NCBI GenBank assembly: GCA_002816575.1
Contig: MUCI01000023.1
Coordinates: forward strand, 1 to 64,000
Direction of reading: 5' to 3'
Origin: SAR202 cluster bacterium Casp-Chloro-G2
Lineage (GTDB): Bacteria > Chloroflexota > Dehalococcoidia > Lucifugimonadales > UBA3495
DNA length: 64,000 bases
Position numbers and translations under genes: made by a program. Below are positions 1-64,000 of this stretch, piece by piece. The first letter of the stretch is position 1. Every line of letters starts with the position of its first letter. The notes under the pieces are model-generated. The model had not been told where the DNA came from, made no database searches, and was given only the letters and a program-made list of their open reading frames with translations.

Positions 1-103
1 CCCACTCCTCTTCCACAGCGACAGCTGCGGGTATTTTAGGAGCAGAACTCTCACTTAGCCAGCTGTCTGAAAAACCGGGTCCACCTCAAAGATCAGCCGG
101 GTT

Positions 104-907
104 ATGTTGCCGCTGCTGGTGGTTGGAGTGATCGGCCTCGCTGTCTATTCCCAGACGCTGGAAGGGGCAGGCCAGGCTAATGACTTCTACTTTAGTTTTG
201 ACTCAGACCACTTCTGGAAGCTTCAAACCTGGCGGATGGCTGCCGGCCAAGCGTTTTACTCCCTGAGCATCGGCCTGGCGTTGTTAATCACCTATGGCAG
301 CTACACACCTAATGGAGTCAATTTAGTTACTTCCTCGGTCGCCATCGTCGCCACCAACTCGTTCGTATCATTGATGGCCGGACTCATGGTGTTTCCCATC
401 GTGTTCACCTTCGGAATCACTCCTGAAACTGGCAGCCAACTCTCCTTCACAGCCTTTCCCGCCGTGTTTGGCGACCTGGCGGGAGGCAGGGCCATCAGCA
501 TTGTGTTCTTTGTCCTACTTTTCCTCGCCGCGTTTACGTCGTGCACCGGTGGGCTGGCAGTGGTGCTAGCCCCCATACGCGATGAATTTCAGACGCCAAG
601 GTGGGCCGCCGCTGCCATCGGTGTGGCATTTGTCACGCTGCTGGGGATCCCGTCGGCGCTCAGCTTTACTTCGGTAGGCCTAGATATAAACGGCAAGCCG
701 TTCTTAGACCTGATGGATCAAGTCACCGGATCAGGCGTGGTGATCGTCGCCGGCATATTGGGCGCCGGCCTGATTGCCTGGGGAATCGCGAAGGCGGACC
801 TCTTGGCGGCCATGAATTCCAGATTGTCCAGCGAGTGGATCATCTACGTAGGCCGGTTTCTACCGGTCGGTGCCGTAGTGCTTCTCTTGGCCACTTATCT
901 GTTCTGA
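104..907 (+). CDS. Sodium-dependent symporter (NSS/SNF family), 3' part
   Basis: This encodes the C-terminal half of a neurotransmitter:sodium symporter, an inner-membrane carrier that moves amino acids or similar solutes with Na+. About 267 residues with roughly seven hydrophobic segments are present; family members have about 450-500. The segment near residues 55-70 (SIGLALLITYGSY) matches the conserved TM6 region. Family-like sequence continues upstream of this ATG (KTGSTSKISRVM) as far as a TGA at 68-70, and another in-frame stop lies at 56-58. No SD site precedes the ATG. The N-terminal half is therefore outside the window, frameshifted or lost. It may be a pseudogene remnant. The family call is firm; intactness is doubtful. 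Confidence 0.75.
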   Translation: MLPLLVVGVIGLAVYSQTLEGAGQANDFYFSFDSDHFWKLQTWRMAAGQAFYSLSIGLALLITYGSYTPNGVNLVTSSVAIVATNSFVSLMAGLMVFPIVFTFGITPETGSQLSFTAFPAVFGDLAGGRAISIVFFVLLFLAAFTSCTGGLAVVLAPIRDEFQTPRWAAAAIGVAFVTLLGIPSALSFTSVGLDINGKPFLDLMDQVTGSGVVIVAGILGAGLIAWGIAKADLLAAMNSRLSSEWIIYVGRFLPVGAVVLLLATYLF

Positions 908-967
908 CCCTGGCCATTGCATCAAAAAATTGGAGCGGGGCTGTACGGTCGGTTGAAAACTAAGGGA

Positions 968-1963
968 CTAAACCAGCTTCATCTGGAAGCCAGCGTCCTG
1001 CTTATGGCCGCGGGCGTTCAGGTGGACGGCCGGGTAGCCCAGCTCCCTCAGGCGGGCGGCAAGCTCGGGGAAGCCGTTAACGGTGTAGACCTGCTTGGGG
1101 CCGACCGCTTTCACGTACTCCACCAGTTCGTTGAAGTCGGGATGATCGCTGTAGGGCAAACTGGCATCGGCGGCCCAGCCCCACGGAGTGTTGCCGCCCA
1201 CCGCCCAGCCGGTCAGTTCCAGGGTCCGCTTCCTTGAGAACCCCTTCAGGACCTCGCGCTTCTTGCCCGGTGGAAACAACAGCACCCAGCCGTCGGGCCA
1301 TTCGCCCTCGAACATCCGCACGTGGCCCGGAAATTTCACACCTGCGTCCAGGTAGACCTGGGTTCCCAGGTAGATGCTCTCCTCGGCCATGACGTCGAAC
1401 CCCTGGGCCAACAGGTGGTGGAGAATCTCTTGTGACTTGCCCAGCCGCCAGCCTTTAACCACCGGCCTCTCACCGCGGGACAGCCACATGCGAAGGGTCT
1501 TGTAGGCGGTGTCTAAGACCTGTTCTTGCTCCGGGAAAACGTACTCGGGCCGGCCATAGGTGCTCTCCATGACCAGGGTGTCGCACGGCACCACCTCCAA
1601 CGGCTCGTTGGTGGGGCTGGGGCGGCTCTTGATGTCGCCGGTGTAGAGCAGCCGCTCTCCCGTCTCCTTGGACACGATCAAAGCCTGAGCGGAACCCAGG
1701 CAATGCCCAGCGGGATGCAGGGTCATGGTGTAGGACGGGGTCTCGTATGGTTGGTGGTAGTCGAGGAGCACTGGCGCCGATCTGTCGAGGTAATCGCCCA
1801 GCAGATTGGCCGTGTTGGGGGTGAGCACGGGACGGGCGTGGCGGCCGGTGTGGTCGGAGTGGGCGTGGGAGATCAGGGAGAATTCGCGCTTCCTGGTGGA
1901 GTCCAGCCAGAGGTCAACTTCGGGCAGGTAAACGCCGCTTTTGAACACTGCCTGCACAGACAC
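968..1963 (-). CDS. MBL-fold exonuclease, DNA-ligase-associated/beta-CASP type
   Basis: A predicted metal-dependent nuclease of the metallo-beta-lactamase superfamily, 331 residues. The HxHxDH motif appears as HAHSDH near residue 33. It is followed by HPAGHCLGSAQ, a GDIK loop and an ESTYGRPEY segment, all typical of the ligase-associated exonuclease and SNM1/Ysh1-like branch. The C-terminal SDHPDF motif supplies the last conserved His/Asp. No ligase or helicase gene, the usual partners, is adjacent. The ATG at 1963 is used here; a GTG two codons inside has an equally good upstream G-rich stretch. It is convergent with the symporter gene. A nucleic-acid processing role is inferred from the family. 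Confidence 0.8.
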   Translation of the reverse strand: MSVQAVFKSGVYLPEVDLWLDSTRKREFSLISHAHSDHTGRHARPVLTPNTANLLGDYLDRSAPVLLDYHQPYETPSYTMTLHPAGHCLGSAQALIVSKETGERLLYTGDIKSRPSPTNEPLEVVPCDTLVMESTYGRPEYVFPEQEQVLDTAYKTLRMWLSRGERPVVKGWRLGKSQEILHHLLAQGFDVMAEESIYLGTQVYLDAGVKFPGHVRMFEGEWPDGWVLLFPPGKKREVLKGFSRKRTLELTGWAVGGNTPWGWAADASLPYSDHPDFNELVEYVKAVGPKQVYTVNGFPELAARLRELGYPAVHLNARGHKQDAGFQMKLV

Positions 1964-2164
1964 ATCCCCACATCAAATATCCGGCCGTTCCCAGGCTGGC
2001 CAACGCGGCCAAGTATATCACGCAGCGCGGCGGTGATAAGCTGCCGGACCGCCTCGCCCATCGGCAGAAACAGGTGCCTCCCATCCCATTGTGCGGTATA
2101 CTCTGCTGGGCGCTCCCGCGGACTCGATCTCCCAGCGCTCAAATCTTTATCTTAAGGCGGGAAT

Positions 2165-2626
2165 ATGCCAGCAGAGATTGGCGATGTGGCCCCCGATTTC
2201 AAACTTCCCTCCCCGGATGGGGACGTCTCACTGAGCGACTACAAGGGCAACAAGACGGTTGTTCTTTCGTTCCACGTATTTGATTTCACCTCTGGTTGAA
2301 CCACGCAAGCAACCTCGTTCCGTCAGGAGTACAAGCGGTTCGAGGATGGAAATGCCCAGGTCCTGGGCATCAGTTGCGACACCGTCCCATCCCACCGGGC
2401 CTGGAGCACGGCTCTGGGCGGACTGCCTTATCCCGAGCTATCCGACTTTCACCCCAAGGGCGAAACTTCCAAGGCCTACGGATTGTGGAACGAAGAGCGC
2501 GGGGCCAGCAACCGGGCTGTGATCATAATCGACAAAGAGGGTGTGGTCCGGTTCCGGGAGACCTATCAGCCGGGCATCCTGCCTGACCCGAGTGTCATCA
2601 TGGATTTCGTGGAGGGCCTTGGTTAA
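2165..2626 (+). CDS. Peroxiredoxin with in-frame TGA at the peroxidatic position (probable selenoprotein)
   Basis: Reading through the TGA at 2297-2299 (codon 45) gives a 153-residue AhpC/TSA-type peroxiredoxin. The active-site stretch is FDFTSGUTTQ, where U is the TGA; it falls exactly where the family TxxC motif has its peroxidatic cysteine. Both sides are clean family sequence: AEIGDVAPDFKLPSPDG before, and GISCDTVPSHRAW, LPYPELSDFHPKG and AVIIIDKEGVVRF after, with 108 open codons to the TAA. Thiol peroxidases with Sec at this position are known, so UGA is read here as selenocysteine. The ATG has AAGGCGGG just upstream. A standard gene caller would split or miss the gene. A Cys-codon mutation or sequencing error is the alternative. 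Confidence 0.8.
2297..2343 (+). promoter_or_regulatory. Possible SECIS region after the TGA codon
   Basis: Bacterial selenocysteine insertion needs an mRNA hairpin just 3' of the UGA. By eye, bases 2296-2302 can pair with 2337-2343 (seven pairs, one a G-U). Inside it, ACG-AA at 2303-2308 pairs with TT-CGT at 2318-2323 around a C-C mismatch, closing a nine-base loop. The loop is nearer the UGA than usual and lacks an obvious consensus G/GU apex, so the assignment is weak. Confidence 0.3.
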
Positions 2627-2654
2627 CAGGGAAACCACCGGGGCTTAGCTCATC

Positions 2655-2687
2655 AAAAAGGCGTCCAAAACAATGGACGCCTTTTTC
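2655..2687 (+). terminator. Rho-independent terminator after the peroxiredoxin gene
   Basis: A stem of AAAAAGGCGTCC and GGACGCCTTTTT is closed by an 8-base loop and followed by a T-rich run. It lies 28 bases past the peroxiredoxin stop codon. The matching A-run on the left arm would let it work in both directions. Confidence 0.85.
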
Positions 2688-2732
2688 TTTGGTTTTTATG
2701 CCAGCTCATTCACGGGTCATATTTTGGCGATA

Positions 2733-2768
2733 AGAAAGGCTGACCTGCAAATGCGGGCCAGCCTTTCT
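2733..2768 (-). terminator. Rho-independent terminator of the greA-like gene
   Basis: On the minus strand the arms AGAAAGGCTGGCC and GGTCAGCCTTTCTT form a long stem ending in a T-rich tail, 24 bases past the stop codon of the greA-like gene. The neighbouring hairpin at 2655-2687 serves the opposite strand. Confidence 0.75.
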
Positions 2769-2791
2769 GCGTTCGAAGGGTATCCGGGGGG

Positions 2792-3637
2792 TTAGCTGAT
2801 GCCGGTGATTCGCTGCACCTGGTAACGCAGGGTTCCCTTGGGGACGTTGATGGTCACTTCATCGCCAACTGAGCGGTCCAAAAGGGCCTGACCCACGGGG
2901 GATGTGGTGGATATCTTGCCCTCTGTAACGTCGGCCTCGCGGACATCGACCAGGGTGTAGGCCACGGTCTTGCCCGAGTTAGTGTCTTTCAGGGTAATCT
3001 TGGCGCCGACCGAGGAACGCGCAACCTTGGAGGAGGCGCCCACCGGCAGTATCTGGGCGTTGTTGATGCTGGCTTCCAATTCGCGGATACGGAGTTCGAT
3101 GATTCCCTGTTGGTCTTTTGCGGCGTCTAGAGGAGCGTTTTCCCGGAAGTCTTTGTCGGCCATGGCCCGTTTGATGTCTTCAAGAACGAGGGCCCGCTGG
3201 TCTTTTAAATCTTCCAACTGGGCAACCAAGCGGTCATAGCCTTCTTGGCTGAGTTGGGAACCGGAGTGAATAGCACGGGAGGCGGAGCGGGTGGAGGTTT
3301 TAGAAGCTCCGGTGGTGCGGCGGGTGCGGGGGACTCGGAGGTGGGATGCCAAGCCATTGTCGATCCAACCCTGGTCCTTCCAATAGGCCAGGAACACTTT
3401 TACTGGGGCCAGACGGTTCGCGGACTCTGATCCGCCGAGACCGATCTGTTGAGCGTATTCTGCCACTTCAGAGGGCGAGAGCTCGGACACCTTTCGTTCT
3501 CTGCCACACCAGGCCACGAACCGGCCTAGTTCCTGGTGGCTCTGCTGGACTGTTTTGGCAGATTTCTTTGCCGCCACAAATTGGGTCAGAGCTTCCGAGA
3601 TTGAAATATTTGTTGAAATGCCTTGCTCAGTCGCCAC
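2792..3637 (-). CDS. greA: GreA-type transcript cleavage factor fused to an N-terminal SAM-like (integrase core-binding) domain
   Basis: A 281-residue fusion. Residues about 10-100 resemble the SAM-like core-binding domain of tyrosine recombinases (ISEALTQFVAAKKSAKTVQQ, then RLAPVKVFLAYWKDQGW). A basic Ser/Thr-rich linker covers 101-125. Residues 127-195 are the GreA coiled coil, with the acidic tip DKDFREN carrying the Asp and Glu that position the catalytic Mg2+ in RNA polymerase. Residues 203-281 are the FKBP-like domain. GreA alone is about 158 residues. The start is GTG with GGAGG eight bases upstream. There is no recombinase catalytic domain, so the added domain probably contacts nucleic acid or protein. 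GreA identity is firm; the role of the extra domain is unknown. Confidence 0.88.
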   Translation of the reverse strand: MATEQGISTNISISEALTQFVAAKKSAKTVQQSHQELGRFVAWCGRERKVSELSPSEVAEYAQQIGLGGSESANRLAPVKVFLAYWKDQGWIDNGLASHLRVPRTRRTTGASKTSTRSASRAIHSGSQLSQEGYDRLVAQLEDLKDQRALVLEDIKRAMADKDFRENAPLDAAKDQQGIIELRIRELEASINNAQILPVGASSKVARSSVGAKITLKDTNSGKTVAYTLVDVREADVTEGKISTTSPVGQALLDRSVGDEVTINVPKGTLRYQVQRITGIS

Positions 3638-4160
3638 TCAAGTACCTCCACCGTCAGTCAATTTTCAGATTGCGTAGAAGGACACCATGAATCTTAGGGA
3701 TATTTCGAGGTTTTGCCGGAGAGCCTAGAGGGGACGCCGCCGGACCAAACCTTGGGTGACGCGGCTCCGAATCGTCCGAAAAATCGGCTTTTTTCGAGAC
3801 GAACACTAAGCTAAATATAGCAGTTTTCACCGGTTAAGGCAATCAGAAGACACAACCCGGACGGCGGCGGATGGCCTGGAAAATCCGCCAGATTTGGGGT
3901 TGCTGATTGGTCGCAACCGAACCCGGGAACCCACTGTCCATAGAATGCCCCCTGGGTGCATAGGTCTCCCGGAGAAACGGAAATTCCGGTCAAACCAGAC
4001 GGTCCTCGTCCCTCAGATGCACATCTAAAATCTTTGACTATGTGCCTGCGAGGATGTAGCATACGTTCGCATTTGCGCAATATGTTTACCTAATCACCGT
4101 CGCCGGCCCCACCATGCCAGCACGGTGTTGGTTCGCCACCCTAACTAAGAGATAAGAAAC
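3638..4160. other. Intergenic region between the divergent greA-like and PEPCK-like genes
   Basis: A 523-base stretch between two divergent genes. An 89-codon minus-strand ORF at 3811-4080 has no SD and no recognisable protein, and is not counted as a gene. A promoter candidate for the rightward gene is listed separately. Nothing else was recognised. Confidence 0.5.
4034..4062 (+). promoter_or_regulatory. Sigma70-type promoter for the PEPCK-like gene
   Basis: TTGACT at 4034-4039 and TAGCAT at 4057-4062 are 17 bases apart. The predicted start leaves a leader of about 90 bases before the ATG at 4161. Confidence 0.5.
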
Positions 4161-6449
4161 ATGAGCCCCCAAATTCAGCCCAATCCTGGCTCGGCGCTGG
4201 CCGGTCCCGCAGCCAATCCGGCGTTCGTGAAAGAACTGGACCGCCTGGTTGCCCTGGCCCGCCAAGGCCACAAACCAGAAACTCCCTTCAACAACCCCTC
4301 CAACGATTGGCTCATCAGCCACATGAATGTGCTGCAAGACCTTCCCGACAGCGACCAGCAGAAATTTCTCAACGAAGCCAGCCTCATAAACAAGGAGGCC
4401 GAAGAGGCCAACGCGGCCGGAAGGGCGGCTGGACGCGCCTGGCCCGGGGTCGTCGTGCGCCTGGACACCGGCGGGTTCGCCTTCTTCAGCCAACTGGGCG
4501 TCGTCCGCCGGCCCGACCTGACACAGTATTTCATCGACGGGTTCGCCAAGAACCGGGACGGCGTGTTTTTCAGCGAAGCGAGCCAGGCCCTGTTCGCCGA
4601 GGTGTTTACCTACCTGAACGCGTACCTGGAAGAGAAACTGGCGTCCGGCGACACCATTGTCCAGACCGACCGGCAGATCGGCGACGCTCCAGGGCGCTCT
4701 TTTCACGCCCGGCAGATGCTGTTCGGCACGCAGTACATGCAGATCCCCCTCATGTGGCGTCAACTAACGTTCGATGCCAGCGAGGAGGTCCGCCGCCAGG
4801 AACCGGACATCCTTGAAGTTTCCCTGCCCCACTGGTTGGATGACCTGGGAATGCCCGAAGGACTGAAGCAGCGGATCCGAGATTCGGGTCTGACCCAACT
4901 GGTGTTCAAGGCGCCCACCCGCGGCCTTTCCCTGCACCTGGGCTTCGACTACGTGGGCGAACACAAGATGGGACCTCTGTCCATCGCCATGTTCAAGGTG
5001 AAAGAGGTCGACGGACTGGCCATTCAAGCCGCGCTCAGCATGGCCCGGGTCAAGACGCTGTCCGGCCAGACCAAGAACACGGCCCTGATCACGGTGGGGC
5101 CGTCCCTACACGGCAAGAGCACGCTGACCATCATGCTGGAGTTGGCCAACAGCCAACTGGCCAAGACACTCAAACTGAAGACCGACGCCGATGAAGGCGT
5201 CTACCCCATGAACGACGACATCGTGCTGCTGCAGCCGCTAAAGGACCCGGTCACCGTCACCAAGGACGGCAAGCAGTCCACCCTCTACTACGGCATCGAC
5301 GGCACCGAGAACAACCTCTACGCCATGCCCTTCGGCCTGAACAAGTCGGAAGACCCCATCACATTTGAAGCCGTCAGGGGCACCGAACAGGACCCCAACT
5401 CCCAGGAGACACTGGAGAACGTTCCGGTCGACCTGGACTCATGGACCCCCAATTTCCTATCCAACCCGGTCCGCAACATGCGGGTAACCCTTTCCCGCAC
5501 CCGGTTGGTGGCCCGCAAGGGCGCCGCTGACCTGCTCAAGAAGATCACCAACGGCCGGGAGACCGAGGGCGTCCACGTGCCCATCGAGAACACCGACCAG
5601 GTGTACTGGCAGGCCGTGATGCGCCAGAACACGGTTGTGCCCCCGCTGCGGCGCCTGACCCCCGAGGCCTACATCCGCATCCTGATGTACGGCGAAGCGG
5701 TCCAGATGGGCGCCGCCATCGGGGCCATTGGCCGTCCCTACGTGGAATACTTCTCCGACCCGTTCATCATCGGGCTGGAAGACGAGAACGCCAATAACCT
5801 CTACAAGATCGTCAAAAAGATCGAGGAGGGCGGCCTGCACCAGCAATACTACGTGTTCAACACCGGTGGCGTGGGAGCCGACAACAACGACCAGGCCAGC
5901 GGCGCCAAGTACAAGAAGATACCCCGAGAACTGACACTGATGCTCCAAGAGGCTTTGCTTCGGGACGCAGTCAAGTTCGAACGTGAGCCTAACTTGGGCT
6001 CAGATCTGGCCGTGGCCATCGTGGACGCAGCGGGCAATGAGGTAGTCGACCTGCGGGCCGAGTGGCTGCCGCAGAACATCTACGGAGCGGACGATTACTC
6101 CCATCGCATAACCGAGTTGAGCCGCCGCCGGTTCTACGGCGAGAGTCAGGAAGACAAAGCCGGGATACTCCGCTACACCAAGGTCCTGAACGACCTGTAC
6201 GACCTGTCGGACATTCCGGTCCCGGCCAACGAACGCGAATTGACCTGGCTGCTGTCCTTCTACTGGAACGCCGACCAGGCATACAGCACCCTTTCCGAGC
6301 TTGACGCCCACCGAGGCGAGGGAAGCGCACCCGGCGGAGACGTTTTACGGCAGTTGCAAGAGCAGTACGCCGCGGCGGCCGCCAACGGCATCACCCTGCC
6401 GTCCGGCTGCGCCGCTCTGTTAGCCAACCTGGGCATCAAGGCTTCCTAG
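4161..6449 (+). CDS. Divergent ATP-type phosphoenolpyruvate carboxykinase-like protein
   Basis: A 762-residue protein with the landmarks of ATP-dependent PEPCK in the right order: a P-loop-like GPSLHGKSTLTI near residue 313, an acidic DADEGVYPMNDDIVLL segment, LENVPVD, then NPVRNMRVTLSRTR, LTPEAYIRILMYGEA, and YYVFNTGGVG, which matches the NTGWTGG motif of PEPCK. ATP-PEPCK is usually about 530 residues; here an N-terminal extension of about 200 residues and a C-terminal tail are added. The kinase-1a sequence differs from the canonical GLSGTGKTT, so oxaloacetate/PEP conversion is unproven and the substrate may differ. It stands alone, with no TCA-cycle neighbours. Confidence 0.55.
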   Translation: MSPQIQPNPGSALAGPAANPAFVKELDRLVALARQGHKPETPFNNPSNDWLISHMNVLQDLPDSDQQKFLNEASLINKEAEEANAAGRAAGRAWPGVVVRLDTGGFAFFSQLGVVRRPDLTQYFIDGFAKNRDGVFFSEASQALFAEVFTYLNAYLEEKLASGDTIVQTDRQIGDAPGRSFHARQMLFGTQYMQIPLMWRQLTFDASEEVRRQEPDILEVSLPHWLDDLGMPEGLKQRIRDSGLTQLVFKAPTRGLSLHLGFDYVGEHKMGPLSIAMFKVKEVDGLAIQAALSMARVKTLSGQTKNTALITVGPSLHGKSTLTIMLELANSQLAKTLKLKTDADEGVYPMNDDIVLLQPLKDPVTVTKDGKQSTLYYGIDGTENNLYAMPFGLNKSEDPITFEAVRGTEQDPNSQETLENVPVDLDSWTPNFLSNPVRNMRVTLSRTRLVARKGAADLLKKITNGRETEGVHVPIENTDQVYWQAVMRQNTVVPPLRRLTPEAYIRILMYGEAVQMGAAIGAIGRPYVEYFSDPFIIGLEDENANNLYKIVKKIEEGGLHQQYYVFNTGGVGADNNDQASGAKYKKIPRELTLMLQEALLRDAVKFEREPNLGSDLAVAIVDAAGNEVVDLRAEWLPQNIYGADDYSHRITELSRRRFYGESQEDKAGILRYTKVLNDLYDLSDIPVPANERELTWLLSFYWNADQAYSTLSELDAHRGEGSAPGGDVLRQLQEQYAAAAANGITLPSGCAALLANLGIKAS

Positions 6450-6754
6450 TAGGCCAATACCGGGTAAGCCACTACCGTAAGCCACTACTGGACCCGGACC
6501 GGCCCTCAGCCGGTTGCGTGTCCGGAGCCGGCCAGCGTAGGTATTCTACTGGTTGCCTTGCTGTTCGGTCGTCTTCGGCCGGTCCCGGTTTTTGACTGTC
6601 CTCGATTCATCGAACACCCGCTATACTGAGACCCGAGCGGGGCCAAACCAGTCTGGCCCGACGCCAGGCTTATCGGTCCGGTATCCACGGGCAATCTCCA
6701 CGGGCGCAATATCATTGGGCGAGATCCATTGGCCAAAACACAGGAGGGCGCGAC
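6450..6754. other. Intergenic region upstream of the quinone reductase gene
   Basis: 305 bases with no ORF of note. GC-rich inverted repeats lie near 6498-6538, possibly ending the upstream transcript. A TATACT hexamer at 6622-6627 could be a -10 box for the next gene, but no -35 box sits at normal spacing. Confidence 0.4.
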
Positions 6755-7723
6755 ATGAAAGCAGTACAGATCACCGAATTCGGCGGCCCCGAGGTAATGA
6801 AGTACACAGACGTGGCCGACCCGGTCCCCGGCGAAGGGGAAGCGCTGGTCCAGATACAGGCTGCCGGCGTTAACTTCACCGATGTCTACAGCCGCCAAGG
6901 CGTCAACCCCGGCCCCCCTCTGCCCCGGATCATCGGAGTGGAAGGCGCGGGTGTGGTCAAGGCCGTCGGCCCCGGCGTGACCGAGGTCAAGGCCGGCGAC
7001 GAAGTGACCTATTGCACCGCCCCCGGCACCTATGCCGAGTTGGCCATCGTGCCCGCCTGGCGGCTGATGATCCGCCCTCCCGGAGTGGATGCAAAAGCCG
7101 GGGCCGCGGCCATCCTCCAGGGGATGACGGCGCACTATCTGTGCCACTCCACCTACGCCGTGCAGAAGGGCGACAAAGTCATAGTCCACGCCGGGGCCGG
7201 CGGAATGGGCCTCCTGCTCACCCAGATGATCAAGAAGTTGGGCGGCTACGTGTTCTCGACGGTCTCCACCGAGGAGAAAGCCGAGCTCTCCAAGCAGGCC
7301 GGCGCGGACCACGTGATCATGTACACCCAGCAGGACTTCGCCGAAGAGGTCAAGAAGGCCACCAACGGCGAAGGCGTTCAGGTGGTGTACGACGGCGTTG
7401 GCAAGACCACCTTCAACCAGAGCATCAGCTCGCTAGGCCGCCGTGGCCACATGGTGCTGTACGGCGCTGCCAGTGGAGCCCCCGACCCCATCAGCCCCGG
7501 CATCCTGGGCGCCGGGTCACTTTCGCTAACCCGTCCCGGGCTGGGCGACTACACCGTGAACCGGGCCGAGCTGGAAAAGCGGGCCGGCGACGTTCTCGGC
7601 TGGGTCAGTTCCGGTGAACTGAAGCTGCGCATCGGCGGCGAGTTCCCGTTGTCGGAAGCCTCCGAGGCCCACCGTGCTCTGGAGAGCCGAGCCACCACCG
7701 GCAAACTGCTGCTGATTCCCTAG
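6755..7723 (+). CDS. NADPH:quinone oxidoreductase, zinc-less MDR family
   Basis: A 322-residue medium-chain reductase of the QOR type. The N-terminal GroES-like domain begins MKAVQITEFGGPEVM and contains AGVNFTDVYSRQGVNPGPPLP and GVEGAGVVKAVGPGV. The Rossmann domain carries HAGAGGMGLLLTQM. The structural and catalytic zinc ligands of alcohol dehydrogenases are absent, as expected for quinone reductases. It likely performs NADPH-dependent reduction of quinones or enones in the cytoplasm. The start is supported by AGGAGGG eight bases upstream. It sits alone on its strand, before an iron-sulfur maturation unit. Confidence 0.9.
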   Translation: MKAVQITEFGGPEVMKYTDVADPVPGEGEALVQIQAAGVNFTDVYSRQGVNPGPPLPRIIGVEGAGVVKAVGPGVTEVKAGDEVTYCTAPGTYAELAIVPAWRLMIRPPGVDAKAGAAAILQGMTAHYLCHSTYAVQKGDKVIVHAGAGGMGLLLTQMIKKLGGYVFSTVSTEEKAELSKQAGADHVIMYTQQDFAEEVKKATNGEGVQVVYDGVGKTTFNQSISSLGRRGHMVLYGAASGAPDPISPGILGAGSLSLTRPGLGDYTVNRAELEKRAGDVLGWVSSGELKLRIGGEFPLSEASEAHRALESRATTGKLLLIP

Positions 7724-7784
7724 ACGGATCAGACGAGCAGGGCCGAACGGCCCTTCACCAGCCTAGAGACCAGGCCGCATGATA

Positions 7785-7809
7785 ATTGTTGACCAAGTTA
7801 GTCGACTTT
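7785..7809. promoter_or_regulatory. IscR/Rrf2-type operator-like dyad
   Basis: The core TTGACCAAGTTAGTCGA at 7789-7805 matches the E. coli IscR type 1 consensus YYGACTRWWWYAGTCRR at 15 of 17 places, and the flanking ATTG and CTTT partly match too. It overlaps the -35 box of the promoter in front of the DUF59/Mrp pair, where a repressor would act. No Rrf2 regulator gene is in the window. Confidence 0.5.
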
Positions 7810-7817
7810 AATATAAT
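7789..7817 (+). promoter_or_regulatory. Strong sigma70-type promoter for the DUF59 gene
   Basis: TTGACC at 7789-7794 and a perfect TATAAT at 7812-7817 are 17 bases apart. Transcription should begin near 7824, about 24 bases before the ATG at 7848. Confidence 0.8.
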
Positions 7818-7847
7818 CGTGGCAGGCGAACCCATTAGGAGGCAGAC

Positions 7848-8156
7848 ATGCCAGAGGCAACCGTCACCACTGAAGCCATATATGAGGCATTGAAATCGGT
7901 GTACGATCCGGAGATTCCGGTCAACATCGTAGACCTGGGACTGGTTTACGACGTCCAGATCAAGGATTCCGATGTTTACGTGCAGATGACTCTGACCTTC
8001 CCCGGTTGCGGCATGGGCCCGTACATCGGCCAGCAGGCTGAGTGGGCGCTGCAGGAACTGGACGGCGTCGAAGAGGTCCAGATCGAGATGGTATTCGACC
8101 CGCCCTGGTCTCCCGAACTGATCAGCGCGGAAGCCCGGGAACAACTGGGCATCTAA
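7848..8156 (+). CDS. DUF59/MIP18-family iron-sulfur assembly factor (SufT/PaaD-like)
   Basis: A 102-residue single-domain protein of the DUF59 family, whose members help deliver Fe-S clusters. Diagnostic features are YDPEIPVNIVDLGLVYDV near residues 19-36 and the conserved cysteine in MTLTFPGCGMG near residue 49. The C-terminus PPWSPELISAEAREQLGI is typical. AGGAGG lies seven bases before the ATG. The next gene downstream encodes an Mrp/NBP35-type ATPase, the usual functional partner, so both probably serve cytoplasmic Fe-S cluster maturation. The upstream IscR-like dyad fits this role. Confidence 0.9.
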   Translation: MPEATVTTEAIYEALKSVYDPEIPVNIVDLGLVYDVQIKDSDVYVQMTLTFPGCGMGPYIGQQAEWALQELDGVEEVQIEMVFDPPWSPELISAEAREQLGI

Positions 8157-8179
8157 ACCGCGCCCCGACCCGTTTTCAC

Positions 8180-8211
8180 GAACCATGCGCTCCTATTTGG
8201 ACGCATGGTTC
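8180..8211 (+). terminator. Intercistronic hairpin between the DUF59 and mrp genes
   Basis: A perfect 10-bp stem, GAACCATGCG with CGCATGGTTC, is closed by a 12-base loop. No T-run follows, so it may stabilise or attenuate the DUF59-mrp transcript rather than end it. Confidence 0.45.
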
Positions 8212-8276
8212 CCTTGCCCCTGAATATAGGGCCACCAAACGGCAATCAGAAACCCTGAGCCACAGCCGGAGGACGC

Positions 8277-9086
8277 ATGCCCACGCCCCAGGAAACCGCG
8301 CGCCTGGAACAGATCAAACGAACCTGGCAGCAGAAACGCCAGATCACCGAGCGCCTGGACAAGATCAAGACCAAGATCGGCGTTTACAGCGGTAAAGGCG
8401 GCGTGGGTAAGACCACGGTCGCCGTTAACCTGGCCGTGACTTTGGCCGCCCAGGGAAACACCGTGGGCCTCTTGGACGTGGACATAGACTGCCCCAACGT
8501 CACCAAGGTCATGGGCATCACCGACAAGCCGGACTATGTTGACAACCAGATCATTCCCTCGGAGAAATGGGGCGTGAAAGTGGTCTCAATGGCCTTCTTC
8601 CAAGAGAAAGAGGACGAGGCCATCATCTGGCGCGGACCCATGATTCATAACGCCATCAACCAGTTCCTCCAGGCCACCGATTGGCAGGAACTGGATTACC
8701 TCGTCGTAGACCTGCCGCCGGGCACGTCCGACTCTCCGTTGACCATCATGCAGGGCCTGCCCATGGACGGGTTCGTGGTCGTCAGCACCCCTCAGGACCT
8801 GGCCAACCTGGACGCCAAACGCTGCATCAACATGATCCGCAAGTTGAACCTGAACGTGCTGGGCGTGGTGGAGAACTACACCGGCGAGGTCTTTGGGCAC
8901 GGCGGCGGAAAGAACCTGGCGAAAGAGACGGATGTCCCCTTCCTAGGAGACCTGGCGCTCAGGTCCGCCTACCGCGACTCATCCAAGCCCACAGCCCTCC
9001 TGGACAAGTCGGTGGGAGAAGAGTTCACCGCGCTGTCTGAGGCGATCAAGAAAAGCCTCAAGGAATTTGGCTGCCAGGCGGCTTAA
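8277..9086 (+). CDS. mrp: Mrp/NBP35-family P-loop ATPase (ApbC-like) lacking the CxxC motif
   Basis: A 269-residue MRP/NBP35 ATPase. The deviant Walker A GKGGVGKTT lies near residues 39-47, DVDIDCPN near 64-71 and the Walker B-type DYLVVDLPPGTSD near 140. ApbC-type proteins carry and transfer Fe-S clusters. Most use a CPxC pair in the stretch between VVEN and the FGHGGG motif. Here that stretch is only VVENYTGEVFGHGGG, with no cysteine, so cluster bridging in the usual dimer is not possible. It may act as a cysteine-free ATPase working with the DUF59 protein. The start has GGAGGA upstream. Confidence 0.88.
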   Translation: MPTPQETARLEQIKRTWQQKRQITERLDKIKTKIGVYSGKGGVGKTTVAVNLAVTLAAQGNTVGLLDVDIDCPNVTKVMGITDKPDYVDNQIIPSEKWGVKVVSMAFFQEKEDEAIIWRGPMIHNAINQFLQATDWQELDYLVVDLPPGTSDSPLTIMQGLPMDGFVVVSTPQDLANLDAKRCINMIRKLNLNVLGVVENYTGEVFGHGGGKNLAKETDVPFLGDLALRSAYRDSSKPTALLDKSVGEEFTALSEAIKKSLKEFGCQAA

Positions 9087-9155
9087 CACAAAGGGGTTAA
9101 GGACGGGCGCGGTGGACCAAACGTGCTGTCCGGCCCGCGCCGCAGCTACCGGCGA

Positions 9156-10991
9156 CTAATCGTCGGAAGAAACCTGGGCCTCCGCAGGTTCTTCCGGCCG
9201 GTCCTTTCTTTTTTGTCTGCGGGATGGCCGCTCGGCCGGCGCATCGCCCGACGAGATACTCATCAGCAATTCCACTTCGCGGTTCATCGCTTCCTGAGAA
9301 TGGCCGCTGCCCTCACCCATCCTGCGAAACTTTTGGTACCGCTTCTTCAACAGCTTGCCCTGCGACAACCGCGACAGTTGGGCCAGGTTGGTCAAGATCG
9401 CCGCCTGCAACGCCGCCGAAGCCTCGCGGGGGTCAACGTGAGCCCCGCCCTTCGGCTCGGGAACGATCTGGTCGGCGATGCCCAATTCCAGGCAGTCCCG
9501 GGCCGTCAGCATCAGGGCCTCAGCCGCTTCACGGTCCAGCATGTGGTCGTGGTGGCCGGCGCCCAACGTGCGGTTCACGGATATGGGCGAATAGATGGCA
9601 TACTGCTGCATCAAGATCCGGTCCGACAACCCCAGAGCCAGGGCTCCCTCACTGCCGCCCTCGCCGATAACCACGGAAACCACGGGCGTTGGAACGTTCA
9701 GCATGGAAGAAAGCGTCATGGCGATGGCGTTGCCGATGCCCTGTTCCTCGGCTTCCAACCCCGGGTCCGCGCCTTGGGTATCTATCAGGGTGACCAACGG
9801 CAACTTGAACCGGGAGGCCAGGTCGATCACCCGCTGCGCCTTGCGCAGGCCGTCGGGGAAAACGTGGTACCGCTCGCCTTCCGCCAGAGGCCGCCGCTGC
9901 TGGCCGATCACCGCCACCGGCTCGCCTTCTAGAAACCCCACTCCGGCGACCACAGACCGGTCATCGCTGTTCAACCGGTCGCCGCGCAGTTCGATGAACG
10001 GGTCGAGAATCGACCGGAAATATGCCCCAGCTTGCGGGCGCTCCGAATTGCGGGCGGCGGTCACTGCCTCCCATGGCTCGATATCGGCGCACTCCTCGGG
10101 TTCCACTTTCAACAGATGTTTATGGTTGAACTTTCCCTGTTTCTGAGCCGTCAGTATCTGCAGCAACGAAGCGATCCTGGGCTGCAGATTCTCACGGTCA
10201 ACCACGTTGTCCAAAAGGCCATGACCAACATGGGCTTCGGCGGTGTGGGCGTCGAGCGGCAGAGGCATCTTGGACACCTCCCGCAGCGTTCGCAGGGGAG
10301 ATAGCCCGATCAAGGACCCCGGTTCGGCCAGGATCACATCTGCCAGGTTGGCGAAGCTGGCGTAGGCCTGCCCGGTGGAGGGGTTGGCCAGGACCACGAT
10401 GAATGGCACTTCGGCGTCACGCAGCCGGTTGGCGGCGGTAACCGTCTTGGCCATCTGCATCAGCGACAAGACGCCCTCTTGGATCCGGACTCCGCCGCCG
10501 GAGACGACGGCCACAACCGGCAATCCCCGCCGGGCCGCGCTCTCAAAGGCCATGGAAACCTTTTCGCCGACCACGCTGCCCATGGTCCCGCCCATGAACC
10601 CGAAGTCCAGAACGACCAGCATGGCCTCGGTATCGCCGATGCGGCACCTACCGGCGACGGCTGCTTCGGTGAGGCCGGTGCGGTCCTGGTCCTGGGTGAG
10701 GAATTTCTTGTAGCGGCTCCGGCGGGAGAACGACAGGGGCTCCACCGAACTGACGTACTTATACGACTCTTTGAAGGTTCCCTGGTCGGTCAATAGCTCG
10801 ATGCGCTGCCGGGCCGTGACGGTGTAGTGGAAACGGCAGAATGGGCAGACGCGGTAGGTCAGGTAGGAGGGGGAATCGCTGATTGGCTCTTCGCAAAACA
10901 AACACCGGTCATGGATCACCGAAAGGTAGGTCCGGTCGGGTTCGCCGTCACGGTTAAAAAGATGGACGAGGAAGTTGGCCAGGTTACGCAA
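9156..10991 (-). CDS. accDA: Acetyl-CoA carboxylase carboxyltransferase, fused beta (AccD) and alpha (AccA)
   Basis: A 611-residue fusion that would transfer carboxyl from biotin to acetyl-CoA, giving malonyl-CoA for fatty-acid synthesis. The beta half has the four-cysteine zinc ribbon (CLFC and CPFC, residues about 31-54) and GFMGGTMGSVVGEK with SGGGVRIQEG. The alpha half starts near residue 300 and carries LRGDRLNSDDRSVVAG, LIDTQGADPGLEAEE and GEGGSEGALALG. E. coli has two separate genes. The C-terminal tail is basic then acidic and probably disordered. The start is TTG with GGAGGA about six bases before it; no ATG lies nearby. No biotin carboxylase or carrier gene is in the window. Confidence 0.93.
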   Translation of the reverse strand: MRNLANFLVHLFNRDGEPDRTYLSVIHDRCLFCEEPISDSPSYLTYRVCPFCRFHYTVTARQRIELLTDQGTFKESYKYVSSVEPLSFSRRSRYKKFLTQDQDRTGLTEAAVAGRCRIGDTEAMLVVLDFGFMGGTMGSVVGEKVSMAFESAARRGLPVVAVVSGGGVRIQEGVLSLMQMAKTVTAANRLRDAEVPFIVVLANPSTGQAYASFANLADVILAEPGSLIGLSPLRTLREVSKMPLPLDAHTAEAHVGHGLLDNVVDRENLQPRIASLLQILTAQKQGKFNHKHLLKVEPEECADIEPWEAVTAARNSERPQAGAYFRSILDPFIELRGDRLNSDDRSVVAGVGFLEGEPVAVIGQQRRPLAEGERYHVFPDGLRKAQRVIDLASRFKLPLVTLIDTQGADPGLEAEEQGIGNAIAMTLSSMLNVPTPVVSVVIGEGGSEGALALGLSDRILMQQYAIYSPISVNRTLGAGHHDHMLDREAAEALMLTARDCLELGIADQIVPEPKGGAHVDPREASAALQAAILTNLAQLSRLSQGKLLKKRYQKFRRMGEGSGHSQEAMNREVELLMSISSGDAPAERPSRRQKRKDRPEEPAEAQVSSDD

Positions 10992-11112
10992 ATAGATCCT
11001 CCGGCGTTCGCCAAAAGCGGACCACGCCGCCCCAAAGGCCAGCGTCAGCCCCGCATTCTGCTCTGTTCATCATACAAAACCTACACTGATATTGAAATCC
11101 TGCACAGTGGCA

Positions 11113-11126
11113 TTTGACAGGTCAAA
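11113..11126. promoter_or_regulatory. Palindromic operator candidate
   Basis: TTTGAC-AG-GTCAAA is a perfect 6+6 inverted repeat about 120 bases upstream of the accDA start. Its size and symmetry fit a dimeric helix-turn-helix repressor. No cognate regulator was identified. Confidence 0.35.
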
Positions 11127-11157
11127 ATCCCGATCTACGCCGCAAAACCGCTCGATC

Positions 11158-11191
11158 GATATTCCGGCTGATATTCCGGGTGATATTCCGG
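11158..11191. repeat. Three direct copies of a 10-base motif, 12-base period
   Basis: GATATTCCGG occurs three times, at 11158, 11170 and 11182, with exact 12-base spacing. Spacing near one helical turn puts the copies roughly on one DNA face, as in cooperative binding sites. Confidence 0.75.
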
Positions 11192-11296
11192 CTAGGCACC
11201 AGGTCCTCGATGGCGTTCCGGCCTGGAGCGTTGGGTTCAGAGAAGCCTACATTAGTCGTTCAACGAAGGACGGTTCTTTCGGTTAGCATTCATCCA

Positions 11297-11332
11297 TTTT
11301 ATCCGGACCCTGGAATTTTATCCGAACCCTGG
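11297..11332. repeat. Direct duplication, 17-base unit
   Basis: TTTTATCCGGACCCTGG and TTTTATCCGAACCCTGG lie 19 bases apart with one mismatch. A TAGAAT hexamer follows directly at 11333-11338. Confidence 0.7.
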
Positions 11333-11577
11333 TAGAATCTCCCCTGAAATAGTTTCCCATTTCAGTTATGCCGGCCGTCGTTTAACGCTGCCTGGTCTTT
11401 GTGGCGCGGCCCCCAATATGGAATACGAACGTACCCAGCGCGATTGATCGCTCTGATGCTCATCCCGTCATATAACTACTACGAAATCTCAGACCGTTCC
11501 GGCTTTCAGTTGGACCGGGCCCCATGGGTAATTCCTTTAATCGCGGTCAACAAAAGCGATAACCAGGAGCCTGATAG

Positions 11578-12311
11578 ATGCCAGCAACTTGAGTGTATAT
11601 CGACGTCAACGCAAGCACCATGGAAAGATATCTGACACAGCCGGAGACGGAAGGGCGGCACCCGGCGGTGGTGGTGATTCAAGAGATCTGGGGGGTGAAC
11701 TTGCACATACAACGCACATGCAATCAGGGGTGGACCGGCTGCCGCCCCACGGCTACGTTGGACTGGCGTCGGCCATGTTCCACCGCGAGGGCCGCATGGT
11801 TACCGGACTGCACGAGGAGATGGACACCGCCATCGGCTGGATGCGCCGGTGCACCGACGCCACCATACTCTCAGATGTCACGGCCGCGGTCGACTACATC
11901 AAAGCACAAGCGTTCGTGCAAGGCGACAAGATCGGCATCGTCGGATTCTGCTTCGGTGGCCGGGTGTCTTACCTGGCTTCCTGCAACATCTCCGACCTCT
12001 CGGCGTCGGTCGTTTTCTACGGCGGTGGTATCGGCGTGGCCATGGGCGACGGCCCTTCGCCATTGGACCAGACCGCCAACGCCGGTTGTCCCATATTGGG
12101 GCTTTTCGGCGAGGAAGACGCCAACCCGACGCCGGAAGACGTGGCCAAGATGGACGCAGCGTTGAATCGGCACGGCAAGGCCCACAGGTTTCATAGCTAT
12201 GCGGGCGCGGGGCACGGTTTCCACTGCGAAGCCCGGGCCAGCTACCGCCCGGAAGCAGCCTCGGATGCCTGGGCTAAAACCATCGCCTGGTTCGACAAGT
12301 ATCTAAAGTAA
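11578..12311 (+). pseudogene. Dienelactone hydrolase family protein, frameshifted
   Basis: Two reading frames together make one alpha/beta hydrolase of the dienelactone hydrolase family. The first frame runs from ATG 11578 (AGGAG upstream) and reads MPAT, a TGA at 11590-11592, then VYIDVNASTMERYLTQPE and AVVVIQEIWGVNLHI. The second frame picks up at GVDRLPPHGYVGLASAMF and continues to the stop at 12311. The switch lies at the GGGG run near 11727-11730, where one extra G would restore the frame. The catalytic triad is intact: Cys in GFCFGG, Asp in EEDANP, His in GAGHGFH. The lesions are either real decay or assembly errors; a GTG at 11593 could bypass the TGA. Confidence 0.75.
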
Positions 12312-12314
12312 GGC

Positions 12315-12379
12315 CGCGGAGCGCCACTAAATCATCGGCACCGGGCCGGTCTGCGGTCCGAACGCACCGGCCCTCCGCG
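12315..12379 (+). terminator. Large GC-rich hairpin after the hydrolase
   Basis: CGCGGAG at 12315 pairs with CTCCGCG at 12373, and inside it GGGCCGGT pairs with ACCGGCCC around a GCG/CGC tip. No T-run follows, so it is terminator-like only. Confidence 0.4.
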
Positions 12380-12570
12380 TAAGACTCCCCGGTCTCTCAA
12401 TATCCAGACGCACCCGTTGGGGCCGGGCCAGTTGCGGCGTGGTAAGCTTTCTCCGATGAATCTCCGAGATATGGATCCCGGCTCAATATTCGGTTTGCAC
12501 CCTGCAGCCTCTCCGGTTCGGGCGATGGCGCAGGTCGGACCAACGAGCGGGCCCACGAAAAGGCGTTGCA

Positions 12571-13878
12571 TTGGCCCATAGCCCGTTTCCTCAGAGCACC
12601 CCACCCGAAGCCAAGGAGCCACGACGGCCGGTCCAGAGACAGAGCAACTTCTGGGTGGTCTCCAAATATCCTGATTTCCGGTATCTCTGGATCGGCAATT
12701 TCTTCATGGTCGGCGCTCAGTGGATCCAGATACTCACAGTGGGCTGGCTGGTGTTGCAACTGACCGGAGGCAACGCCTTTTTAACCGGCACCGCGGTGGG
12801 CATCCGGACCTTCCCCGTCCTGGTCATTGGCCCATGGGCCGGGGTGTTGGCCGACCGGATAGACCGCCGCAAGCTCGTTATGGTAACCCAGATCTACATG
12901 GCGGTGGCGGCATTGGTCTTCGCCTTCATGGTCCTGGCCACGGACCTGGATGCCGAGCCGGTGACCGGCTTCCTCAAGTGGTGGCATGCCTTCATCTATA
13001 TGGGGATCTCGGGCGTGGCCCACTCCATCGTCCAGCCAGTTAGACAGGCCATGGTTTCCAACACAGTGCCCATAAAAGACTTGGGCAGCGCGCTGGCGTT
13101 GAACGGCATGGCCCACCCAAGCATGCGCATCGCCGGACCCGCCATCGGCGGATTGCTTATCGCCACCCTGGGGTTCAACTGGAACTTCTTCATCGAAGCG
13201 GCGGCCTACGTGACCATAGTCCTCGTCTATATCCCCATGAGACTGCCCTACAGTGAGCGTATGACCTCCCGAGGGACCTCTCTGCTGGCGAGCATGCGGG
13301 AGGGTCTGGCGTACGTGGTGCAAGAAAAGACCATCCGGCAGTTGATCCTGATGGCCGTGATTCCCAACTTGGTGTTCCAGCCGGTGGTTTTCGTGCTTCC
13401 CATCTTCACCACCGAGGTGCTGGGCCGCGGGGCCGACGCCGGCGGCATACTGGCCGGAGCGGTGGGCGCCGGAGGGATAGTGGCTGCGGTGATCGTGGCC
13501 GGCCGCGGGTTCATCATCGGGCGCGGCCCTGCGACGCTGGCGGGGTTGGTCGGCGGTTGCTTCTTCATCCTGCTATTTTCCCAGTCCACCTGGTATCTCG
13601 CGTCGATGGGCTTCCTGGCCGGGCTGGGGTTCTTCCAATACCTATTCCGGGTGGGCAACAACACCCTGATACAGACCATTGTCCCCGACGCGCTCCGGGG
13701 CCGGGTGATGAGCATCTACATGCTGGACAATGGCCTAACTCCACTGGCAACCATGGGCATCAGCTTCGCCATATACATCTGGAGTCCCGCCGGAGCGTAT
13801 ACAACGCTGGCTGGGATCAGCCTCTTCTTGGCGGTCCTGCAATTGATGTTTTTCCGGCGGGTCAGAGAACTGGACTAG
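12571..13878 (+). CDS. MFS transporter (DHA3/EntS-like)
   Basis: A 435-residue major facilitator superfamily protein with about 12 hydrophobic segments. The N-terminal lead FWVVSKYPDFRYLWIGNF and the loop between TM2 and TM3 (GVLADRIDRRKLVMVTQ) are typical of the DHA3-type exporters related to enterobactin exporter EntS and macrolide pumps. A second loop, ALRGRVMSIYMLDNGLTPLATM, fits the same group. It probably exports a small molecule using the proton gradient; the substrate cannot be read from the sequence. The start is TTG with AAAAGG upstream. Long GC hairpins precede it, so it is likely transcribed on its own. Confidence 0.88.
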   Translation: MAHSPFPQSTPPEAKEPRRPVQRQSNFWVVSKYPDFRYLWIGNFFMVGAQWIQILTVGWLVLQLTGGNAFLTGTAVGIRTFPVLVIGPWAGVLADRIDRRKLVMVTQIYMAVAALVFAFMVLATDLDAEPVTGFLKWWHAFIYMGISGVAHSIVQPVRQAMVSNTVPIKDLGSALALNGMAHPSMRIAGPAIGGLLIATLGFNWNFFIEAAAYVTIVLVYIPMRLPYSERMTSRGTSLLASMREGLAYVVQEKTIRQLILMAVIPNLVFQPVVFVLPIFTTEVLGRGADAGGILAGAVGAGGIVAAVIVAGRGFIIGRGPATLAGLVGGCFFILLFSQSTWYLASMGFLAGLGFFQYLFRVGNNTLIQTIVPDALRGRVMSIYMLDNGLTPLATMGISFAIYIWSPAGAYTTLAGISLFLAVLQLMFFRRVRELD

Positions 13879-14028
13879 CCCCAACGCGACTGGACCATTC
13901 ACCAGATTCGCATCGCCCGCCGGCATCGGCCTTCCCCTCAATCGTGGTCCATCGAATAGAACATAGTCGTGGACAAACGATGCTGAATCGCCACGATTAT
14001 TCACCATTCCAAATCGCAATAAAGCCTA

Positions 14029-14057
14029 TTGACGACTGCGTAGCTATTGTTTATACT
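14029..14057 (+). promoter_or_regulatory. Strong sigma70-type promoter upstream of the TRAP genes
   Basis: TTGACG at 14029-14034 and TATACT at 14052-14057 are separated by exactly 17 bases. The predicted start near 14064 is about 440 bases before the first TRAP gene. Confidence 0.7.
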
Positions 14058-14183
14058 TCCGCACCAATCGGGCCTCAGGCAAAACTGGATTTAGCTACGT
14101 TTTACAGGTGTATTTCTCCGCATATCACGCAAATGGATATCACATAGCTAGAAGCATCAATATCATACCGTGCGAAAGTCCAT

Positions 14184-14326
14184 CCGGTGATGACATTACG
14201 AAGCTCTCGACACCCGAGAGGAACGCTCCGGGGCGTCACCGGCAGCTAATGACGAGCCTACTCGGCGATCTGACCGTAAACGCACCCTCAACTACTAGCC
14301 GCCAGCCACAGTCATCAACCTGGCGG
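14184..14326 (+). ncRNA. Candidate structured leader RNA (three-way junction plus hairpins)
   Basis: Pairing by eye: CCGGTG 14184-14189 with CACCGG 14237-14242 encloses two hairpins, CTCTCG/CGAGAG at 14204-14220 and ACGC/GCGT at 14223-14236, giving a tight three-way junction. Two more hairpins follow: CGAG/CTCG at 14253-14264 and CCGCCAG/CTGGCGG at 14299-14326. It lies downstream of a good promoter and upstream of the TRAP permease genes. No known riboswitch class was recognised. Confidence 0.35.
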
Positions 14327-14505
14327 TCCAAGTTCCCAAGACTAGTGCCGCGAATAGGAAGCAAGAAAGAAAGCTCCCACTAACCAAGTACCAGACGAAA
14401 ATCGGCGACCGGCCCGCATCCAGGGGCCGAAACGCATCATATAGCCTCTTTCGGGTCCGGCGTGTCCAATCAAAAGGGCCACGATGCCAGTATGGAGGAG
14501 ACCTC

Positions 14506-15180
14506 TTGAGCGAAGTTGCAGCCGTAGGTCAAGTTGAAGAAGCCCCCAAGCTGGAAAGGGTACTAGAGGGGCAGTCTACCGCGCTTACCATTCTCAACGC
14601 CATGAGAACGCTGACCAGGACTCTGGACCGGACCTACCTGACCATGGGTTATATCTGCGGGACGATGTTTCTCCTGTTGGCGTTCTTCATCACCTACCAG
14701 GTGATCGCCCGGAAGCTGGGATGGATCATGGCCCCCGGCATGGACCTGATGAGCGGTTACACGCTGGCGATGGCCTCTACTTGGGCGTTCTCCTACGCCC
14801 TTCGGACCGGTTCCCACGTGCGCATCGACGTCCTGCTGCCGTTCATGTCCCCCCGGGTCAGGTGGTCGGCGGACTGGCTAGCCCTTTTCTCCATCGCCTT
14901 CTTTGCCGGCATCACCTGCTGGAAGACCTGGGTCATGGTATTAAAGTCCTACGATATCGGCGCCGTAACCAACACCTATCCGCTTACCCCCCTCTGGATA
15001 CCCCAGACCGTGGTCGCCGTCGGTTTCAGCATGCTGGCGTTGACCGCGATCCACATGATGGTCCACATGATCGCCGAAGCAACGCTGCCCGTTTTCCACA
15101 AGTGGCAGGGCGGAACAGAAAGCTACCGTGAGGTCTCCGCCAATTCAATCTTGACCGAAGAGGTTGCATCCGGAGTATAG
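14506..15180 (+). CDS. TRAP transporter small permease (DctQ family)
   Basis: A 224-residue inner-membrane protein with four hydrophobic segments, starting after an N-terminal cytoplasmic stretch of about 45 residues. The order GTMFLLLAFFITYQVIARKLG, FSYALRTGSHVRIDVLLPFM and LTPLWIPQTVVAVGFSMLAL matches DctQ subunits, which join the large permease in sodium-driven uptake of organic acids. The longer N-terminus is unusual but not unique. The start is TTG preceded by GGAGGAG. The large permease gene follows 90 bases downstream; the periplasmic binding protein (DctP) is not in the window. Confidence 0.88.
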   Translation: MSEVAAVGQVEEAPKLERVLEGQSTALTILNAMRTLTRTLDRTYLTMGYICGTMFLLLAFFITYQVIARKLGWIMAPGMDLMSGYTLAMASTWAFSYALRTGSHVRIDVLLPFMSPRVRWSADWLALFSIAFFAGITCWKTWVMVLKSYDIGAVTNTYPLTPLWIPQTVVAVGFSMLALTAIHMMVHMIAEATLPVFHKWQGGTESYREVSANSILTEEVASGV

Positions 15181-15270
15181 CCGGAAAGCCCTTGCTGGCA
15201 ACTCGATCAGAACAATTAGTCCCCTTCCGGCGTCGGATACGGCGCCCATAGATTTGGAGGACCGACAAAG

Positions 15271-16734
15271 ATGGCCATAACCTCAGCGTTCGTAATGATG
15301 GGCGGATTTTTCCTGATCGGCTTGTATGTAGCCGGCGCTTTGGGTGTATTGTCACTGGTCTTGATGTACTTCTTCTCGGATGCTCCCCTGTGGAACATCA
15401 TGGGGAACAAGGCCTGGGAGACCAACACTAACTTCATCTTGATCGCCGTCCCGCTCTTCCTTCTGATGGGAGAGTTGATGCTGCGCAGCGGCATGGGCGA
15501 GCGGATGTACAGCGCGGTTTCCCGCTGGATATCGTTCCTACCGGGAGGGCTGATTCACACCAACATCGCCTCCTGCGCCATCTTCGCGGCCTGCTCCGGC
15601 TCCAGCGTCGCCACCTCAGCCACCATCAGCCGGGTGTCCCTGCCCACGTTCCGCACCCGGGGATACAGCGAGCGTTTGGTGATCGGGTCGCTTGCGGCCG
15701 GCGGCACCCTTGGCATCTTGATTCCACCCAGCATCGGACTGATTGTCTACGGCGTGCTGGTTGAGGAGTCGATCGGGCGCTTGTATCTGGCCGGGTTCAT
15801 CCCTGGGTTCATGTTGGCCGGCATGATGATGGCCATGATCATCGGCGCATCGATCATGTTCCCCAGCATCGCCCCGAAAGAGCCGGGCACGAGTTGGCGG
15901 CTGAAGTTTATCGGCCTAATATCCATGATCCCCATCGCCGTCATAATTCTGGTGGTGCTGGGCTCGATCTACCTGGGCTGGGCGACCCCCACTGAAGCGG
16001 CGGCGTTCGGTGTTACCGGGGCGATGATTCTGGCCTTAATCAACAACTCAGGCCCGCCAATCACGGCCTGGCTGCTCAAGAAGCTGAACAATTCCGGTTC
16101 CCAGACGGGCCTCGTCGCCACCTTGCAAGAGAGGTACCCAATCATCGACGGACAGATGCGCGAGTCTATGACCATCAACTGGGACATGATTAAAGACTCG
16201 ATCCTTTCCACGGTCAGGACTTCGTCGATGATCATGCTCATTGTCATCGCGGCGTTCACCCTGAGCTTTGCCTTCGCCCGGCTGGGGATATCTCACGACA
16301 TCTCCACCTGGATCATCGACATGGACCTCAGCTCGACCCAGCTTGTGATCGTACTGGTAATCTTCTACCTGCTGCTCGGGACCTTCATGGAGAGCTTCGC
16401 CATGCTGGTGACCACGGTGCCCATTTTGGCGCCGGCCCTGGTGGCCACCGGGGTGGACCTGGTGTGGTTCGGTATCATCATGGTCCTCTTGGTGGAGGCC
16501 GCGCTCATCAGCCCTCCTGAGGGCATCAACCTGTACGTGCTCCACGGAGTGCGCCGGGATGTTCAGGCGGAGATGGAAGAGGCTTCCGGTCTGCAGGAGC
16601 AGGCGGGAACCATCACGGATGTTTACATCGGAGTGCTGCCCTTCATGGCGGTGATGGCGATGATGATTATCCTGTTGATCATCTTCCCAGAGATCGCCCT
16701 TTGGCTCCCGGACCAGGTCAAGGGCTCCCGGTAG
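15271..16734 (+). CDS. TRAP transporter large permease (DctM family)
   Basis: A 487-residue transport subunit with about 12-13 membrane segments. Diagnostic segments include VPLFLLMGELMLRSGMGERMY, ASCAIFAACSGSSVATSATI, GGTLGILIPPSIGLIVYG and the C-terminal repeat LGTFMESFAMLVTTVPILAP. With the small permease it forms the membrane part of a tripartite sodium-dependent uptake system for carboxylates or related organic acids. It exceeds the usual 430 residues because of an insert near residues 260-300. GGAGG precedes the ATG. The binding protein that fixes specificity must lie elsewhere or be absent. Confidence 0.92.
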   Translation: MAITSAFVMMGGFFLIGLYVAGALGVLSLVLMYFFSDAPLWNIMGNKAWETNTNFILIAVPLFLLMGELMLRSGMGERMYSAVSRWISFLPGGLIHTNIASCAIFAACSGSSVATSATISRVSLPTFRTRGYSERLVIGSLAAGGTLGILIPPSIGLIVYGVLVEESIGRLYLAGFIPGFMLAGMMMAMIIGASIMFPSIAPKEPGTSWRLKFIGLISMIPIAVIILVVLGSIYLGWATPTEAAAFGVTGAMILALINNSGPPITAWLLKKLNNSGSQTGLVATLQERYPIIDGQMRESMTINWDMIKDSILSTVRTSSMIMLIVIAAFTLSFAFARLGISHDISTWIIDMDLSSTQLVIVLVIFYLLLGTFMESFAMLVTTVPILAPALVATGVDLVWFGIIMVLLVEAALISPPEGINLYVLHGVRRDVQAEMEEASGLQEQAGTITDVYIGVLPFMAVMAMMIILLIIFPEIALWLPDQVKGSR

Positions 16735-16765
16735 ACCCACCGGCTTCCCGGCCACCGCAAACAGG

Positions 16766-16801
16766 AAAAGGCCCATCCTTCAGCCGAAGGATGGGCCTTT
16801 T
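16766..16801 (+). terminator. Bidirectional rho-independent terminator
   Basis: A perfect 15-bp stem (AAAAGGCCCATCCTT with its complement) is closed by CAGCCG. A- and T-runs at both ends let it terminate the DctM gene rightward and the SDR gene leftward. Confidence 0.9.
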
Positions 16802-16835
16802 CTATTGGCTTTGAGTAGCGGTTAGCCGAGCTTGA

Positions 16836-17627
16836 TCACATGACCGACCGGACCACGCCGCCATCCACCAAGATGGTTGCGCCGGTGGTGTAACTATTCT
16901 TCTCCGAGGACAGAAAGGCCACCAGGTCGGCCAACTCCTCGGGGCGTCCCAAACGCCCCACGGGAATGGTGGCGGAGTGGGCGTGCAGCAGGTCTTCAAC
17001 GTTGGCGCCAGTGTCCGCCGAACGGGTCTCGAAGATGTGCATCATCCGGTCGGTTAACAGATATCCTGGCGCCACATTGTTCACCAGGATGTTATCCCGG
17101 CCAACCTCGTCGGACAGGCTCTTGGCGAATGCCACGGCGCCCATCCGTGTCACTCCCGACGTAACCAGGTTGTCGATAGGCTGAAACACCGAACTGGCCA
17201 GGACGTTGACTATACGCCCCCAGCCGCCGGCCTTCATGTGCGGAACAGCCTCCCGGCTCATTCGGATGAAGAACATGAGGGCCATGTCCACCGACTGGGT
17301 CCAGACCGCTTCGGTGGTGTCGACGGCCCGGCCCGCGGGCGGCCCACCGGAGTTATTTACCAAAACGTCGATGCGGCCGAAGTGGTCAACCGTCCTCTGC
17401 ACCAACCTCTGGATATCCGCCAATTGGGATAGGTCGCCGGCCACGCTCAGCACGTCGACACCCGTCGCGGCCCGAATCTCCCCTGCGGCTTGGTCCAACT
17501 CGCGGGCGTTGCGGCTGCAGACCACCAGGTTCGCGCCCTCCTGGGCCAGCGAGTCGGCGCAAGCGCGCCCCAGCCCCTTGCTGCCGCCGCCAACTATGGC
17601 CACCCGGCCCTTCAGTCCCAGGTCCAT
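16836..17627 (-). CDS. Short-chain dehydrogenase/reductase with altered active site
   Basis: A 263-residue SDR. The NAD(P)-binding motif is GGGSKGLGRA (residues 14-23), with NNSGGPP for the NNAG motif near 91. The usual catalytic Tyr-x-x-x-Lys is missing: the aligned stretch reads NLVTSGVTRMGAVAFAK, with no Tyr and an Arg near the Lys position. This matches the BKR-like SDR subgroup that departs from the standard tetrad. PGYLLTDRMM and the C-terminal TGATILVDGG are otherwise normal. Ketoreductase chemistry is therefore uncertain. The start is ATG with GGAGG eight bases upstream. It is convergent with the TRAP genes and shares their terminator. Confidence 0.88.
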   Translation of the reverse strand: MDLGLKGRVAIVGGGSKGLGRACADSLAQEGANLVVCSRNARELDQAAGEIRAATGVDVLSVAGDLSQLADIQRLVQRTVDHFGRIDVLVNNSGGPPAGRAVDTTEAVWTQSVDMALMFFIRMSREAVPHMKAGGWGRIVNVLASSVFQPIDNLVTSGVTRMGAVAFAKSLSDEVGRDNILVNNVAPGYLLTDRMMHIFETRSADTGANVEDLLHAHSATIPVGRLGRPEELADLVAFLSSEKNSYTTGATILVDGGVVRSVM

Positions 17628-17843
17628 CCGTTTCCTCCAAGCCTGCGTGTTTCTAGTGCCAACATGCTACCAATCGGCTATTCCAGTGGCAACCGGCCTG
17701 CGACCCGGTCTTCTATTGACACCCATAGAAGCCTGACATATGCTGGCCCAAGCCTCAGAATCGGCGCATGCAGGCCCTTCGGCCCGCGCCGAAAATGGGG
17801 TGTTTAACCCCTCCCATTCCTCAATCAGCCGCATGGTGAAATC

Positions 17844-18686
17844 TTGAGCAACGTAGACCGCATACTGGAAGGCGCCCTGGATATCCACGTGCATTTCGGC
17901 CCCGACCCCAGGGTTGAGCGCCGGGCCGGCGCGGTGGAGATCGCCCTACAGGCCCGGGACATGGGGATGCAGGGGGTGGTCCTAAAGAGCCACGAATACC
18001 CCACCCATCCGGTGGCGGCCACCACCAGCGACCTGGTGCCGGACGTTACGGTCCTGGGCGGCATCGCCCTGGATCATGAGGTTGGCGGGCTCAATCCCAG
18101 CGCGGTGGAAGCCACGGCCAACATGGGCGGCCGGATCGTCTGGATGCCAACCTACTCGGCCAAAGCGGACCGGGAAGCCAAGGGGCTGGATGGCGGCATC
18201 TCCCTGCTGGACGACTCGGGAAAGCTGGTGCCCGAGGTCTACTCCATCCTGAAAACCATCAAATCCCACGACATGGTCCTGGCGACCGGGCACATATCCA
18301 CGGCCGAGAGCATGGCTCTAGTGGCGGAAGCCCGCAACATGGACATTCAGCGGGTGGTGGTCACGCACGGCACCACGATGGCATTCTGGACCGGCATGAC
18401 AGTTGAGGACATGAAAGCCCTGGCCGGAATGGGGGCGTACATCGAACATTGCCTGCACGTTGTGATGCCGACCACTCACCGGTTGGACCCCAAGGACCTG
18501 GCCAAGACCATCTTGGCCATCGGCCCGGAGAAGTGCATCCTCAGCACCGACTTTGGCCAGGACTTTCACCCCATGCCCGCGGAAGGGATGCGGATGGGTA
18601 TCGCCACCATGCTCCGCTCGGGCCTGGAGGAAGTGGAAGTGGGCATGCTGGTGAAGGACAACCCTTCCCGGCTGATGGGAACCTAA
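17844..18686 (+). CDS. DUF6282-type amidohydrolase-like metal-dependent hydrolase
   Basis: A 280-residue TIM-barrel-type hydrolase. The N-terminal DIHVHFGPD (residues 13-21) supplies the HxH metal-binding pair. HEYPTHP near 51, ATGHISTAE near 146, VVTHGTTM near 170 and STDFGQD near 233 provide further candidate His/Asp ligands. These suit a cytoplasmic metal-dependent hydrolase of the amidohydrolase superfamily, but the substrate is unknown. The start is TTG with only a weak upstream purine stretch (GGTGAAA). It stands alone between the SDR gene and the tilS operon. Confidence 0.75.
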   Translation: MSNVDRILEGALDIHVHFGPDPRVERRAGAVEIALQARDMGMQGVVLKSHEYPTHPVAATTSDLVPDVTVLGGIALDHEVGGLNPSAVEATANMGGRIVWMPTYSAKADREAKGLDGGISLLDDSGKLVPEVYSILKTIKSHDMVLATGHISTAESMALVAEARNMDIQRVVVTHGTTMAFWTGMTVEDMKALAGMGAYIEHCLHVVMPTTHRLDPKDLAKTILAIGPEKCILSTDFGQDFHPMPAEGMRMGIATMLRSGLEEVEVGMLVKDNPSRLMGT

Positions 18687-18709
18687 ACGGAACCCGGTCC
18701 TCGAGCAGG

Positions 18710-20209
18710 CTAGTCTGCCGGGTCCAGGCGAAACCTGAGCCACAGCACCGGACGACCGGCATCGGCATCGACCTTGGCCCAGTCGGCAATGCGGTGGCCG
18801 ACCACCCAGGCGATACCCTTTTCGGTCTCCAGCAAGGGCACTTTTCCCCGCCAGGGCCGTGGCACCCGCAGGTCGGTGAACAGGTCCTGCAATTTCTTCT
18901 GCCCCGTCATCCCCAATGGCTGGATACGGTCACCGGGACACCACGTCCGCACCGTTGCCCCATCCCCCAGCGCCCTTCGGTCCAAGCGGGCCGTCCACTC
19001 GTCCCATACTCCCGTTGCCCAAGCAGGCTCAACGCCAGCCATGCCGAGCTGCATCCTCAGACTCCAAGGTCCGGCCGAAACCGCAATCGCAGCGCCGGGC
19101 GTAGCGGGCAGCTTGATCTGGTATTCGCCGTCAAACTCGGGGTAAGGGCAGTCCGCCTCCTGCTGGCGGGTAAGGGTCAGGTTCGAGTAGTCCTGCCGGA
19201 GGACCACCCCTCCGGGCAACTCCAGTCTCCGGCCCCCGCGCCCGCCCTGGGCCAGTTCTTCCATCGCCACCAAATGGCTCTCTCGAAGCCGGGTGGCGTC
19301 GCCGGTAACCAGAATGTAGCCACGCCGCAGGGCCAGCCTTTGCAGCGCCGGGTGTATGGCCGCCAACTCCGGCCTGGCAAAGCAGACCTCGTTAACCGGT
19401 TGGGAGCTGTCGGCCGGCGTGGTCTCAGCCAAGCCCGGCCACACCCGGTCCAGTTCCCGCTCCACGAAGTCAAGTTGGTCAGCGGCGGTTCGAGAAAGGC
19501 GCACCAGGGCGTTGCGCACCTGCGGGTTATAGTCCTGGGCCAGGCGGGGCATAAGGTCCTGGCGCACCCGGTTGCGGGTGAACCGCCACATATAATTCCC
19601 GCTGTCGGTCCGGTACGGACGGTCAATCTCGCGGCAGTAGTCGCCGGTCCGGGCTTTGGTGACATCCAACAGGGGCCGGAACAACTGCAGCCCATCCGAA
19701 CCGGCGGGCCAGGGCCACTTGGAAACCTCGGCCATGCCCCGGAGACCGTGCAGACCGGCGCCCCGGAGCACATGGAGCAGCACCGTCTCGGCGAGGTCGT
19801 CTGAGGTATGACCCACTGTCACCGCCCGCGCCCCGGCTGCCTTGGCGACCCGGGCCAAGAAGGCGTACCGCATCTCCCGGGCGCCCTGCTCGAATGACGA
19901 GATGCCCCGCTCTCTCTGATACTCGTGGGGGTCTTCTTTAACCACGGTCACCGGCAGGCCCAGCTCCCCGGCGATCTGGGCCACGAAAGCCGCGTCGTCC
20001 TCGGCCTCCTGGCCCCTAAAGTTGTGGTTCAGGTGGGCGACGTGCAGCGACAGGCCGTGGGCTTCTTTCAGGCGGTCCAGGGCGTAGAGCAGGGCGGAGG
20101 AATCGGGGCCGCCAGACGCGCCGACGACGAGAGTGGCGCCGGAGTTGGAGTAGCCGGCCCGCTGTAGCGCAGACGCCACCTGTCGTTCTAGATCGGCGGC
20201 GTTGGCCAA
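18710..20209 (-). CDS. tilS: tRNA(Ile)-lysidine synthase
   Basis: TilS adds lysine to C34 of the CAU-anticodon tRNA(Ile) so that it reads AUA. The PP-loop SGGPDSSALL lies at about residues 32-41, followed by HLNHNFRG and VGHTSDDLAETVLLHVLRGAG, both typical. The C-terminal domain includes GDRIQPLGMTGQKKLQDLF. At about 499 residues it is of normal length. The open frame runs 118 codons further upstream, but that part overlaps the preceding gene in another frame and is not TilS-like, so the TTG at 20209 just past the upstream stop is chosen. It is the last gene of a three-gene minus-strand operon. Confidence 0.9.
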   Translation of the reverse strand: MANAADLERQVASALQRAGYSNSGATLVVGASGGPDSSALLYALDRLKEAHGLSLHVAHLNHNFRGQEAEDDAAFVAQIAGELGLPVTVVKEDPHEYQRERGISSFEQGAREMRYAFLARVAKAAGARAVTVGHTSDDLAETVLLHVLRGAGLHGLRGMAEVSKWPWPAGSDGLQLFRPLLDVTKARTGDYCREIDRPYRTDSGNYMWRFTRNRVRQDLMPRLAQDYNPQVRNALVRLSRTAADQLDFVERELDRVWPGLAETTPADSSQPVNEVCFARPELAAIHPALQRLALRRGYILVTGDATRLRESHLVAMEELAQGGRGGRRLELPGGVVLRQDYSNLTLTRQQEADCPYPEFDGEYQIKLPATPGAAIAVSAGPWSLRMQLGMAGVEPAWATGVWDEWTARLDRRALGDGATVRTWCPGDRIQPLGMTGQKKLQDLFTDLRVPRPWRGKVPLLETEKGIAWVVGHRIADWAKVDADAGRPVLWLRFRLDPAD

Positions 20210-20222
20210 GATTGGTATCCGG

Positions 20223-20840
20223 TTACCGGTTTTCAGGGGACAGGTGGCTGGTGGAGTTATAGGAGATGAGCCGGCGGCCCCGGTCGTCGCTGTCAAACTT
20301 GCAGACCGATGCCAGGTCCAATGACATGCGGTGGAAGTTCGCCAGGGGCACCCCCAGCAGCTTACCAACGATGCAGCGGATGGCGAAATTGTGGGAGATA
20401 ACCACGACTGAATCTTCGCCGGCGTGTTTCTGCTCGATACCGAGGATCGCCTGCCAGGTCCGTTCGCGAAGTTGGACCAGCGACTCGCCGTTGGGCAAGA
20501 GCACGGTCTCCGGATGCGAGCGCCATTCCGAGATGAACTCGGGCCAGCCAACCCGCATCTCATCTCCGGTCACCCCTTCCAGGTCACCCAGGGAGAGCTC
20601 TTTCAGGCCGGGCTCCTGGTGGATGGTCACCGGAGTCACCGCCGCCAACTCTTCGGCGACCTTTACGGTCCTCTGCAGCGGACTCGTGTAGATGGCGTTC
20701 ATGCCCCAGCCGGCGGCGGCCTGGGCCGTCTCTTTGGCCTGGGACAGACCACGCTCGTTAAGCTCGATGTCCTCGTGACCCTGGAAACGGCCCAGCTTGT
20801 TCCATTCAGTCTCGCCGTGACGCACCAGAAAGAACCTCAT
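20223..20840 (-). CDS. Histidine phosphatase family protein (phosphoglycerate mutase-like)
   Basis: A 205-residue branch-1 histidine phosphatase. The phosphohistidine motif is LVRHGETEWN (residues 5-14), with Arg in IYTSPLQRTVKVAEEL and the second catalytic His in VVISHNFAIR near residue 151. Such proteins range from phosphoglycerate mutases to alpha-ribazole phosphatases and broad phosphatases, and the sequence does not settle which. Its ATG overlaps the upstream stop codon as ATGA, showing translational coupling. The tilS gene follows within about 15 bases. Confidence 0.9.
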   Translation of the reverse strand: MRFFLVRHGETEWNKLGRFQGHEDIELNERGLSQAKETAQAAAGWGMNAIYTSPLQRTVKVAEELAAVTPVTIHQEPGLKELSLGDLEGVTGDEMRVGWPEFISEWRSHPETVLLPNGESLVQLRERTWQAILGIEQKHAGEDSVVVISHNFAIRCIVGKLLGVPLANFHRMSLDLASVCKFDSDDRGRRLISYNSTSHLSPENR

Positions 20841-22168
20841 CGATTTGAACCCGGATCCGGGCGGGGGCCAGGCTCGATCCGGCCTAAGTCGGCCCCATGA
20901 TTTATCCGACGCACTTCCACTTCTTCGATCCTGACCCCTTCCATAACCTTGATGGTTATGCGCAGGCCTCCGAATTCCATGACATCCCCAACCTCGGGGA
21001 TGCTGCCCAGGCGGTCCAGGATATATCCGGCCAACGTCTGGTAATCACCTTCCGGGATTCCCAGTTCCAATTCTTCGTTGATATCAGAGATTGCCAGACC
21101 CGCGTCCATGCGGAACCGCCCGCGGCCCAAGGCGGTAACCGCTTCTTCAGGAGCTGAGCCTTCATCGCCCATCTGGCCGACGATCACAGCCATCATCTCT
21201 TTCATGGTCGCCAAGCCGGCGATGCCGCCGAACTCGTCCACGGTGAGCACCATGCTATGCCCGCCCTCTCGCATCTCGTTGAAGGTCTCGCTGACACTCT
21301 TGGTCTCGGGGACGAAGAAGGCCGGCCTGATCTGGTCGGTGGCCGCCACTCCAGAATCTCCGCCGGATTCCCGTTGCAGGTCGCGCACTCCGGCCAGAAC
21401 GTCCTTCACCGAAAGAACCCCCACCACGTTCTCCATCGACCCTTCATACACGGGGAACCGGGTGTGGGTGTTCTCGGAATAGATGGACAGGAACTCGTCC
21501 AGATTTGAGCCATTCTCGATCCAGATTATCTCCGGCCGGGGCGTCATGATCTCCCGCATCTGTCGGTCGCCGAATCGGAATACTTTCTCCAGCAGAGCGG
21601 CTTCACCAGCCTCCACCGTTCCGGTCTGGGCGCCGGCGGCAATCATGGTGCGAATCTCTTCCTCACCCATCAGGGGCGTCGACACGGTGATGCCGAGCAC
21701 CCGGTTGCTCAGGGTGCTGAAGAGTTGGAGCAGCGTCACCAGGGGTGAAAGGGCTAGCTCGAACAGCCGGATGGGCCGGGACACCGCGAACGCGACGCGC
21801 TCGGAACGCCGCCAGGCTACGTTCTTGGGCAACGTTTCGCCGAACAGTAGCAGGAACGTGGTCACGCCGGCGGTGGCGATCAGTACGGACAAGCTCTCGT
21901 TGGCAAACAGGTTCAGGGCCAAGACGGTGGCCAGGGCGGCGGCGGCGGTGTTAACCAGATTGTTGCCCAGCAGCACTGTCGCCAGGAAACGCTCGGGACG
22001 CTGGATGATGTGGGAGACGCGGTCCGCGCCTGGCCGTCCGCTACGGACCAGGTGCATGAGACGCGCCCGTGGGAGAGCGATAAACGCGGTCTCAGACGCA
22101 GAGAAGAATCCGGATAAGGCTAGACTAACTATTAATAATGCTATACGCCATGTATCACCGGCTTCCAT
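20837..22168 (-). CDS. CNNM/CorC-type membrane protein with CBS domains (hemolysin family)
   Basis: A 443-residue inner-membrane protein. DUF21 with about four membrane segments starts at GDTWRIALLIVSLALSGFFS and contains FSASETAFIALPRARL. Two CBS domains follow (MTPRPEIIWIENGSNLDEFL to VVGVLSVKDVLAGV, and PETKSVSETFNEMREGGHSM to GGIAGLATMKEM), then a C-terminal CorC/HlyC transporter-associated domain. Relatives are tied to Mg2+/Co2+ movement. The open frame extends 77 codons upstream, but without hydrophobic or family-like sequence. The ATG at 22168 follows GGAGG, which itself sits in a GGAGG-TGG-CCTCC inverted repeat that could mask it. Confidence 0.87.
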   Translation of the reverse strand: MEAGDTWRIALLIVSLALSGFFSASETAFIALPRARLMHLVRSGRPGADRVSHIIQRPERFLATVLLGNNLVNTAAAALATVLALNLFANESLSVLIATAGVTTFLLLFGETLPKNVAWRRSERVAFAVSRPIRLFELALSPLVTLLQLFSTLSNRVLGITVSTPLMGEEEIRTMIAAGAQTGTVEAGEAALLEKVFRFGDRQMREIMTPRPEIIWIENGSNLDEFLSIYSENTHTRFPVYEGSMENVVGVLSVKDVLAGVRDLQRESGGDSGVAATDQIRPAFFVPETKSVSETFNEMREGGHSMVLTVDEFGGIAGLATMKEMMAVIVGQMGDEGSAPEEAVTALGRGRFRMDAGLAISDINEELELGIPEGDYQTLAGYILDRLGSIPEVGDVMEFGGLRITIKVMEGVRIEEVEVRRINHGADLGRIEPGPRPDPGSNR

Positions 22169-22231
22169 TATCGGAGGCCACCTCCATAGACCTCGAAAAG
22201 TTGCCGCTTGGCAATATCGGGTCTGTTCACG

Positions 22232-22261
22232 ATGATAGCATCGGTCGTAAATTAGTGTAAA
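22232..22261 (-). promoter_or_regulatory. Sigma70-type promoter of the CNNM-phosphatase-tilS operon
   Basis: On the minus strand TTTACA (22261-22256) and TATCAT (22237-22232) are 18 bases apart, each matching five of six consensus bases; a TG precedes the -10 box. Confidence 0.65.
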
Positions 22262-22314
22262 GTTGAACGCAGACCGGCATATCAACCACAGCCATAGATA
22301 CTCACCAACGAACA

Positions 22315-23343
22315 ATGACGACAAAGATACTTGGCATAGAAACATCTTGCGACGAAACGGCGGCGGGGGTTGTTGAAGACGGGCACAATCTTCTATCAAA
22401 CGTCATCTCATCTCAGACCGACCTGCATGCGGCCACCGGCGGCGTGGTGCCCGAGGTTGCGTCACGGCAGCATATACACGACCTGGTCCCCGTGTTGGAG
22501 CAGGCCGCCGCCGATTCCGGCTACGGGCTGGAAGATATGGACGCCATCGCCGTAACCTACGGGCCGGGACTGGCCGGGTCTTTAATCACGGGACTGAACG
22601 CCGCCAAGGCCATCTCCTACTCCCTGGGGATACCTTTGATCGGCGTGAACCACCTTGAGGGACACATCTACGCTTCTTGGTTGGCCCACTCGGACCTGGC
22701 CGACGACCCCGGCTTTCCGCTCGCCTGCCTGGTGGCGTCGGGAGGCCACACCGACCTGCTACTGATGGAAGGGCACGGCCGGTACAAGCTGGTGGGCCGT
22801 TCCCGCGACGACGCGGCCGGCGAAGCCTTCGACAAGGCGGCCCGTATCCTGGGGCTGGGCTTCCCTGGCGGCCCGGAGATACAGCGGGTATCCCAAGGGG
22901 CCACCGGCGAAGAGAGGCTGCCCCGCGCTTGGATGAAAGACACTTTGGATTTCAGCTTCAGCGGACTGAAGACCGCCCTGCTGCACATGGCCCAGGACCG
23001 TGGCGTCTACCCGTCTCCGCAAGAAGGGACGGACGCGGCGCGGCTGGTGCGCGAGATGGCGGCGGCGTTCCAGGAGTCTGTGGTCGACGTCATATCGTCC
23101 AAGTTGATCAGCATGGCGTCCGACTACAAGGTCAAGGGATTGGTGTTGGGCGGCGGCGTGACGGCCAATTCCCGTCTGCGTGAGGAGATCGTCAGGCGTT
23201 CACCTCTGCCGGTGGTCATACCTCCGCCGGTCCTCTGCACCGACAACGGAGCCATGATCGCGGCCTGCGGCTACTTCCAATTCAAACGGGGTGAAGAGAC
23301 GGCTCTGGACATAGATGTGGACCCCGGACTGCCCCTGGGTTAG
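22315..23343 (+). CDS. tsaD: tRNA N6-adenosine threonylcarbamoyltransferase
   Basis: TsaD, with TsaB and TsaE, transfers the threonylcarbamoyl group to A37 of ANN-decoding tRNAs (t6A). The 342-residue protein has the expected start ILGIETSCDETAAGVV, PEVASRQH, AVTYGPGLAGSLITG, the metal-binding NHLEGH near residue 112, VASGGHTDL and GGGVTANSRLRE. Length and order are normal. The mtaB gene at 33.8 kb encodes the enzyme that modifies t6A further, so the two act in sequence. It is divergent from the CNNM operon across 146 bases. Confidence 0.95.
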   Translation: MTTKILGIETSCDETAAGVVEDGHNLLSNVISSQTDLHAATGGVVPEVASRQHIHDLVPVLEQAAADSGYGLEDMDAIAVTYGPGLAGSLITGLNAAKAISYSLGIPLIGVNHLEGHIYASWLAHSDLADDPGFPLACLVASGGHTDLLLMEGHGRYKLVGRSRDDAAGEAFDKAARILGLGFPGGPEIQRVSQGATGEERLPRAWMKDTLDFSFSGLKTALLHMAQDRGVYPSPQEGTDAARLVREMAAAFQESVVDVISSKLISMASDYKVKGLVLGGGVTANSRLREEIVRRSPLPVVIPPPVLCTDNGAMIAACGYFQFKRGEETALDIDVDPGLPLG

Positions 23344-23377
23344 GGCCATCATCAGCCGCGCGGGGAGTGAGATGCAG

Positions 23378-24181
23378 TTATCCTACGATTCTCTGCCGGG
23401 CGGCGAAGGTTGAGTTCACAACCTCAAATATCTGCTCTTCCGCGGTAGCCCCTTTGAAGGGAAACGTAACTCTCACGCCGTCTCCCTGGAACGTCACTTC
23501 GCCGTCGGGTTTGCCGAAGTAGAACTGGGCCATGATGCCGACCCCCGACAGAATTGCCAGAAATACCAGGAAGGCCGACAGGTCCATGCGGATCACGGGA
23601 ACAGTCGGACCGTCTATCCGGCCCGTCAGCCAGTACGCCAACAGCACGTACAAGAAGACGCCGGCGACAACCATCAGGCCGCCTTGGATCAACGAACCCT
23701 TGCTGCGCCGGGCCGAATTCACCGCCACGGCCTTGACCTCGTTCAGCGGCATCACGACGACTTCTCTGTTGCCGTCTTTCTGGCCGAAAGCGATGACCCT
23801 CTGGTTGGTCAGCACCAGCATCCGGCCCTGGTCTTCGGGCTGCGGAACCAGTCCTCTTTCGTGACTGAACGTATGGGACACCGACTCTCCGGGGAGCAGG
23901 CTCACCATCCGGATCTTTGCACCGGTGCCGGGCGTTGCCACGCCGCTGGGCGGGCTGGCTTCGGGTTGCCGCGGAACTGGGGATGGGGTGGGGGGCGGCG
24001 CAGGTGAGGGTGTTAAGCCCTGATGCAGGCCTTTGGTCAACTGCTGCCAAAGAGGTTGATACTGGCCCTGTGAGAGTCCCACGGTGGCGCCCGTTCGCGT
24101 CACCGGCCGTCTTTTCCCTGGGTTACTAAATTGTTTGGGCCGCCGTCTGACCGGCGGGTCCGTTGGCAGATTACGGTACAA
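23378..24181 (-). CDS. Membrane protein with PH-like domain and Pro-rich N-terminus
   Basis: No named family was recognised with confidence. The 267-residue protein has a basic N-terminus, then a Pro-rich stretch (about residues 55-80). A segment follows that looks like a bacterial PH-like domain (LLPGESVSHTFSHERG, MLVLTNQRVIAFGQ and VVVMPLNEVKAVAV, residues 93-155). Two membrane segments come next (LIQGGLMVVAGVFLYVLLAY and LSAFLVFLAILSGVGIMAQF), then a beta-rich tail. It is probably an envelope protein, with the PH-like part on the cytoplasmic face. The start is TTG with AAGGAG eight bases upstream. It is convergent with tsaD. Confidence 0.7.
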   Translation of the reverse strand: MYRNLPTDPPVRRRPKQFSNPGKRRPVTRTGATVGLSQGQYQPLWQQLTKGLHQGLTPSPAPPPTPSPVPRQPEASPPSGVATPGTGAKIRMVSLLPGESVSHTFSHERGLVPQPEDQGRMLVLTNQRVIAFGQKDGNREVVVMPLNEVKAVAVNSARRSKGSLIQGGLMVVAGVFLYVLLAYWLTGRIDGPTVPVIRMDLSAFLVFLAILSGVGIMAQFYFGKPDGEVTFQGDGVRVTFPFKGATAEEQIFEVVNSTFAARQRIVG

Positions 24182-24326
24182 AAACGACTCCTTCCAAAGG
24201 CCATATTATCATAGGGAAGAGGCTAACTCACACCTGCGGCAAGGCCCTGATTCGGACAGCGGCAGAGCCCTGCGCTTGCGCAGTTGACGGCGTTGCCCGG
24301 TGATTCGCCAGACTAGGCACGATGTA

Positions 24327-24356
24327 TTGACACCGGCTGGCGGGCTTTGTTAATCT
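24327..24356 (+). promoter_or_regulatory. ilvB: Promoter candidate of the T-box/ilvB transcript
   Basis: A perfect TTGACA at 24327-24332 is followed after 18 bases by TAATCT. The predicted start near 24362 is just ahead of the T-box stem I. Confidence 0.6.
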
Positions 24357-24359
24357 TTA

Positions 24360-24645
24360 TTATCAAAGGCTGAGATGGAGACGAGTAGGCAGGGGTAGGC
24401 GCCTAGCGAGCCTGGTATGGTGAAAGCAGGCGCGCCGAAGCTGACTGAAAATCCCTCCGGAGCCGCCAGTCGAAAACCCTCTGAAGATGAAAGAGGGCCA
24501 GTAGACCGAGCCGGGGTTCGTTCCCCCGTTAAGAAAGACGGGACATGTTGGTGTCCTGCTAGAGAGGTCCCGGTAAAACGGGATTATTAGGGTGGTACCG
24601 CGGGAACGTAATGTCCCGTCCCTATGTTGGGATGGGGCTTTTTTA
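24360..24645 (+). promoter_or_regulatory. T-box riboswitch leader of ilvB
   Basis: A tRNA-sensing transcription attenuator. The near-invariant T-box sequence AGGGTGGTACCGCGG is at 24589-24603. Stem I has the AGTA element near 24375 and the distal-loop GGTGAAAG near 24419. The likely specifier is CTG (Leu) at 24441-24443, directly before ACTGAA. The terminator, CCCGTCCC with GGGATGGG, ends in six T's at 24639-24644; pairing of the T-box with upstream bases would form the competing antiterminator. Uncharged tRNA(Leu) should thus allow ilvB transcription when leucine is short. The specifier choice is by pattern and less certain than the T-box itself. Confidence 0.95.
24615..24645 (+). terminator. 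T-box-controlled terminator
   Basis: An eight-pair stem (24615-24622 with 24629-24636, one G-T pair), six-base loop and T-run end the T-box leader 81 bases before the ilvB ATG. Confidence 0.85.
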
Positions 24646-24726
24646 TTGCCCAAAAGCGGCTCTCCGGTCCTTTCTCTGCAGGAGGAATTCTTGCTAGTGA
24701 AAGTTTTGCCAGTTATGGAGGCTGCC

Positions 24727-26424
24727 ATGCAAATGAAAGGCTCTGAGATCCTCTGCGAAAGCCTGCTCCGGGAAAGTGTCGAGGTTATCTTCGGCTATCC
24801 CGGCGGGGCGATCCTCCCCTTCTACGACGCGCTCTGGTCATACCCCCAGCTGCGCCACATCTTGGTGCGCCATGAGCAAGCCTCTGCCCACGCCGCCGAC
24901 GGCTACTCCAGGGTCACCGGCAAGGTCGGCGTTTGCGTGGCCACCTCCGGACCCGGCGCCACCAACCTGGTCACGGGAATCATGGGCGCCAAGGCCGACT
25001 CCGTGCCCATGGTCGCCATCACCGGCCAGGTCGCCCGGGCTTCCCTGGGTACCGAAGCCTTCCAAGAGTGCGATATCTGCGCCATCGCCGCCCCCACCAC
25101 CAAACAGGTGTTCATGGTTATGTCCGCCGCCGACCTGGCGGACACGGTGAGAGAGGCATTCCACGTCGCCCAAGAGGGCCGGCCAGGCCCGGTGTTGATC
25201 GATATTCCCCGGGACGTCCAGCTAGAACTCGCCGAAGCCAATTTCCCCGAAGTGACCCCCATCACCGCGCCCGCTGTTTCCGATGAGGCTTTGGAGCGCC
25301 TGAAAGAGGCGGCCCGCCTGATCAACGAAGCCGAGCGCCCGCTCATCATCGCCGGCCACGGCGTGATGACCTCCGGCGGATCCAAAGAACTTCTGGAACT
25401 GGCCGAGCGGTCCGGCATACCGGTCATAAACACCCTGTTGGGACTGGGCAGTTTCCCCGCCGGCCACCCCCTGAGCATGGGCATGCTGGGGATGCATGGC
25501 ATGTACTGGGCCAACATTTCGGTGGACCAGGCCGACCTGCTGATCGGGGTGGGCATGCGCTTCGACGACCGGGTTACCGGCAAGGTCGACACCTTCGCCC
25601 CACACGCCAGGATCATCCACATGGATATCGACGCCTCCCAGATCGGGCGCAATGTTCCGGTGGAGGTCCCGGTGGTCGGCGACGCCAAGGCCCTACTACA
25701 GAAGTTGACGCCCATGGTGACCAACGTTCCCAGGCCCGACTGGATGCAGTACATCCAGAACTTAAAGCAGGACCACCCGTCGCTGACCATCCCGCCCAGC
25801 GATAAGCTCCAGCCCCAGCAGGTGATCCGTGCTCTGGATACCATCTTGCAAGACGACCCGGAGACCACGGTGGTCACCGGAGTGGGCCAGCACCAGATGT
25901 GGGCCGCCCAATTCCTGTCGTTCAAACACGCCAACACTTTCGTGTCGTCCGGCGGGCTTGGGGCCATGGGGTTCGAGCTGCCAGCCGCCGTGGGCGCCCA
26001 GGTTGGCAAGCCGGGCGCGCCGGTATGGGCGGTCGCCGGAGACGGAGGCTTTCAGATGACGCTTCAAGAACTGGTCACACTGTCGGAGGAGAAGCTGCCG
26101 GTGAAGATCGCCTTGATCAACAACGGCTACCTGGGCATGGTGAAACAGTGGCAGGAGATGTACTTCGACAACCACTTGAAGGCGGTGCCGGTGAACGGCC
26201 CCGACTTCATCAAGCTGGCCGACGCCTATGGCATAGCATCCCTCCGGGTCACGGAGCATGAGGATGTGCTGCCTGCGCTGCGAAAGGCCCAGGCCCACGA
26301 CGGCCCGTTCCTGATCGAGTTCGTGGTAGACTCAGACACCAACGTTTATCCCATGGTCCCGCCGGGCGGCTCTCTAGCCGACACGCTGGAGGACCCGGCC
26401 ATGAGCAACCACAAAGGGATCTAG
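24727..26424 (+). CDS. ilvB: Acetolactate synthase, large (catalytic) subunit
   Basis: A ThDP- and FAD-dependent enzyme that condenses pyruvate to acetolactate (or with 2-oxobutyrate), the first shared step to valine, leucine and isoleucine. The 565-residue protein has the catalytic Glu in LVRHEQASAHAADGYSR, SGPGATNLVTG, RFDDRVTGK and the ThDP motif AGDGGFQMTLQELVT to NNGYLGMVKQWQ. The ATG has GGAGG five bases upstream. A TTG at 24691 with AGGAGG is an equally plausible earlier start. It is under the T-box. No ilvN (regulatory subunit) or ilvC follows, which is unusual. Confidence 0.93.
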   Translation: MQMKGSEILCESLLRESVEVIFGYPGGAILPFYDALWSYPQLRHILVRHEQASAHAADGYSRVTGKVGVCVATSGPGATNLVTGIMGAKADSVPMVAITGQVARASLGTEAFQECDICAIAAPTTKQVFMVMSAADLADTVREAFHVAQEGRPGPVLIDIPRDVQLELAEANFPEVTPITAPAVSDEALERLKEAARLINEAERPLIIAGHGVMTSGGSKELLELAERSGIPVINTLLGLGSFPAGHPLSMGMLGMHGMYWANISVDQADLLIGVGMRFDDRVTGKVDTFAPHARIIHMDIDASQIGRNVPVEVPVVGDAKALLQKLTPMVTNVPRPDWMQYIQNLKQDHPSLTIPPSDKLQPQQVIRALDTILQDDPETTVVTGVGQHQMWAAQFLSFKHANTFVSSGGLGAMGFELPAAVGAQVGKPGAPVWAVAGDGGFQMTLQELVTLSEEKLPVKIALINNGYLGMVKQWQEMYFDNHLKAVPVNGPDFIKLADAYGIASLRVTEHEDVLPALRKAQAHDGPFLIEFVVDSDTNVYPMVPPGGSLADTLEDPAMSNHKGI

Positions 26425-26456
26425 CGGGGGACCCAACGGAAAAATAACTGAACAAC

Positions 26457-26488
26457 CCCCGGCCAAATTTATCTAACGATGGCCGGGG
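26457..26488 (+). terminator. Hairpin after ilvB
   Basis: CCCCGGCCA and TGGCCGGGG form a nine-pair stem with a 14-base loop. Only a short T-rich stretch follows, so termination is probable but not certain. Confidence 0.55.
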
Positions 26489-26507
26489 CGTATTTACGGG
26501 AGTCCAC

Positions 26508-26921
26508 GTGGAAAAGCTATCTATTCAGGACGCTTCCCGCCGGCTGAATATATCCCAACGCGATGTGCGGGAATACATCCGGAAGGGCGAACTCAAGGCT
26601 GAACGCGACCCAGACTCGGAGCATGGCCGCTGGCTGGTGATCATGCCCGAGGAAGGCTGGCAAGACCATTTCAAGGCCTACCTGGATGAGTTGGACGCCA
26701 GCATCACCCGGTGGTGGTGGGTCAACGAGCATAAGACCGGGTCGGTCCATTATCTCGAGAGGACCGGCATCGAAAACGTCGAGCCCGATTACCTCTGTGG
26801 GCTATCCTCCGAGAACCTCTGGCCGTCTGCCGGCCATTCCCGGAACGACCGCTGCCTGGAATGCCTGATGCGGGCCACGGAACAGGGACTGCCTCTGTTC
26901 GAGGAAGACCTCACAGACTAG
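26508..26921 (+). CDS. Small protein with excisionase/MerR-like HTH and C-terminal Cys cluster
   Basis: A 137-residue protein of unknown function. The N-terminus (MEKLSIQDASRRLNISQRDV, then REYIRKGELKAERD) fits the winged helix-turn-helix of excisionase/MerR-type proteins. The C-terminal half has cysteines in DYLCGLSSENLW and in HSRNDRCLECLM, which may bind zinc. It could be a small DNA-binding regulator. The start is GTG with GGGAG nearby. It is the last rightward gene before fumC on the other strand, and no phage gene is adjacent. Confidence 0.6.
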   Translation: MEKLSIQDASRRLNISQRDVREYIRKGELKAERDPDSEHGRWLVIMPEEGWQDHFKAYLDELDASITRWWWVNEHKTGSVHYLERTGIENVEPDYLCGLSSENLWPSAGHSRNDRCLECLMRATEQGLPLFEEDLTD

Positions 26922-26964
26922 GGTTTATCCGGGGCCTATCAATGGTCGGTGCCGGCTGGAACGC

Positions 26965-28389
26965 CTAGCCCCCACCGCCGGGGCCGCCTGCGCCGATGCC
27001 CGGCTCGGTCATGCCGGCAGGGTCGAGAAGCTTGTCCAACTCGGCGTCGGACAATTCTGTCTTCTCCTTGGCCATCTCTCTGATGGTCGTACCTTTGGCC
27101 GAAGCCTCTTTGGCGATGGAGGCCGCGGCGTCGTAGCCGATGGCCGGCGCCAGGGCCGTCCCCAGCATCAGCCCCTTCTCAACCATGTCCGGCCCTACAC
27201 TGGTGGCCGTGATCCCCTTGACGCACTGGTCGGCAAAGTTATGGGCCGACGCCGCCAGAAGGGAGATTGACTGCAGGATGTTGTAGGCCGCCACGGGCAT
27301 CATGGTGTTCAACTCGAAGTAACCGCCCTGACCCGCCAGGGCCACCGAGGCGTCGTTGCCGATCACCTGGGCCACCACCTGAATCACCGACTCAGAGATC
27401 ACCGGGTTGATCTTGCCCGGCATGATGGAACTGCCCGGCTGCACCTCCGGCAGGGATATCTCGCCCAGGCCCGCCCGGGGTCCGGAGGCGATGAACCGGA
27501 TGTCGTTAGCGATCTTGTGCATGCTGATGGCGATGGTCTTCAACGCGCCGCTGGCCTCGACCAACGCATCCAAAGATGACTGGGCCTGGAAGTGGTTGGC
27601 CGTCTCTTTGATCACGATCCCCGAAGCCTGGGAGATCGTTAGGCAGGTCCGGCCGGAGAACTCCTCGTGGGTGTTCACTCCGGTGCCCACGGCGGTGCCG
27701 CCCAGAGCGACCTCAGCCAAGGCTTCTTGAGCGCGGTGCAGGCGCTGGATGCTGTACTCGGCCTGCCCGGCATAGCCCCGGAACTCCTGCCCCAGCCGAA
27801 CTGGAGTGGCGTCCTGCAGGTGGGTGCGTCCCGTTTTGACGATGGGCCAGAACTCGTCGGATTTCTTGGTCAGTTCCTCGGCAAGAAATTCCAGCGAAGG
27901 AATCAGGTCTTCTTTGATGGACAGCAGCGCCGCCACGTGGATGGCCGTGGGTATCACGTCGTTGGACGACTGGCCCATGTTGACGTGGTCGTTGGGATGG
28001 ACGAGCCTTGAGCCCAGGTCTCCGCCCAGGATCTGGCTGGCGCGGTTGGCGATGACCTCGTTGGCGTTGGTGTTGGTGGAGGTGCCGGAGCCGGTCTGGA
28101 ATATGTCCAGGACGAAGTGCTCATCCAGCGTGCCGTCGATGACCTCTTGGGCCGCGGCGACGATGGCGTTGCCCGCCTTCTCCTCCAACAGGCCCAGCGA
28201 CATATTGGTCTTGGCCGCCGACTGTTTAACCAGGCCCAGCGCCCGGATGAAGGCCCGGGGAAAGACCAGGCCGCTGATGGGAAAGTTCAAAACCGCCCGC
28301 ATGGTTGACGCGCCGTACAGGGCGTCGGCTGGGACTTCCATCTCACCCATGGAGTCCCGTTCAATTCTCACTTTGGGGCGCGTGGACAT
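26965..28389 (-). CDS. fumC: Class II fumarate hydratase
   Basis: Interconverts fumarate and malate in the TCA cycle. The 474-residue protein has the superfamily signature GSSIMPGKINPV, QTGSGTSTNTNANEVIANRA (residues about 96-115, more fumarase- than aspartase-like), HPNDHVNMGQSSND and the catalytic GRTHLQDATP. A Gly-rich tail ends the protein. Aspartate ammonia-lyase is the main alternative, since both share the fold and signature. It is a single-gene unit on the minus strand with no other TCA genes beside it. Confidence 0.85.
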   Translation of the reverse strand: MSTRPKVRIERDSMGEMEVPADALYGASTMRAVLNFPISGLVFPRAFIRALGLVKQSAAKTNMSLGLLEEKAGNAIVAAAQEVIDGTLDEHFVLDIFQTGSGTSTNTNANEVIANRASQILGGDLGSRLVHPNDHVNMGQSSNDVIPTAIHVAALLSIKEDLIPSLEFLAEELTKKSDEFWPIVKTGRTHLQDATPVRLGQEFRGYAGQAEYSIQRLHRAQEALAEVALGGTAVGTGVNTHEEFSGRTCLTISQASGIVIKETANHFQAQSSLDALVEASGALKTIAISMHKIANDIRFIASGPRAGLGEISLPEVQPGSSIMPGKINPVISESVIQVVAQVIGNDASVALAGQGGYFELNTMMPVAAYNILQSISLLAASAHNFADQCVKGITATSVGPDMVEKGLMLGTALAPAIGYDAAASIAKEASAKGTTIREMAKEKTELSDAELDKLLDPAGMTEPGIGAGGPGGGG

Positions 28390-28561
28390 GGCGGTACCGT
28401 CCTAAATCAAATCTCATGTTGGGCCAAAGCCCAAACCCACATGATTCTAGCGGCTGCAGGTCGACTTGGGTAGTGGGCGGTATCAGACACAAGGTTTCTG
28501 GGCCGCACGCCTCCCCGGGAGCGGCTCGATATTTTATGATTGCTGACTGTAATATATCCAG

Positions 28562-29983
28562 ATGATTCGACGGATCGGGCGCAGACTGATAATCGCTTTC
28601 CTGGTGACGCTTGCCGTCGCCTGCGGCGCAGCGTCACCGGGCCCGTCCGAGGTTGTTCTGGCACAACCAACCGATACACCGGTCACAACCCCCGCAGAGA
28701 GGGCGCCGACGCCCACTCTAGTGGCTACCGAAAACCCCGCGGCTTCACCGACCCGGCCGCCGGCGCGCTCTTCCACAATCGCTCCTCGGCCCGCCAGCCA
28801 GCAGGCAGCTTCGGAGCCCCTGCTGGATTGCACTCCGCATTCCCTACCTCAGCGCACCCAGCGGTCGTTGGCCGTGGACCCGAATGACGATGACAAGATC
28901 TATATCGGCGTCGAGCAAGAGGGCTTCTTCAAAACGCATGACGGTGGAAAAACGTGGCAAAGGGCCGTAACCGGCATCAAAGCCTGGGACAGGACTGACG
29001 GGACGGGCCTCTGCTATGAGGAGTTTTACTCGACAATCATCGACCCCGATGACCCGGACCACATCTGCATCGCCATGGCCGGGGGTCCGGGCACGGTCAG
29101 CGTCACAAACACCAGCGCCGGAAACAACGGAGTGTACTGCTCGGTGGATGGAGCGGAGTCGTGGACTCAGAGAGTGAGCCCCCACATGAATACAGCGGTA
29201 TATTCCATCTCCGCTGACCCGGAAGATTTCGACGTTATGTACGCCGGAGTGAACGGCGGTTCCTGCTCCAACCTGCCACCTGTGTGCGACCCCGACACCT
29301 ATTTCAACTCGGTGGGGTCGGTGTACCAGACCAAGGACGGGGGTCTGACTTGGTCGGAACTCAACACATTGGCGGCGCGAGACGTTAGGGTAATCTCGGT
29401 GCGCGTTCACCCATTGGACCCCCATCTGATAGTGGCGGCGACCTTTTCCAAGGTCACGGTTCAAGGGGGAAACGCCGGCAATTTTGAAGGATCAACCCAA
29501 TTGGGACTCATCCGGTCCCAGGACGGCGGGAAGACCTGGAGTAGTTCGGTGAACGGAATGAACGATTCTCCACGGGAACAGGCCCTTCTCGGCCTTGAGA
29601 TATCACCTCGTAACCGGTCCCGACTGTACGTCACCGCCTCAAGCAACACATCGTATTGGTCATCGGACTCAGGGGAGACTTTCCACCCGTCCCGCAGGAT
29701 GACGGCCTTCGTCTTTGATCCGTTCGATAGCGCAGGCCTGCACATGCTGGGCAGCAATGGGGAATCGATACAGGAAAGCACCGACGGCGGTGAGACCTGG
29801 GGTATGATCTCCGCCACGCCTGGGTTTGTTTCCTTTCAGAGCGGGGTTCCAACCGCTCTGGTATGGAGCGGCAACGACCCTGACAAGGTATTCTTGTCCG
29901 GCCCGTACGCCACGCTTTATGTGTCGCCAGACGGTGGCGTCACCTGGTCGCAGTTGCTCTCCGCCGAGCGGCTACCCAAGTAA
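28562..29983 (+). CDS. Lipoprotein with Asp-box beta-propeller (sialidase/VPS10-like)
   Basis: A 473-residue exported lipoprotein. The N-terminus MIRRIGRRLIIAFLVTLAVAC ends in a lipobox Cys at residue 21. A Thr/Pro/Ala-rich spacer runs to about residue 85, followed by a propeller. Asp-box motifs (SxDGGxTW type) recur: THDGGKTW, SVDGAESW, TKDGGLTW, SQDGGKTW, SSDSGETF, STDGGETW and SPDGGVTW. Seven copies suggest a complete propeller, as in BNR-repeat or Ycf48/sortilin-like proteins. The function is unknown; it may bind or cut a glycan or protein outside the cell. LspA, needed to process it, is encoded at 43.9 kb. Confidence 0.8.
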   Translation: MIRRIGRRLIIAFLVTLAVACGAASPGPSEVVLAQPTDTPVTTPAERAPTPTLVATENPAASPTRPPARSSTIAPRPASQQAASEPLLDCTPHSLPQRTQRSLAVDPNDDDKIYIGVEQEGFFKTHDGGKTWQRAVTGIKAWDRTDGTGLCYEEFYSTIIDPDDPDHICIAMAGGPGTVSVTNTSAGNNGVYCSVDGAESWTQRVSPHMNTAVYSISADPEDFDVMYAGVNGGSCSNLPPVCDPDTYFNSVGSVYQTKDGGLTWSELNTLAARDVRVISVRVHPLDPHLIVAATFSKVTVQGGNAGNFEGSTQLGLIRSQDGGKTWSSSVNGMNDSPREQALLGLEISPRNRSRLYVTASSNTSYWSSDSGETFHPSRRMTAFVFDPFDSAGLHMLGSNGESIQESTDGGETWGMISATPGFVSFQSGVPTALVWSGNDPDKVFLSGPYATLYVSPDGGVTWSQLLSAERLPK

Positions 29984-30009
29984 CCTCTCCGCCATTATAG
30001 AAAAGAGAA

Positions 30010-30048
30010 AGGCGGCGGCGCAGCCGTATTCCAGCCACGCCACCGCCT
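30010..30048. terminator. GC-rich hairpin between convergent genes
   Basis: AGGCGGCGGCG and CGCCACCGCCT pair across a 17-base loop between the lipoprotein gene and the GMC oxidoreductase gene. It has no T-run. Confidence 0.4.
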
Positions 30049-30086
30049 GAGTAAACACTGGATGGCCAGCACAACACGGCTGCCGT

Positions 30087-31637
30087 CTACTTGCCCTCTT
30101 TGATCCAGTCGGCAACGCGCTCGGCGATCATGATGGTGGTGGCGTTGGTGTTGGCCCGGATCACGTCGGGCATGACCGAGGCGTCAATCACGCGCAGTCC
30201 CTCCAGGCCATGGACCCTGGCGTACTGGCTGACCACGGCCATGGGGTCGGAGCTCGGCCCCATCTTGCAGGTGCCAGAGACGTGGTGCTGGGTGTAGCAG
30301 TTGGTCATGATCCAGCGGTCCAGTAGAGCATCCTCGGCCAACTCTTCCTTGGTGGGGTTGATCTGTTCCACCACATGGGCGGCGAAGGCCGGATGCTCGG
30401 CGACCTTCGCCGCCATGCGCATCGCCCCGCGCATCCGCTCCCGGTCGTAGTCGGCCGAGAACAGGTCATAGTTCAAGTAGGGCTGGTCGTGGGGGTCGGT
30501 CGTGTTCAGGGTAAGCTCACCGGCCGACGTGGCGTTCTGGAGGCCCACACTCAGTCCAAAGTGGAACGTGTCGCCCTCGTAGGACACGCTGGCCGGGCGG
30601 TGCTCGCTGCTCATCAAAGTGGGCGTCATCTGGAAATCGCCCCGGGTCGGCGACCCCGGCAGACTGAACCGCAGGCCAACCTGGAGGCTGGGAGTGTCGA
30701 TGTCGGGCGGGTCTCCCTCGCCCTTGAACAGCATGTAGGCCGCCGGATGGTCGCGCAGATTCTTGCCCACGCCGGGCAGGTCATGGACCACGTTGATGCC
30801 CATCCGCTCCAGTTCCTTGGCCGGGCCCACCCCGGACAGCAGCAGCGCCTGGGGCGAGCCGATGGCCCCGCCAGACAAGATGATCTCGCTGCCTTCCACG
30901 TTGAACACCTCGCCGCCGCTCTCAGCCTCGACGCCCACGGCCCGCTTGCCCTCGAACAGGACTTTGCGGATGGCAACCCCGCCGCGCACGGTTATGTTAA
31001 GTCGGTGCCGGGCCAGGTTCAGGTAGGTCAGGGCGGTGCTCATGCGGACACCGTCGATATTGTTCAGGGGACGGGCCGCCACGCCGGTGGAGTCGGGGTT
31101 GTTCTGGTCGGGGTCTTCGGGGAAGCCCACGCCCAGGCAGGCCTGGTAGAACGCCTCGGCGACGGGGATCCAGTCCTCCCGCTTGAAACGGCGCACGGGC
31201 AGCGGGCCCTCGTTGCCGTGGAAGTCGTCGCCGGGGAAATCCCAGTCATTCTCCATCTTGCGGAAGTAGGGCAGGATCTTGGTGTAGGCCCATTCATCGT
31301 TGCCCCACTCGGCCCACTGGTCGTAGTCCTCGGGCAGGCCCCTGAAGACCACCTGGCCGTTGACGGCGCTGGAGCCGCCGGTGGCCTTGCCCCTGGGGAT
31401 GATGATCGGTTCCGGTTGGAGCGGCGTGGCCGTGGCGCGGTAGTCCCAGCTATGAGGGCCGTAGGCCGACCGCCAGACGTTGTAGCCCTTCTTAAGGTCT
31501 TCGGGCAGGTGCTCGTAGTCGGGATAGTCGGGGCCGGCCTCCAACAGCAGCACCGTCTTGGTTGGGTCTTCAGAGAGCCGGGTGGCCACCACACAGCCGG
31601 CCGAGCCGGCCCCAACGATGATGTAGTCGTACTTCAT
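30087..31637 (-). CDS. GMC-family FAD-dependent oxidoreductase (choline dehydrogenase-like)
   Basis: A 516-residue flavoprotein that oxidises an alcohol. The FAD-binding IIVGAGSAGCVVATRL lies at residues 6-21, LLLEAGPD near 31 and PRGKATGGSSAVNG near 81. The second GMC signature GGAIGSPQALLLSGVGP is near 256. The catalytic His is in QHHVSGTCKMG near 457 and the Asn in RANTNATTIM near 497. The substrate is undetermined; choline, other alcohols and lignin-derived aryl alcohols are possible. GAGGAGA precedes the ATG. It is followed on the same strand by an iron-ADH-like gene upstream, so both may serve alcohol oxidation. Confidence 0.93.
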   Translation of the reverse strand: MKYDYIIVGAGSAGCVVATRLSEDPTKTVLLLEAGPDYPDYEHLPEDLKKGYNVWRSAYGPHSWDYRATATPLQPEPIIIPRGKATGGSSAVNGQVVFRGLPEDYDQWAEWGNDEWAYTKILPYFRKMENDWDFPGDDFHGNEGPLPVRRFKREDWIPVAEAFYQACLGVGFPEDPDQNNPDSTGVAARPLNNIDGVRMSTALTYLNLARHRLNITVRGGVAIRKVLFEGKRAVGVEAESGGEVFNVEGSEIILSGGAIGSPQALLLSGVGPAKELERMGINVVHDLPGVGKNLRDHPAAYMLFKGEGDPPDIDTPSLQVGLRFSLPGSPTRGDFQMTPTLMSSEHRPASVSYEGDTFHFGLSVGLQNATSAGELTLNTTDPHDQPYLNYDLFSADYDRERMRGAMRMAAKVAEHPAFAAHVVEQINPTKEELAEDALLDRWIMTNCYTQHHVSGTCKMGPSSDPMAVVSQYARVHGLEGLRVIDASVMPDVIRANTNATTIMIAERVADWIKEGK

Positions 31638-31799
31638 GCCTGTCTCCTCAAAGCGGTTATTCGTGTGACCTGAGATCTTGGTCCAAACGGGGTGTTCTCG
31701 AGAAGTTCCCTCGGGAGGTCTTGCAGGGACTCTTCCGGGGAGTAGACCGGCGAATTATACCCTGGCCGGTGGACAAAGGGGACCGGCGGCGCCAACGAA

Positions 31800-33008
31800 T
31801 CATCTGACGCTGGCCAAGATCCCTTTCAGGTCGTCCACGCTCTCGATCTTGCGGACGTTTCGGTGGAGGCCGAAATCGGTCATGGCGTCGGCTGCGATCT
31901 GGTCGATGTCGTCCTCGGAAACGCCCACCTGACTCAGCCTGACCGGCAGATTCAGGCCGCGGAATAATTCTTCCACGGAATCTGCCGCGGCGGCGGCGGA
32001 CTCGCGGTCGTCCAGTCGGTTATCAACCACTCCCATGGCGGCGGCGAAGCGGGCCTGCCCGGCGGCGTTGGCCTCGGCATTAAAACGCATACCGGGGGCG
32101 GTCAGGATGGAGTAGGCGTCGCCGTGGCCGCATTCGGGGTAGCGAGTGTCCAGCGAGTGGGCCAGGGCGGTCACCACCCCGAGTGCGCTGCCCCCGGCCC
32201 CGGCGTCGGTGGCCCGGTTGTACAGGAAGGCCGCGGCGCACAGGTTGATGCGCACCGCCGGGTTATCGGGCTGGGACTCCACCAGCGGCAGGTTCTCGGT
32301 CATGAAACGCAGCGCCTCCAGCAGGTCGCTCTCCGCCAGCGGGTTGAGGCCAGTGCGCTGCAGGGCGGCGGCGATGCCGGTGAAGCAGGACGCGGTGGCG
32401 TTCAGACAGAGCCAGGGTGATGCCGTGAGCAGCGCTTGGTCGTCCCAGATGACCGCTTGAGGCCGGGTCTTGGGGTCGAACAACTCTAGCCGGTGGCCCG
32501 ACTCTGGGTCGATTAGCGCGGTCCCGGCACGGGTGACGGCGGTGGTCGCAGTTGTCAGGACGATGAAGTTGGGAATCTTGGGGGCCATCAGGCGGGGACT
32601 AACCGGCGGCTTGCCCGCGGGATATTGGGTGCACAGTTCCTGGGCGGTCCCCTTCTCGGCCAGCAGGATTGTGATGCCCCGGGCGGTGACCACGGCGCTG
32701 CCGCCGCCGACCGCCACGATGCCGTCCGCGTCGACCTCCCTGGCCGCCGCGACACCCGCCAACACCGATGTCAGTGGCGAACCGGTCTTTCCTCCGCTGA
32801 ACACACCGGCGAACCGCTCTACCAGGGCTTCCCGCACCCGTTCCACCAGGTCGGTATTGTTGGCGATGGACTGCCCGCAGACAACCAGCACCCGCTGTGC
32901 TCTCGTCCGATCGACCTCTTCGGTCAGCTTGCTGATGGCGTTCGGTCCGGCATGGACCCGCACGGGATAGCCGACGAAACGGAAGGGATCGGTGGTCACG
33001 GCAATCAT
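31800..33008 (-). CDS. Iron-containing alcohol dehydrogenase-like (maleylacetate reductase type)
   Basis: A 402-residue group III dehydrogenase. The dinucleotide-binding VAVGGGSAVVTARGI lies near residue 100, and TTATTAVTRAGTALI near 165 matches the family. Two C-terminal His positions remain (TALAHSLD and ECGHGDAYSI). The segment that normally gives the Asp and His metal ligands reads CLNATASCFTGIAAAL, with neither. It may therefore be metal-independent or changed in function. The start is ATG with AGGAG upstream; the open frame runs 95 codons further but without family-like sequence. It lies 160 bases upstream of the GMC gene on the same strand. Confidence 0.82.
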   Translation of the reverse strand: MIAVTTDPFRFVGYPVRVHAGPNAISKLTEEVDRTRAQRVLVVCGQSIANNTDLVERVREALVERFAGVFSGGKTGSPLTSVLAGVAAAREVDADGIVAVGGGSAVVTARGITILLAEKGTAQELCTQYPAGKPPVSPRLMAPKIPNFIVLTTATTAVTRAGTALIDPESGHRLELFDPKTRPQAVIWDDQALLTASPWLCLNATASCFTGIAAALQRTGLNPLAESDLLEALRFMTENLPLVESQPDNPAVRINLCAAAFLYNRATDAGAGGSALGVVTALAHSLDTRYPECGHGDAYSILTAPGMRFNAEANAAGQARFAAAMGVVDNRLDDRESAAAAADSVEELFRGLNLPVRLSQVGVSEDDIDQIAADAMTDFGLHRNVRKIESVDDLKGILASVR

Positions 33009-33087
33009 TCTCCTGGGCTTGGCTGGGGCAGTGACTAATGGTGCCACCCACGTCAATATTTGGCAACCGGCGTATCCGGCCCCATTG

Positions 33088-33115
33088 TTGACAGTTAATC
33101 CCGGTGGGCTATCAT
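33088..33115 (+). promoter_or_regulatory. Sigma70-type promoter for the PaREP1-like/mtaB unit
   Basis: Perfect TTGACA at 33088-33093 and TATCAT at 33110-33115 with a 16-base spacer. The leader to the ATG at 33259 would be about 135 bases. Confidence 0.65.
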
Positions 33116-33258
33116 GTGCAGAATCACCGGTATGCGGAGTCTGACCATGGCGCGGATGGCTGGCAATTCGGATCCCACCCCAGGGCGTAATCCGGCGTTC
33201 TTGTTGCAGCCTCCGGTGGTAGAATCGAGCCAAGTGTAGGACCCAAGACGAGAGTTTC

Positions 33259-33798
33259 ATGCCAGAACTGAGCAAGAAAGATGAGACCCGCATGGTGCGC
33301 TACCGGGGCCAGAGCCTGCGGTTGCTGCAAGACGCCATGGACGAGATTCGCGTCGGCCGCTGGCTGCGCTGCGAGGAACTTCTCTGGGGCAGCCTGACGC
33401 TGGCGGTGAAGGGCGTGGCCCTGGCCCGGGGGCGGGATCTGGACGGAGCCAAGGCCGTCGAGGAATACGCCATAGAGTTGGGCAACGAGAACCGGGACCG
33501 CCGGATCAGAGAGGCTTTCACGAAGCTGGGGACATTCGGCGAGACCGCGGAGAGGGTGAACGAGGCCCGGATCAGGGCCGACCATCTGGTAAACACGCTG
33601 GAAGATGTCACCGGGGCGGTCGAGCGGCTCTGGGACATGGCGCCCGGCGGCGACCTGCTCTCCAGGCTGGTCCAGGGCGACTTCGACGCACCGGAAGAAA
33701 CAGACAATGATCACGGCCTAAGCCTGCTTAACGGCCCAACGCAAGAGGAACTGGACGAACTGGAAGACATGGACGGAGGCCCCCTTGGCCAGGTCTGA
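33259..33798 (+). CDS. PaREP1-like (HEPN-type helical) protein
   Basis: A 179-residue, probably all-helical protein. The stretch LRCEELLWGSLTLAVKGVAL (residues 34-53), then FGETAERVNEARIRADHLVN, resembles PaREP1-family proteins, which are helical and HEPN-related. The HEPN RNase motif RxxxxH is not evident, so catalysis is doubtful. The acidic C-terminus is likely disordered. The gene overlaps the mtaB start by 14 bases, so the two are co-transcribed and probably translationally coupled; a functional link to tRNA is only suggested by this. Confidence 0.55.
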   Translation: MPELSKKDETRMVRYRGQSLRLLQDAMDEIRVGRWLRCEELLWGSLTLAVKGVALARGRDLDGAKAVEEYAIELGNENRDRRIREAFTKLGTFGETAERVNEARIRADHLVNTLEDVTGAVERLWDMAPGGDLLSRLVQGDFDAPEETDNDHGLSLLNGPTQEELDELEDMDGGPLGQV

Positions 33799-35143
33799 TC
33801 AACGGGCCGGCCAACCGGACGCCGCAACCGATATGGGGCGTCAGCCCACCGTGTCCATCCACACCCAGGGCTGCAAGCTGAACCAGGCCGACAGTCAGGC
33901 GCTGGCCCGGCAATTTGAGCAGGCCGGTTTCACCCTGGTGCGTACCCCGGCACGGGCCAACGTGGTGGTGTTGAATTCCTGCACCGTGACCGCGACCTCC
34001 GATGCCAAAGCCCGCCAGTACCTGCGACGCGCCCGCCGGACCAACCCCGATGCCTTGGTGGTCGCCACCGGCTGCTACGCCCAGCGGGCCAAGCAAGACC
34101 TGGCGGCGATGGATGCCGTATCTTTGGTTCTGGACAACCGCGACAAGCCGCAACTGGTTTCAACGGTGGCCGGCAGGCTGGATGCCGCGCCGGTACGGTC
34201 CATGGCAAGCGGTGCTTCGCCCCTGGACCTGTACGCGGGCCGAACCAGGGCCATGGTGAAGATACAGGAGGGCTGCGACCAGGTCTGCGCCTACTGCATC
34301 GTGCCCAAGGTCAGAGGCCGGGAGAGGAGCATCCCACCCGAGGAGATAATCGCCCAGATAAATGGGCGGGCCGCGGAAGGCTGCCGGGAGGCGGTATTGA
34401 CCGGCACCCAACTGGGCACCTACGGGTTCGACCTGCCGGACATTAGCCTGAGGGACCTGGTGGCGCGGATATTGGCCGAGACGACCGTCGACCGGTTGCG
34501 GGTGTCTTCCCTCCAAGCCCAGGAGATCACCCCGGAGTTGTTAGACCTGTGGCAGGACCCGCGGCTCTGCCCCCATTTCCACATCCCGCTGCAGAGTGGC
34601 AGCGACACCATCCTGCGGGCCATGCGCCGCCGCTACGACACCGCCCGGTTCGCGGAAACGGTGGAGTTGGTGCGGTCTAGGATCCCGGACGCTGGTATCA
34701 CCACCGATATCATTGCCGGCTTCCCCGGCGAGGGCGTAAGGGAGTTTGCCGAGAGTTACAGTTTCGCCGCGTCCATGGGCTTCAGCGACATGCACGTGTT
34801 CCCCTACTCCATCAGGCCGGGAACGTCGGCGGCCCATCTTGGCGGGCAGGTCAACGACGCCCGGAAACAGGAGCGGACCGGTGAGCTGCTGGAACTGGCG
34901 GCCGCCGCCGGCCTGGAATTCCGCCGGGCGGCATTGGGCCAGACCAGGCCAGTACTCTGGAAACCCGCCGGCCTAGATAACCGCCCAAAAAGCGCCGACG
35001 GGTATTGGACCGGACTCACCGACAATTACCTTAGAGTGCGGGCGCAGTCCGACCAGGACTTGGGCAACGTCATCAAAGACGTGCGGTTAACAGGTCTACC
35101 TAAGGAAATGGACCATGGCTTGGTCACAGGCGAAGTCGTCTGA
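33785..35143 (+). CDS. mtaB: tRNA t6A37 methylthiotransferase
   Basis: A radical-SAM enzyme that turns t6A37 into ms2t6A37. The N-terminal domain starts VSIHTQGCKLNQADS and has NSCTVTATSDAKARQ and TGCYAQR, giving the three cluster cysteines. The radical-SAM CxxxCxxC is CDQVCAYC near residue 165, followed by VPKVRGRERS. IPLQSGSDTILRAMRRRY is typical of the family, and a C-terminal TRAM-like segment completes the 452 residues. The start is TTG with GGAGG five bases upstream, inside the previous gene; ATG 33833 has no SD. It uses the TsaD product. Confidence 0.93.
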   Translation: MARSDQRAGQPDAATDMGRQPTVSIHTQGCKLNQADSQALARQFEQAGFTLVRTPARANVVVLNSCTVTATSDAKARQYLRRARRTNPDALVVATGCYAQRAKQDLAAMDAVSLVLDNRDKPQLVSTVAGRLDAAPVRSMASGASPLDLYAGRTRAMVKIQEGCDQVCAYCIVPKVRGRERSIPPEEIIAQINGRAAEGCREAVLTGTQLGTYGFDLPDISLRDLVARILAETTVDRLRVSSLQAQEITPELLDLWQDPRLCPHFHIPLQSGSDTILRAMRRRYDTARFAETVELVRSRIPDAGITTDIIAGFPGEGVREFAESYSFAASMGFSDMHVFPYSIRPGTSAAHLGGQVNDARKQERTGELLELAAAAGLEFRRAALGQTRPVLWKPAGLDNRPKSADGYWTGLTDNYLRVRAQSDQDLGNVIKDVRLTGLPKEMDHGLVTGEVV

Positions 35144-35227
35144 TCGACTCCCCCGGACTTCGCGTGGGCTAGTCCAACTGTTCTTCCCTCGTCAGGGCAG
35201 TTAGGACATCGGCAGTTGGCTCCCGCA

Positions 35228-35245
35228 GCCGGCAGTCCTGCCGGC
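35228..35245. terminator. Short hairpin between convergent genes
   Basis: GCCGGCA and TGCCGGC pair around GTCC between mtaB and the MBL gene. No T-run follows. Confidence 0.35.
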
Positions 35246-35342
35246 ATCAAGCCTTTGCCAGATTGTGTTCCCCTTCTGGTTATCCGATATTAAGTTGTAC
35301 GCCATCGGGCCGATAGTTCGGCCACCGGATGTTTAACCCGGT

Positions 35343-36173
35343 CTACAGATCAACGGGTCTGAGATAGCCCATCTCACCGCGGCGCTCAAGATATCCCGCT
35401 TTGATATCGTGGCCGTGGGAGAAGACCAACAACCAGCCCTGTTGTTCGGCTTGGGTCAACAGGTCCCGCTTCTGCTCCAGAGTTACCTCGGGAGAGCTAT
35501 CGAAGGCGGAAATAGCCACCAGGTTCAGGTGATGGGGCGTGGGGACCAGGTCTCCAAGAAACACCACCCGCTCGCCGCCGTGGTTGAACATGACCATCTG
35601 ATGACCTGAGGCATGGCCGTCGGTGACTATCGCGTTCAGTCCGGGGAGAATCTCTGAATCGCCGTCCAGCAGTTCCAGCTGACCCCGCTCTTCTATGGGC
35701 AGGAAGTTCTCCGACCGGTGCGCTCCGTTGCAACGCTCATTGGGATTGCAGGCTTCGTCCCAGCATTCCCGCTGCACGTAGTACTTGGCCTTGGGGAAGG
35801 TTGGCACCAGATTGCCGGCGCGGTCCAGACGGGTGCATCCGCCAGAATGGTCGAAATGCAGGTGGGACAGCACCACCGCGCTGATGTCCTTGGGGGTCAG
35901 GCCGACGCCCTTCAATCCCTTCAGGAGGCGGCTGGGCACCAGGCCGAGGTTCTCTTTGTCCTGGTCCACTTCTTTGGAGCCGATCCCCGTATCCACCAGA
36001 ACGTTCTGTCCGGCCACTTGCAGCAGCAGACAGTTCAGTCCCAGCGTCATCCGGTTCTTGCGGTCGGTGACCACGCTGCCTTCCCAGGCAACCTTCGGCA
36101 CCTGACCGAACATGGACCCCCCGTCCATCTTGATTACTCCATCACTGATGATCTTTACAGCTGTAGACATCAT
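35343..36173 (-). CDS. MBL-fold metallo-hydrolase (lactonase-like)
   Basis: A 276-residue metallo-beta-lactamase-fold hydrolase. The zinc motif HLHFDHSGG is followed by further ligands in TDGHASGHQMVMF and in GDLVPTPHHLNL, as in quorum-quenching AiiA-like lactonases and many unassigned hydrolases. LLLQVAGQNVLVDTGIG is typical of the first strands. The substrate is unknown. Two adjacent ATGs (36173 and 36170) follow GAGGGG; the open frame starts earlier at a TTG. A possible promoter and a terminator lie 280-410 bases upstream on the same strand. Confidence 0.85.
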   Translation of the reverse strand: MMSTAVKIISDGVIKMDGGSMFGQVPKVAWEGSVVTDRKNRMTLGLNCLLLQVAGQNVLVDTGIGSKEVDQDKENLGLVPSRLLKGLKGVGLTPKDISAVVLSHLHFDHSGGCTRLDRAGNLVPTFPKAKYYVQRECWDEACNPNERCNGAHRSENFLPIEERGQLELLDGDSEILPGLNAIVTDGHASGHQMVMFNHGGERVVFLGDLVPTPHHLNLVAISAFDSSPEVTLEQKRDLLTQAEQQGWLLVFSHGHDIKAGYLERRGEMGYLRPVDL

Positions 36174-36368
36174 CGTTACACACAACCCCTCATTCAATTA
36201 TTATTGAACGTTCCGCCCCGCCCGGTGCCGTGACCAATAAGGGTTCCGAAGTTGACCCGAAGTGTCTCATCAGAGATTGCCGAAGAAGAGAGAATAGTGC
36301 TGATGACCGCGAGTATGGTCTACCGGGTTGGTTCTGGCGGGCCCGTTCTGCAGATACTATGTATTGTT

Positions 36369-36397
36369 TTGACCGTTGGTTTTCGATCGCTTATGTT
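36369..36397 (+). promoter_or_regulatory. Rightward promoter candidate
   Basis: TTGACC at 36369-36374 and TATGTT at 36392-36397 are 17 bases apart in an AT-rich stretch. If active, the leader to DUF1800 is about 450 bases. Confidence 0.4.
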
Positions 36398-36453
36398 TTA
36401 AGTAGCTTATGTTTATATCCTTATGATTACCTCCCGTACTTTCCCTTTTAGAC

Positions 36454-36491
36454 AAAAATAGCCGGGGTCCGATACCATCGGCCACCGGCTA
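36454..36491 (-). terminator. Intrinsic terminator with no gene directly upstream
   Basis: Read on the minus strand, TAGCCGG and CCGGCTA form the outer stem, CCGAT and ATCGG the inner stem around GGT, and TTTTT follows. No coding gene lies just upstream on this strand. Confidence 0.7.
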
Positions 36492-36555
36492 GAGCTAACG
36501 CTGACGCTAAGTAAGGCCACACCACACACGCCCACTCTCTCTCGTTGACCCAATT
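36454..36555 (-). ncRNA. Candidate small RNA or attenuated leader, about 100 nt
   Basis: A minus-strand promoter (TTGACA 36589-36584, ATTAAT 36566-36561, 17-base spacer) predicts transcription from about 36555. A strong hairpin with a T5 tail (36491-36454) would end it after about 100 bases. No ORF fits. The next gene on this strand is the MBL hydrolase 280 bases on, so this may be an independent small RNA or a terminated leader. Seen only as promoter plus terminator; no known RNA family was recognised. Confidence 0.4.
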
Positions 36556-36560
36556 AGCAG

Positions 36561-36589
36561 ATTAATGTAAGAGCGCCGCCGCCTGTCAA
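36561..36589 (-). promoter_or_regulatory. Minus-strand sigma70-type promoter
   Basis: A perfect TTGACA (36589-36584) is 17 bases from ATTAAT (36566-36561) on the minus strand. Confidence 0.5.
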
Positions 36590-36730
36590 GGGGGAAATAC
36601 ACGACTTTGAGGTCAGTATTCGGTGGAATATTAAACTTATTTAAGGCTTGGGTCAAATCCACGCCTGGGGCTCCGACGTTATGTATACCTTGCCGTTTAA
36701 GGGTGGACCCTTTTTGGCCGATTTTAGAGA

Positions 36731-36739
36731 TGCTATACT
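36731..36739 (+). promoter_or_regulatory. Extended -10 element before DUF1800
   Basis: TGCTATACT is an extended -10 (TGnTATAAT type) about 114 bases before the ATG at 36853. The -35 position is poor (TTTTTG). Confidence 0.45.
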
Positions 36740-36852
36740 AGCCGGATTCCGATACTGACCATCACCAAAAACCGGGGGGAAACCCGGCGAACACCCGGCC
36801 GCATTGCCCACCGCCGTACCAGCAGAACGGCCGTTGAACGAGAGGCTTCGAC

Positions 36853-38271
36853 ATGGAGAAAGACCGGAAAGAGACCACCGAGTTAGGACTGATCGGCCAC
36901 CTGATGCGGAGGGCTGGATTCGGCGCCACGCTCCAAGAGTTGGAAGCGTACCAAGCCAAGGGGTACGAGGCCACCGTGGAGGAGTTGATTCACCCCGAAG
37001 ACGCACCCGAATGGAACGACGACCTGGTACGCCGCTACCAGCCCGACCAGAACAGCATCATGTACTTCGAGAGCGCCCAGGCTTATTGGATGTACAGGAT
37101 GATCAATTCCAAACGCCCCTTAGAGGAAAAGATCGCCCTGTTCTGGCACGGCCTCTTCGCCACCGCCTACGGTAAGCTGAACCACGCTAAGGGCGTGGTC
37201 AACCAGACCGATACCTTCCGCCGTCACGGCCTGGGGACCTTCCACGATATATTGACGGAGCTGTCCAAGGACCCGGCCATGATCTTCTGGCTGGACAACA
37301 AGGACAACCATAAGGATGCCCCCAATGAGAACTACGGACGGGAGCTTCTGGAGCTCTTTTCCATGGGCATCGGCAACTACACCGAAGCCGACGTGAAGAG
37401 TTGCGCCAGGGCCTTCACCGGGTGGACCATCGCCAACCAGGACTACATGAGCGTCCGCGCCGCCCGGGACTCCATCTGGCCTTCGGGACGCATCGATTGG
37501 CAGTTCGAGTACAAGCCCGAAGACCACGACGAGACCGAAAAAGAGTTCCTGGGCCGCACCGGCAACTTCAACGGCGAAGACGTCATCGACATCGTTGCCA
37601 TGCGCCCGGCCACCAGTTGGTTCATAGCCGGCAAGCTGTACGCCTACTTCGTCTCCGACACCTCCAATGAGGAGGCGACAGCGTTCCTGGCCGAGGAGTA
37701 CCGCAAGTCAGGCGGCGACATCCGCTCCATGCTGCGGGCCTTGTTCCTGTCGGACTATTTCAAGTCGGAGGATGTCTGGTACGCCAAGATCAAGAGCCCT
37801 ACAGAACTGGTTGTGGGCACGGCCCGGTTGGCCGGCAGTTACCAGACCCCCCAATGGGATATCACCAACCTGGCCAGCGACGCCAATTTCATGGGCCAAG
37901 AGATACTTAATCCGCCCACCGTTGAGGGCTGGCACACCGGCACCGAGTGGGTGGACACCGGGACTCTGGTGGAGCGGGTGAACTCGACGGCGTTGGTCAT
38001 TGGCGACGCCCTGCAGCCGGGGGTCCGGGACATGATCCAGCGGCTCAAAGACCGCCAAGACACCTATCAGCCGGACGAGCTGGTTGACGCCTGCCTGCTC
38101 TTGTCCGGAGGCCTGGAGGTGTCGCACGGAACCCATCAGCGCCTGGTGGAATTCGCCGCCAACTGGGGCGAGGTGAGTTTCACTCCCGAAGACGCCGTCG
38201 CCTGCTCCGAACAGCGGGTCGTCGAGCTGCTCCAAGTGGTCCTAGCCACCCGCGAATACCAGATGGCCTAG
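36853..38271 (+). CDS. DUF1800 family protein
   Basis: A 472-residue DUF1800 protein of unknown biochemical role. Landmarks are HLMRRAGFGAT near residue 16, EEKIALFWHGLFAT near 90, NENYGRELLELFSMG near 157, and CARAFTGW near 183. Family members are common in Planctomycetes, Chloroflexota and Proteobacteria and are nearly always next to a DUF1501 gene. None is here; the neighbour is an NHL-repeat gene. No signal peptide is visible. Function is not known, and none is proposed. Confidence 0.9.
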   Translation: MEKDRKETTELGLIGHLMRRAGFGATLQELEAYQAKGYEATVEELIHPEDAPEWNDDLVRRYQPDQNSIMYFESAQAYWMYRMINSKRPLEEKIALFWHGLFATAYGKLNHAKGVVNQTDTFRRHGLGTFHDILTELSKDPAMIFWLDNKDNHKDAPNENYGRELLELFSMGIGNYTEADVKSCARAFTGWTIANQDYMSVRAARDSIWPSGRIDWQFEYKPEDHDETEKEFLGRTGNFNGEDVIDIVAMRPATSWFIAGKLYAYFVSDTSNEEATAFLAEEYRKSGGDIRSMLRALFLSDYFKSEDVWYAKIKSPTELVVGTARLAGSYQTPQWDITNLASDANFMGQEILNPPTVEGWHTGTEWVDTGTLVERVNSTALVIGDALQPGVRDMIQRLKDRQDTYQPDELVDACLLLSGGLEVSHGTHQRLVEFAANWGEVSFTPEDAVACSEQRVVELLQVVLATREYQMA

Positions 38272-38319
38272 GGGCCTGGCGCACTTCTGTGCCCGGCTCG
38301 CTAGCAGAAGCAACCAAGC

Positions 38320-38376
38320 TTGTTGTCACCCCGAGTGCTTGTTGTCACCCCGAGTGCTTGTTGTCACCCCGAGTGC
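38320..38376. repeat. Three tandem 19-base repeats
   Basis: TTGTTGTCACCCCGAGTGC occurs three times in perfect tandem (38320, 38339, 38358). The last copy is the left end of a palindromic element, so the end of the element seems to have been triplicated. Confidence 0.9.
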
Positions 38377-38455
38377 AGCGAGGGGTCTCGTTGCCAAAGT
38401 CGAACCAGGCTTCATCCAGCGATGGGATTCCTCGGCTCCGGCCTCGGAATGACAG
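38362..38455. repeat. Palindromic interspersed repeat element
   Basis: The left end TGTCACCCCGAG-TGCAGCGAGGGGTCTC is the near-inverse of the right end GGGATTCCTCGG-CTCCGGCCTCGGAATGACA. Sequences of the type GTCATTCCGAG-GCGAGGAATCTC are a common family of dispersed palindromic repeats in bacteria. At about 94 bases with no ORF, it is a MITE-like or REP-like element between DUF1800 and the NHL gene. Confidence 0.75.
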
Positions 38456-38497
38456 GCTGGTGAGGCAGGTTTCCAATCCTGTGACTGGACACAACCA

Positions 38498-39511
38498 ATG
38501 ACCACCACCAAGACATTCACCTATAGCCACACCATCGGCTTTCTGGCCGCCACGGGACGGGGCTTCACCAACCCGGTGGACCTGGCCATCAACTCCCAGG
38601 GCGTGATCTACGTGTTGAACCGGGCGGGGCCTGAAACGCCCATCCGCTTGCCCTCCAAACGGGTCACCATGTGCAACCTGAACGAGGACTGGTTCGGAGA
38701 CTTCGGCGTTGGCGGCACCGGCGACGGGGAATTCTGGTGGCCCAGTTCCATCGCGATCGACAGCCAAGACCGGGTCTACGTCTCCGACGAGGGCCTGCAG
38801 CGCATCTCGGTCTTCGACAAGGACGGAACGTTCCTGAGCAAATGGGGTGAGAAGGGCTCCGGCGCCGGGCAGCTTGAATATCCCTCCAGCCTGGCCTTCG
38901 ACGCCGAAGACAACCTGTACCTGGCCGACAGCGGCAACCACCGGGTGCAGAAATTCACATCCGACGGCCGGTTCATATCGGCCTGGGGCCAGAGAGGCAG
39001 CGATCCCGGCCAGTTCGAAGGACCCTGGGGGTTGGCCTTGGCCGGTTCCGGTAACGTCTACATCTCCGATTGGGGGAACGACCGCATCCAGCGGTACGCC
39101 ACGGACGGCCGGTTGATCGAGGAGTTCCCCGCGCTTCCAGAAGGCCAGGCCATTCACCGGCCGGCCGGACTAACGGTGGACGACGATGGCAACATCTATG
39201 TAGCCGACTGGGGCAACGAACGGGTGAAGATAATCGGCCCGGACGGTAGTTTGCTGGCGTCGCTTCGAGGCGAGTCGGTGGACTCCAAGTGGGCGGCTGA
39301 TTACTTCGAAGCCAACCCCGAGGAAGGACGGCTACGCTACGAGGCCGACCTGGTGCCCGAATTAGACCCGCCGGCCCGGCGCGACCGGGAGATATCCGCC
39401 GGAGTGGAGAGCTACTTCTGGGGACCCACGGCGGTCAAGCTAGACGGCCAAGGCCGCCTATACGTCGCCGACAGCCTGCGCCACCGGCTGCAGGTCTACC
39501 AGAGCAATTAA
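38498..39511 (+). CDS. NHL-repeat beta-propeller protein
   Basis: A 337-residue protein made of NHL repeats, expected to fold as a six-bladed propeller. Repeats read FWWPSSIAIDSQDRVYVSD, YPSSLAFDAEDNLYLADSG, GPWGLALAGSGNVYISDWG, RPAGLTVDDDGNIYVADWG and, last, GPTAVKLDGQGRLYVADSL, with an N-terminal blade NPVDLAINSQGVIYVL. No clear signal peptide is present. Such domains act as binding scaffolds or lyase/lactonase folds; no active site is evident. It follows the palindromic repeat and is convergent with glnS. Confidence 0.85.
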   Translation: MTTTKTFTYSHTIGFLAATGRGFTNPVDLAINSQGVIYVLNRAGPETPIRLPSKRVTMCNLNEDWFGDFGVGGTGDGEFWWPSSIAIDSQDRVYVSDEGLQRISVFDKDGTFLSKWGEKGSGAGQLEYPSSLAFDAEDNLYLADSGNHRVQKFTSDGRFISAWGQRGSDPGQFEGPWGLALAGSGNVYISDWGNDRIQRYATDGRLIEEFPALPEGQAIHRPAGLTVDDDGNIYVADWGNERVKIIGPDGSLLASLRGESVDSKWAADYFEANPEEGRLRYEADLVPELDPPARRDREISAGVESYFWGPTAVKLDGQGRLYVADSLRHRLQVYQSN

Positions 39512-39523
39512 TGGCCGGAACGC

Positions 39524-41218
39524 CTAGCGGACTTTGCGGCGGGCCTGGTCCATGCGGGCCCAGGTGTCCCGGAGCGCCACCGTGCGGTTGAAGACCGGGG
39601 CCTCGGGCGTGGAGTCCAGGTCGACGCAGAAATAGCCCTGCCGCAGGAATTGGAACCGCTCTCCCGGCTTGGCTTGGTCCAGTCCCTGCTCCAGCTTGCA
39701 ACCCCGCAACACGACCAACGACTCGGGGTTAAGATTGTCTTTGAAATCACCGCCCTCCGGCAGGTCGTCGGGGTCTTCGGTGACGAACAGGTGGTCGTAG
39801 ATCCGGACCTCCGCATCCACCGCCTGTTCCGCCGACACCCAATGGGAGGTGCCCCGGACCTTTCTGCCGTCGGCAGAAGTTCCCCCGTAGGTTTCCGGGT
39901 CGTAGGTGCAACGCAGCTCGGTGATCTCGCCGGTGGCCTCGTCTTTCACCACGCCGGTACAGGTGATGTAGTAGGCGTCTTTGAGCCGTATCTCCCGGCC
40001 TGGCGACAGGCGGTAGAACTTGGGCGGCGGGTCCTCGCTGAAATCGTCCCTCTCGATGTACACGGTGCGGGAGAAGAGGACCGGCCGCTCGCCCATGCTC
40101 ATATCTTCCGGGTTGTTCACCGACATGATCTCTTCGGATCTGCCCTCAGGGTAGTTCTCGATGACCACCTTCAGCGGGTCCAGCACGCCCATGACCCTGG
40201 GCGACCGCTTATTCAGGTCGTCCCGCAGGGCATGCTCCAACAGGGATATCTCAACCGTGTTGTCGCGCCGGGCCACGCCGATGCGGTCGCAGAACTCCCG
40301 GATCGCCTCGGGCGTGTAGCCCCGGCGGCGCAGCCCCGAGAGGGTGGGCATGCGCGGGTCGTCCCAGCCGTTCACGTAGCCGCCGTTCACCAATTCCATC
40401 AACCGCCGCTTGCTGAGGACCGTGTGAGTGATGTTCAGCCTCGCGAACTCGATCTGCTGCGAGTGGTAGATGCCCAGCTCGTCCAGGAACCAGTCATATA
40501 GGGGGCGATGGACCTCAAACTCCAGCGTGCAGACGGAGTGGGTGACGCCCTCGATGGAGTCCGACTGGCCGTGGGCGAAGTCGTACATCGGGTAGATGGG
40601 CCATTCGTCGCCGGTGCGGTGGTGGGACTGTTTCAGGATGCGGTACATCACCGGGTCCCGCAGGTTCAGGTTGTTGGCGGCCATGTCTATCTTGGCCCGA
40701 AGCACGCGGGCGCCTTCCTCGAACTCTCCGGCCCGCATGCGGTGGAACAGGTCCAGGTTCTCCTCGACGGACCGGTTGCGGAAGGGGCTCTCTTTGCCGG
40801 GCTCCGTCAGCGTGCCCCGCGTTTCCCGGATCTCCTCGGGGCTGAGATCGCAAACGTAGGCCTTGCCGGCTTCGATCAGTTGGATGGCGAATTCGTACAG
40901 CTTGCCGAAGTAGTCCGAAGCGTAGTACAGGTTCTCGCCCCAGTCCCAACCCAGCCAGCGCACGTCCTCCATGATAGATTCGACGTATTCCGTCTCCTCC
41001 CTGCTGGGATTGGTGTCGTCGAAGCGCAGGTTACAGGTGCCCCCGAACTCAGCCGCCAGCCCAAAGTTCAGGCAGACCGACTTGGCGTGGCCGATGTGGA
41101 GATAGCCGTTGGGCTCGGGGGGGAACCGGGTGACCACCCGTCCGCCGAACTTCCCGGACTTGATGTCGTCGGCGACTATGCTGCGTACGAAGTCCACCGA
41201 TGTTTCAGTCTGTGTCAT
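39524..41218 (-). CDS. glnS: Glutaminyl-tRNA synthetase
   Basis: Charges tRNA(Gln) with glutamine. The 564-residue class Ic enzyme has the HIGH-type motif [15 protein letters not shown] (residues about 33-47), [31 protein letters not shown] and the KMSKS-type VLSKRRL, plus the C-terminal anticodon-binding beta-barrels. Length is normal. It lies 120 bases downstream of gltX on the same strand, probably co-transcribed. GlnRS is patchy in bacteria and generally thought to be acquired by transfer; many use GatCAB instead, and no gat genes are in the window. Confidence 0.96.
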
Positions 41219-41338
41219 TATCGTGTCGTCCTAAGTATCTTGCGGGTGGCCGTCCGTCTGGCTTGCCGCCCCGGACCATTCTTTCTCGTTCTTTCGTTGA
41301 TGGCCTGGATGGCCGGTGGCCGTCCATCTATTCGGCGG

Positions 41339-42808
41339 CTATCCGGAGGCGCTCAACCGTTCCAGCGCGTTCTTCAAGCGGCTCACGGTACGGTCCTTGC
41401 CCAAAACTTCCAGCATCTCGAACAGCGGAGGCGAAACCGCCCGGCCGGTGGCGGCAACCCGCAGCACGCCGAAGAACTGGCGGCGCGACAGTGAAAGCCG
41501 CTCACCGGTGGCATTCAGCATCTCTTCCAGTTTCTCATGCTGATAATCGTCTGTGGCGCTAAGGTCAGCCAAAGCGGCTTTGAGGGCCGCTAGCGTCATG
41601 TCCCGGTCCATGCCTTTCTGAATGATTGTCCCCGTATCGAAATTTTCGTCGGCTTTGAAGAAGTAAGACGTCATGTCAGCCGACTCGTCCAACCGCTTGA
41701 TGCGCTCTTGGACCAGCGGGGCGATCCGGCGCAGGTATTCCTCGTCCACCGGGAGCATGTCCTTGGGCAGGTCTCGCTCCAAGAACGGCATCATCCGGCT
41801 GGCGAGCTCTTCCGGGGTCAACTCCCGGATGTACACCCCGTTCATCCAGAGCAGTTTCTCCTGGTCGAAGATGGCCGACGACTTGGTGACCCGGTCCAGG
41901 GTGAAGTTTTCGATAACGGTCTGTATGGGAACAACATCCGTTTTGTCGTCCAGCGCCCACCCCAAGAGCAGCATGAAGTTGGTCAACGCCTCGGGCAGGT
42001 AACCGTCGACCTGATACTCGCCGATGGCGGTCGCGCCGTGACGCTTTGAGAGCTTAGCCCGGTCCGGCCCCATGATCATGGGCAGGTGGGCGAACTCTGG
42101 CGGCTCGAACCCCAGGGCGTAGAAGAGTTGCAGATGGCGTGGTGTGCTGGGCAGCCACTCCTCGGCGCGCATGATGTGGCTGATCTTCATCAGATTGTCG
42201 TCGGCCACCACGGCCAGGTGGTAGGTGGGGAAGCCGTCGGACTTCAAGATGATGAAGTCGTTCTGAGTCTCGTTACGCCACTCGACCTCGCCCCTGATCA
42301 GGTCTTTGACCCTGGTAACCCCTTCTCTGGGCATGGCGAACCGGATGACCTTGGAGTCGGTCCCGGCGCTCAGCTTGGCGATCTCGTCTTTACTCAGTTC
42401 GCGGCAGTGGCAATCGGCGCTGGCCGAGGTGCGCCGGTCGCGTTGCCGCCCGTCATCTTGGGCCGGCCGTTCCTGGCTGCAGAAACAATGATAGGCGTTG
42501 CCCTCGGAAACCAGCTTGTCGGCAAGGTCATGGTAGATCTGCAGCCGTTCCGACTGGTAATAAGGGCCGTAGGGTCCGCCCACCTCCGGGCCCTCATCCC
42601 AATCGATGTTCAACCAGCGCAGGCCCTCCAACATTGCTTCGATGGACCCCGGAACCAAACGCGCCTGGTCGGTGTCTTCGACCCTGACGATGAACTTACC
42701 GCCGTTGTGACGGGCAAAAAGCCAGTTGAAGAGGGCAGTCCGGATGTTGCCGATGTGGGGCAGTCCGGTGGGGCTGGGGGCGAACCGGACGCGGACTTCT
42801 CCGGGCAA
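41339..42808 (-). CDS. gltX: Glutamyl-tRNA synthetase
   Basis: Charges tRNA(Glu). The N-terminus VRVRFAPSPTGLPHIGNIRT carries the HIGH motif, VEDTDQARL follows, and KLSKRHG is the KMSKS motif. The 489 residues match GluRS. The open frame reaches an ATG at 42853, but that ATG falls next to a probable -10 box. The TTG at 42808 has GGAGA seven bases upstream and begins right before the conserved VRVRF, so it is preferred. With glnS next door, discrimination between tRNA(Glu) and tRNA(Gln) is expected. Confidence 0.94.
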   Translation of the reverse strand: MPGEVRVRFAPSPTGLPHIGNIRTALFNWLFARHNGGKFIVRVEDTDQARLVPGSIEAMLEGLRWLNIDWDEGPEVGGPYGPYYQSERLQIYHDLADKLVSEGNAYHCFCSQERPAQDDGRQRDRRTSASADCHCRELSKDEIAKLSAGTDSKVIRFAMPREGVTRVKDLIRGEVEWRNETQNDFIILKSDGFPTYHLAVVADDNLMKISHIMRAEEWLPSTPRHLQLFYALGFEPPEFAHLPMIMGPDRAKLSKRHGATAIGEYQVDGYLPEALTNFMLLLGWALDDKTDVVPIQTVIENFTLDRVTKSSAIFDQEKLLWMNGVYIRELTPEELASRMMPFLERDLPKDMLPVDEEYLRRIAPLVQERIKRLDESADMTSYFFKADENFDTGTIIQKGMDRDMTLAALKAALADLSATDDYQHEKLEEMLNATGERLSLSRRQFFGVLRVAATGRAVSPPLFEMLEVLGKDRTVSRLKNALERLSASG

Positions 42809-42843
42809 ATCGATTCTCCACGGCGAAGATATGGGCAGACAAT

Positions 42844-42852
42844 ATTGTAGCA
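42844..42852 (-). promoter_or_regulatory. Extended -10 promoter of gltX-glnS
   Basis: TGCTACAAT on the minus strand is an extended -10 element; transcription would begin near 42837, close before the TTG start at 42808. The -35 region is weak. Confidence 0.5.
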
Positions 42853-42907
42853 TGGTTCACGACTGGTCTCGTGCCTGGAAACGCCTGGTTGGGGCGAGAG
42901 CCGGCCG

Positions 42908-43813
42908 TCAGCGGAGGGCGTCGATAGCTGGGAGCAGATCGGGCGGGAGGCTACTACGGAACTCTAGGGGTTCTCCGCTCAGCGGGTGGTTGAAGCCCAG
43001 GTGGAAGGCGTGCAGGAAGTGGCGGTCGACCAAGGGACTGGCTTTGCCGTAGGTGGTGTCGCCGACCAGCGGATGGCCGATGTGCGCCATGTGTACCCTG
43101 ATCTGGTGGGTGCGGCCGGTCTCCAGGTAAAGCTCCAACAGACTGTGTTCGCGGAAGCTCTCCCGCACGGTGTAGCTGGTCCGGGCCTCTTTCCCCCCAA
43201 CAACCACCGCCATGCGGGTGCGGCGGCGCGGGTGGCGGCCGATGGGAGCGTCCACCTTGCCATTGGATGGGGTTGGTTTCCCTTCGACCAGGCCCAGGTA
43301 ACCCTTGGTGACCCGGCGGGCCTTGATCTGGGCGGAGAGGTCGGTGTGAGCCTCGTGGGTCTTGGCCACCATCATCAACCCCGAGGTGTCCTTGTCCAGA
43401 CGGTGCACTATGCCGGGCCGTATCTCGCCGCCGATGCCCTTGATGTCGGGACACATGGCCAGCAGGGCGTTGACCAAGGTGCTGTCGGGATGCCCCGGTC
43501 CGGGATGGACGGCCAGCCCGGCGGGTTTGTCGATCACCACCAAATATTGGTCCTGGTAGACCACGTTCACCGGGATGTCTTGGGCCACCACACCGGCGGG
43601 CCGGGGCGGCGGGACGGATAGGGTTACCTGGTCGCCGGACCTGACTTTGTAGGAAGGTTTCGCCGGTGTTCCGTTGACCAGCGCCTGGCCGTCGGCGATC
43701 AGACGCTGCAGTTGACTGCGGGTCAGTCCTGTGTCGAGGCCAACCAGGTATTGGTCCAGGCGGGACTCGCCCTTGGATACTTCAAACCGGTGGACCGCAG
43801 TCTTCTCTGTCAT
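42908..43813 (-). CDS. RluA-family 23S rRNA pseudouridine synthase (RluD-like)
   Basis: A 301-residue enzyme that isomerises uridine to pseudouridine, probably in 23S rRNA helix 69. An N-terminal S4 RNA-binding domain covers residues about 15-75 (SRLDQYL, LTRSQLQRLIADGQ). The catalytic motif HRLDKDTSGLMMVAKT near residue 141 has the essential Asp. ARRVTKGYLGLVEG and GRTHQIRVHMAHIGHP are also diagnostic. The lspA gene lies 52 bases upstream, and this lspA-rluD pairing recurs in many bacteria. Confidence 0.92.
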   Translation of the reverse strand: MTEKTAVHRFEVSKGESRLDQYLVGLDTGLTRSQLQRLIADGQALVNGTPAKPSYKVRSGDQVTLSVPPPRPAGVVAQDIPVNVVYQDQYLVVIDKPAGLAVHPGPGHPDSTLVNALLAMCPDIKGIGGEIRPGIVHRLDKDTSGLMMVAKTHEAHTDLSAQIKARRVTKGYLGLVEGKPTPSNGKVDAPIGRHPRRRTRMAVVVGGKEARTSYTVRESFREHSLLELYLETGRTHQIRVHMAHIGHPLVGDTTYGKASPLVDRHFLHAFHLGFNHPLSGEPLEFRSSLPPDLLPAIDALR

Positions 43814-43865
43814 GGCTATCAGAACCCAGGCGGCAGCTTCACGCCCATGGCGTTAGTCACCGGGG

Positions 43866-44471
43866 TCAATGCGCCGAGCCGATCAACCGCTCTTTCACTC
43901 CGCAGGTGGAACACCGCCAGCCGCCGGCCACCGTGCGCATCTCGCCCTCGCAGACGGGACACCAGCCGTAGCCGCTGGTGGGGGCGGAGGCTTTGGAGCC
44001 CCCTTGGTCGGCGATCAGGAAGATGTAGGCCATAATCACTAGGCCCGTGATGATTGATGCGTCGGCCATGTTGAAGATCGGCCAGTCGCCCACATCTATG
44101 AAATCGGTCACATGGCCCAGCCGCACCCGGTCGATCAGATTGCCGAAAGCCCCGCCCACCTGCAATCCCAGGCTAAGCCGCAGGAGGGCGGTCGGGACCC
44201 GCTGGCTGCGGTAGATCAAGACCAGGATGGCTATCCCAATCGCGGAGACCAGTATCAGAGGCGTGTTCTGGTCCTGAAAGATGCCAAAAGCGCTGCCGGT
44301 GTTGAAGGTATGGGTGAAGCGGAAGAAACCGGTGTCGGGGAACGACTCGCGGAACAATAGTTGGTCCCGGACGATCAGCTTGCTGAACTGGTCGATAACA
44401 AAGACGATGATAGCCAGTTGAATCAGGACAAAATCTTTGTAGATCGGAGTGCGGGGGTTTTCGGCGCTCAC
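43866..44471 (-). CDS. lspA: Lipoprotein signal peptidase with C-terminal zinc ribbon
   Basis: Signal peptidase II, an aspartic protease that removes signal peptides of prolipoproteins. The order is FVIDQFSKLIVRDQL, FTHTFNTGSAFGIF, GGAFGNLIDRVRLGHVTDF with the first catalytic Asp, and FNMADASIITG with the second, over four membrane segments. After the last segment, residues about 168-201 add a cytoplasmic tail with CPVCEGEMRTV and CSTCGVK, a likely zinc ribbon. LspA is usually about 160 residues and lacks this; the tail is the unusual part. A substrate candidate, the Asp-box lipoprotein, is at 28.6 kb. Confidence 0.93.
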   Translation of the reverse strand: MSAENPRTPIYKDFVLIQLAIIVFVIDQFSKLIVRDQLLFRESFPDTGFFRFTHTFNTGSAFGIFQDQNTPLILVSAIGIAILVLIYRSQRVPTALLRLSLGLQVGGAFGNLIDRVRLGHVTDFIDVGDWPIFNMADASIITGLVIMAYIFLIADQGGSKASAPTSGYGWCPVCEGEMRTVAGGWRCSTCGVKERLIGSAH

Positions 44472-44518
44472 GTTATGGTCTCCGGCTGGATGGGACGGTC
44501 CGTTTCAAACTCGGGGCG

Positions 44519-45160
44519 CTACTGATACTTAAGCTGTTCGGTATAGAACTTGGCGACTTTCGGCACCAGCCGCCCTTCTTGGCCGTACCAAAAATGGTCC
44601 ACACCGTCGAAGAGCTCAAACTTGGGAGGGTGGTTGAAACTGGCCAGTTCGGCGCTAAGTTGCTCCGAGTCCACCAGGCGGTCGCGGTCGCCGGTTGTGA
44701 TGAGCGTGGGCATGTTGGACTCTTTCAGCGGCGATCCTTCGATGGCGCGCATGGGCGGAGAAACCAGAACGATGGCGTCGGCCTCGCTGTGCAGTTCGCC
44801 ATGACCTAAGATAACCGAGGTTCCGAATGAATAGCCGGTCAGCCCGGTCTTATCGTTGGTGTCGGGCCACGCCTTGATCAGGTCTAGAGCGCCCAAAACC
44901 TCCTGGAACTCCTTCTCGCCCTTGGTGTGCTCGCCCTCGCTGGCGCCAACCCCGCGGAAGTTGAACCGCAGGGTGACGAAACCCTCTTCGACCAGACCCA
45001 ACGCCAGGGCCAGGACCACATTGTTGTCCATGCTGCCGCCGTGGAGCGGATGGGGATGGCAGATGACCACGCCCGGCCAAGGGCCTGCGCCGTCAGGCTG
45101 GGTTACCACACCTTCGAATGTCAGTCCTTCGGTCTTGAACGAAACGGCGCTCTGACGCAC
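44519..45160 (-). CDS. Alpha/beta hydrolase (COG2945-like)
   Basis: A 213-residue serine hydrolase. The nucleophile elbow is GYSFGTS near residue 109, the Asp lies in TTGDRDRLVDS near 171, and the His in FDGVDHFWYG near 196. VVICHPHPLHGGSMDNNVV near the start is typical of COG2945 and dienelactone-hydrolase relatives. It is a small cytoplasmic esterase or lipase; the substrate is unknown. It sits upstream of lspA on the same strand with a 48-base gap, so they may share a transcript. Confidence 0.87.
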   Translation of the reverse strand: MRQSAVSFKTEGLTFEGVVTQPDGAGPWPGVVICHPHPLHGGSMDNNVVLALALGLVEEGFVTLRFNFRGVGASEGEHTKGEKEFQEVLGALDLIKAWPDTNDKTGLTGYSFGTSVILGHGELHSEADAIVLVSPPMRAIEGSPLKESNMPTLITTGDRDRLVDSEQLSAELASFNHPPKFELFDGVDHFWYGQEGRLVPKVAKFYTEQLKYQ

Positions 45161-45370
45161 GGCGATAACTCCTTGGGTTGGTCTCTTCGGGCTGGTCTCA
45201 AGCAGCGTATATCCATCTTAGGTAACCGCCCGACCTTTGGCAAGAAAATGGGGCTCTCCCGGGCTGCCTAATTGCAGAAGGCTCCCGGCACCGCCTAACA
45301 CTGAGGGCACACATGGCTTAGTCGTTCCGGTGGAGGGCAGCATCCGTTAGTTTCTCAGGCGCAATCCTGC

Positions 45371-45403
45371 TAGAATACCGGGTAGTTTTTCCGGGTAGTT
45401 TTT
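45371..45403. repeat. Tandem 13-base repeat beside an extended -10 element
   Basis: CCGGGTAGTTTTT occurs twice in tandem (45378-45403) and starts a third time. TAGAAT at 45371-45376, preceded by TGC, looks like an extended -10 of the threonine aldolase gene, placing the repeats at the start of the transcript. Confidence 0.6.
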
Positions 45404-45447
45404 CCGGGCCAAATCTACCGAATCATTTCGAGAAAAGGGATCGTCTA

Positions 45448-46496
<1,049 letters not shown>

Positions 46497-46497
<1 letters not shown>

Positions 46498-47087
46498 TGG
46501 CGGAGATAACATTTGAGCGTGGTCACACGGCGCTACTCATCGCCGATTTCTACGCCGAGATGATGAACACCCTGCCCCACGCCACCGAGCGGGGCGTGGT
46601 GGCCAAGGCCGCCGCGGTGCAGGCCGCCGCCCGGCAGGCCGGAGTCATGGTCTGCTACTGCGCCACCGTGTTCCGGCCGGGCTATCCCGAGATCGGCCAG
46701 AGGAACAAGACGTTCAGCCAGCGCAAGGCCTCGGGCCAGACCGCCAACCCGGACCCCATGGACGTCATCCACCCGTCGGTCAGGCCCCAAGAGGGTGAGG
46801 TTGTGGTGGGCAAGCACCGGGTGAACGCCCTCTACGGCACCGGACTGGACGTGGCGTTGCGGGCCAACGATATCCGCGACCTGGTGGTCCTGGGCTACGC
46901 CACCAGCGGCGTTGTCTTGTCGACCGTCCGCTACGGCGCCGACCTGGATTACAACCTTTTCGTGGTCGAGGACTGCTGTTCCGACTCCGACGCCGACGTC
47001 CACGATTTCTTGACCCAGCGCATCCTGTCCCGCCAGGCGGAAGTGTGCGGCTCGGACGATGTTATCCGGGCGTTGGGAGCTATATAG
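46497..47087 (+). CDS. Isochorismatase-family protein without the catalytic Cys
   Basis: A 196-residue isochorismatase-superfamily protein. The conserved Asp is in LLIADFY near residue 17 and the Lys in VVVGKHRVNALYG near 103. The position of the usual nucleophile reads GYATSGVVLSTVRYGAD, with Val where cysteine hydrolases have Cys, and the nearby cysteines (VEDCCSD) are elsewhere. It therefore cannot use the amidase mechanism; isochorismatase-like, Cys-independent ether hydrolysis or a non-catalytic role is possible. Coupled to the threonine aldolase gene by TAATG. Confidence 0.87.
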
Positions 47088-47237
47088 TTGGCCGACCTGC
47101 CCCCGGATCAGCGTTCTAAGCATGATAGCTCCCGGCGTTACCAGATTCGCACCCGGTACATCGCCGTCGCCGCGTTGGCCATCGCCATCGGCCACGTTGT
47201 CTACGCATTCCTGCGCGACCACGTTTTCGATTATTGA
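47088..47237 (+). CDS. Small single-span membrane protein
   Basis: A 49-codon ORF starts with TTG directly after the TAG of the preceding gene and has GGGAG about ten bases upstream. The N-terminal part is polar and basic; residues about 24-42 (YIAVAALAIAIGHVVYAFL) form one membrane span, followed by RDHVFDY. The position and the clean amphipathic layout suggest a real gene of the threonine aldolase transcript. There is no recognisable family. Confidence 0.5.
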   Translation: MADLPPDQRSKHDSSRRYQIRTRYIAVAALAIAIGHVVYAFLRDHVFDY

Positions 47238-47459
47238 TCGCTGATGCCCGCCTGGGACGAGGGTTGCCATGCGGTCCCTTAAACCAATAAGTCACCCGAA
47301 CCGGCACTACCTGCGGGTTGCCTGCGCCGCGTTTCGCCATTAATATGCACTCAGATACGCGTCCCGTATCATAAAGACCGACCGGGGCCTCAGTTCGCAG
47401 GCTTCGGGCGGATCACTCAATCAAGCGGAGGTGCTCAGGTTCTAGATCGTATTCTCTCT

Positions 47460-48317
47460 TTGTTTCGCAGCAAGACAGCGGAGCTCGAAATCGAAAAAAC
47501 AGGCGGGTCATCCCAGCCCGGCGGCACCATGGATGTCCAGATCGCGATACGGCCCCGGAAGGGAATGAAGGTCAAGACCGGCCAGGTGGAATTGGTCTGC
47601 AACGAGCAATGGTGGGAGAAAGAAACCCCTGGAGACAGCGGTAGCGGGAAGCTTCAAACGCATTCGGTATTGTCCCAGCCGCTGGTCCAATCTTTTATCG
47701 CAGACACAGAAATATCCGCCGCCGAACCGGTCGTCAGGTACGCAAGATTTCAGATTCCCAAAGAAGTCCCGCCCACGGTCCACGGGTCGGTGGCACAGGT
47801 GTCGTGGCAACTCTCCGCCCGGCTGGAGATCGAGAACGGAAACCCGATCACCGTGTCCCAGGAAGTGACGGTTCTAACTCCTCAGGTGGTCAAGGCCGGA
47901 CGCAGCGTGGCCTCTCTTTCAGAAGAGGCCATTTTCACCGATTGCACCCTGGCTCTGGTCTTGGTTAACGACGTGGTCGGCGCTGGCGGCTTCCTCGAGG
48001 GTGAACTGCGGGCCAAGGTAAACAGCCCTCAGCAAGCCAAAGACGTCAGGATGGAGCTGCACAGCTCCGAAAGCGCCGGGGAACGGGAAGTGGAGTCCGT
48101 CCGGGAGCGGGTTTCTCTGGTGGCCAACTTACAGTTGAACACCTCGGATGAGCCCTACGTATGGGCTTTCAGCCTGCCGGTCCCGGCGCAGACCCTGCCG
48201 ACGGTGAAGAGTGGGCATACCGCGGTGTCGTGGCGTCTAAAAGCGGTGGTGGACACGGAACAGACCAAAGAGGCCTACCACTTGGAGCGCGACGTCCAGG
48301 TATTCACGTCCACGTAG
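47460..48317 (+). CDS. Beta-rich protein, possibly arrestin-like
   Basis: Not assigned to a family with confidence. The 285-residue protein has alternating hydrophobic strands and very few hydrophobic runs. Two halves (to about 138, and 139 on) each look like a beta-sandwich, with paired stretches such as QVELVCNEQWWEKE and VAQVSWQLSARLEIENG, then VRMELHSSESAG and HTAVSWRLKAVVDTEQ. This layout recalls arrestin-like/Spo0M-type folds. No signal peptide. The TTG start lacks an SD; the frame is open further upstream to an SD-like GGAGG but has no start codon there. Confidence 0.5.
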   Translation: MFRSKTAELEIEKTGGSSQPGGTMDVQIAIRPRKGMKVKTGQVELVCNEQWWEKETPGDSGSGKLQTHSVLSQPLVQSFIADTEISAAEPVVRYARFQIPKEVPPTVHGSVAQVSWQLSARLEIENGNPITVSQEVTVLTPQVVKAGRSVASLSEEAIFTDCTLALVLVNDVVGAGGFLEGELRAKVNSPQQAKDVRMELHSSESAGEREVESVRERVSLVANLQLNTSDEPYVWAFSLPVPAQTLPTVKSGHTAVSWRLKAVVDTEQTKEAYHLERDVQVFTST

Positions 48318-48326
48318 CGACGCGAC

Positions 48327-49679
48327 TTAGGCGTCCCCATCGCCGGCCTTGCCATGCCACCAGCGTTCCAACCGCTGGCCGATCTCCCGCTCTGCCCCTT
48401 CTTCGCTGGGTTGATAATAACGGCGTCCTTTCAGGGACGGCGGAAGATACTCTTGTTCCTCGAAATGGCCCTCGAAGTCGTGGGAATACTTGTAGTCTTT
48501 GCCGTATCCCATGTCCTGCATCATCCCCGTCACGGCGTTGCGCAGGTGAATGGGCACCGGCTCGTTGGCCTGCTCCCGAACGTCGCGCATCGCCTGGTTC
48601 AGCGCCGCGTAGGCCGAGTTGCTCTTGGGGGCGGCGGCCAGATAAACGGTCGCTTCGGCCAGCGCGATCCGTCCCTCGGGCATGCCCAGGAAGTGGACCG
48701 CCTGCTGGGCCGCCACCGCCACCGGCAGCGCCTGCGGGTCGGCCAGGCCGATGTCCTCTGACGCCAGAATCACCAGCCGCCTGGCGATGAACAGCGGGTC
48801 CTCTCCCGATTCGACCATCCGCGCCAGCCAGTAGATGGCGCCGTCTGGCGACGAACCCCGGACCGACTTTATGAACGCCGAGATGGTGTCGTAGTGGCTC
48901 TCCCCCGACTTGTCGTACATGGGTGAGCGCCTTTGGAGGGCATCTGAAACGGTCTCCAGATCTATCACACGCTTGCCATCGGCGCTGGGGGTGCTGGCGT
49001 AGGCCGCCGTCTCCAGAGCGTTCAAGGCGATCCTTGCGTCCCCGTTGGCGATATTCACCAGATGCCCCATCGCGTCATCGGCCAGCGTCGCGTGCATCGG
49101 GCCAAGCCCCCGTGCCTGGTCGGCCAGGGCACGCTGGATGATGGCCTTCATCTGGTCCGGCGTCAGGCTCTGCAGGGTAAACACCCGGCACCGGGACAGC
49201 AGCGGGGCGATGACCTCGAATGACGGGTTCTCGGTGGTGGCGCCGATGAAGGTGATGGTGCCGTCCTCGACATGGGGCAGGATGACGTCCTGCTGGGCTT
49301 TGTTGAAGCGGTGAATCTCGTCCACGAAGAGGATGGTGGACTGCTGGTGCATCCCCTTCCGGTCTCTTGCCTCACCCACTATGCGGCGCAGGTCGGCCAC
49401 CCCCGATGTGACGGCGCTGACCGGTTGGAAATCGGCCTGAGTAGACGTGGCCACGATCCGGGCGAGAGTGGTCTTGCCGGTGCCGGGCGGGCCCCAGAGG
49501 ATGATGGACGGCAGGCGTCCGGCGGCGATCGACTTGAGCAGCACCCGGCCGGGGTCCACGATCTGGTCCTGGCCCACGAACTCGTCAAACGTTTTCGGCC
49601 GCATGCGTTCAGCCAGCGGAGCGTCACGCTCGGCCTGGGCCTTTCTGCCGTGCTCGAACAATGACTCGGAAGTGCTCAT
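48327..49679 (-). CDS. rarA: Replication-associated recombination protein A (MgsA family AAA+ ATPase)
   Basis: A 450-residue AAA+ ATPase acting at stalled replication forks. PLAERMRPKTFDEFVGQDQ opens the domain; Walker A GPPGTGKTTLA is near residue 66, Walker B ILFVDEIHRFNKAQQD near 116, and sensor TFIGATTENPSFEV follows. The C-terminal part (EDIGLADPQAL, MPEGRIALAEATVYLA, YKYSHDFEGHFEEQEYLP) is diagnostic for RarA/WRNIP1. GGAGGTG precedes the ATG. It is convergent with the beta-rich protein gene, with only 9 bases between the stops. Confidence 0.95.
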   Translation of the reverse strand: MSTSESLFEHGRKAQAERDAPLAERMRPKTFDEFVGQDQIVDPGRVLLKSIAAGRLPSIILWGPPGTGKTTLARIVATSTQADFQPVSAVTSGVADLRRIVGEARDRKGMHQQSTILFVDEIHRFNKAQQDVILPHVEDGTITFIGATTENPSFEVIAPLLSRCRVFTLQSLTPDQMKAIIQRALADQARGLGPMHATLADDAMGHLVNIANGDARIALNALETAAYASTPSADGKRVIDLETVSDALQRRSPMYDKSGESHYDTISAFIKSVRGSSPDGAIYWLARMVESGEDPLFIARRLVILASEDIGLADPQALPVAVAAQQAVHFLGMPEGRIALAEATVYLAAAPKSNSAYAALNQAMRDVREQANEPVPIHLRNAVTGMMQDMGYGKDYKYSHDFEGHFEEQEYLPPSLKGRRYYQPSEEGAEREIGQRLERWWHGKAGDGDA

Positions 49680-49716
49680 TGGTGTTCACCTCCCACCTGG
49701 GCTACTCGAACCGGGA

Positions 49717-50739
49717 CTACTGGAACCGGGGCATGACTTCTTTGGCAAATAACCGCATTGAGCTTTGGACCTCGGCGTGGGGAAGCATGCCGCCAATGTT
49801 GAACCAGCACATGAACTCCTCCGGCCCGTACAGGTCCCTGAATCTCTCCAGCTTGGCCGTCACCTGGTCCGGCGTGCCCACGGCGGCGAACTCCTCCATC
49901 ACACTCTCGGCAGTTAGGGTCGACGCCCGGCTGGAACCCTTGCTGGCGCCCCTGGCCCGGCCGATGTCCCGGAGCGTGTCCAGGTAGTTGTCGATGGTTT
50001 TGGTAAACCCGGCCCTGGCCTCTTTCTCCGAAGCGGCCACGTGTATCGGGACGTTTACGTTGACCTTCACATCGGCGGCATCGTGGCCGTTCTCCGCCAG
50101 TTCCGCCCGGTAAGACGCCAACCCGGCCAGAGCTCCTTCCCTGCTCACGATGGTCGGCGCAACGAGGATGTTGTGCCCCAACTCGCCGACGATGCCGAAG
50201 GTGTCGGCACTGTTGGCGGCCACGTACACCGGAGGATGGGGCTGCTGCAACGGCTTGGGAATCACGCCGAGGCCATGGGCCTGGAAGTACTTGCCCTGGT
50301 AGGTGAAATTATCGTCGGCCCACGAACCCAGCACCACCTCCAGCCCTTCCAGAAAGCGGTCCCGGCCCTCTTCCTGGTCGATGCCGTAACCCTCGAAGTG
50401 GGTCGGCATGGAACCCCGGCCCACGCCGAAGATGGCCCGGCCGTTGGATAGCACATCCAGGGTCGCCACCTCTTCGGCCAGGCGGATGGGCTGGTGCAGC
50501 GGGAGCAGGCTGACGGCGTTGCCGATCCGGATGCGCTTGGTGGCCTGGGCAACAGCCGAGGCGATCATCAACGGGGCCGACATGACCGAGAACCAGGGAT
50601 TGAAGTGAAGCTCGGCCAGCCAAACTGAGTCAAAACCAAGTTCATCGGCCAGTTGGCATTGGGCGATGGTGTCCCGGACGCGGGCGGCTGGATCTTGGTC
50701 CACCGCGCAAGGGAGTTGGAAAAAGATGCCGAACTCCAT
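49717..50739 (-). CDS. LLM-class flavin-dependent oxidoreductase
   Basis: A 340-residue bacterial-luciferase-like TIM-barrel enzyme using FMN or F420. The N-terminus MEFGIFFQLPCAVDQ and the stretches LGFDSVWLAELHFNPW, IRIGNAVSLLPLHQPIRLAEEV and RAIFGVGRGSMPTHFEGYG are typical. Such enzymes oxygenate or reduce diverse organic substrates, and expanded sets mark SAR202-type Chloroflexota. The ATG at 50739 has GGAGA upstream; the frame opens 21 codons earlier without SD. Substrate and cofactor cannot be told. Confidence 0.9.
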   Translation of the reverse strand: MEFGIFFQLPCAVDQDPAARVRDTIAQCQLADELGFDSVWLAELHFNPWFSVMSAPLMIASAVAQATKRIRIGNAVSLLPLHQPIRLAEEVATLDVLSNGRAIFGVGRGSMPTHFEGYGIDQEEGRDRFLEGLEVVLGSWADDNFTYQGKYFQAHGLGVIPKPLQQPHPPVYVAANSADTFGIVGELGHNILVAPTIVSREGALAGLASYRAELAENGHDAADVKVNVNVPIHVAASEKEARAGFTKTIDNYLDTLRDIGRARGASKGSSRASTLTAESVMEEFAAVGTPDQVTAKLERFRDLYGPEEFMCWFNIGGMLPHAEVQSSMRLFAKEVMPRFQ

Positions 50740-50910
50740 TGGTGTCTCCATCTGATGGCTTTTGGGGTAGAGCGAATCGCCAGGCCGCAAGCCGTGAACC
50801 ATGGCGAGCTAGCGGCCCGCCTATTCTAATACAAACGTATGGGGTCGATTTGCCGCCGCCCCCGTTGATGGATCGGCGAGTCTGAACTGTGGCTGGCCGG
50901 TAGCGCCGCC

Positions 50911-52476
50911 CTACAGCGGGATGTTGCCGTGCTTCTTGGGGGGGAGGCTGTCGCGCTTGTTTTGGAGCATCACCAGAGCTTTGATGATCTGGGTCCGGGT
51001 CTCGGCGGGGTCGATCACGTCGTCCAGGAACCCGCGTCCGGCCGCGATATAGGGCGTGGTGAAGCGGTCTTGGTACTCTTTGATCAACTCTTGGCGCTTG
51101 GCGTCCGGGTCATCGGCCTGGGATATCTCGCTGCGGTAGATTATGTTCACTGCGCCTTCAGCCCCCATGACGGCGATCTCCGCCGATGGCCAGGCGAGGT
51201 TGATATCGGAGCGCAGGTGCTTGCTGCTCATCACGATGTAGGCCCCGCCGTAGGCCTTGCGGATGATGACCGCGACCTTGGGCACCGTGGCCTCGGCATA
51301 GGCGTATATCAGCTTCGCGCCGTGCCGAATTATCCCGCCGTATTCCTGCTCCACGCCGGGCATGAAACCGGGGACATCCACCAAGGTCACGATGGGAATG
51401 TTGAAACAGTCGCAGAAGCGAATAAAGCGCGCCGCCTTGGCCGATGCGTCGATATCCAGAACTCCGGCCAAGTACTCGGGCTGGTTGCCCACCAGGCCCA
51501 CCGCCATTCCGTTCATCCGGGCGAACCCGACCACCACGTTGGGCGCGAAGTTCTGATGGACCTCCATGAACTCTTCATCGTCGATGATCTTGTAGATGAC
51601 CTCCCGCATGTCGTAGGGGCGGTTTGAGTCGTCGGGAATGAGATATCGCAGGTCGGGTTCGTTCCGGGTCGGCGGGTCGTCCGTGGGGACTTCGGGAATC
51701 TCATCCATGTTGTTGCTGGGCAGGAAGCCGAGGAGGCGGCGCACTTCGTTGATGCACTCCTCTTCAGTCTCGTAGACGAATTGGGCCACACCACTCCGGG
51801 TGGCATGGGTCGCCGCGCCACCCAGGTCCTCGTGGGTCACTTCTTCGCCGGTCACCGCCTTGATGACATCGGGACCGGTGATGTACATCTGGCCCGTGCC
51901 TTTGACCATGAAAACGAAGTCGGTGATTGCCGGAGAGTACACCGCGCCGCCGGCGGAAGGGCCAACGATCACCGATATCTGGGGGATGACGCCTGAATAC
52001 ATGGTGTTGCGGAGGAATATATCGCCGTAGGCCCCCAGGCTGGTGACCCCTTCTTGGATGCGGGCCCCGCCCGAGTCGTTGAGCCCCACGGCGGGACAGC
52101 CGGCCTTGACCGCCAGGTCCAGCATCTTACAGATCTTCTGGCTGACCGCCTCCGAAAGGGAGCCGCCCATCACGGTGAAGTCCTGGGCAAAGGCGAAGAC
52201 CTGCCGGCCCTCCACCAGTCCGTAGCCGGTCACTACCGCGTCGCCCAGGATCTTGCGGTCGCCCAGACCGAAGTCGGTTGCCCGGTGGGTGACGAACGGG
52301 TCCAACTCCTGGAAGGTGCCGTCGTCCATCAGCAGGTTCAATCGCTCACGAGCGGTGAGCTTGCCCCGGCTGTGCTGTTGGTCTATCCGGTCCTGGCCGC
52401 CGCCTTTCAACGCTTCTTGGCGCATGGCGTCCAGGGCTTCTATCTTCTCGTCCATCTGCCTTTTTTCCGCAGTCAC
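50911..52476 (-). CDS. Acyl-CoA carboxylase carboxyltransferase subunit (PccB/MmdA-like)
   Basis: A 521-residue biotin-dependent carboxyltransferase that carboxylates propionyl-, acetyl- or methylcrotonyl-CoA. RGKLTARERLNLLMDDGTF, GLNDSGGARIQEGVTSL, GPSAGGAVYSPAITDF and VDVPGFMPGVEQEYGGIIRHGAKL are diagnostic; the C-terminal HGNIPL is typical of the propionyl-CoA/methylmalonyl-CoA group. The GTG at 52476 has GGGAGG four bases upstream and fits better than the far-upstream ATG at 52551 in the open frame. No biotin carboxylase/carrier gene is beside it; the AccDA fusion at 9-11 kb serves a related reaction. Confidence 0.9.
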   Translation of the reverse strand: MTAEKRQMDEKIEALDAMRQEALKGGGQDRIDQQHSRGKLTARERLNLLMDDGTFQELDPFVTHRATDFGLGDRKILGDAVVTGYGLVEGRQVFAFAQDFTVMGGSLSEAVSQKICKMLDLAVKAGCPAVGLNDSGGARIQEGVTSLGAYGDIFLRNTMYSGVIPQISVIVGPSAGGAVYSPAITDFVFMVKGTGQMYITGPDVIKAVTGEEVTHEDLGGAATHATRSGVAQFVYETEEECINEVRRLLGFLPSNNMDEIPEVPTDDPPTRNEPDLRYLIPDDSNRPYDMREVIYKIIDDEEFMEVHQNFAPNVVVGFARMNGMAVGLVGNQPEYLAGVLDIDASAKAARFIRFCDCFNIPIVTLVDVPGFMPGVEQEYGGIIRHGAKLIYAYAEATVPKVAVIIRKAYGGAYIVMSSKHLRSDINLAWPSAEIAVMGAEGAVNIIYRSEISQADDPDAKRQELIKEYQDRFTTPYIAAGRGFLDDVIDPAETRTQIIKALVMLQNKRDSLPPKKHGNIPL

Positions 52477-52632
52477 AACCCCTCCCGAAACATCGCGAAC
52501 AGGCACGCTCGACCGTGGTTCATAGTAGCAGACGCTCCGAACGAGGAGCAAGGAGCCTGGGCGTGCCCCACAGTGATAAAATGGTGGCGTTTCCCTGCAG
52601 ATCCTCTTTCATTTCCACGGAGTGCCCAAACC

Positions 52633-53499
52633 ATGCCCCAAGTGCAGACCCCCATGAGCGATCTGACCGTGGCCAACGGCGAAAGGCTGGCCTGGGGGAC
52701 CCGCACCTATGTGATGGGCATCATCAACCTTACGCCGGATTCGTTCTCGGGGGACGGACTCGGCGGCGATGTCTCGGCGGTGGTGGACCAGGCTCTGCGG
52801 TTCCAAGGAGAGGGCGCGGACCTTCTGGACCTGGGCGCCGAGTCATCCCGTCCCGGCCACGAACCGGTCTCACTGGAAGAGGAACTACACCGGTTGATGC
52901 CCGCGCTGGAAGCGGTAGCCAACCGGGTGGACCTGCCCATCAGCGTTGATACCTATAAGGTTGATGTGGCCCGCCGCGCCGTCGATGCCGGAGCCGTTAT
53001 CATCAACGACATCTGGGGGCTGAAAGCCGAACCGCTGCTGGCGCAGGCCGCCGCCGACACCGGCGCCGGTCTGGTCCTGATGCACAACCAATCCGGGACC
53101 GCGTACCAAGACCTGCTGACGGACGTGGCCGCAAGCCTGCAAGCCAGCGTCGCCACGGCCATCGCCGCAGGGGTCCCGCAGGGGAACATCATCGTTGACC
53201 CTGGCATCGGCTTCGGCAAAACACCCGACCAGAACCTGGCGGTCTTGGCTGGACTGGGCGAACTCCAAGCCATCGGTTGCCCCTTGTTGGTGGGCACGTC
53301 CCGCAAGTCCACCTTGGGGCTGCTGTTGGACCTGCCGCCCGACCAGCGTGTCGAGGCCACTGCGGCCACGGTTGCCCTGTCCATCGCCGGCGGGGCCGAC
53401 ATCGTGCGGGTCCACGACGTCAAGGAGATGGTCCGGGTCTGCCGGGTAACCGACGCCGTGGTCCGGGGTTGGCGGCCCGCGGACTGGAAGACGTCTTGA
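52633..53499 (+). CDS. folP: Dihydropteroate synthase
   Basis: Joins p-aminobenzoate to the pterin diphosphate in folate synthesis. Conserved elements: VMGIINLTPDSFSGDG near residues 35-50, DLGAESSRPG, SVDTYKVDVARRAVDAGA, NDIWGLKAEPL, VDPGIGFGKTPDQNL and VGTSRKSTLGL. The 288 residues match the family. The open frame extends 193 codons upstream but that part is the antisense of the carboxyltransferase gene. ATG 52633 has GGAG upstream. It overlaps folK by three bases (TTGA), so the pterin step and the condensation step are coupled. Confidence 0.93.
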   Translation: MPQVQTPMSDLTVANGERLAWGTRTYVMGIINLTPDSFSGDGLGGDVSAVVDQALRFQGEGADLLDLGAESSRPGHEPVSLEEELHRLMPALEAVANRVDLPISVDTYKVDVARRAVDAGAVIINDIWGLKAEPLLAQAAADTGAGLVLMHNQSGTAYQDLLTDVAASLQASVATAIAAGVPQGNIIVDPGIGFGKTPDQNLAVLAGLGELQAIGCPLLVGTSRKSTLGLLLDLPPDQRVEATAATVALSIAGGADIVRVHDVKEMVRVCRVTDAVVRGWRPADWKTS

Positions 53500-53987
53500 A
53501 CGGTGTCATCTGCTATCTGGGGCTTGGCGCCAACCTGGGCGACCGGCGGAGCAACCTGGACCTTGCCGTTCAGGGACTGGGATCCGGCGTAGAGCTGACG
53601 GTGCTCCGGACCTCCAGCGTCTACCAGACCGCCCCCTGGGGCCTGCTGGACCAGCCCGAATTCCTTAACATGGTGGCTGAGATATCCACCGTCATGTCGC
53701 CCCAGGACCTGCTCAAGCACGTAAAAAGCTTGGAGCAGGACTTGGGCCGGGTGCCCGGTGTCCGGCTTGGCCCCCGCCTGATCGACGTGGACATCCTGCT
53801 GTACGGAGACCAAGTGGTGGAGCAGCCAGACCTACATATTCCCCACGCCAGCCTGCATCTCAGGGCCTTCGCACTGGTCCCTCTGGCCGAGTTGGCGCCC
53901 CAGGCGGTGCACCCGGTCCTTGGCGCGACCATCGCCGGCCTGGCCGGGCAGGTAGACGGTTTGGACGGCGTAACCCGGTGCGTCTAA
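53496..53987 (+). CDS. folK: HPPK, hydroxymethyl-dihydropterin pyrophosphokinase
   Basis: Supplies the pterin diphosphate used by FolP. The 163-residue protein has LGLGANLGDRRSNLDLAV, SVYQTAPWGLLDQPEFLNMV, LEQDLGRVPGVRLGPRLIDVDILLYG and PHASLHLRAFALVPLAELAP, all HPPK signatures. The TTG start lies in a TTGA overlap with the folP stop and has GGAAG upstream, indicating translational coupling. The two genes form a compact folate operon. Confidence 0.93.
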   Translation: MNGVICYLGLGANLGDRRSNLDLAVQGLGSGVELTVLRTSSVYQTAPWGLLDQPEFLNMVAEISTVMSPQDLLKHVKSLEQDLGRVPGVRLGPRLIDVDILLYGDQVVEQPDLHIPHASLHLRAFALVPLAELAPQAVHPVLGATIAGLAGQVDGLDGVTRCV

Positions 53988-54053
53988 ATCCGATCGGTTA
54001 ATCCCAGATGGGCCGATTCGTGCCTGAAATGGATTAGCAGTCGCGACGCCCGG

Positions 54054-54082
54054 TTGACAATCTGGCCCGTCTGACGCATGAT
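54054..54082 (+). promoter_or_regulatory. groL: Sigma70-type promoter of groEL
   Basis: A perfect TTGACA (54054-54059) and CATGAT (54077-54082) lie 17 bases apart, leaving about a 90-base leader. No CIRCE heat-shock repeat is present. Confidence 0.6.
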
Positions 54083-54179
54083 TTTCAATCGGGAGTGCCC
54101 CAGTATCAATCTACGGACAAAAATCGCCCGAGCTGACGGCTGTTCTAGCGACGGCACTTATAGGAACGAGGAGACAGTC

Positions 54180-55805
54180 ATGGCCGACAAGCAACTCACA
54201 TTTGACGAAGATGCCCGCGCTAGCTTGATGCGCGGCGTGGATGAGCTTAAACGGGTGGTTGGGCTAACCCTAGGCCCCAGCGGCCGCAACGTTCTGCTCA
54301 GCCGAATGTTTGGACTGCCCATCGTTTGCAGCGACGGCGTCACCGTCGCCAAAGAGGTGGAACTGCCCGACCCCTACGAGAACCTGGGCGCCCAACTGGT
54401 CAAGGAGGCCGCATCCAAGACCAACGACGCGGTTGGCGACGGCACCACCACCTCGGTCGTGCTGACCCAGTCCATCCTCCGGAACGGCTTTATGAACGTG
54501 GCGTCGGGGGCCAACGGCATCGGCATCCGCGATGGCGTTGACCTCGCGGTGGCGGCCGTGGTCGCCGAGCTGAAGAACATGGCGATCCCCGTGAAGGACC
54601 GCGACCAAGTCGCCCGAGTCGCCGCCCTCTCCGCCCACGAAGAACCCATCGCCGAATTGCTGGCCGATGCCCTGGACAAAGTGGGACGGGACGGCGTGGT
54701 GACCATCGAAGAATCCAAGTCACTGGTTGACGAATTGGAGTTCGTGGAGGGCGTCCGCGTGGACCGCGGCTATCTCTCCCCCCACTTCGTCAGCGACACC
54801 CAGCGGATGGAAGCGGCCATCGACAATCCCATGTTCCTCCTGACCGACCAGAAGATCAGCTCCCCCAACGAGGTCGTTGGAATCATGGAAAAGATGCTGC
54901 AGGCCGGAAAACGCTCGTTGGTCATCATCGCCGAAGATGTTGACGGCGAGGCTCTGTCCACCCTGGTGGTCAACAAGCTGCGGGGCACCATCGACTGCGT
55001 GGCCATCAAGGCCCCCGGCTTCGGTGAGCGGCGCAAGGCCCTGCTGGAGGATATCGCCATCGTCACCGGCGGCACCGTGATCAGCGCCGACCGGGGCCTC
55101 AAGGTCGAGGATGCCGACATCCCGCTCTTGGGCACCGCCCGCCGGCTGGTGGCCAGCAAAGACGAGTCCACCATCGTTGAGGGACACGGCGACGACACGG
55201 CCATCAAAGATCGATTGAACCAACTGCGCGTCCAGATCGAAGAGACCACCTCCGATTACGACCGGGAGAAACTCCAAGAGCGCATGGCCGCGCTGGTGGG
55301 CGGCGTTGCCGTGCTCAAGATCGGCGGCACAACCGAGCCGGAGATCAACGAACGCAAGTCTCGGGCCGAAGACGCTCTTTCCGCCACCAGGGCCGCCATC
55401 GAAGAGGGGATCGTCCCCGGCGGCGGGGTCGCTCTGGTTCGGGCCGGGCATGTCTTGAACGACCTGATCAGTGGCCTTGAGGGCGACCAAGCCGTCGGCG
55501 CGCGGATGGTCCGCGACGCCCTCAGCGCGCCGTTGCTGCTCATCTGCCAGAACGCCGGACATGAAGGCCAAGTGGTACTGGAAGGTGTTCGCACCGGCGA
55601 GGGCGACTGGGGCTTCGACGCCGACAAAGGCGAATATTGCAACTTGATCGCGGCCGGAATCATCGACCCGGTGAAAGTCACCAGGTCCGCCCTGGAGAAC
55701 GCGGGAAGCATCGCGGGAATGATGTTGACCACCCAGGCGATCATCACGGAGATTCCAGAGTTCGTGCCCCTGCCCCAAGACATCCAAGACTTTATGCACG
55801 ACTAG
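54180..55805 (+). CDS. groL: Chaperonin GroEL (60 kDa)
   Basis: Folds other proteins in a double ring. The 541-residue protein has VVGLTLGPSGRNVLL, GVTVAKEVELPDPYENLGAQ, AVGDGTTTSVVLTQ and AIKAPGFGERRKALLED, all GroEL signatures. The C-terminus ends EFVPLPQDIQDFMHD with no GGM repeat tail. The ATG has GAGGAG upstream; the frame is open 34 codons more without support. No groES gene is adjacent, unlike the usual operon, so this may be an extra or specialised copy. Confidence 0.93.
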   Translation: MADKQLTFDEDARASLMRGVDELKRVVGLTLGPSGRNVLLSRMFGLPIVCSDGVTVAKEVELPDPYENLGAQLVKEAASKTNDAVGDGTTTSVVLTQSILRNGFMNVASGANGIGIRDGVDLAVAAVVAELKNMAIPVKDRDQVARVAALSAHEEPIAELLADALDKVGRDGVVTIEESKSLVDELEFVEGVRVDRGYLSPHFVSDTQRMEAAIDNPMFLLTDQKISSPNEVVGIMEKMLQAGKRSLVIIAEDVDGEALSTLVVNKLRGTIDCVAIKAPGFGERRKALLEDIAIVTGGTVISADRGLKVEDADIPLLGTARRLVASKDESTIVEGHGDDTAIKDRLNQLRVQIEETTSDYDREKLQERMAALVGGVAVLKIGGTTEPEINERKSRAEDALSATRAAIEEGIVPGGGVALVRAGHVLNDLISGLEGDQAVGARMVRDALSAPLLLICQNAGHEGQVVLEGVRTGEGDWGFDADKGEYCNLIAAGIIDPVKVTRSALENAGSIAGMMLTTQAIITEIPEFVPLPQDIQDFMHD

Positions 55806-55837
55806 CCGCACGCGGCATCCCAGCCTATGCGAAGACC

Positions 55838-55885
55838 GGCCCGGTCCAGCCACCGAACTCAAGTGGCCGGCCGGGCCTAGTTATT
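55838..55885 (+). terminator. groL: Terminator after groEL
   Basis: GGCCCGGTCCAGCCAC and GTGGCCGGCCGGGCC form a long GC-rich stem with a 9-base loop and a short T-rich tail. Confidence 0.6.
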
Positions 55886-55918
55886 TCTGCGGCTTGAAGC
55901 CGCTGATTGGATGATTTA

Positions 55919-56437
55919 ATGCCGGGTACACCGCTGGACCGCGATTCCATCGCCAGCCTGATCTACGGGTCTCCGCCTCTGTTGGCGGACTATCTGTCGT
56001 TGGAGGCACAACTGCAGCCCAACGGGTTTGATCTGTCTCTAAAGGCTGTAGCCGGGCTGACGACACCCGGAGCCGTCGGCGCGGAAGACGCTGACCGGGA
56101 ATTGTCGGAAACCGAGCCGATGGACTTTGGGCCCGGCGGCTGGCTGCAACTGGCGCCCGGCCCCTATCTGGTCACTTTCAATGAAGTGGTCAACCTGCCG
56201 CTGAACGTCATGGCATTGGGACGGCCCCGCTCCAGCTTGCTCCGCAGCGGCGTGGCGATCCACACCGCCGTTTGGGATGCCGGCTACCGGGGGCGGTCCC
56301 AGGCCCTGCTGGTGGTCTATCAGCCGGGCGGCTACCGGGTGCAGCGCGACGCCCGCCTGATGCAACTGGTGTTCTTCAGCATGGAGACCGCCGTGGGCGA
56401 AGGCTACCAGGGCCGGTTCCAGTCCGAGAATCTCTAG
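55919..56437 (+). CDS. dUTPase/dCTP deaminase-family protein
   Basis: A 172-residue trimer-type nucleotide hydrolase. GRPRSSLLRSGVAIHTAVWDAGYRG combines dUTPase-like motifs 2 and 3, and QLQPNGFDLSLKAV near the start matches the dCTP deaminase/dUTPase family. The MQLVFF stretch and the RFQSENL end are also family-like. It likely removes dUTP or dCTP to limit uracil in DNA; the sequence does not settle which. ATG 55919 is chosen; a TTG four codons earlier is possible. queG follows 15 bases on. Confidence 0.8.
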   Translation: MPGTPLDRDSIASLIYGSPPLLADYLSLEAQLQPNGFDLSLKAVAGLTTPGAVGAEDADRELSETEPMDFGPGGWLQLAPGPYLVTFNEVVNLPLNVMALGRPRSSLLRSGVAIHTAVWDAGYRGRSQALLVVYQPGGYRVQRDARLMQLVFFSMETAVGEGYQGRFQSENL

Positions 56438-56452
56438 GATAGTTAAACGCCG

Positions 56453-57610
56453 ATGGGTCCAGCAGCAGGCGCGATGCAAGACCTGAAAACCCACATCACC
56501 GAGTATGCCGGCCAGTGCGGGTTCGACCTGGTGCGGATCACCGGGGCCAATGCGTTCGCCGAGGAGCGCGACGCCGCTCTGGCGCGCATCCAGGCCGGGC
56601 AGATGGACGGCCTGCCCTGGTTCACCGAGTCCCGGGTCCGGCGCGGCGCTGACCCAGAAGCTCTGCTCCCCGGCGCGCGGTCCATCATCTGTCTGGGTCT
56701 GAGCTATCTTGGCCCCGGATCAGAGGAACCACCGGAACCCGGTAGGGGAAAGATCGCCCGCTACGCCAGGGTGAAGGACTATCACCGCGTCATGAAGCGG
56801 CGGATGAAGGCCTTTGTGCGCGGCTTAGAAGAGCATCTCGGAGAAACTGTCGCGGCACGCTGGTACGTGGATGACGGCCCCATGCTGGACCGCGCGGCTG
56901 CGGCCCGGTCCGGGCTTGGTTGGTTCGGCAAAAGCACCAACATCCTCACCCCGTCCCACGGCTCATGGGTGCTGCTTGGGCAGGTGATCACCGACCTGGA
57001 ACTGATGCCCGACGCACCCTCGAAAAAGACCTGCGGCGCCTGTGTCCGCTGCATCGACGATTGCCCCACCGGCGCCATCGTGGCCCCGTACGTGGTCGAC
57101 AACGCCCGCTGCATCTCCTACCAGACCATCGAGAACCGCGGCGTCATTCCCGTCGAGATGCGGCCGCTCATCGGCGATTGGATATTCGGCTGCGACATCT
57201 GCCAGGACGTTTGCCCGGTCAACCGCAGATCAAAGCTGCCCCAGTTGCCCATCCCCCCGGCTGATGCGGTGGGCGCGGCGGGAGAGGTTGATCTGGAGGA
57301 GATACTGTCACTGACCGAAGAGGAGTTCCGAAACCGGTTCCAGGGCACGTCGGTCATGCGGGCCAAACGCGTCGGCCTACAGAAGAATGCCTGTGTGGCG
57401 CTGGGGAACGCAGGGAACCGGTCGGCGGCGCCGGCGTTGGAGCGCGCCATGGAGACCGGCGAACCAATGGTGCGGGGGCACGCCGCTTGGGCCCTGGGGA
57501 AGATCGCTGGTCCAAAGGCAAAGGCCGTCTTGGACCAGTCGCTGACAACCGAAGACGACCCCTACGTCCGGGGAGAGATTGAGGCGGCGCTGCGGGAGTT
57601 CGTTCTCTAA
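56453..57610 (+). CDS. queG: Epoxyqueuosine reductase
   Basis: Performs the final step of queuosine synthesis in tRNA wobble position 34, reducing epoxyqueuosine with a cobalamin cofactor. Two [4Fe-4S] motifs are CGACVRCIDDCPTGAI and CDICQDVCPVNR. The catalytic YVDDGPMLDRAAAARSGLGWFGKSTN region is normal. C-terminal HEAT-like helices (AAPALERAMETGEPMVRGHA, then VRGEIEAALREF) complete the 385 residues. The ATG 56474 inside the frame is an alternative start. Other queuosine genes are not in the window. It is the fourth tRNA-modification gene here. Confidence 0.93.
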   Translation: MGPAAGAMQDLKTHITEYAGQCGFDLVRITGANAFAEERDAALARIQAGQMDGLPWFTESRVRRGADPEALLPGARSIICLGLSYLGPGSEEPPEPGRGKIARYARVKDYHRVMKRRMKAFVRGLEEHLGETVAARWYVDDGPMLDRAAAARSGLGWFGKSTNILTPSHGSWVLLGQVITDLELMPDAPSKKTCGACVRCIDDCPTGAIVAPYVVDNARCISYQTIENRGVIPVEMRPLIGDWIFGCDICQDVCPVNRRSKLPQLPIPPADAVGAAGEVDLEEILSLTEEEFRNRFQGTSVMRAKRVGLQKNACVALGNAGNRSAAPALERAMETGEPMVRGHAAWALGKIAGPKAKAVLDQSLTTEDDPYVRGEIEAALREFVL

Positions 57611-57627
57611 CTCGACTACGAACTCGA

Positions 57628-58185
57628 CTAGGCGGACTGGGCCGTTTGGGCGTTGCCTGACCCCGCTTTCTTGCGGCCTCCGGAACGGCGGCGGCGCTGG
57701 TTGTTGGCCGGCGGGTTGAAGTCGGCGGGAACGTAGCCCTTGCCGAAGTGGAGCTTCTTCATCTCTTCTTCTATCAGGATGAAGTCGTTCTTGGGCAGCA
57801 GATGAAGGTTGGCCTGGAAGGCCATGTACCAATCCTCGGGGTTCCACCGCTTGATGTACTCGAGGCGGGGCGCCAGCATGTTGGCGTCGATGAACTGACT
57901 GTCCTCCAGGATCACACCGGGCTTCAGCTTGATGTGGTAGGGGAAGCCGGTACTACCCTCCTTGACCCAGATCTCTTCCTCGGCTTCATAGAACGAGGAC
58001 ATGGCGGTCGCGGTGGCGGCGAAGCAGCGCCGGTGGGAGATATAAAGGAGCACGCGGTCTCCCTCGGTGATCCGCTGCACCTTGCGCCGGTGTTGCGCCT
58101 TCAGGCCCAAAAGAGTGAATCCCCGCTCCTTCGTGATGCGGTAATTCTCCTCGTTATTGATCATCATCCAAAAATTGCTGGGCAT
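57628..58185 (-). CDS. EVE-domain protein
   Basis: A 185-residue protein of the EVE/PUA-like superfamily, related to YTH readers of modified bases. The core includes NFWMMINNEENYRITKERGF, QRITEGDRVLLYIS and YHIKLKPGVILED. EVE domains bind modified DNA or RNA bases; a hydrolase or nuclease partner is common but absent here. The tail (residues 155-185) is Arg/Lys/Gly-rich and probably contacts nucleic acid. ATG 58185 has GAGGTG five bases upstream; the frame extends 16 codons more without SD. It is convergent with queG. Confidence 0.83.
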   Translation of the reverse strand: MPSNFWMMINNEENYRITKERGFTLLGLKAQHRRKVQRITEGDRVLLYISHRRCFAATATAMSSFYEAEEEIWVKEGSTGFPYHIKLKPGVILEDSQFIDANMLAPRLEYIKRWNPEDWYMAFQANLHLLPKNDFILIEEEMKKLHFGKGYVPADFNPPANNQRRRRSGGRKKAGSGNAQTAQSA

Positions 58186-58471
58186 ACACACCTCGAAAAC
58201 CAGACCGTGGGCCATCTCACGCCCTACAGCCAAACCCGCTTCATTCTATCATGATAAAGACTATCAATCGCTAAAGAGCTGAAGACAGCAAGATATCAAT
58301 GATGATGGGGCCGCCGTGTCTGATCTTCCGGCAATTTCTTCCGGGATATTGTGCTGTCTTGGGGGGTGTTGTAACATCAGGCGGGCTTCGGCAGGTTTCC
58401 ACTAGGCAGGCTTGGCTGACCCCGGCTCGGCACTCGCGGCAATCGCGGATCATTTAAGAGGAATAATCATT

Positions 58472-59647
58472 ATGACCACTGGGAACACGGGACAACGGGA
58501 CATCGCCATCGTCGGCGTGGCCGAATCAGACGTTATGGGTACGGTCCCCAACAAGTCTTCGCTGCAACACCACGCCGAAGCCGGCCACAACGCACTGGCT
58601 GACGCCGGACTGTCCAAGAGCGACGTTGACGGCCTGTTGACCGCCGGCGGCTCCACCTTGGTCACCGCCGAGTACATGGGTATCCACCCAACGTTCACCG
58701 ACAGCACCACCGTCGGCGGGTCTTCTTTCGTGATCCACGTTGCCCACGCCATGGCAGCCATCCGCGCCGGTTACTGCGAGGTGGCCCTGATCACCCACGG
58801 TCAGGCCGGTCGCTCGGCCAGGGCCCGGTTCCCCGCGGACGGCAATCTGCCTTTCCAGCAATACGAAGCGCCCTATGGGTTCATTGGAGCGCCGATCAAC
58901 TACTCGCTGGCCTGCTCGCGGTACATGCACCAGTTCGGCGAGGACCGCACCCGCCAGGGCATGGCCGAGATCGCCGTGGCCACCCGCAAATGGGCCAACC
59001 TGAACCCCAAGGCCCTGATGCATGACACAACAATGAGCTTCGATGAGTACCACGACTCTCGCTGGGTGTCCTGGCCCTTCCACCTTTTCGACTGCTGTTT
59101 GGTAACCGACTCGGGCGCGGCCATCATCGTGACCACCGCCGAACGGGCCAAGAGCCTCAAGAAAGCGCCGGTCTGGGTGTTGGGCGCCGGTGAAGGTCAC
59201 GACCACAACCTGGTTAGCCAGATGCCCGACTACACCTCTACCTGGGCCAGGCGGTCCGGGCCGCTGTCCATGCAACGGGCCGGCATCACCCACGACGATC
59301 TGGACCTGACCATGATCTATGACTCCTTCACCTACACCGTGATGGTGACTTTGGAGAGCATGGGCTTCTGCGCACCGGGGGAGGCCGCCGACTTCGTGGC
59401 CAACCAACGGACGGCGCCCGGCGGCGATTTCTCGCTGAACACCAGTGGCGGCGGACTGTCGTACACCCACCCCGGCATGTACGGCAGCTTCCTGTTGGTG
59501 GAGGCGGTCCGGCAGTTGAGGGGCGAGGCTGGCGACCGGCAAGTGAAGAGCAAGCGCGACCCCAGCCAGAACGCCAAGCTGGCCGTGGTCAACGGCACCG
59601 GCGGCTCCCTGTCTTCGACCGGAACTGTGGTCTTGGCCACGGATTAA
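58472..59647 (+). CDS. Thiolase-like protein (SCP2-thiolase/Ltp2-like) lacking catalytic cysteines
   Basis: A 391-residue thiolase-fold protein. The N-terminus IAIVGVAESDVMG and the stretch VDGLLTAGGSTLVTAEYMG fit the lipid-transfer protein-associated thiolase group. The nucleophile position reads DSTTVGGSSFVIHVAHA, without Cys; the C-terminal CxG motif is replaced by VNGTGGSLSSTG. A His remains in SYTHPGMYGSFLLVEA. Relatives without these cysteines, such as Ltp2, are retro-aldolases of steroid side chains and work with a DUF35 partner. No DUF35 gene is present. Start has AGAGG upstream. Sterol or cyclic-compound catabolism is an inference only. Confidence 0.85.
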   Translation: MTTGNTGQRDIAIVGVAESDVMGTVPNKSSLQHHAEAGHNALADAGLSKSDVDGLLTAGGSTLVTAEYMGIHPTFTDSTTVGGSSFVIHVAHAMAAIRAGYCEVALITHGQAGRSARARFPADGNLPFQQYEAPYGFIGAPINYSLACSRYMHQFGEDRTRQGMAEIAVATRKWANLNPKALMHDTTMSFDEYHDSRWVSWPFHLFDCCLVTDSGAAIIVTTAERAKSLKKAPVWVLGAGEGHDHNLVSQMPDYTSTWARRSGPLSMQRAGITHDDLDLTMIYDSFTYTVMVTLESMGFCAPGEAADFVANQRTAPGGDFSLNTSGGGLSYTHPGMYGSFLLVEAVRQLRGEAGDRQVKSKRDPSQNAKLAVVNGTGGSLSSTGTVVLATD

Positions 59648-59691
59648 AACCCGGCCCTAGGACCCCGTCCGGTACACTTTCCCCGCTTCAC

Positions 59692-59727
59692 AAGGCGGCT
59701 CACTCCACGAGCCGCCTTTTCATTTTT
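59692..59727 (+). terminator. Rho-independent terminator of the thiolase-like gene
   Basis: A perfect 10-bp stem, AAGGCGGCTC with GAGCCGCCTT, a 7-base loop and a long T-rich tail. Confidence 0.92.
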
Positions 59728-59867
59728 ACCAAAAACTTGCATTTCTCCGCTTATGTTTGGTCAATCATCCTTGGATTCACCTATGCTAGGGTGTCTGCAT
59801 ACTATTGGGTCAGCGTCTATGGCGCTCTCTCATCATTTGTTCCGCCGATGGCGAAAGGATTTTGTAC

Positions 59868-60848
59868 ATGGACCGCACTATTTCCTCTTTTCTTCAGCAC
59901 CTCATCGTCGAAAAAGGCTTCTCCCGCAACACCTCCGACGCCTACCGCAACGACCTGGGCCAGTTCTGGGAATTTCTACAGGACCACGGCAGCGGCCGGT
60001 CCAAAGAGCACACGGCTGAAAACGGCAACGGCCATACCAATGGCAACGGCAACGGGCACACCAACGGCAACAGCGCCTCCCTCTGGGAAACCGTGGACAT
60101 CAACATCCTCAACCTCTACATCGAGGACCTGAGAGTCCGCAAGGGATACCGCGACACCACCACCGCCCGCAAGGTGGCCTCCATCAAGTCGTTCTTCGGG
60201 TTCCTCTTAGAGAACAGCCTCATCACGGAAGACCCCACCGAGTCACTGGGTTCGCCCCGCGTCGGCCGCACCCTGCCCAAGTTCCTCCCGGAGGAGGACG
60301 TGACCACTCTGCTGGATGCCGCTTATAAGTCGGGCACCAACGAGGGTCAACGCGACGCCGTCATCATGGAACTGCTCTACGCCACCGGACTGCGGGTTGG
60401 CGAGTTGGTCTCCTTGAACGTGCAGGACGCCGACCTGTCTGAATCCTACATCCGCTGTCTGGGCAAGGGCTCCAAGGAGCGCATCGTTCACCTGTACCCC
60501 AAAGCCTTGGAAGAGCTGCGGCGCTATCTGAAGCAGGCCCGAGTGGCGCTGCTGGGCCACCGCCGCACCGAACAGTCGATGTTCGTCAATCACCGCGGCG
60601 AGCGCCTGACCCGCCAGTGGGTCTGGACCATTTTAAAGACCTACGCGCAGAAGGCCGGGATCAGCCAGAACATCACCCCCCACACCCTGCGGCACAGCTT
60701 CGCCACACACCTGCTGCAGAATGGGGCCTCACTCAGGCACGTACAGGAGTTGCTGGGCCATTCCAGCATCTCCACCACCCAGGTGTATACCCACCTGACC
60801 GACGGCCACGTGCAGCAAGAGTACGTAAAGAGTCACCCTAGGGCCTGA
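59868..60848 (+). CDS. xerC: Tyrosine recombinase XerC/XerD type
   Basis: A 326-residue site-specific recombinase, most likely resolving chromosome dimers. Catalytic residues are visible: Arg in ATGLRVGELVSL, Lys in LGKGSKERIV, HTLRHSFATHLL with His and Arg, LGHSSISTTQ with His, and the nucleophile in VYTHLT. The core-binding domain contains an odd Asn-Gly-His-rich insert near residues 50-70 (GNGHTNGNGNGHTNGN). ATG 59868 has AAAGGA upstream. The GreA fusion at 3 kb carries a similar N-terminal SAM-like domain. No dif site was identified. Confidence 0.92.
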   Translation: MDRTISSFLQHLIVEKGFSRNTSDAYRNDLGQFWEFLQDHGSGRSKEHTAENGNGHTNGNGNGHTNGNSASLWETVDINILNLYIEDLRVRKGYRDTTTARKVASIKSFFGFLLENSLITEDPTESLGSPRVGRTLPKFLPEEDVTTLLDAAYKSGTNEGQRDAVIMELLYATGLRVGELVSLNVQDADLSESYIRCLGKGSKERIVHLYPKALEELRRYLKQARVALLGHRRTEQSMFVNHRGERLTRQWVWTILKTYAQKAGISQNITPHTLRHSFATHLLQNGASLRHVQELLGHSSISTTQVYTHLTDGHVQQEYVKSHPRA

Positions 60849-60900
60849 TTGCACGGCATCCGGTCCGTACCCGGATGTTGCTACGAACCAGGCGCGTCAC

Positions 60901-60968
60901 AGGGCAGTCCGGCTCGGCTAGAACGGCGGATAAGCCGGTAATTCCGTGTCTACGGACTGCCCTTTTTT
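60901..60968 (+). terminator. Rho-independent terminator with long structured loop
   Basis: AGGGCAGTCCG at 60901-60911 pairs perfectly with CGGACTGCCCT at 60953-60963, followed by six T's. The 41-base loop contains an inner CGGC/GCCG hairpin at 60924-60937. It ends the recombinase gene. Confidence 0.88.
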
Positions 60969-61080
60969 ACCGATTACTGATATAGTTGAACTGTTGCCGT
61001 GAGACTGAATCACAGGCTTTCATCAACCTTAGGCAGCCTCAATCAGAATTACAAACACCCTCCTCAGGAGGAACCCACCA

Positions 61081-61479
61081 ATGGCGGGAAAAGGTCGCCG
61101 GGCCGCATCCCGGCAAGGACAACTGAAACGAAAGCGGGTCCAGAAGGGACCCAGCGGAATCCCCACAACCCGCCGCACTACCGCGGTTGACGGGGGCGAA
61201 CAACCCGTGGGCATCACTGCGGGCGTCGAGGATGCCGAGTTGGAAGGCGCCGCCGAGGCCGCGATGCCAGCCGAAGCTCCTGTGGCAGCCCCTCGCACGC
61301 GCCGGCCGTCTACCGTCGCCCGCACCCCTCATGGCGAGTTCTCCGGAGCGGGGCAACAGGGCCGGCTGCGGGGCGAACGCCCGGCAGCCTACCTGTTTGC
61401 CGGCGCGGAATTCCGGCGCATCATGGTCCTCACCAGTGTTATCGTCGCAGCCCTAATAGTCCTGGGAATAGTCCTCTAG
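61081..61479 (+). CDS. Basic tail-anchored membrane protein
   Basis: A 132-residue protein of no known family. Residues 1-30 are strongly basic (MAGKGRRAASRQGQLKRKRV). The middle is Ala/Pro/Glu-rich and probably disordered, and the last 22 residues form a single membrane span (RIMVLTSVIVAALIVLGIVL), so the protein should be anchored by its C-terminus with the rest in the cytoplasm. AGGAGG precedes the ATG and sits next to a CCTCCT complement that could pair with it. uvrC begins five bases after the stop, so the two are co-transcribed. Confidence 0.7.
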   Translation: MAGKGRRAASRQGQLKRKRVQKGPSGIPTTRRTTAVDGGEQPVGITAGVEDAELEGAAEAAMPAEAPVAAPRTRRPSTVARTPHGEFSGAGQQGRLRGERPAAYLFAGAEFRRIMVLTSVIVAALIVLGIVL

Positions 61480-61484
61480 CCAAT

Positions 61485-63350
61485 ATGCCTCTACCGCTGG
61501 TAGAACAGCGTTTAAGGGCCACCCCGGAAAGTCCTGGCGTCTATTTGATGAAGGACCCTCGGGGGACAGTGCTCTACGTTGGGAAGGCCAGTGTTCTCCG
61601 CAACCGCCTCCGGCAGTACTTCGGTTCCCCAACCAACCTGCCCAACAAGATCCGGCGCATGCTGGGGCATCTCCACGACTTCGAATACATCGTCACCGAC
61701 TCGGAAGCCGAAGCGCTGATCCTAGAGAACACCCTGATCAAGCGGTACAAACCCCGCTACAACGCCCGGCTGAAAGACGACAAGACCTACCCCTACCTCA
61801 AGATCGACCTGAGCGAAGACTTCCCCCGGGTCTACATCACCCGGAGGGTGGCGAAAGACGGCGCCAGGTATTTCGGCCCCTTCGCCACCTCCAACACCGT
61901 TCGCAAGACCATGGACCTGGTCAAACGCCTGTTCCCCTACCGGTCGTGCACCAAGAACATCACCGGCAAAGACGCCCGGCCCTGCCTGGAATACTACATC
62001 AACCGCTGCGTCGCCCCCTGCACCGGCTACGCCAGCAAGGACGACTACGCCAAGGTCATCGGCCAGGTTGTCATGTTCATGGATGGCGACACCGGCGCCG
62101 TGACCCGGGACCTGAAAGTCAACATGGACCGGGCATCGGAGGACCTGGAGTTCGAGCGGGCCGCGGTGCTCAGGGACCGGATCAAGGCCGTGGAGAAGGT
62201 GGCCGAAGAACAACGGATCAAGGTCGATGCCAACCCGGTCAGCGACATGGACGTCATCGCCCTAGCCCAGGGAAGCAACGAGTCCTGGGTTGAGGTATTC
62301 TTCATCCGCAAGGGGAAGCTGGTGGGCAGGGACCACTTCTTCATGGAGGGCACCGAGGACGACACCGAAGCCCTGGTGGTGGGCCAGTTCATCAAGCAGT
62401 TCTACCAAACTGCCGCCCTGGTGGTGCCGCCGAGGGTGGTGTTGCAACACGAGCCCGAAGACGCTGAGACCATCACCCAGTTGCTGCGGCAGATCCGCGG
62501 CGGCGCGGTCCGGCTGGTCTGCCCCAAGCGCGGCGTTCACCGGGAACTGGTCGAGACGGTGGCCGAAAACGCCCGCCAGGGCTTGATGCAACACCGCATC
62601 ACCTGGATGGGCAACAACGACATCATCCAGCAGGCCATCTCCGACCTGGAAGAGGAACTTAGCCTGCCGCTGCCGCTCCGCCGCATGGAATGCTACGACA
62701 TATCCCACATCCAGGGCAGCAATACCGTGGCCAGCATGGTGGTCTTCGAGGACGGCAAACCCAAACCCGCTCACTACCGCCGTTTCAAGATCAAGACGGT
62801 GGACGGAGTGGACGACTTTGAGAGCATGCGCGAGGTCCTGCGCCGGCGTTTCAAGCGTTTGGCCGCCGCACGGGCCGCCGAGGCGCGGGGCGAAGGCGAA
62901 GGGGCCGGTATCGACAGCTTTGGCGTCATTCCCGACCTGGTGTTGATCGACGGCGGCAAGGGCCAGCTCTCGGCCGCCTTGGAAGTGTTCTTGGAGCTTG
63001 GCTTGGACGACGTTCCCCTGGCCTCCCTGGCCAAAGAGAACGAGGAGTTGTTCGTCCCGCACACGCCGGAGCCCATCATCCTGCCGCGGGACTCCCAGGC
63101 CCTCTACCTGGTGCAGCGCATCCGCGACGAAGCCCACCGGTTCGCCATCACCTACCACCGGAATCTGCGCAGCAAGAGCAGCTTGAAATCTCCCATCGAC
63201 AACGTCTCCGGCATCGGGCCCAAACGCAAGCGAATGCTCATGCGCCGCTTCGGTACCCTAAAGGGTATCAAGGAGGCGGCGGTGGACGACCTGGCATCGG
63301 TACCCGGCATGACCCGATCCTTGGCGATCAGGCTGAAGCAGACCATTTAG
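61485..63350 (+). CDS. uvrC: UvrABC nuclease subunit C
   Basis: Makes both incisions in nucleotide-excision repair. The GIY-YIG nuclease is at residues about 10-95 (ESPGVYLMKD, VLYVGKASVLRNRLRQYF). The UvrB-binding UVR domain lies near 207-245 (DRASEDLEFERAAVLRDRIK). The C-terminal RNase H-like endonuclease includes MECYDISHIQGSNTVASMVV and DLVLIDGGKGQLSAAL, and two HhH motifs finish the protein (NVSGIGPKRKRMLM, SVPGMTRSLAIRL). At 621 residues it is full length. It directly follows the small membrane-protein gene. Confidence 0.97.
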   Translation: MPLPLVEQRLRATPESPGVYLMKDPRGTVLYVGKASVLRNRLRQYFGSPTNLPNKIRRMLGHLHDFEYIVTDSEAEALILENTLIKRYKPRYNARLKDDKTYPYLKIDLSEDFPRVYITRRVAKDGARYFGPFATSNTVRKTMDLVKRLFPYRSCTKNITGKDARPCLEYYINRCVAPCTGYASKDDYAKVIGQVVMFMDGDTGAVTRDLKVNMDRASEDLEFERAAVLRDRIKAVEKVAEEQRIKVDANPVSDMDVIALAQGSNESWVEVFFIRKGKLVGRDHFFMEGTEDDTEALVVGQFIKQFYQTAALVVPPRVVLQHEPEDAETITQLLRQIRGGAVRLVCPKRGVHRELVETVAENARQGLMQHRITWMGNNDIIQQAISDLEEELSLPLPLRRMECYDISHIQGSNTVASMVVFEDGKPKPAHYRRFKIKTVDGVDDFESMREVLRRRFKRLAAARAAEARGEGEGAGIDSFGVIPDLVLIDGGKGQLSAALEVFLELGLDDVPLASLAKENEELFVPHTPEPIILPRDSQALYLVQRIRDEAHRFAITYHRNLRSKSSLKSPIDNVSGIGPKRKRMLMRRFGTLKGIKEAAVDDLASVPGMTRSLAIRLKQTI

Positions 63351-63584
63351 CCTCCGCTCCTGTACGCCTGGCCCACGCCTGGCGCAACCCCGGTTTACAC
63401 TTATACCCAATATTTGATTGCCATTAAGCAAACCGTGTTGTACGATGTACTTCCGTGCCCATCAATGGGTATCCCAGGCAGGTTCGCCGAGCTAGATTCC
63501 TGACTGATTTCCGGCTATTTTCCGACTGAATTCCAACCGGTTTCCGGCTCTGGTTTTCTTGGTTCCCCTGGTTTTAATGTAACT

Positions 63585-64000
63585 ATGGTCAAAGTTTCAA
63601 TATCCCTGCCCAACAACACTCAGATCACCTTTGAGTCTGAGGAGTCCGAGGTGTTGCATGAGGTGGTGGGAATGGTGCTGCGTGACCTGCCTAGGGATCT
63701 GATGCGGTCGCAAGACCCCAGTGCACCGGTGGAAAAAAGTACCGGAGTTGCAACTACAACGGCCTCCGCCGTGCTATCGCCCGTGGCCCCAACCATAACC
63801 CCGGAACCTGCCGTGGTCTCTGAACCTATCATCGACTCGGAACCCGTGACGGTGGCCGAGACCGCGCCGCCGCCCGCTACACCGGCACCAGTGGCTCCCG
63901 TTGCTGCGCAAGTCTCACAGGAATCGGCTCCGCCGCCATCTGCGCCACCGCGGTCCGCTTCATTGGACCGGACAACCACGGACCCGGTGGCCGCCACAGC
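63585..64000 (+). CDS. Pro/Ala/Val-rich protein, 5' part, runs off the window
   Basis: An ORF starting at ATG 63585 is open to the window end (138 codons). The first 38 residues (MVKVSISLPNNTQITFESEE, then VLHEVVGMVLRDLP) look like a short folded motif. After that come about 100 residues of Pro/Ala/Thr/Val/Ser, an apparently disordered linker (for example PPPATPAPVAPVAA). The ATG has no strong SD. The protein continues outside, so its function cannot be judged; a minus-strand ORF over the same bases is its shadow. Confidence 0.6.
   Translation, partial: MVKVSISLPNNTQITFESEESEVLHEVVGMVLRDLPRDLMRSQDPSAPVEKSTGVATTTASAVLSPVAPTITPEPAVVSEPIIDSEPVTVAETAPPPATPAPVAPVAAQVSQESAPPPSAPPRSASLDRTTTDPVAAT

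Follow-up and report, generated by a model that had tools for sequence, protein, structure and literature searches.

The gene at positions 2165-2626 of the window (the whole stretch of DNA analysed here, 64,000 nucleotides from the SAR202 cluster bacterium Casp-Chloro-G2) almost certainly encodes a selenoprotein, with selenocysteine (Sec) at codon 45. The whole explanation put forward here, which we regard as quite probable, has three parts: (i) a Sec peroxiredoxin of the AhpE type; (ii) a hairpin, P2, acting as the SelB-binding SECIS; and (iii) a second hairpin, P1, acting as a spacer. Both the enzyme and the recoding system were already known, and it is the unusual SECIS geometry that constitutes the new part. 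The following features are referred to below:

2165-2626, + strand: putative Sec peroxiredoxin gene of the AhpE type, 153 aa with Sec45 (ATG at 2165, TAA at 2624-2626; from HMM and structure)
2297-2299, + strand: in-frame TGA at the peroxidatic position, in all likelihood read as Sec (conservation of the TGA in homologues; alignment to AhpE Cys45)
2304-2378, + strand: P0, possible closing stem CGCAA/UUGCG, 2304-2308 with 2374-2378 (MFE structure of the window sequence)
2313-2345, + strand: P1, CCUCG-UU-CCG...CGG-UU-CGAGG, proposed spacer, compacting the RNA at the mRNA entrance of the ribosome (lower stem above null)
2352-2370, + strand: P2, 8-bp hairpin AUGCCCAG-GUC-CUGGGCAU, proposed SelB-binding SECIS (conservation against shuffling, covariation)
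2655-2686, + strand: terminator-like hairpin 3' of the peroxiredoxin gene (13-bp stem, then a T-rich tail)

The reading frame 2165-2626 has one single interruption, the TGA at codon 45, which is followed by 108 sense codons. The preliminary description of this DNA had claimed that the TGA replaces precisely the peroxidatic Cys and that peroxiredoxin sequence continues beyond it, and both claims were borne out. When the TGA is read as a residue, the product matches Pfam AhpC-TSA (E=5.8e-37, residues 5-130), and the TGA aligns to Cys45 of Mycobacterium tuberculosis AhpE, that is, to the peroxidatic Cys. AhpE was also the best phmmer match (E=3.2e-29), ahead of every other peroxiredoxin, and the top 11 PDB matches retrieved by Foldseek with the AlphaFold2 model of the 153-aa protein (pLDDT 93.1) were all AhpE (TM 0.92-0.93). 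By fold and by closest relationship, the peroxiredoxin is of the AhpE type.

M. tuberculosis AhpE (PDB 4x0x, 1xxu), the best match in both sequence and structure, has the same fold and length and shares Thr42, a catalytic residue at position 45 and the active-site Arg (numbered 116 in AhpE and 117 here); the differences are the replacement of Cys45 by Sec45 and of Pro38 by Val38, together with the UGA recoding proposed here. Across the 58 Sec rows of the peroxiredoxin alignment, Thr42, residue 45 and Arg117 are invariant, while position 38, the usual active-site Pro, is occupied by Val (47 rows), Ile (5) or Pro (4), and the active-site motif reads V/F-D-F-T-x-G-U. Since Cys71 is common but not universal (45 of the 58 Sec rows), a mechanism with a single Sec and an external reductant appears the likeliest: Sec45, aided by the invariant Thr42 and Arg117, would attack the peroxide, and the oxidised Sec45 would then be reduced by an external thiol, a reducing partner that we infer. 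Sec peroxiredoxins with a TxxU motif are known from the Sargasso Sea and GOS selenoproteomes (PMC1088965, PMC2398784). They resemble the present protein in belonging to marine bacteria and in having Sec at the peroxidatic position of the TxxU motif; but the present gene is of the AhpE type, its active-site Pro is mostly Val and, unlike the SECIS of those surveys, the element proposed here does not directly follow the UGA.

Both neighbours of the gene lie on the strand opposite to it: upstream, a metallo-beta-lactamase/RMMBL-type protein (window 968-1963, - strand) and, downstream, a GreA/GreB elongation factor (window 2792-3637, - strand). As an intrinsic terminator, the hairpin at 2655-2686 is only suggestive, given that shuffles yield a mean of 1.0 such site.

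Scanning 84,980 species genomes for the peroxiredoxin gave 73 loci, and all homologues with at least 54% identity have a TGA at exactly codon 45, as do 54 of the 54 distinct SAR202/Dehalococcoidia-type homologues of the RNA analysis. Among related genomes, 59 of 60 match the peroxiredoxin, the closest matches having exactly one TGA each, and 245 genomes sampled from the class provided ten further orthologue-like matches, all with TGA. Because the same codon is TGA in independent public genomes, it is neither a chance event nor a sequencing error. The comparison of Sec and Cys at this codon, which the preliminary description had proposed, yielded only one Cys orthologue (L133), and it branches inside the Sec clade with a tree support of 100/95. 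Purifying selection is evident on both sides of the TGA, with dN/dS values of ~0.05-0.11 downstream of the SECIS region. Besides, TGA is the stop of 8 of the 37 long ORFs in the window; it is therefore an ordinary stop in this genome and the code has not been reassigned. Among the TGA-extended ORFs elsewhere in the window, none resembles a protein continuing through its TGA.

The existence of a Sec system in the genome, also part of the preliminary description, was verified for selD and not for selA, selB and tRNA-Sec, in an assembly that is a MAG of 66 contigs, 75.6% complete. The match to selD is strong. This selD (L088 1393-2439, - strand, G000:C22) contains a TGA/Sec codon of its own (LSHCAGUAAK), which is followed at 27 nt by a canonical SECIS-like hairpin. 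In the same MAG, the match to selA (54 bits, below the cut-off) resembles another PLP-type enzyme; the match to selB, also below the cut-off (190 bits, residues 1-265 of a 407-aa frame), resembles EF-Tu; and no tRNA-Sec was found, the matches turning out to be Ser, Trp, Leu, Gly and Tyr tRNAs. A lack of Sec machinery in the genome, named beforehand as evidence against the Sec reading, was thus observed for selA, selB and tRNA-Sec, only formally. Among 60 relatives, 51 have a selA and 52 a selB above the cut-off, most of the relatives without them being incomplete, and a canonical tRNA-Sec of 93 nt with a UCA anticodon is present in three same-genus genomes. The simplest reading of the missing selA, selB and tRNA-Sec is an assembly gap, since the hydrolase gene that adjoins selA in 7 of the 7 same-genus genomes tested is absent from this MAG too. 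In five same-genus genomes (G001:C12, G003:C60, G004:C10, G007:C64 and G010:C28), a Cys peroxiredoxin (FTGVC) is located ~18-21 kb from selB.

The Sec reading is, in consequence, supported by the conservation of a TGA at the catalytic codon in dozens of genomes, by the selD found here and by selA, selB and tRNA-Sec in same-genus genomes. A sequencing error, a pseudogene or a genome-wide reassignment of TGA would agree with the fact that selA, selB and tRNA-Sec were not found in the assembly, but such an origin is barely conceivable in view of the identical TGA in independent genomes, the purifying selection downstream of it, its use as terminator of long ORFs in the window, the complete Sec machinery of relatives and the absence from the MAG of the selA neighbourhood as a block.

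Regarding the insertion element, the bSECISearch model of bacterial SECIS elements comprises an apical loop of 3-9 nt, a stem of 4-16 bp, a G in the first two loop positions, an energy <= -7.5 and a distance of 16-37 nt from the UGA to the apical loop (PMC13188914); according to a review, a subset of bacterial SECIS elements fails this model (PMC13188914). The hairpin after the TGA had been described as a poor match to the SECIS consensus, which holds for the one directly after the TGA, whereas the one at 2352-2370 matches in loop, stem and energy and departs from the model in spacing. P2 has, like canonical bacterial SECIS elements, a 3-nt, G-first loop (GUC) on a stem of 8 bp, with an energy of -11.5 kcal/mol in the window gene, and 49 of the 54 members are within the energy limit; but its apical loop is 60 nt downstream of the UGA, about twice the textbook spacing and outside the 16-37 nt of the model, with a conserved hairpin in between. 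In the canonical range, a hairpin with E <= -7.5 is present in only 8 of the 54 members, and the best one in the window gene reaches -1.2 kcal/mol. The earlier suspicion of a divergent insertion element agrees well with a strongly conserved hairpin 60 nt from the UGA and a second conserved hairpin between them.

It might be argued that GC-rich codon usage and the conserved AQVLGI peptide produce the hairpins as by-products, Sec being inserted via another element: the region has 61.6% GC, the peptide determines some of the P2 letters (CAG GUN), and one Cys paralogue has a perfect P2. Nevertheless, P2 is perfect in 50 of the 54 distinct Sec homologues, while synonymous codon shuffling within each gene, a null in which peptide and codon usage are kept, leads to an expectation of only 4.2 (maximum of 11 in 300 shuffles). 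The same applies to the representatives with <70% identity, where P2 is perfect in 18 of 21 vs 1.08 expected, 0 of 2000 shuffles being as high. Compensatory changes, such as the replacement of G-C by A-U at columns 58-72 and of U-A by C-G or G-C at columns 57-73, equally speak against a by-product; for P1 and P2 together, 48 cells are altered on both sides, compared with 18.0 +/- 3.0 after shuffling and 9-25 with slid partners. RNAalifold, applied to the homologue alignment, recovers P2 and does not report P1, and an Rfam scan of 2100-2720 had no hit over the threshold and retrieved no SECIS family. A P2-type hairpin at 60 nt is found in 53 of the 54 Sec peroxiredoxins, a constancy of spacing that adds no separate evidence, since it follows from the gap-free protein alignment of that region.

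A perfect P2 is also nearly absent from Cys homologues. Sequence relatedness means that p-values overstate the following contrasts: (i) all pairs of P2 are intact in 63 of the 88 Sec homologues vs 1 of the 37 Cys homologues; and (ii) a canonical-distance G-loop hairpin occurs in 16 of 22 Sec relatives with an imperfect P2 vs 14 of 68 with P2. Among homologues with the peptide [AT]QVLG[IVL], in turn, P2 is perfect in 58 of 63 Sec vs 1 of 7 Cys sequences, which again argues against the peptide as its cause. The Cys orthologue L133 has lost P2 (5 of 8 pairs). In the Cys paralogue L199, the perfect P2 is read as chance. In any case, the by-product reading has already been largely refuted, and we consider it very improbable.

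P1 is 33 nt long, sits between the UGA and P2 and starts 13 nt after the UGA. In the 54 homologues, its lower stem forms 4.41 of 5 pairs vs 2.94 expected from synonymous shuffling (4.57 vs 2.92 in the representatives with <70% identity), and both-side changes occur at five pairs, but P1 is less regular than P2. Tentatively, P0 would turn the region into a three-way junction, with weak family support (3.39 vs 3.01 pairs). An alternative explanation accepts the selenoprotein and takes P1 as the SelB-binding SECIS, near the canonical distance, leaving P2 as an accessory for pausing or enhancement. Under this alternative, the start of P1 and a loop within the canonical 16-37 nt would be accounted for, as would the above-null conservation of the lower stem and the canonical-looking hairpin that 11 of the 54 members have there at E <= -5. 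We find it unlikely, though, as the P1 loop is variable and has no conserved G, within the canonical range the model rejects 43 of the 54 members, against a G-loop hairpin at the distal site in 54 of 54, and P2 is better conserved than P1 (99.1% vs 79.4% of cells paired). From the sequence comparisons, it is P2 that probably constitutes the SelB-binding SECIS, at a non-canonical distance.

With P2 as that element, SelB would bind this hairpin and carry Sec-tRNA-Sec to the UGA at codon 45. The ribosome tunnel covers ~11 nt of mRNA (PMC4513850) and, because P1 starts 13 nt after the UGA, the folded P1 would be situated at the ribosomal mRNA entrance, where it could cut the path between the UGA and the P2 loop to 27 nt, the SelD value, instead of 60 nt. 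Both SelB binding to P2 and the spacer role of P1 are what we infer from these comparisons. In same-clade SelD hairpins, whose spacing was found with the same script as that of the peroxiredoxin hairpins, the distance is 20-33 nt (27 nt in 18 of 28), and its equality with the shortened path is suggestive. The SelD SECIS of the clade (aggaccug-GUC-cagguccu) is a hairpin of the P2 type, with a GNN loop on an 8-bp stem, but differs from it in its spacing of mostly 27 nt and in lacking an intervening hairpin. In an acidobacterial homologue (L047), a P1-like stem of ~35 nt leaves ~25 nt.

We lean towards the existence of a type of bacterial SECIS whose SelB-binding hairpin is placed ~60 nt from the UGA, a distance that an obligatory hairpin between the two makes shorter; related Sec peroxiredoxins would have switched between proximal and distal elements, and the rule would be the folded distance. 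If this is true, the spacing rule of the standard bacterial SECIS finder misses a family of Sec peroxiredoxins, and the UGA-to-SECIS distance is to be measured along the folded RNA. As the same genomes use elements at 27 nt (SelD) and at 60 nt (peroxiredoxin), they offer a natural experiment on the route of SelB to the A site. Furthermore, Sec-based peroxide defence would be extended to a deep-ocean Chloroflexota clade; searches for SAR202 together with selenoprotein, in the library searched, and for Chloroflexota together with selenoproteome and MAGs found no paper.

Beyond this clade, Sec peroxiredoxins ~43% identical to the present one were found in acidobacterial gp4 contigs (L046-L060), mostly with P2 at 60 nt and with a different P1-like stem. 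In the tree, the gp4 Sec clade stands apart from the Chloroflexota Sec clade, and the tree does not resolve its origin. Since the two clades do not group, common descent of the distal element is only one possibility beside convergence or transfer. Three contigs labelled Proteobacteria and Ca. Entotheonella (L033, L035, L036) have a Sec peroxiredoxin nested among those of Chloroflexota, a placement due to either horizontal transfer or misbinning. Clustered peroxiredoxin-like ORFs (L226, G001:C40:22871-24767) that have an in-frame TGA in a UxxC arrangement probably represent further selenoproteins in a row. Finally, a divergent peroxiredoxin paralogue with 34% identity (L207, G047:C123) has a TGA together with a near-perfect hairpin at 60 nt.
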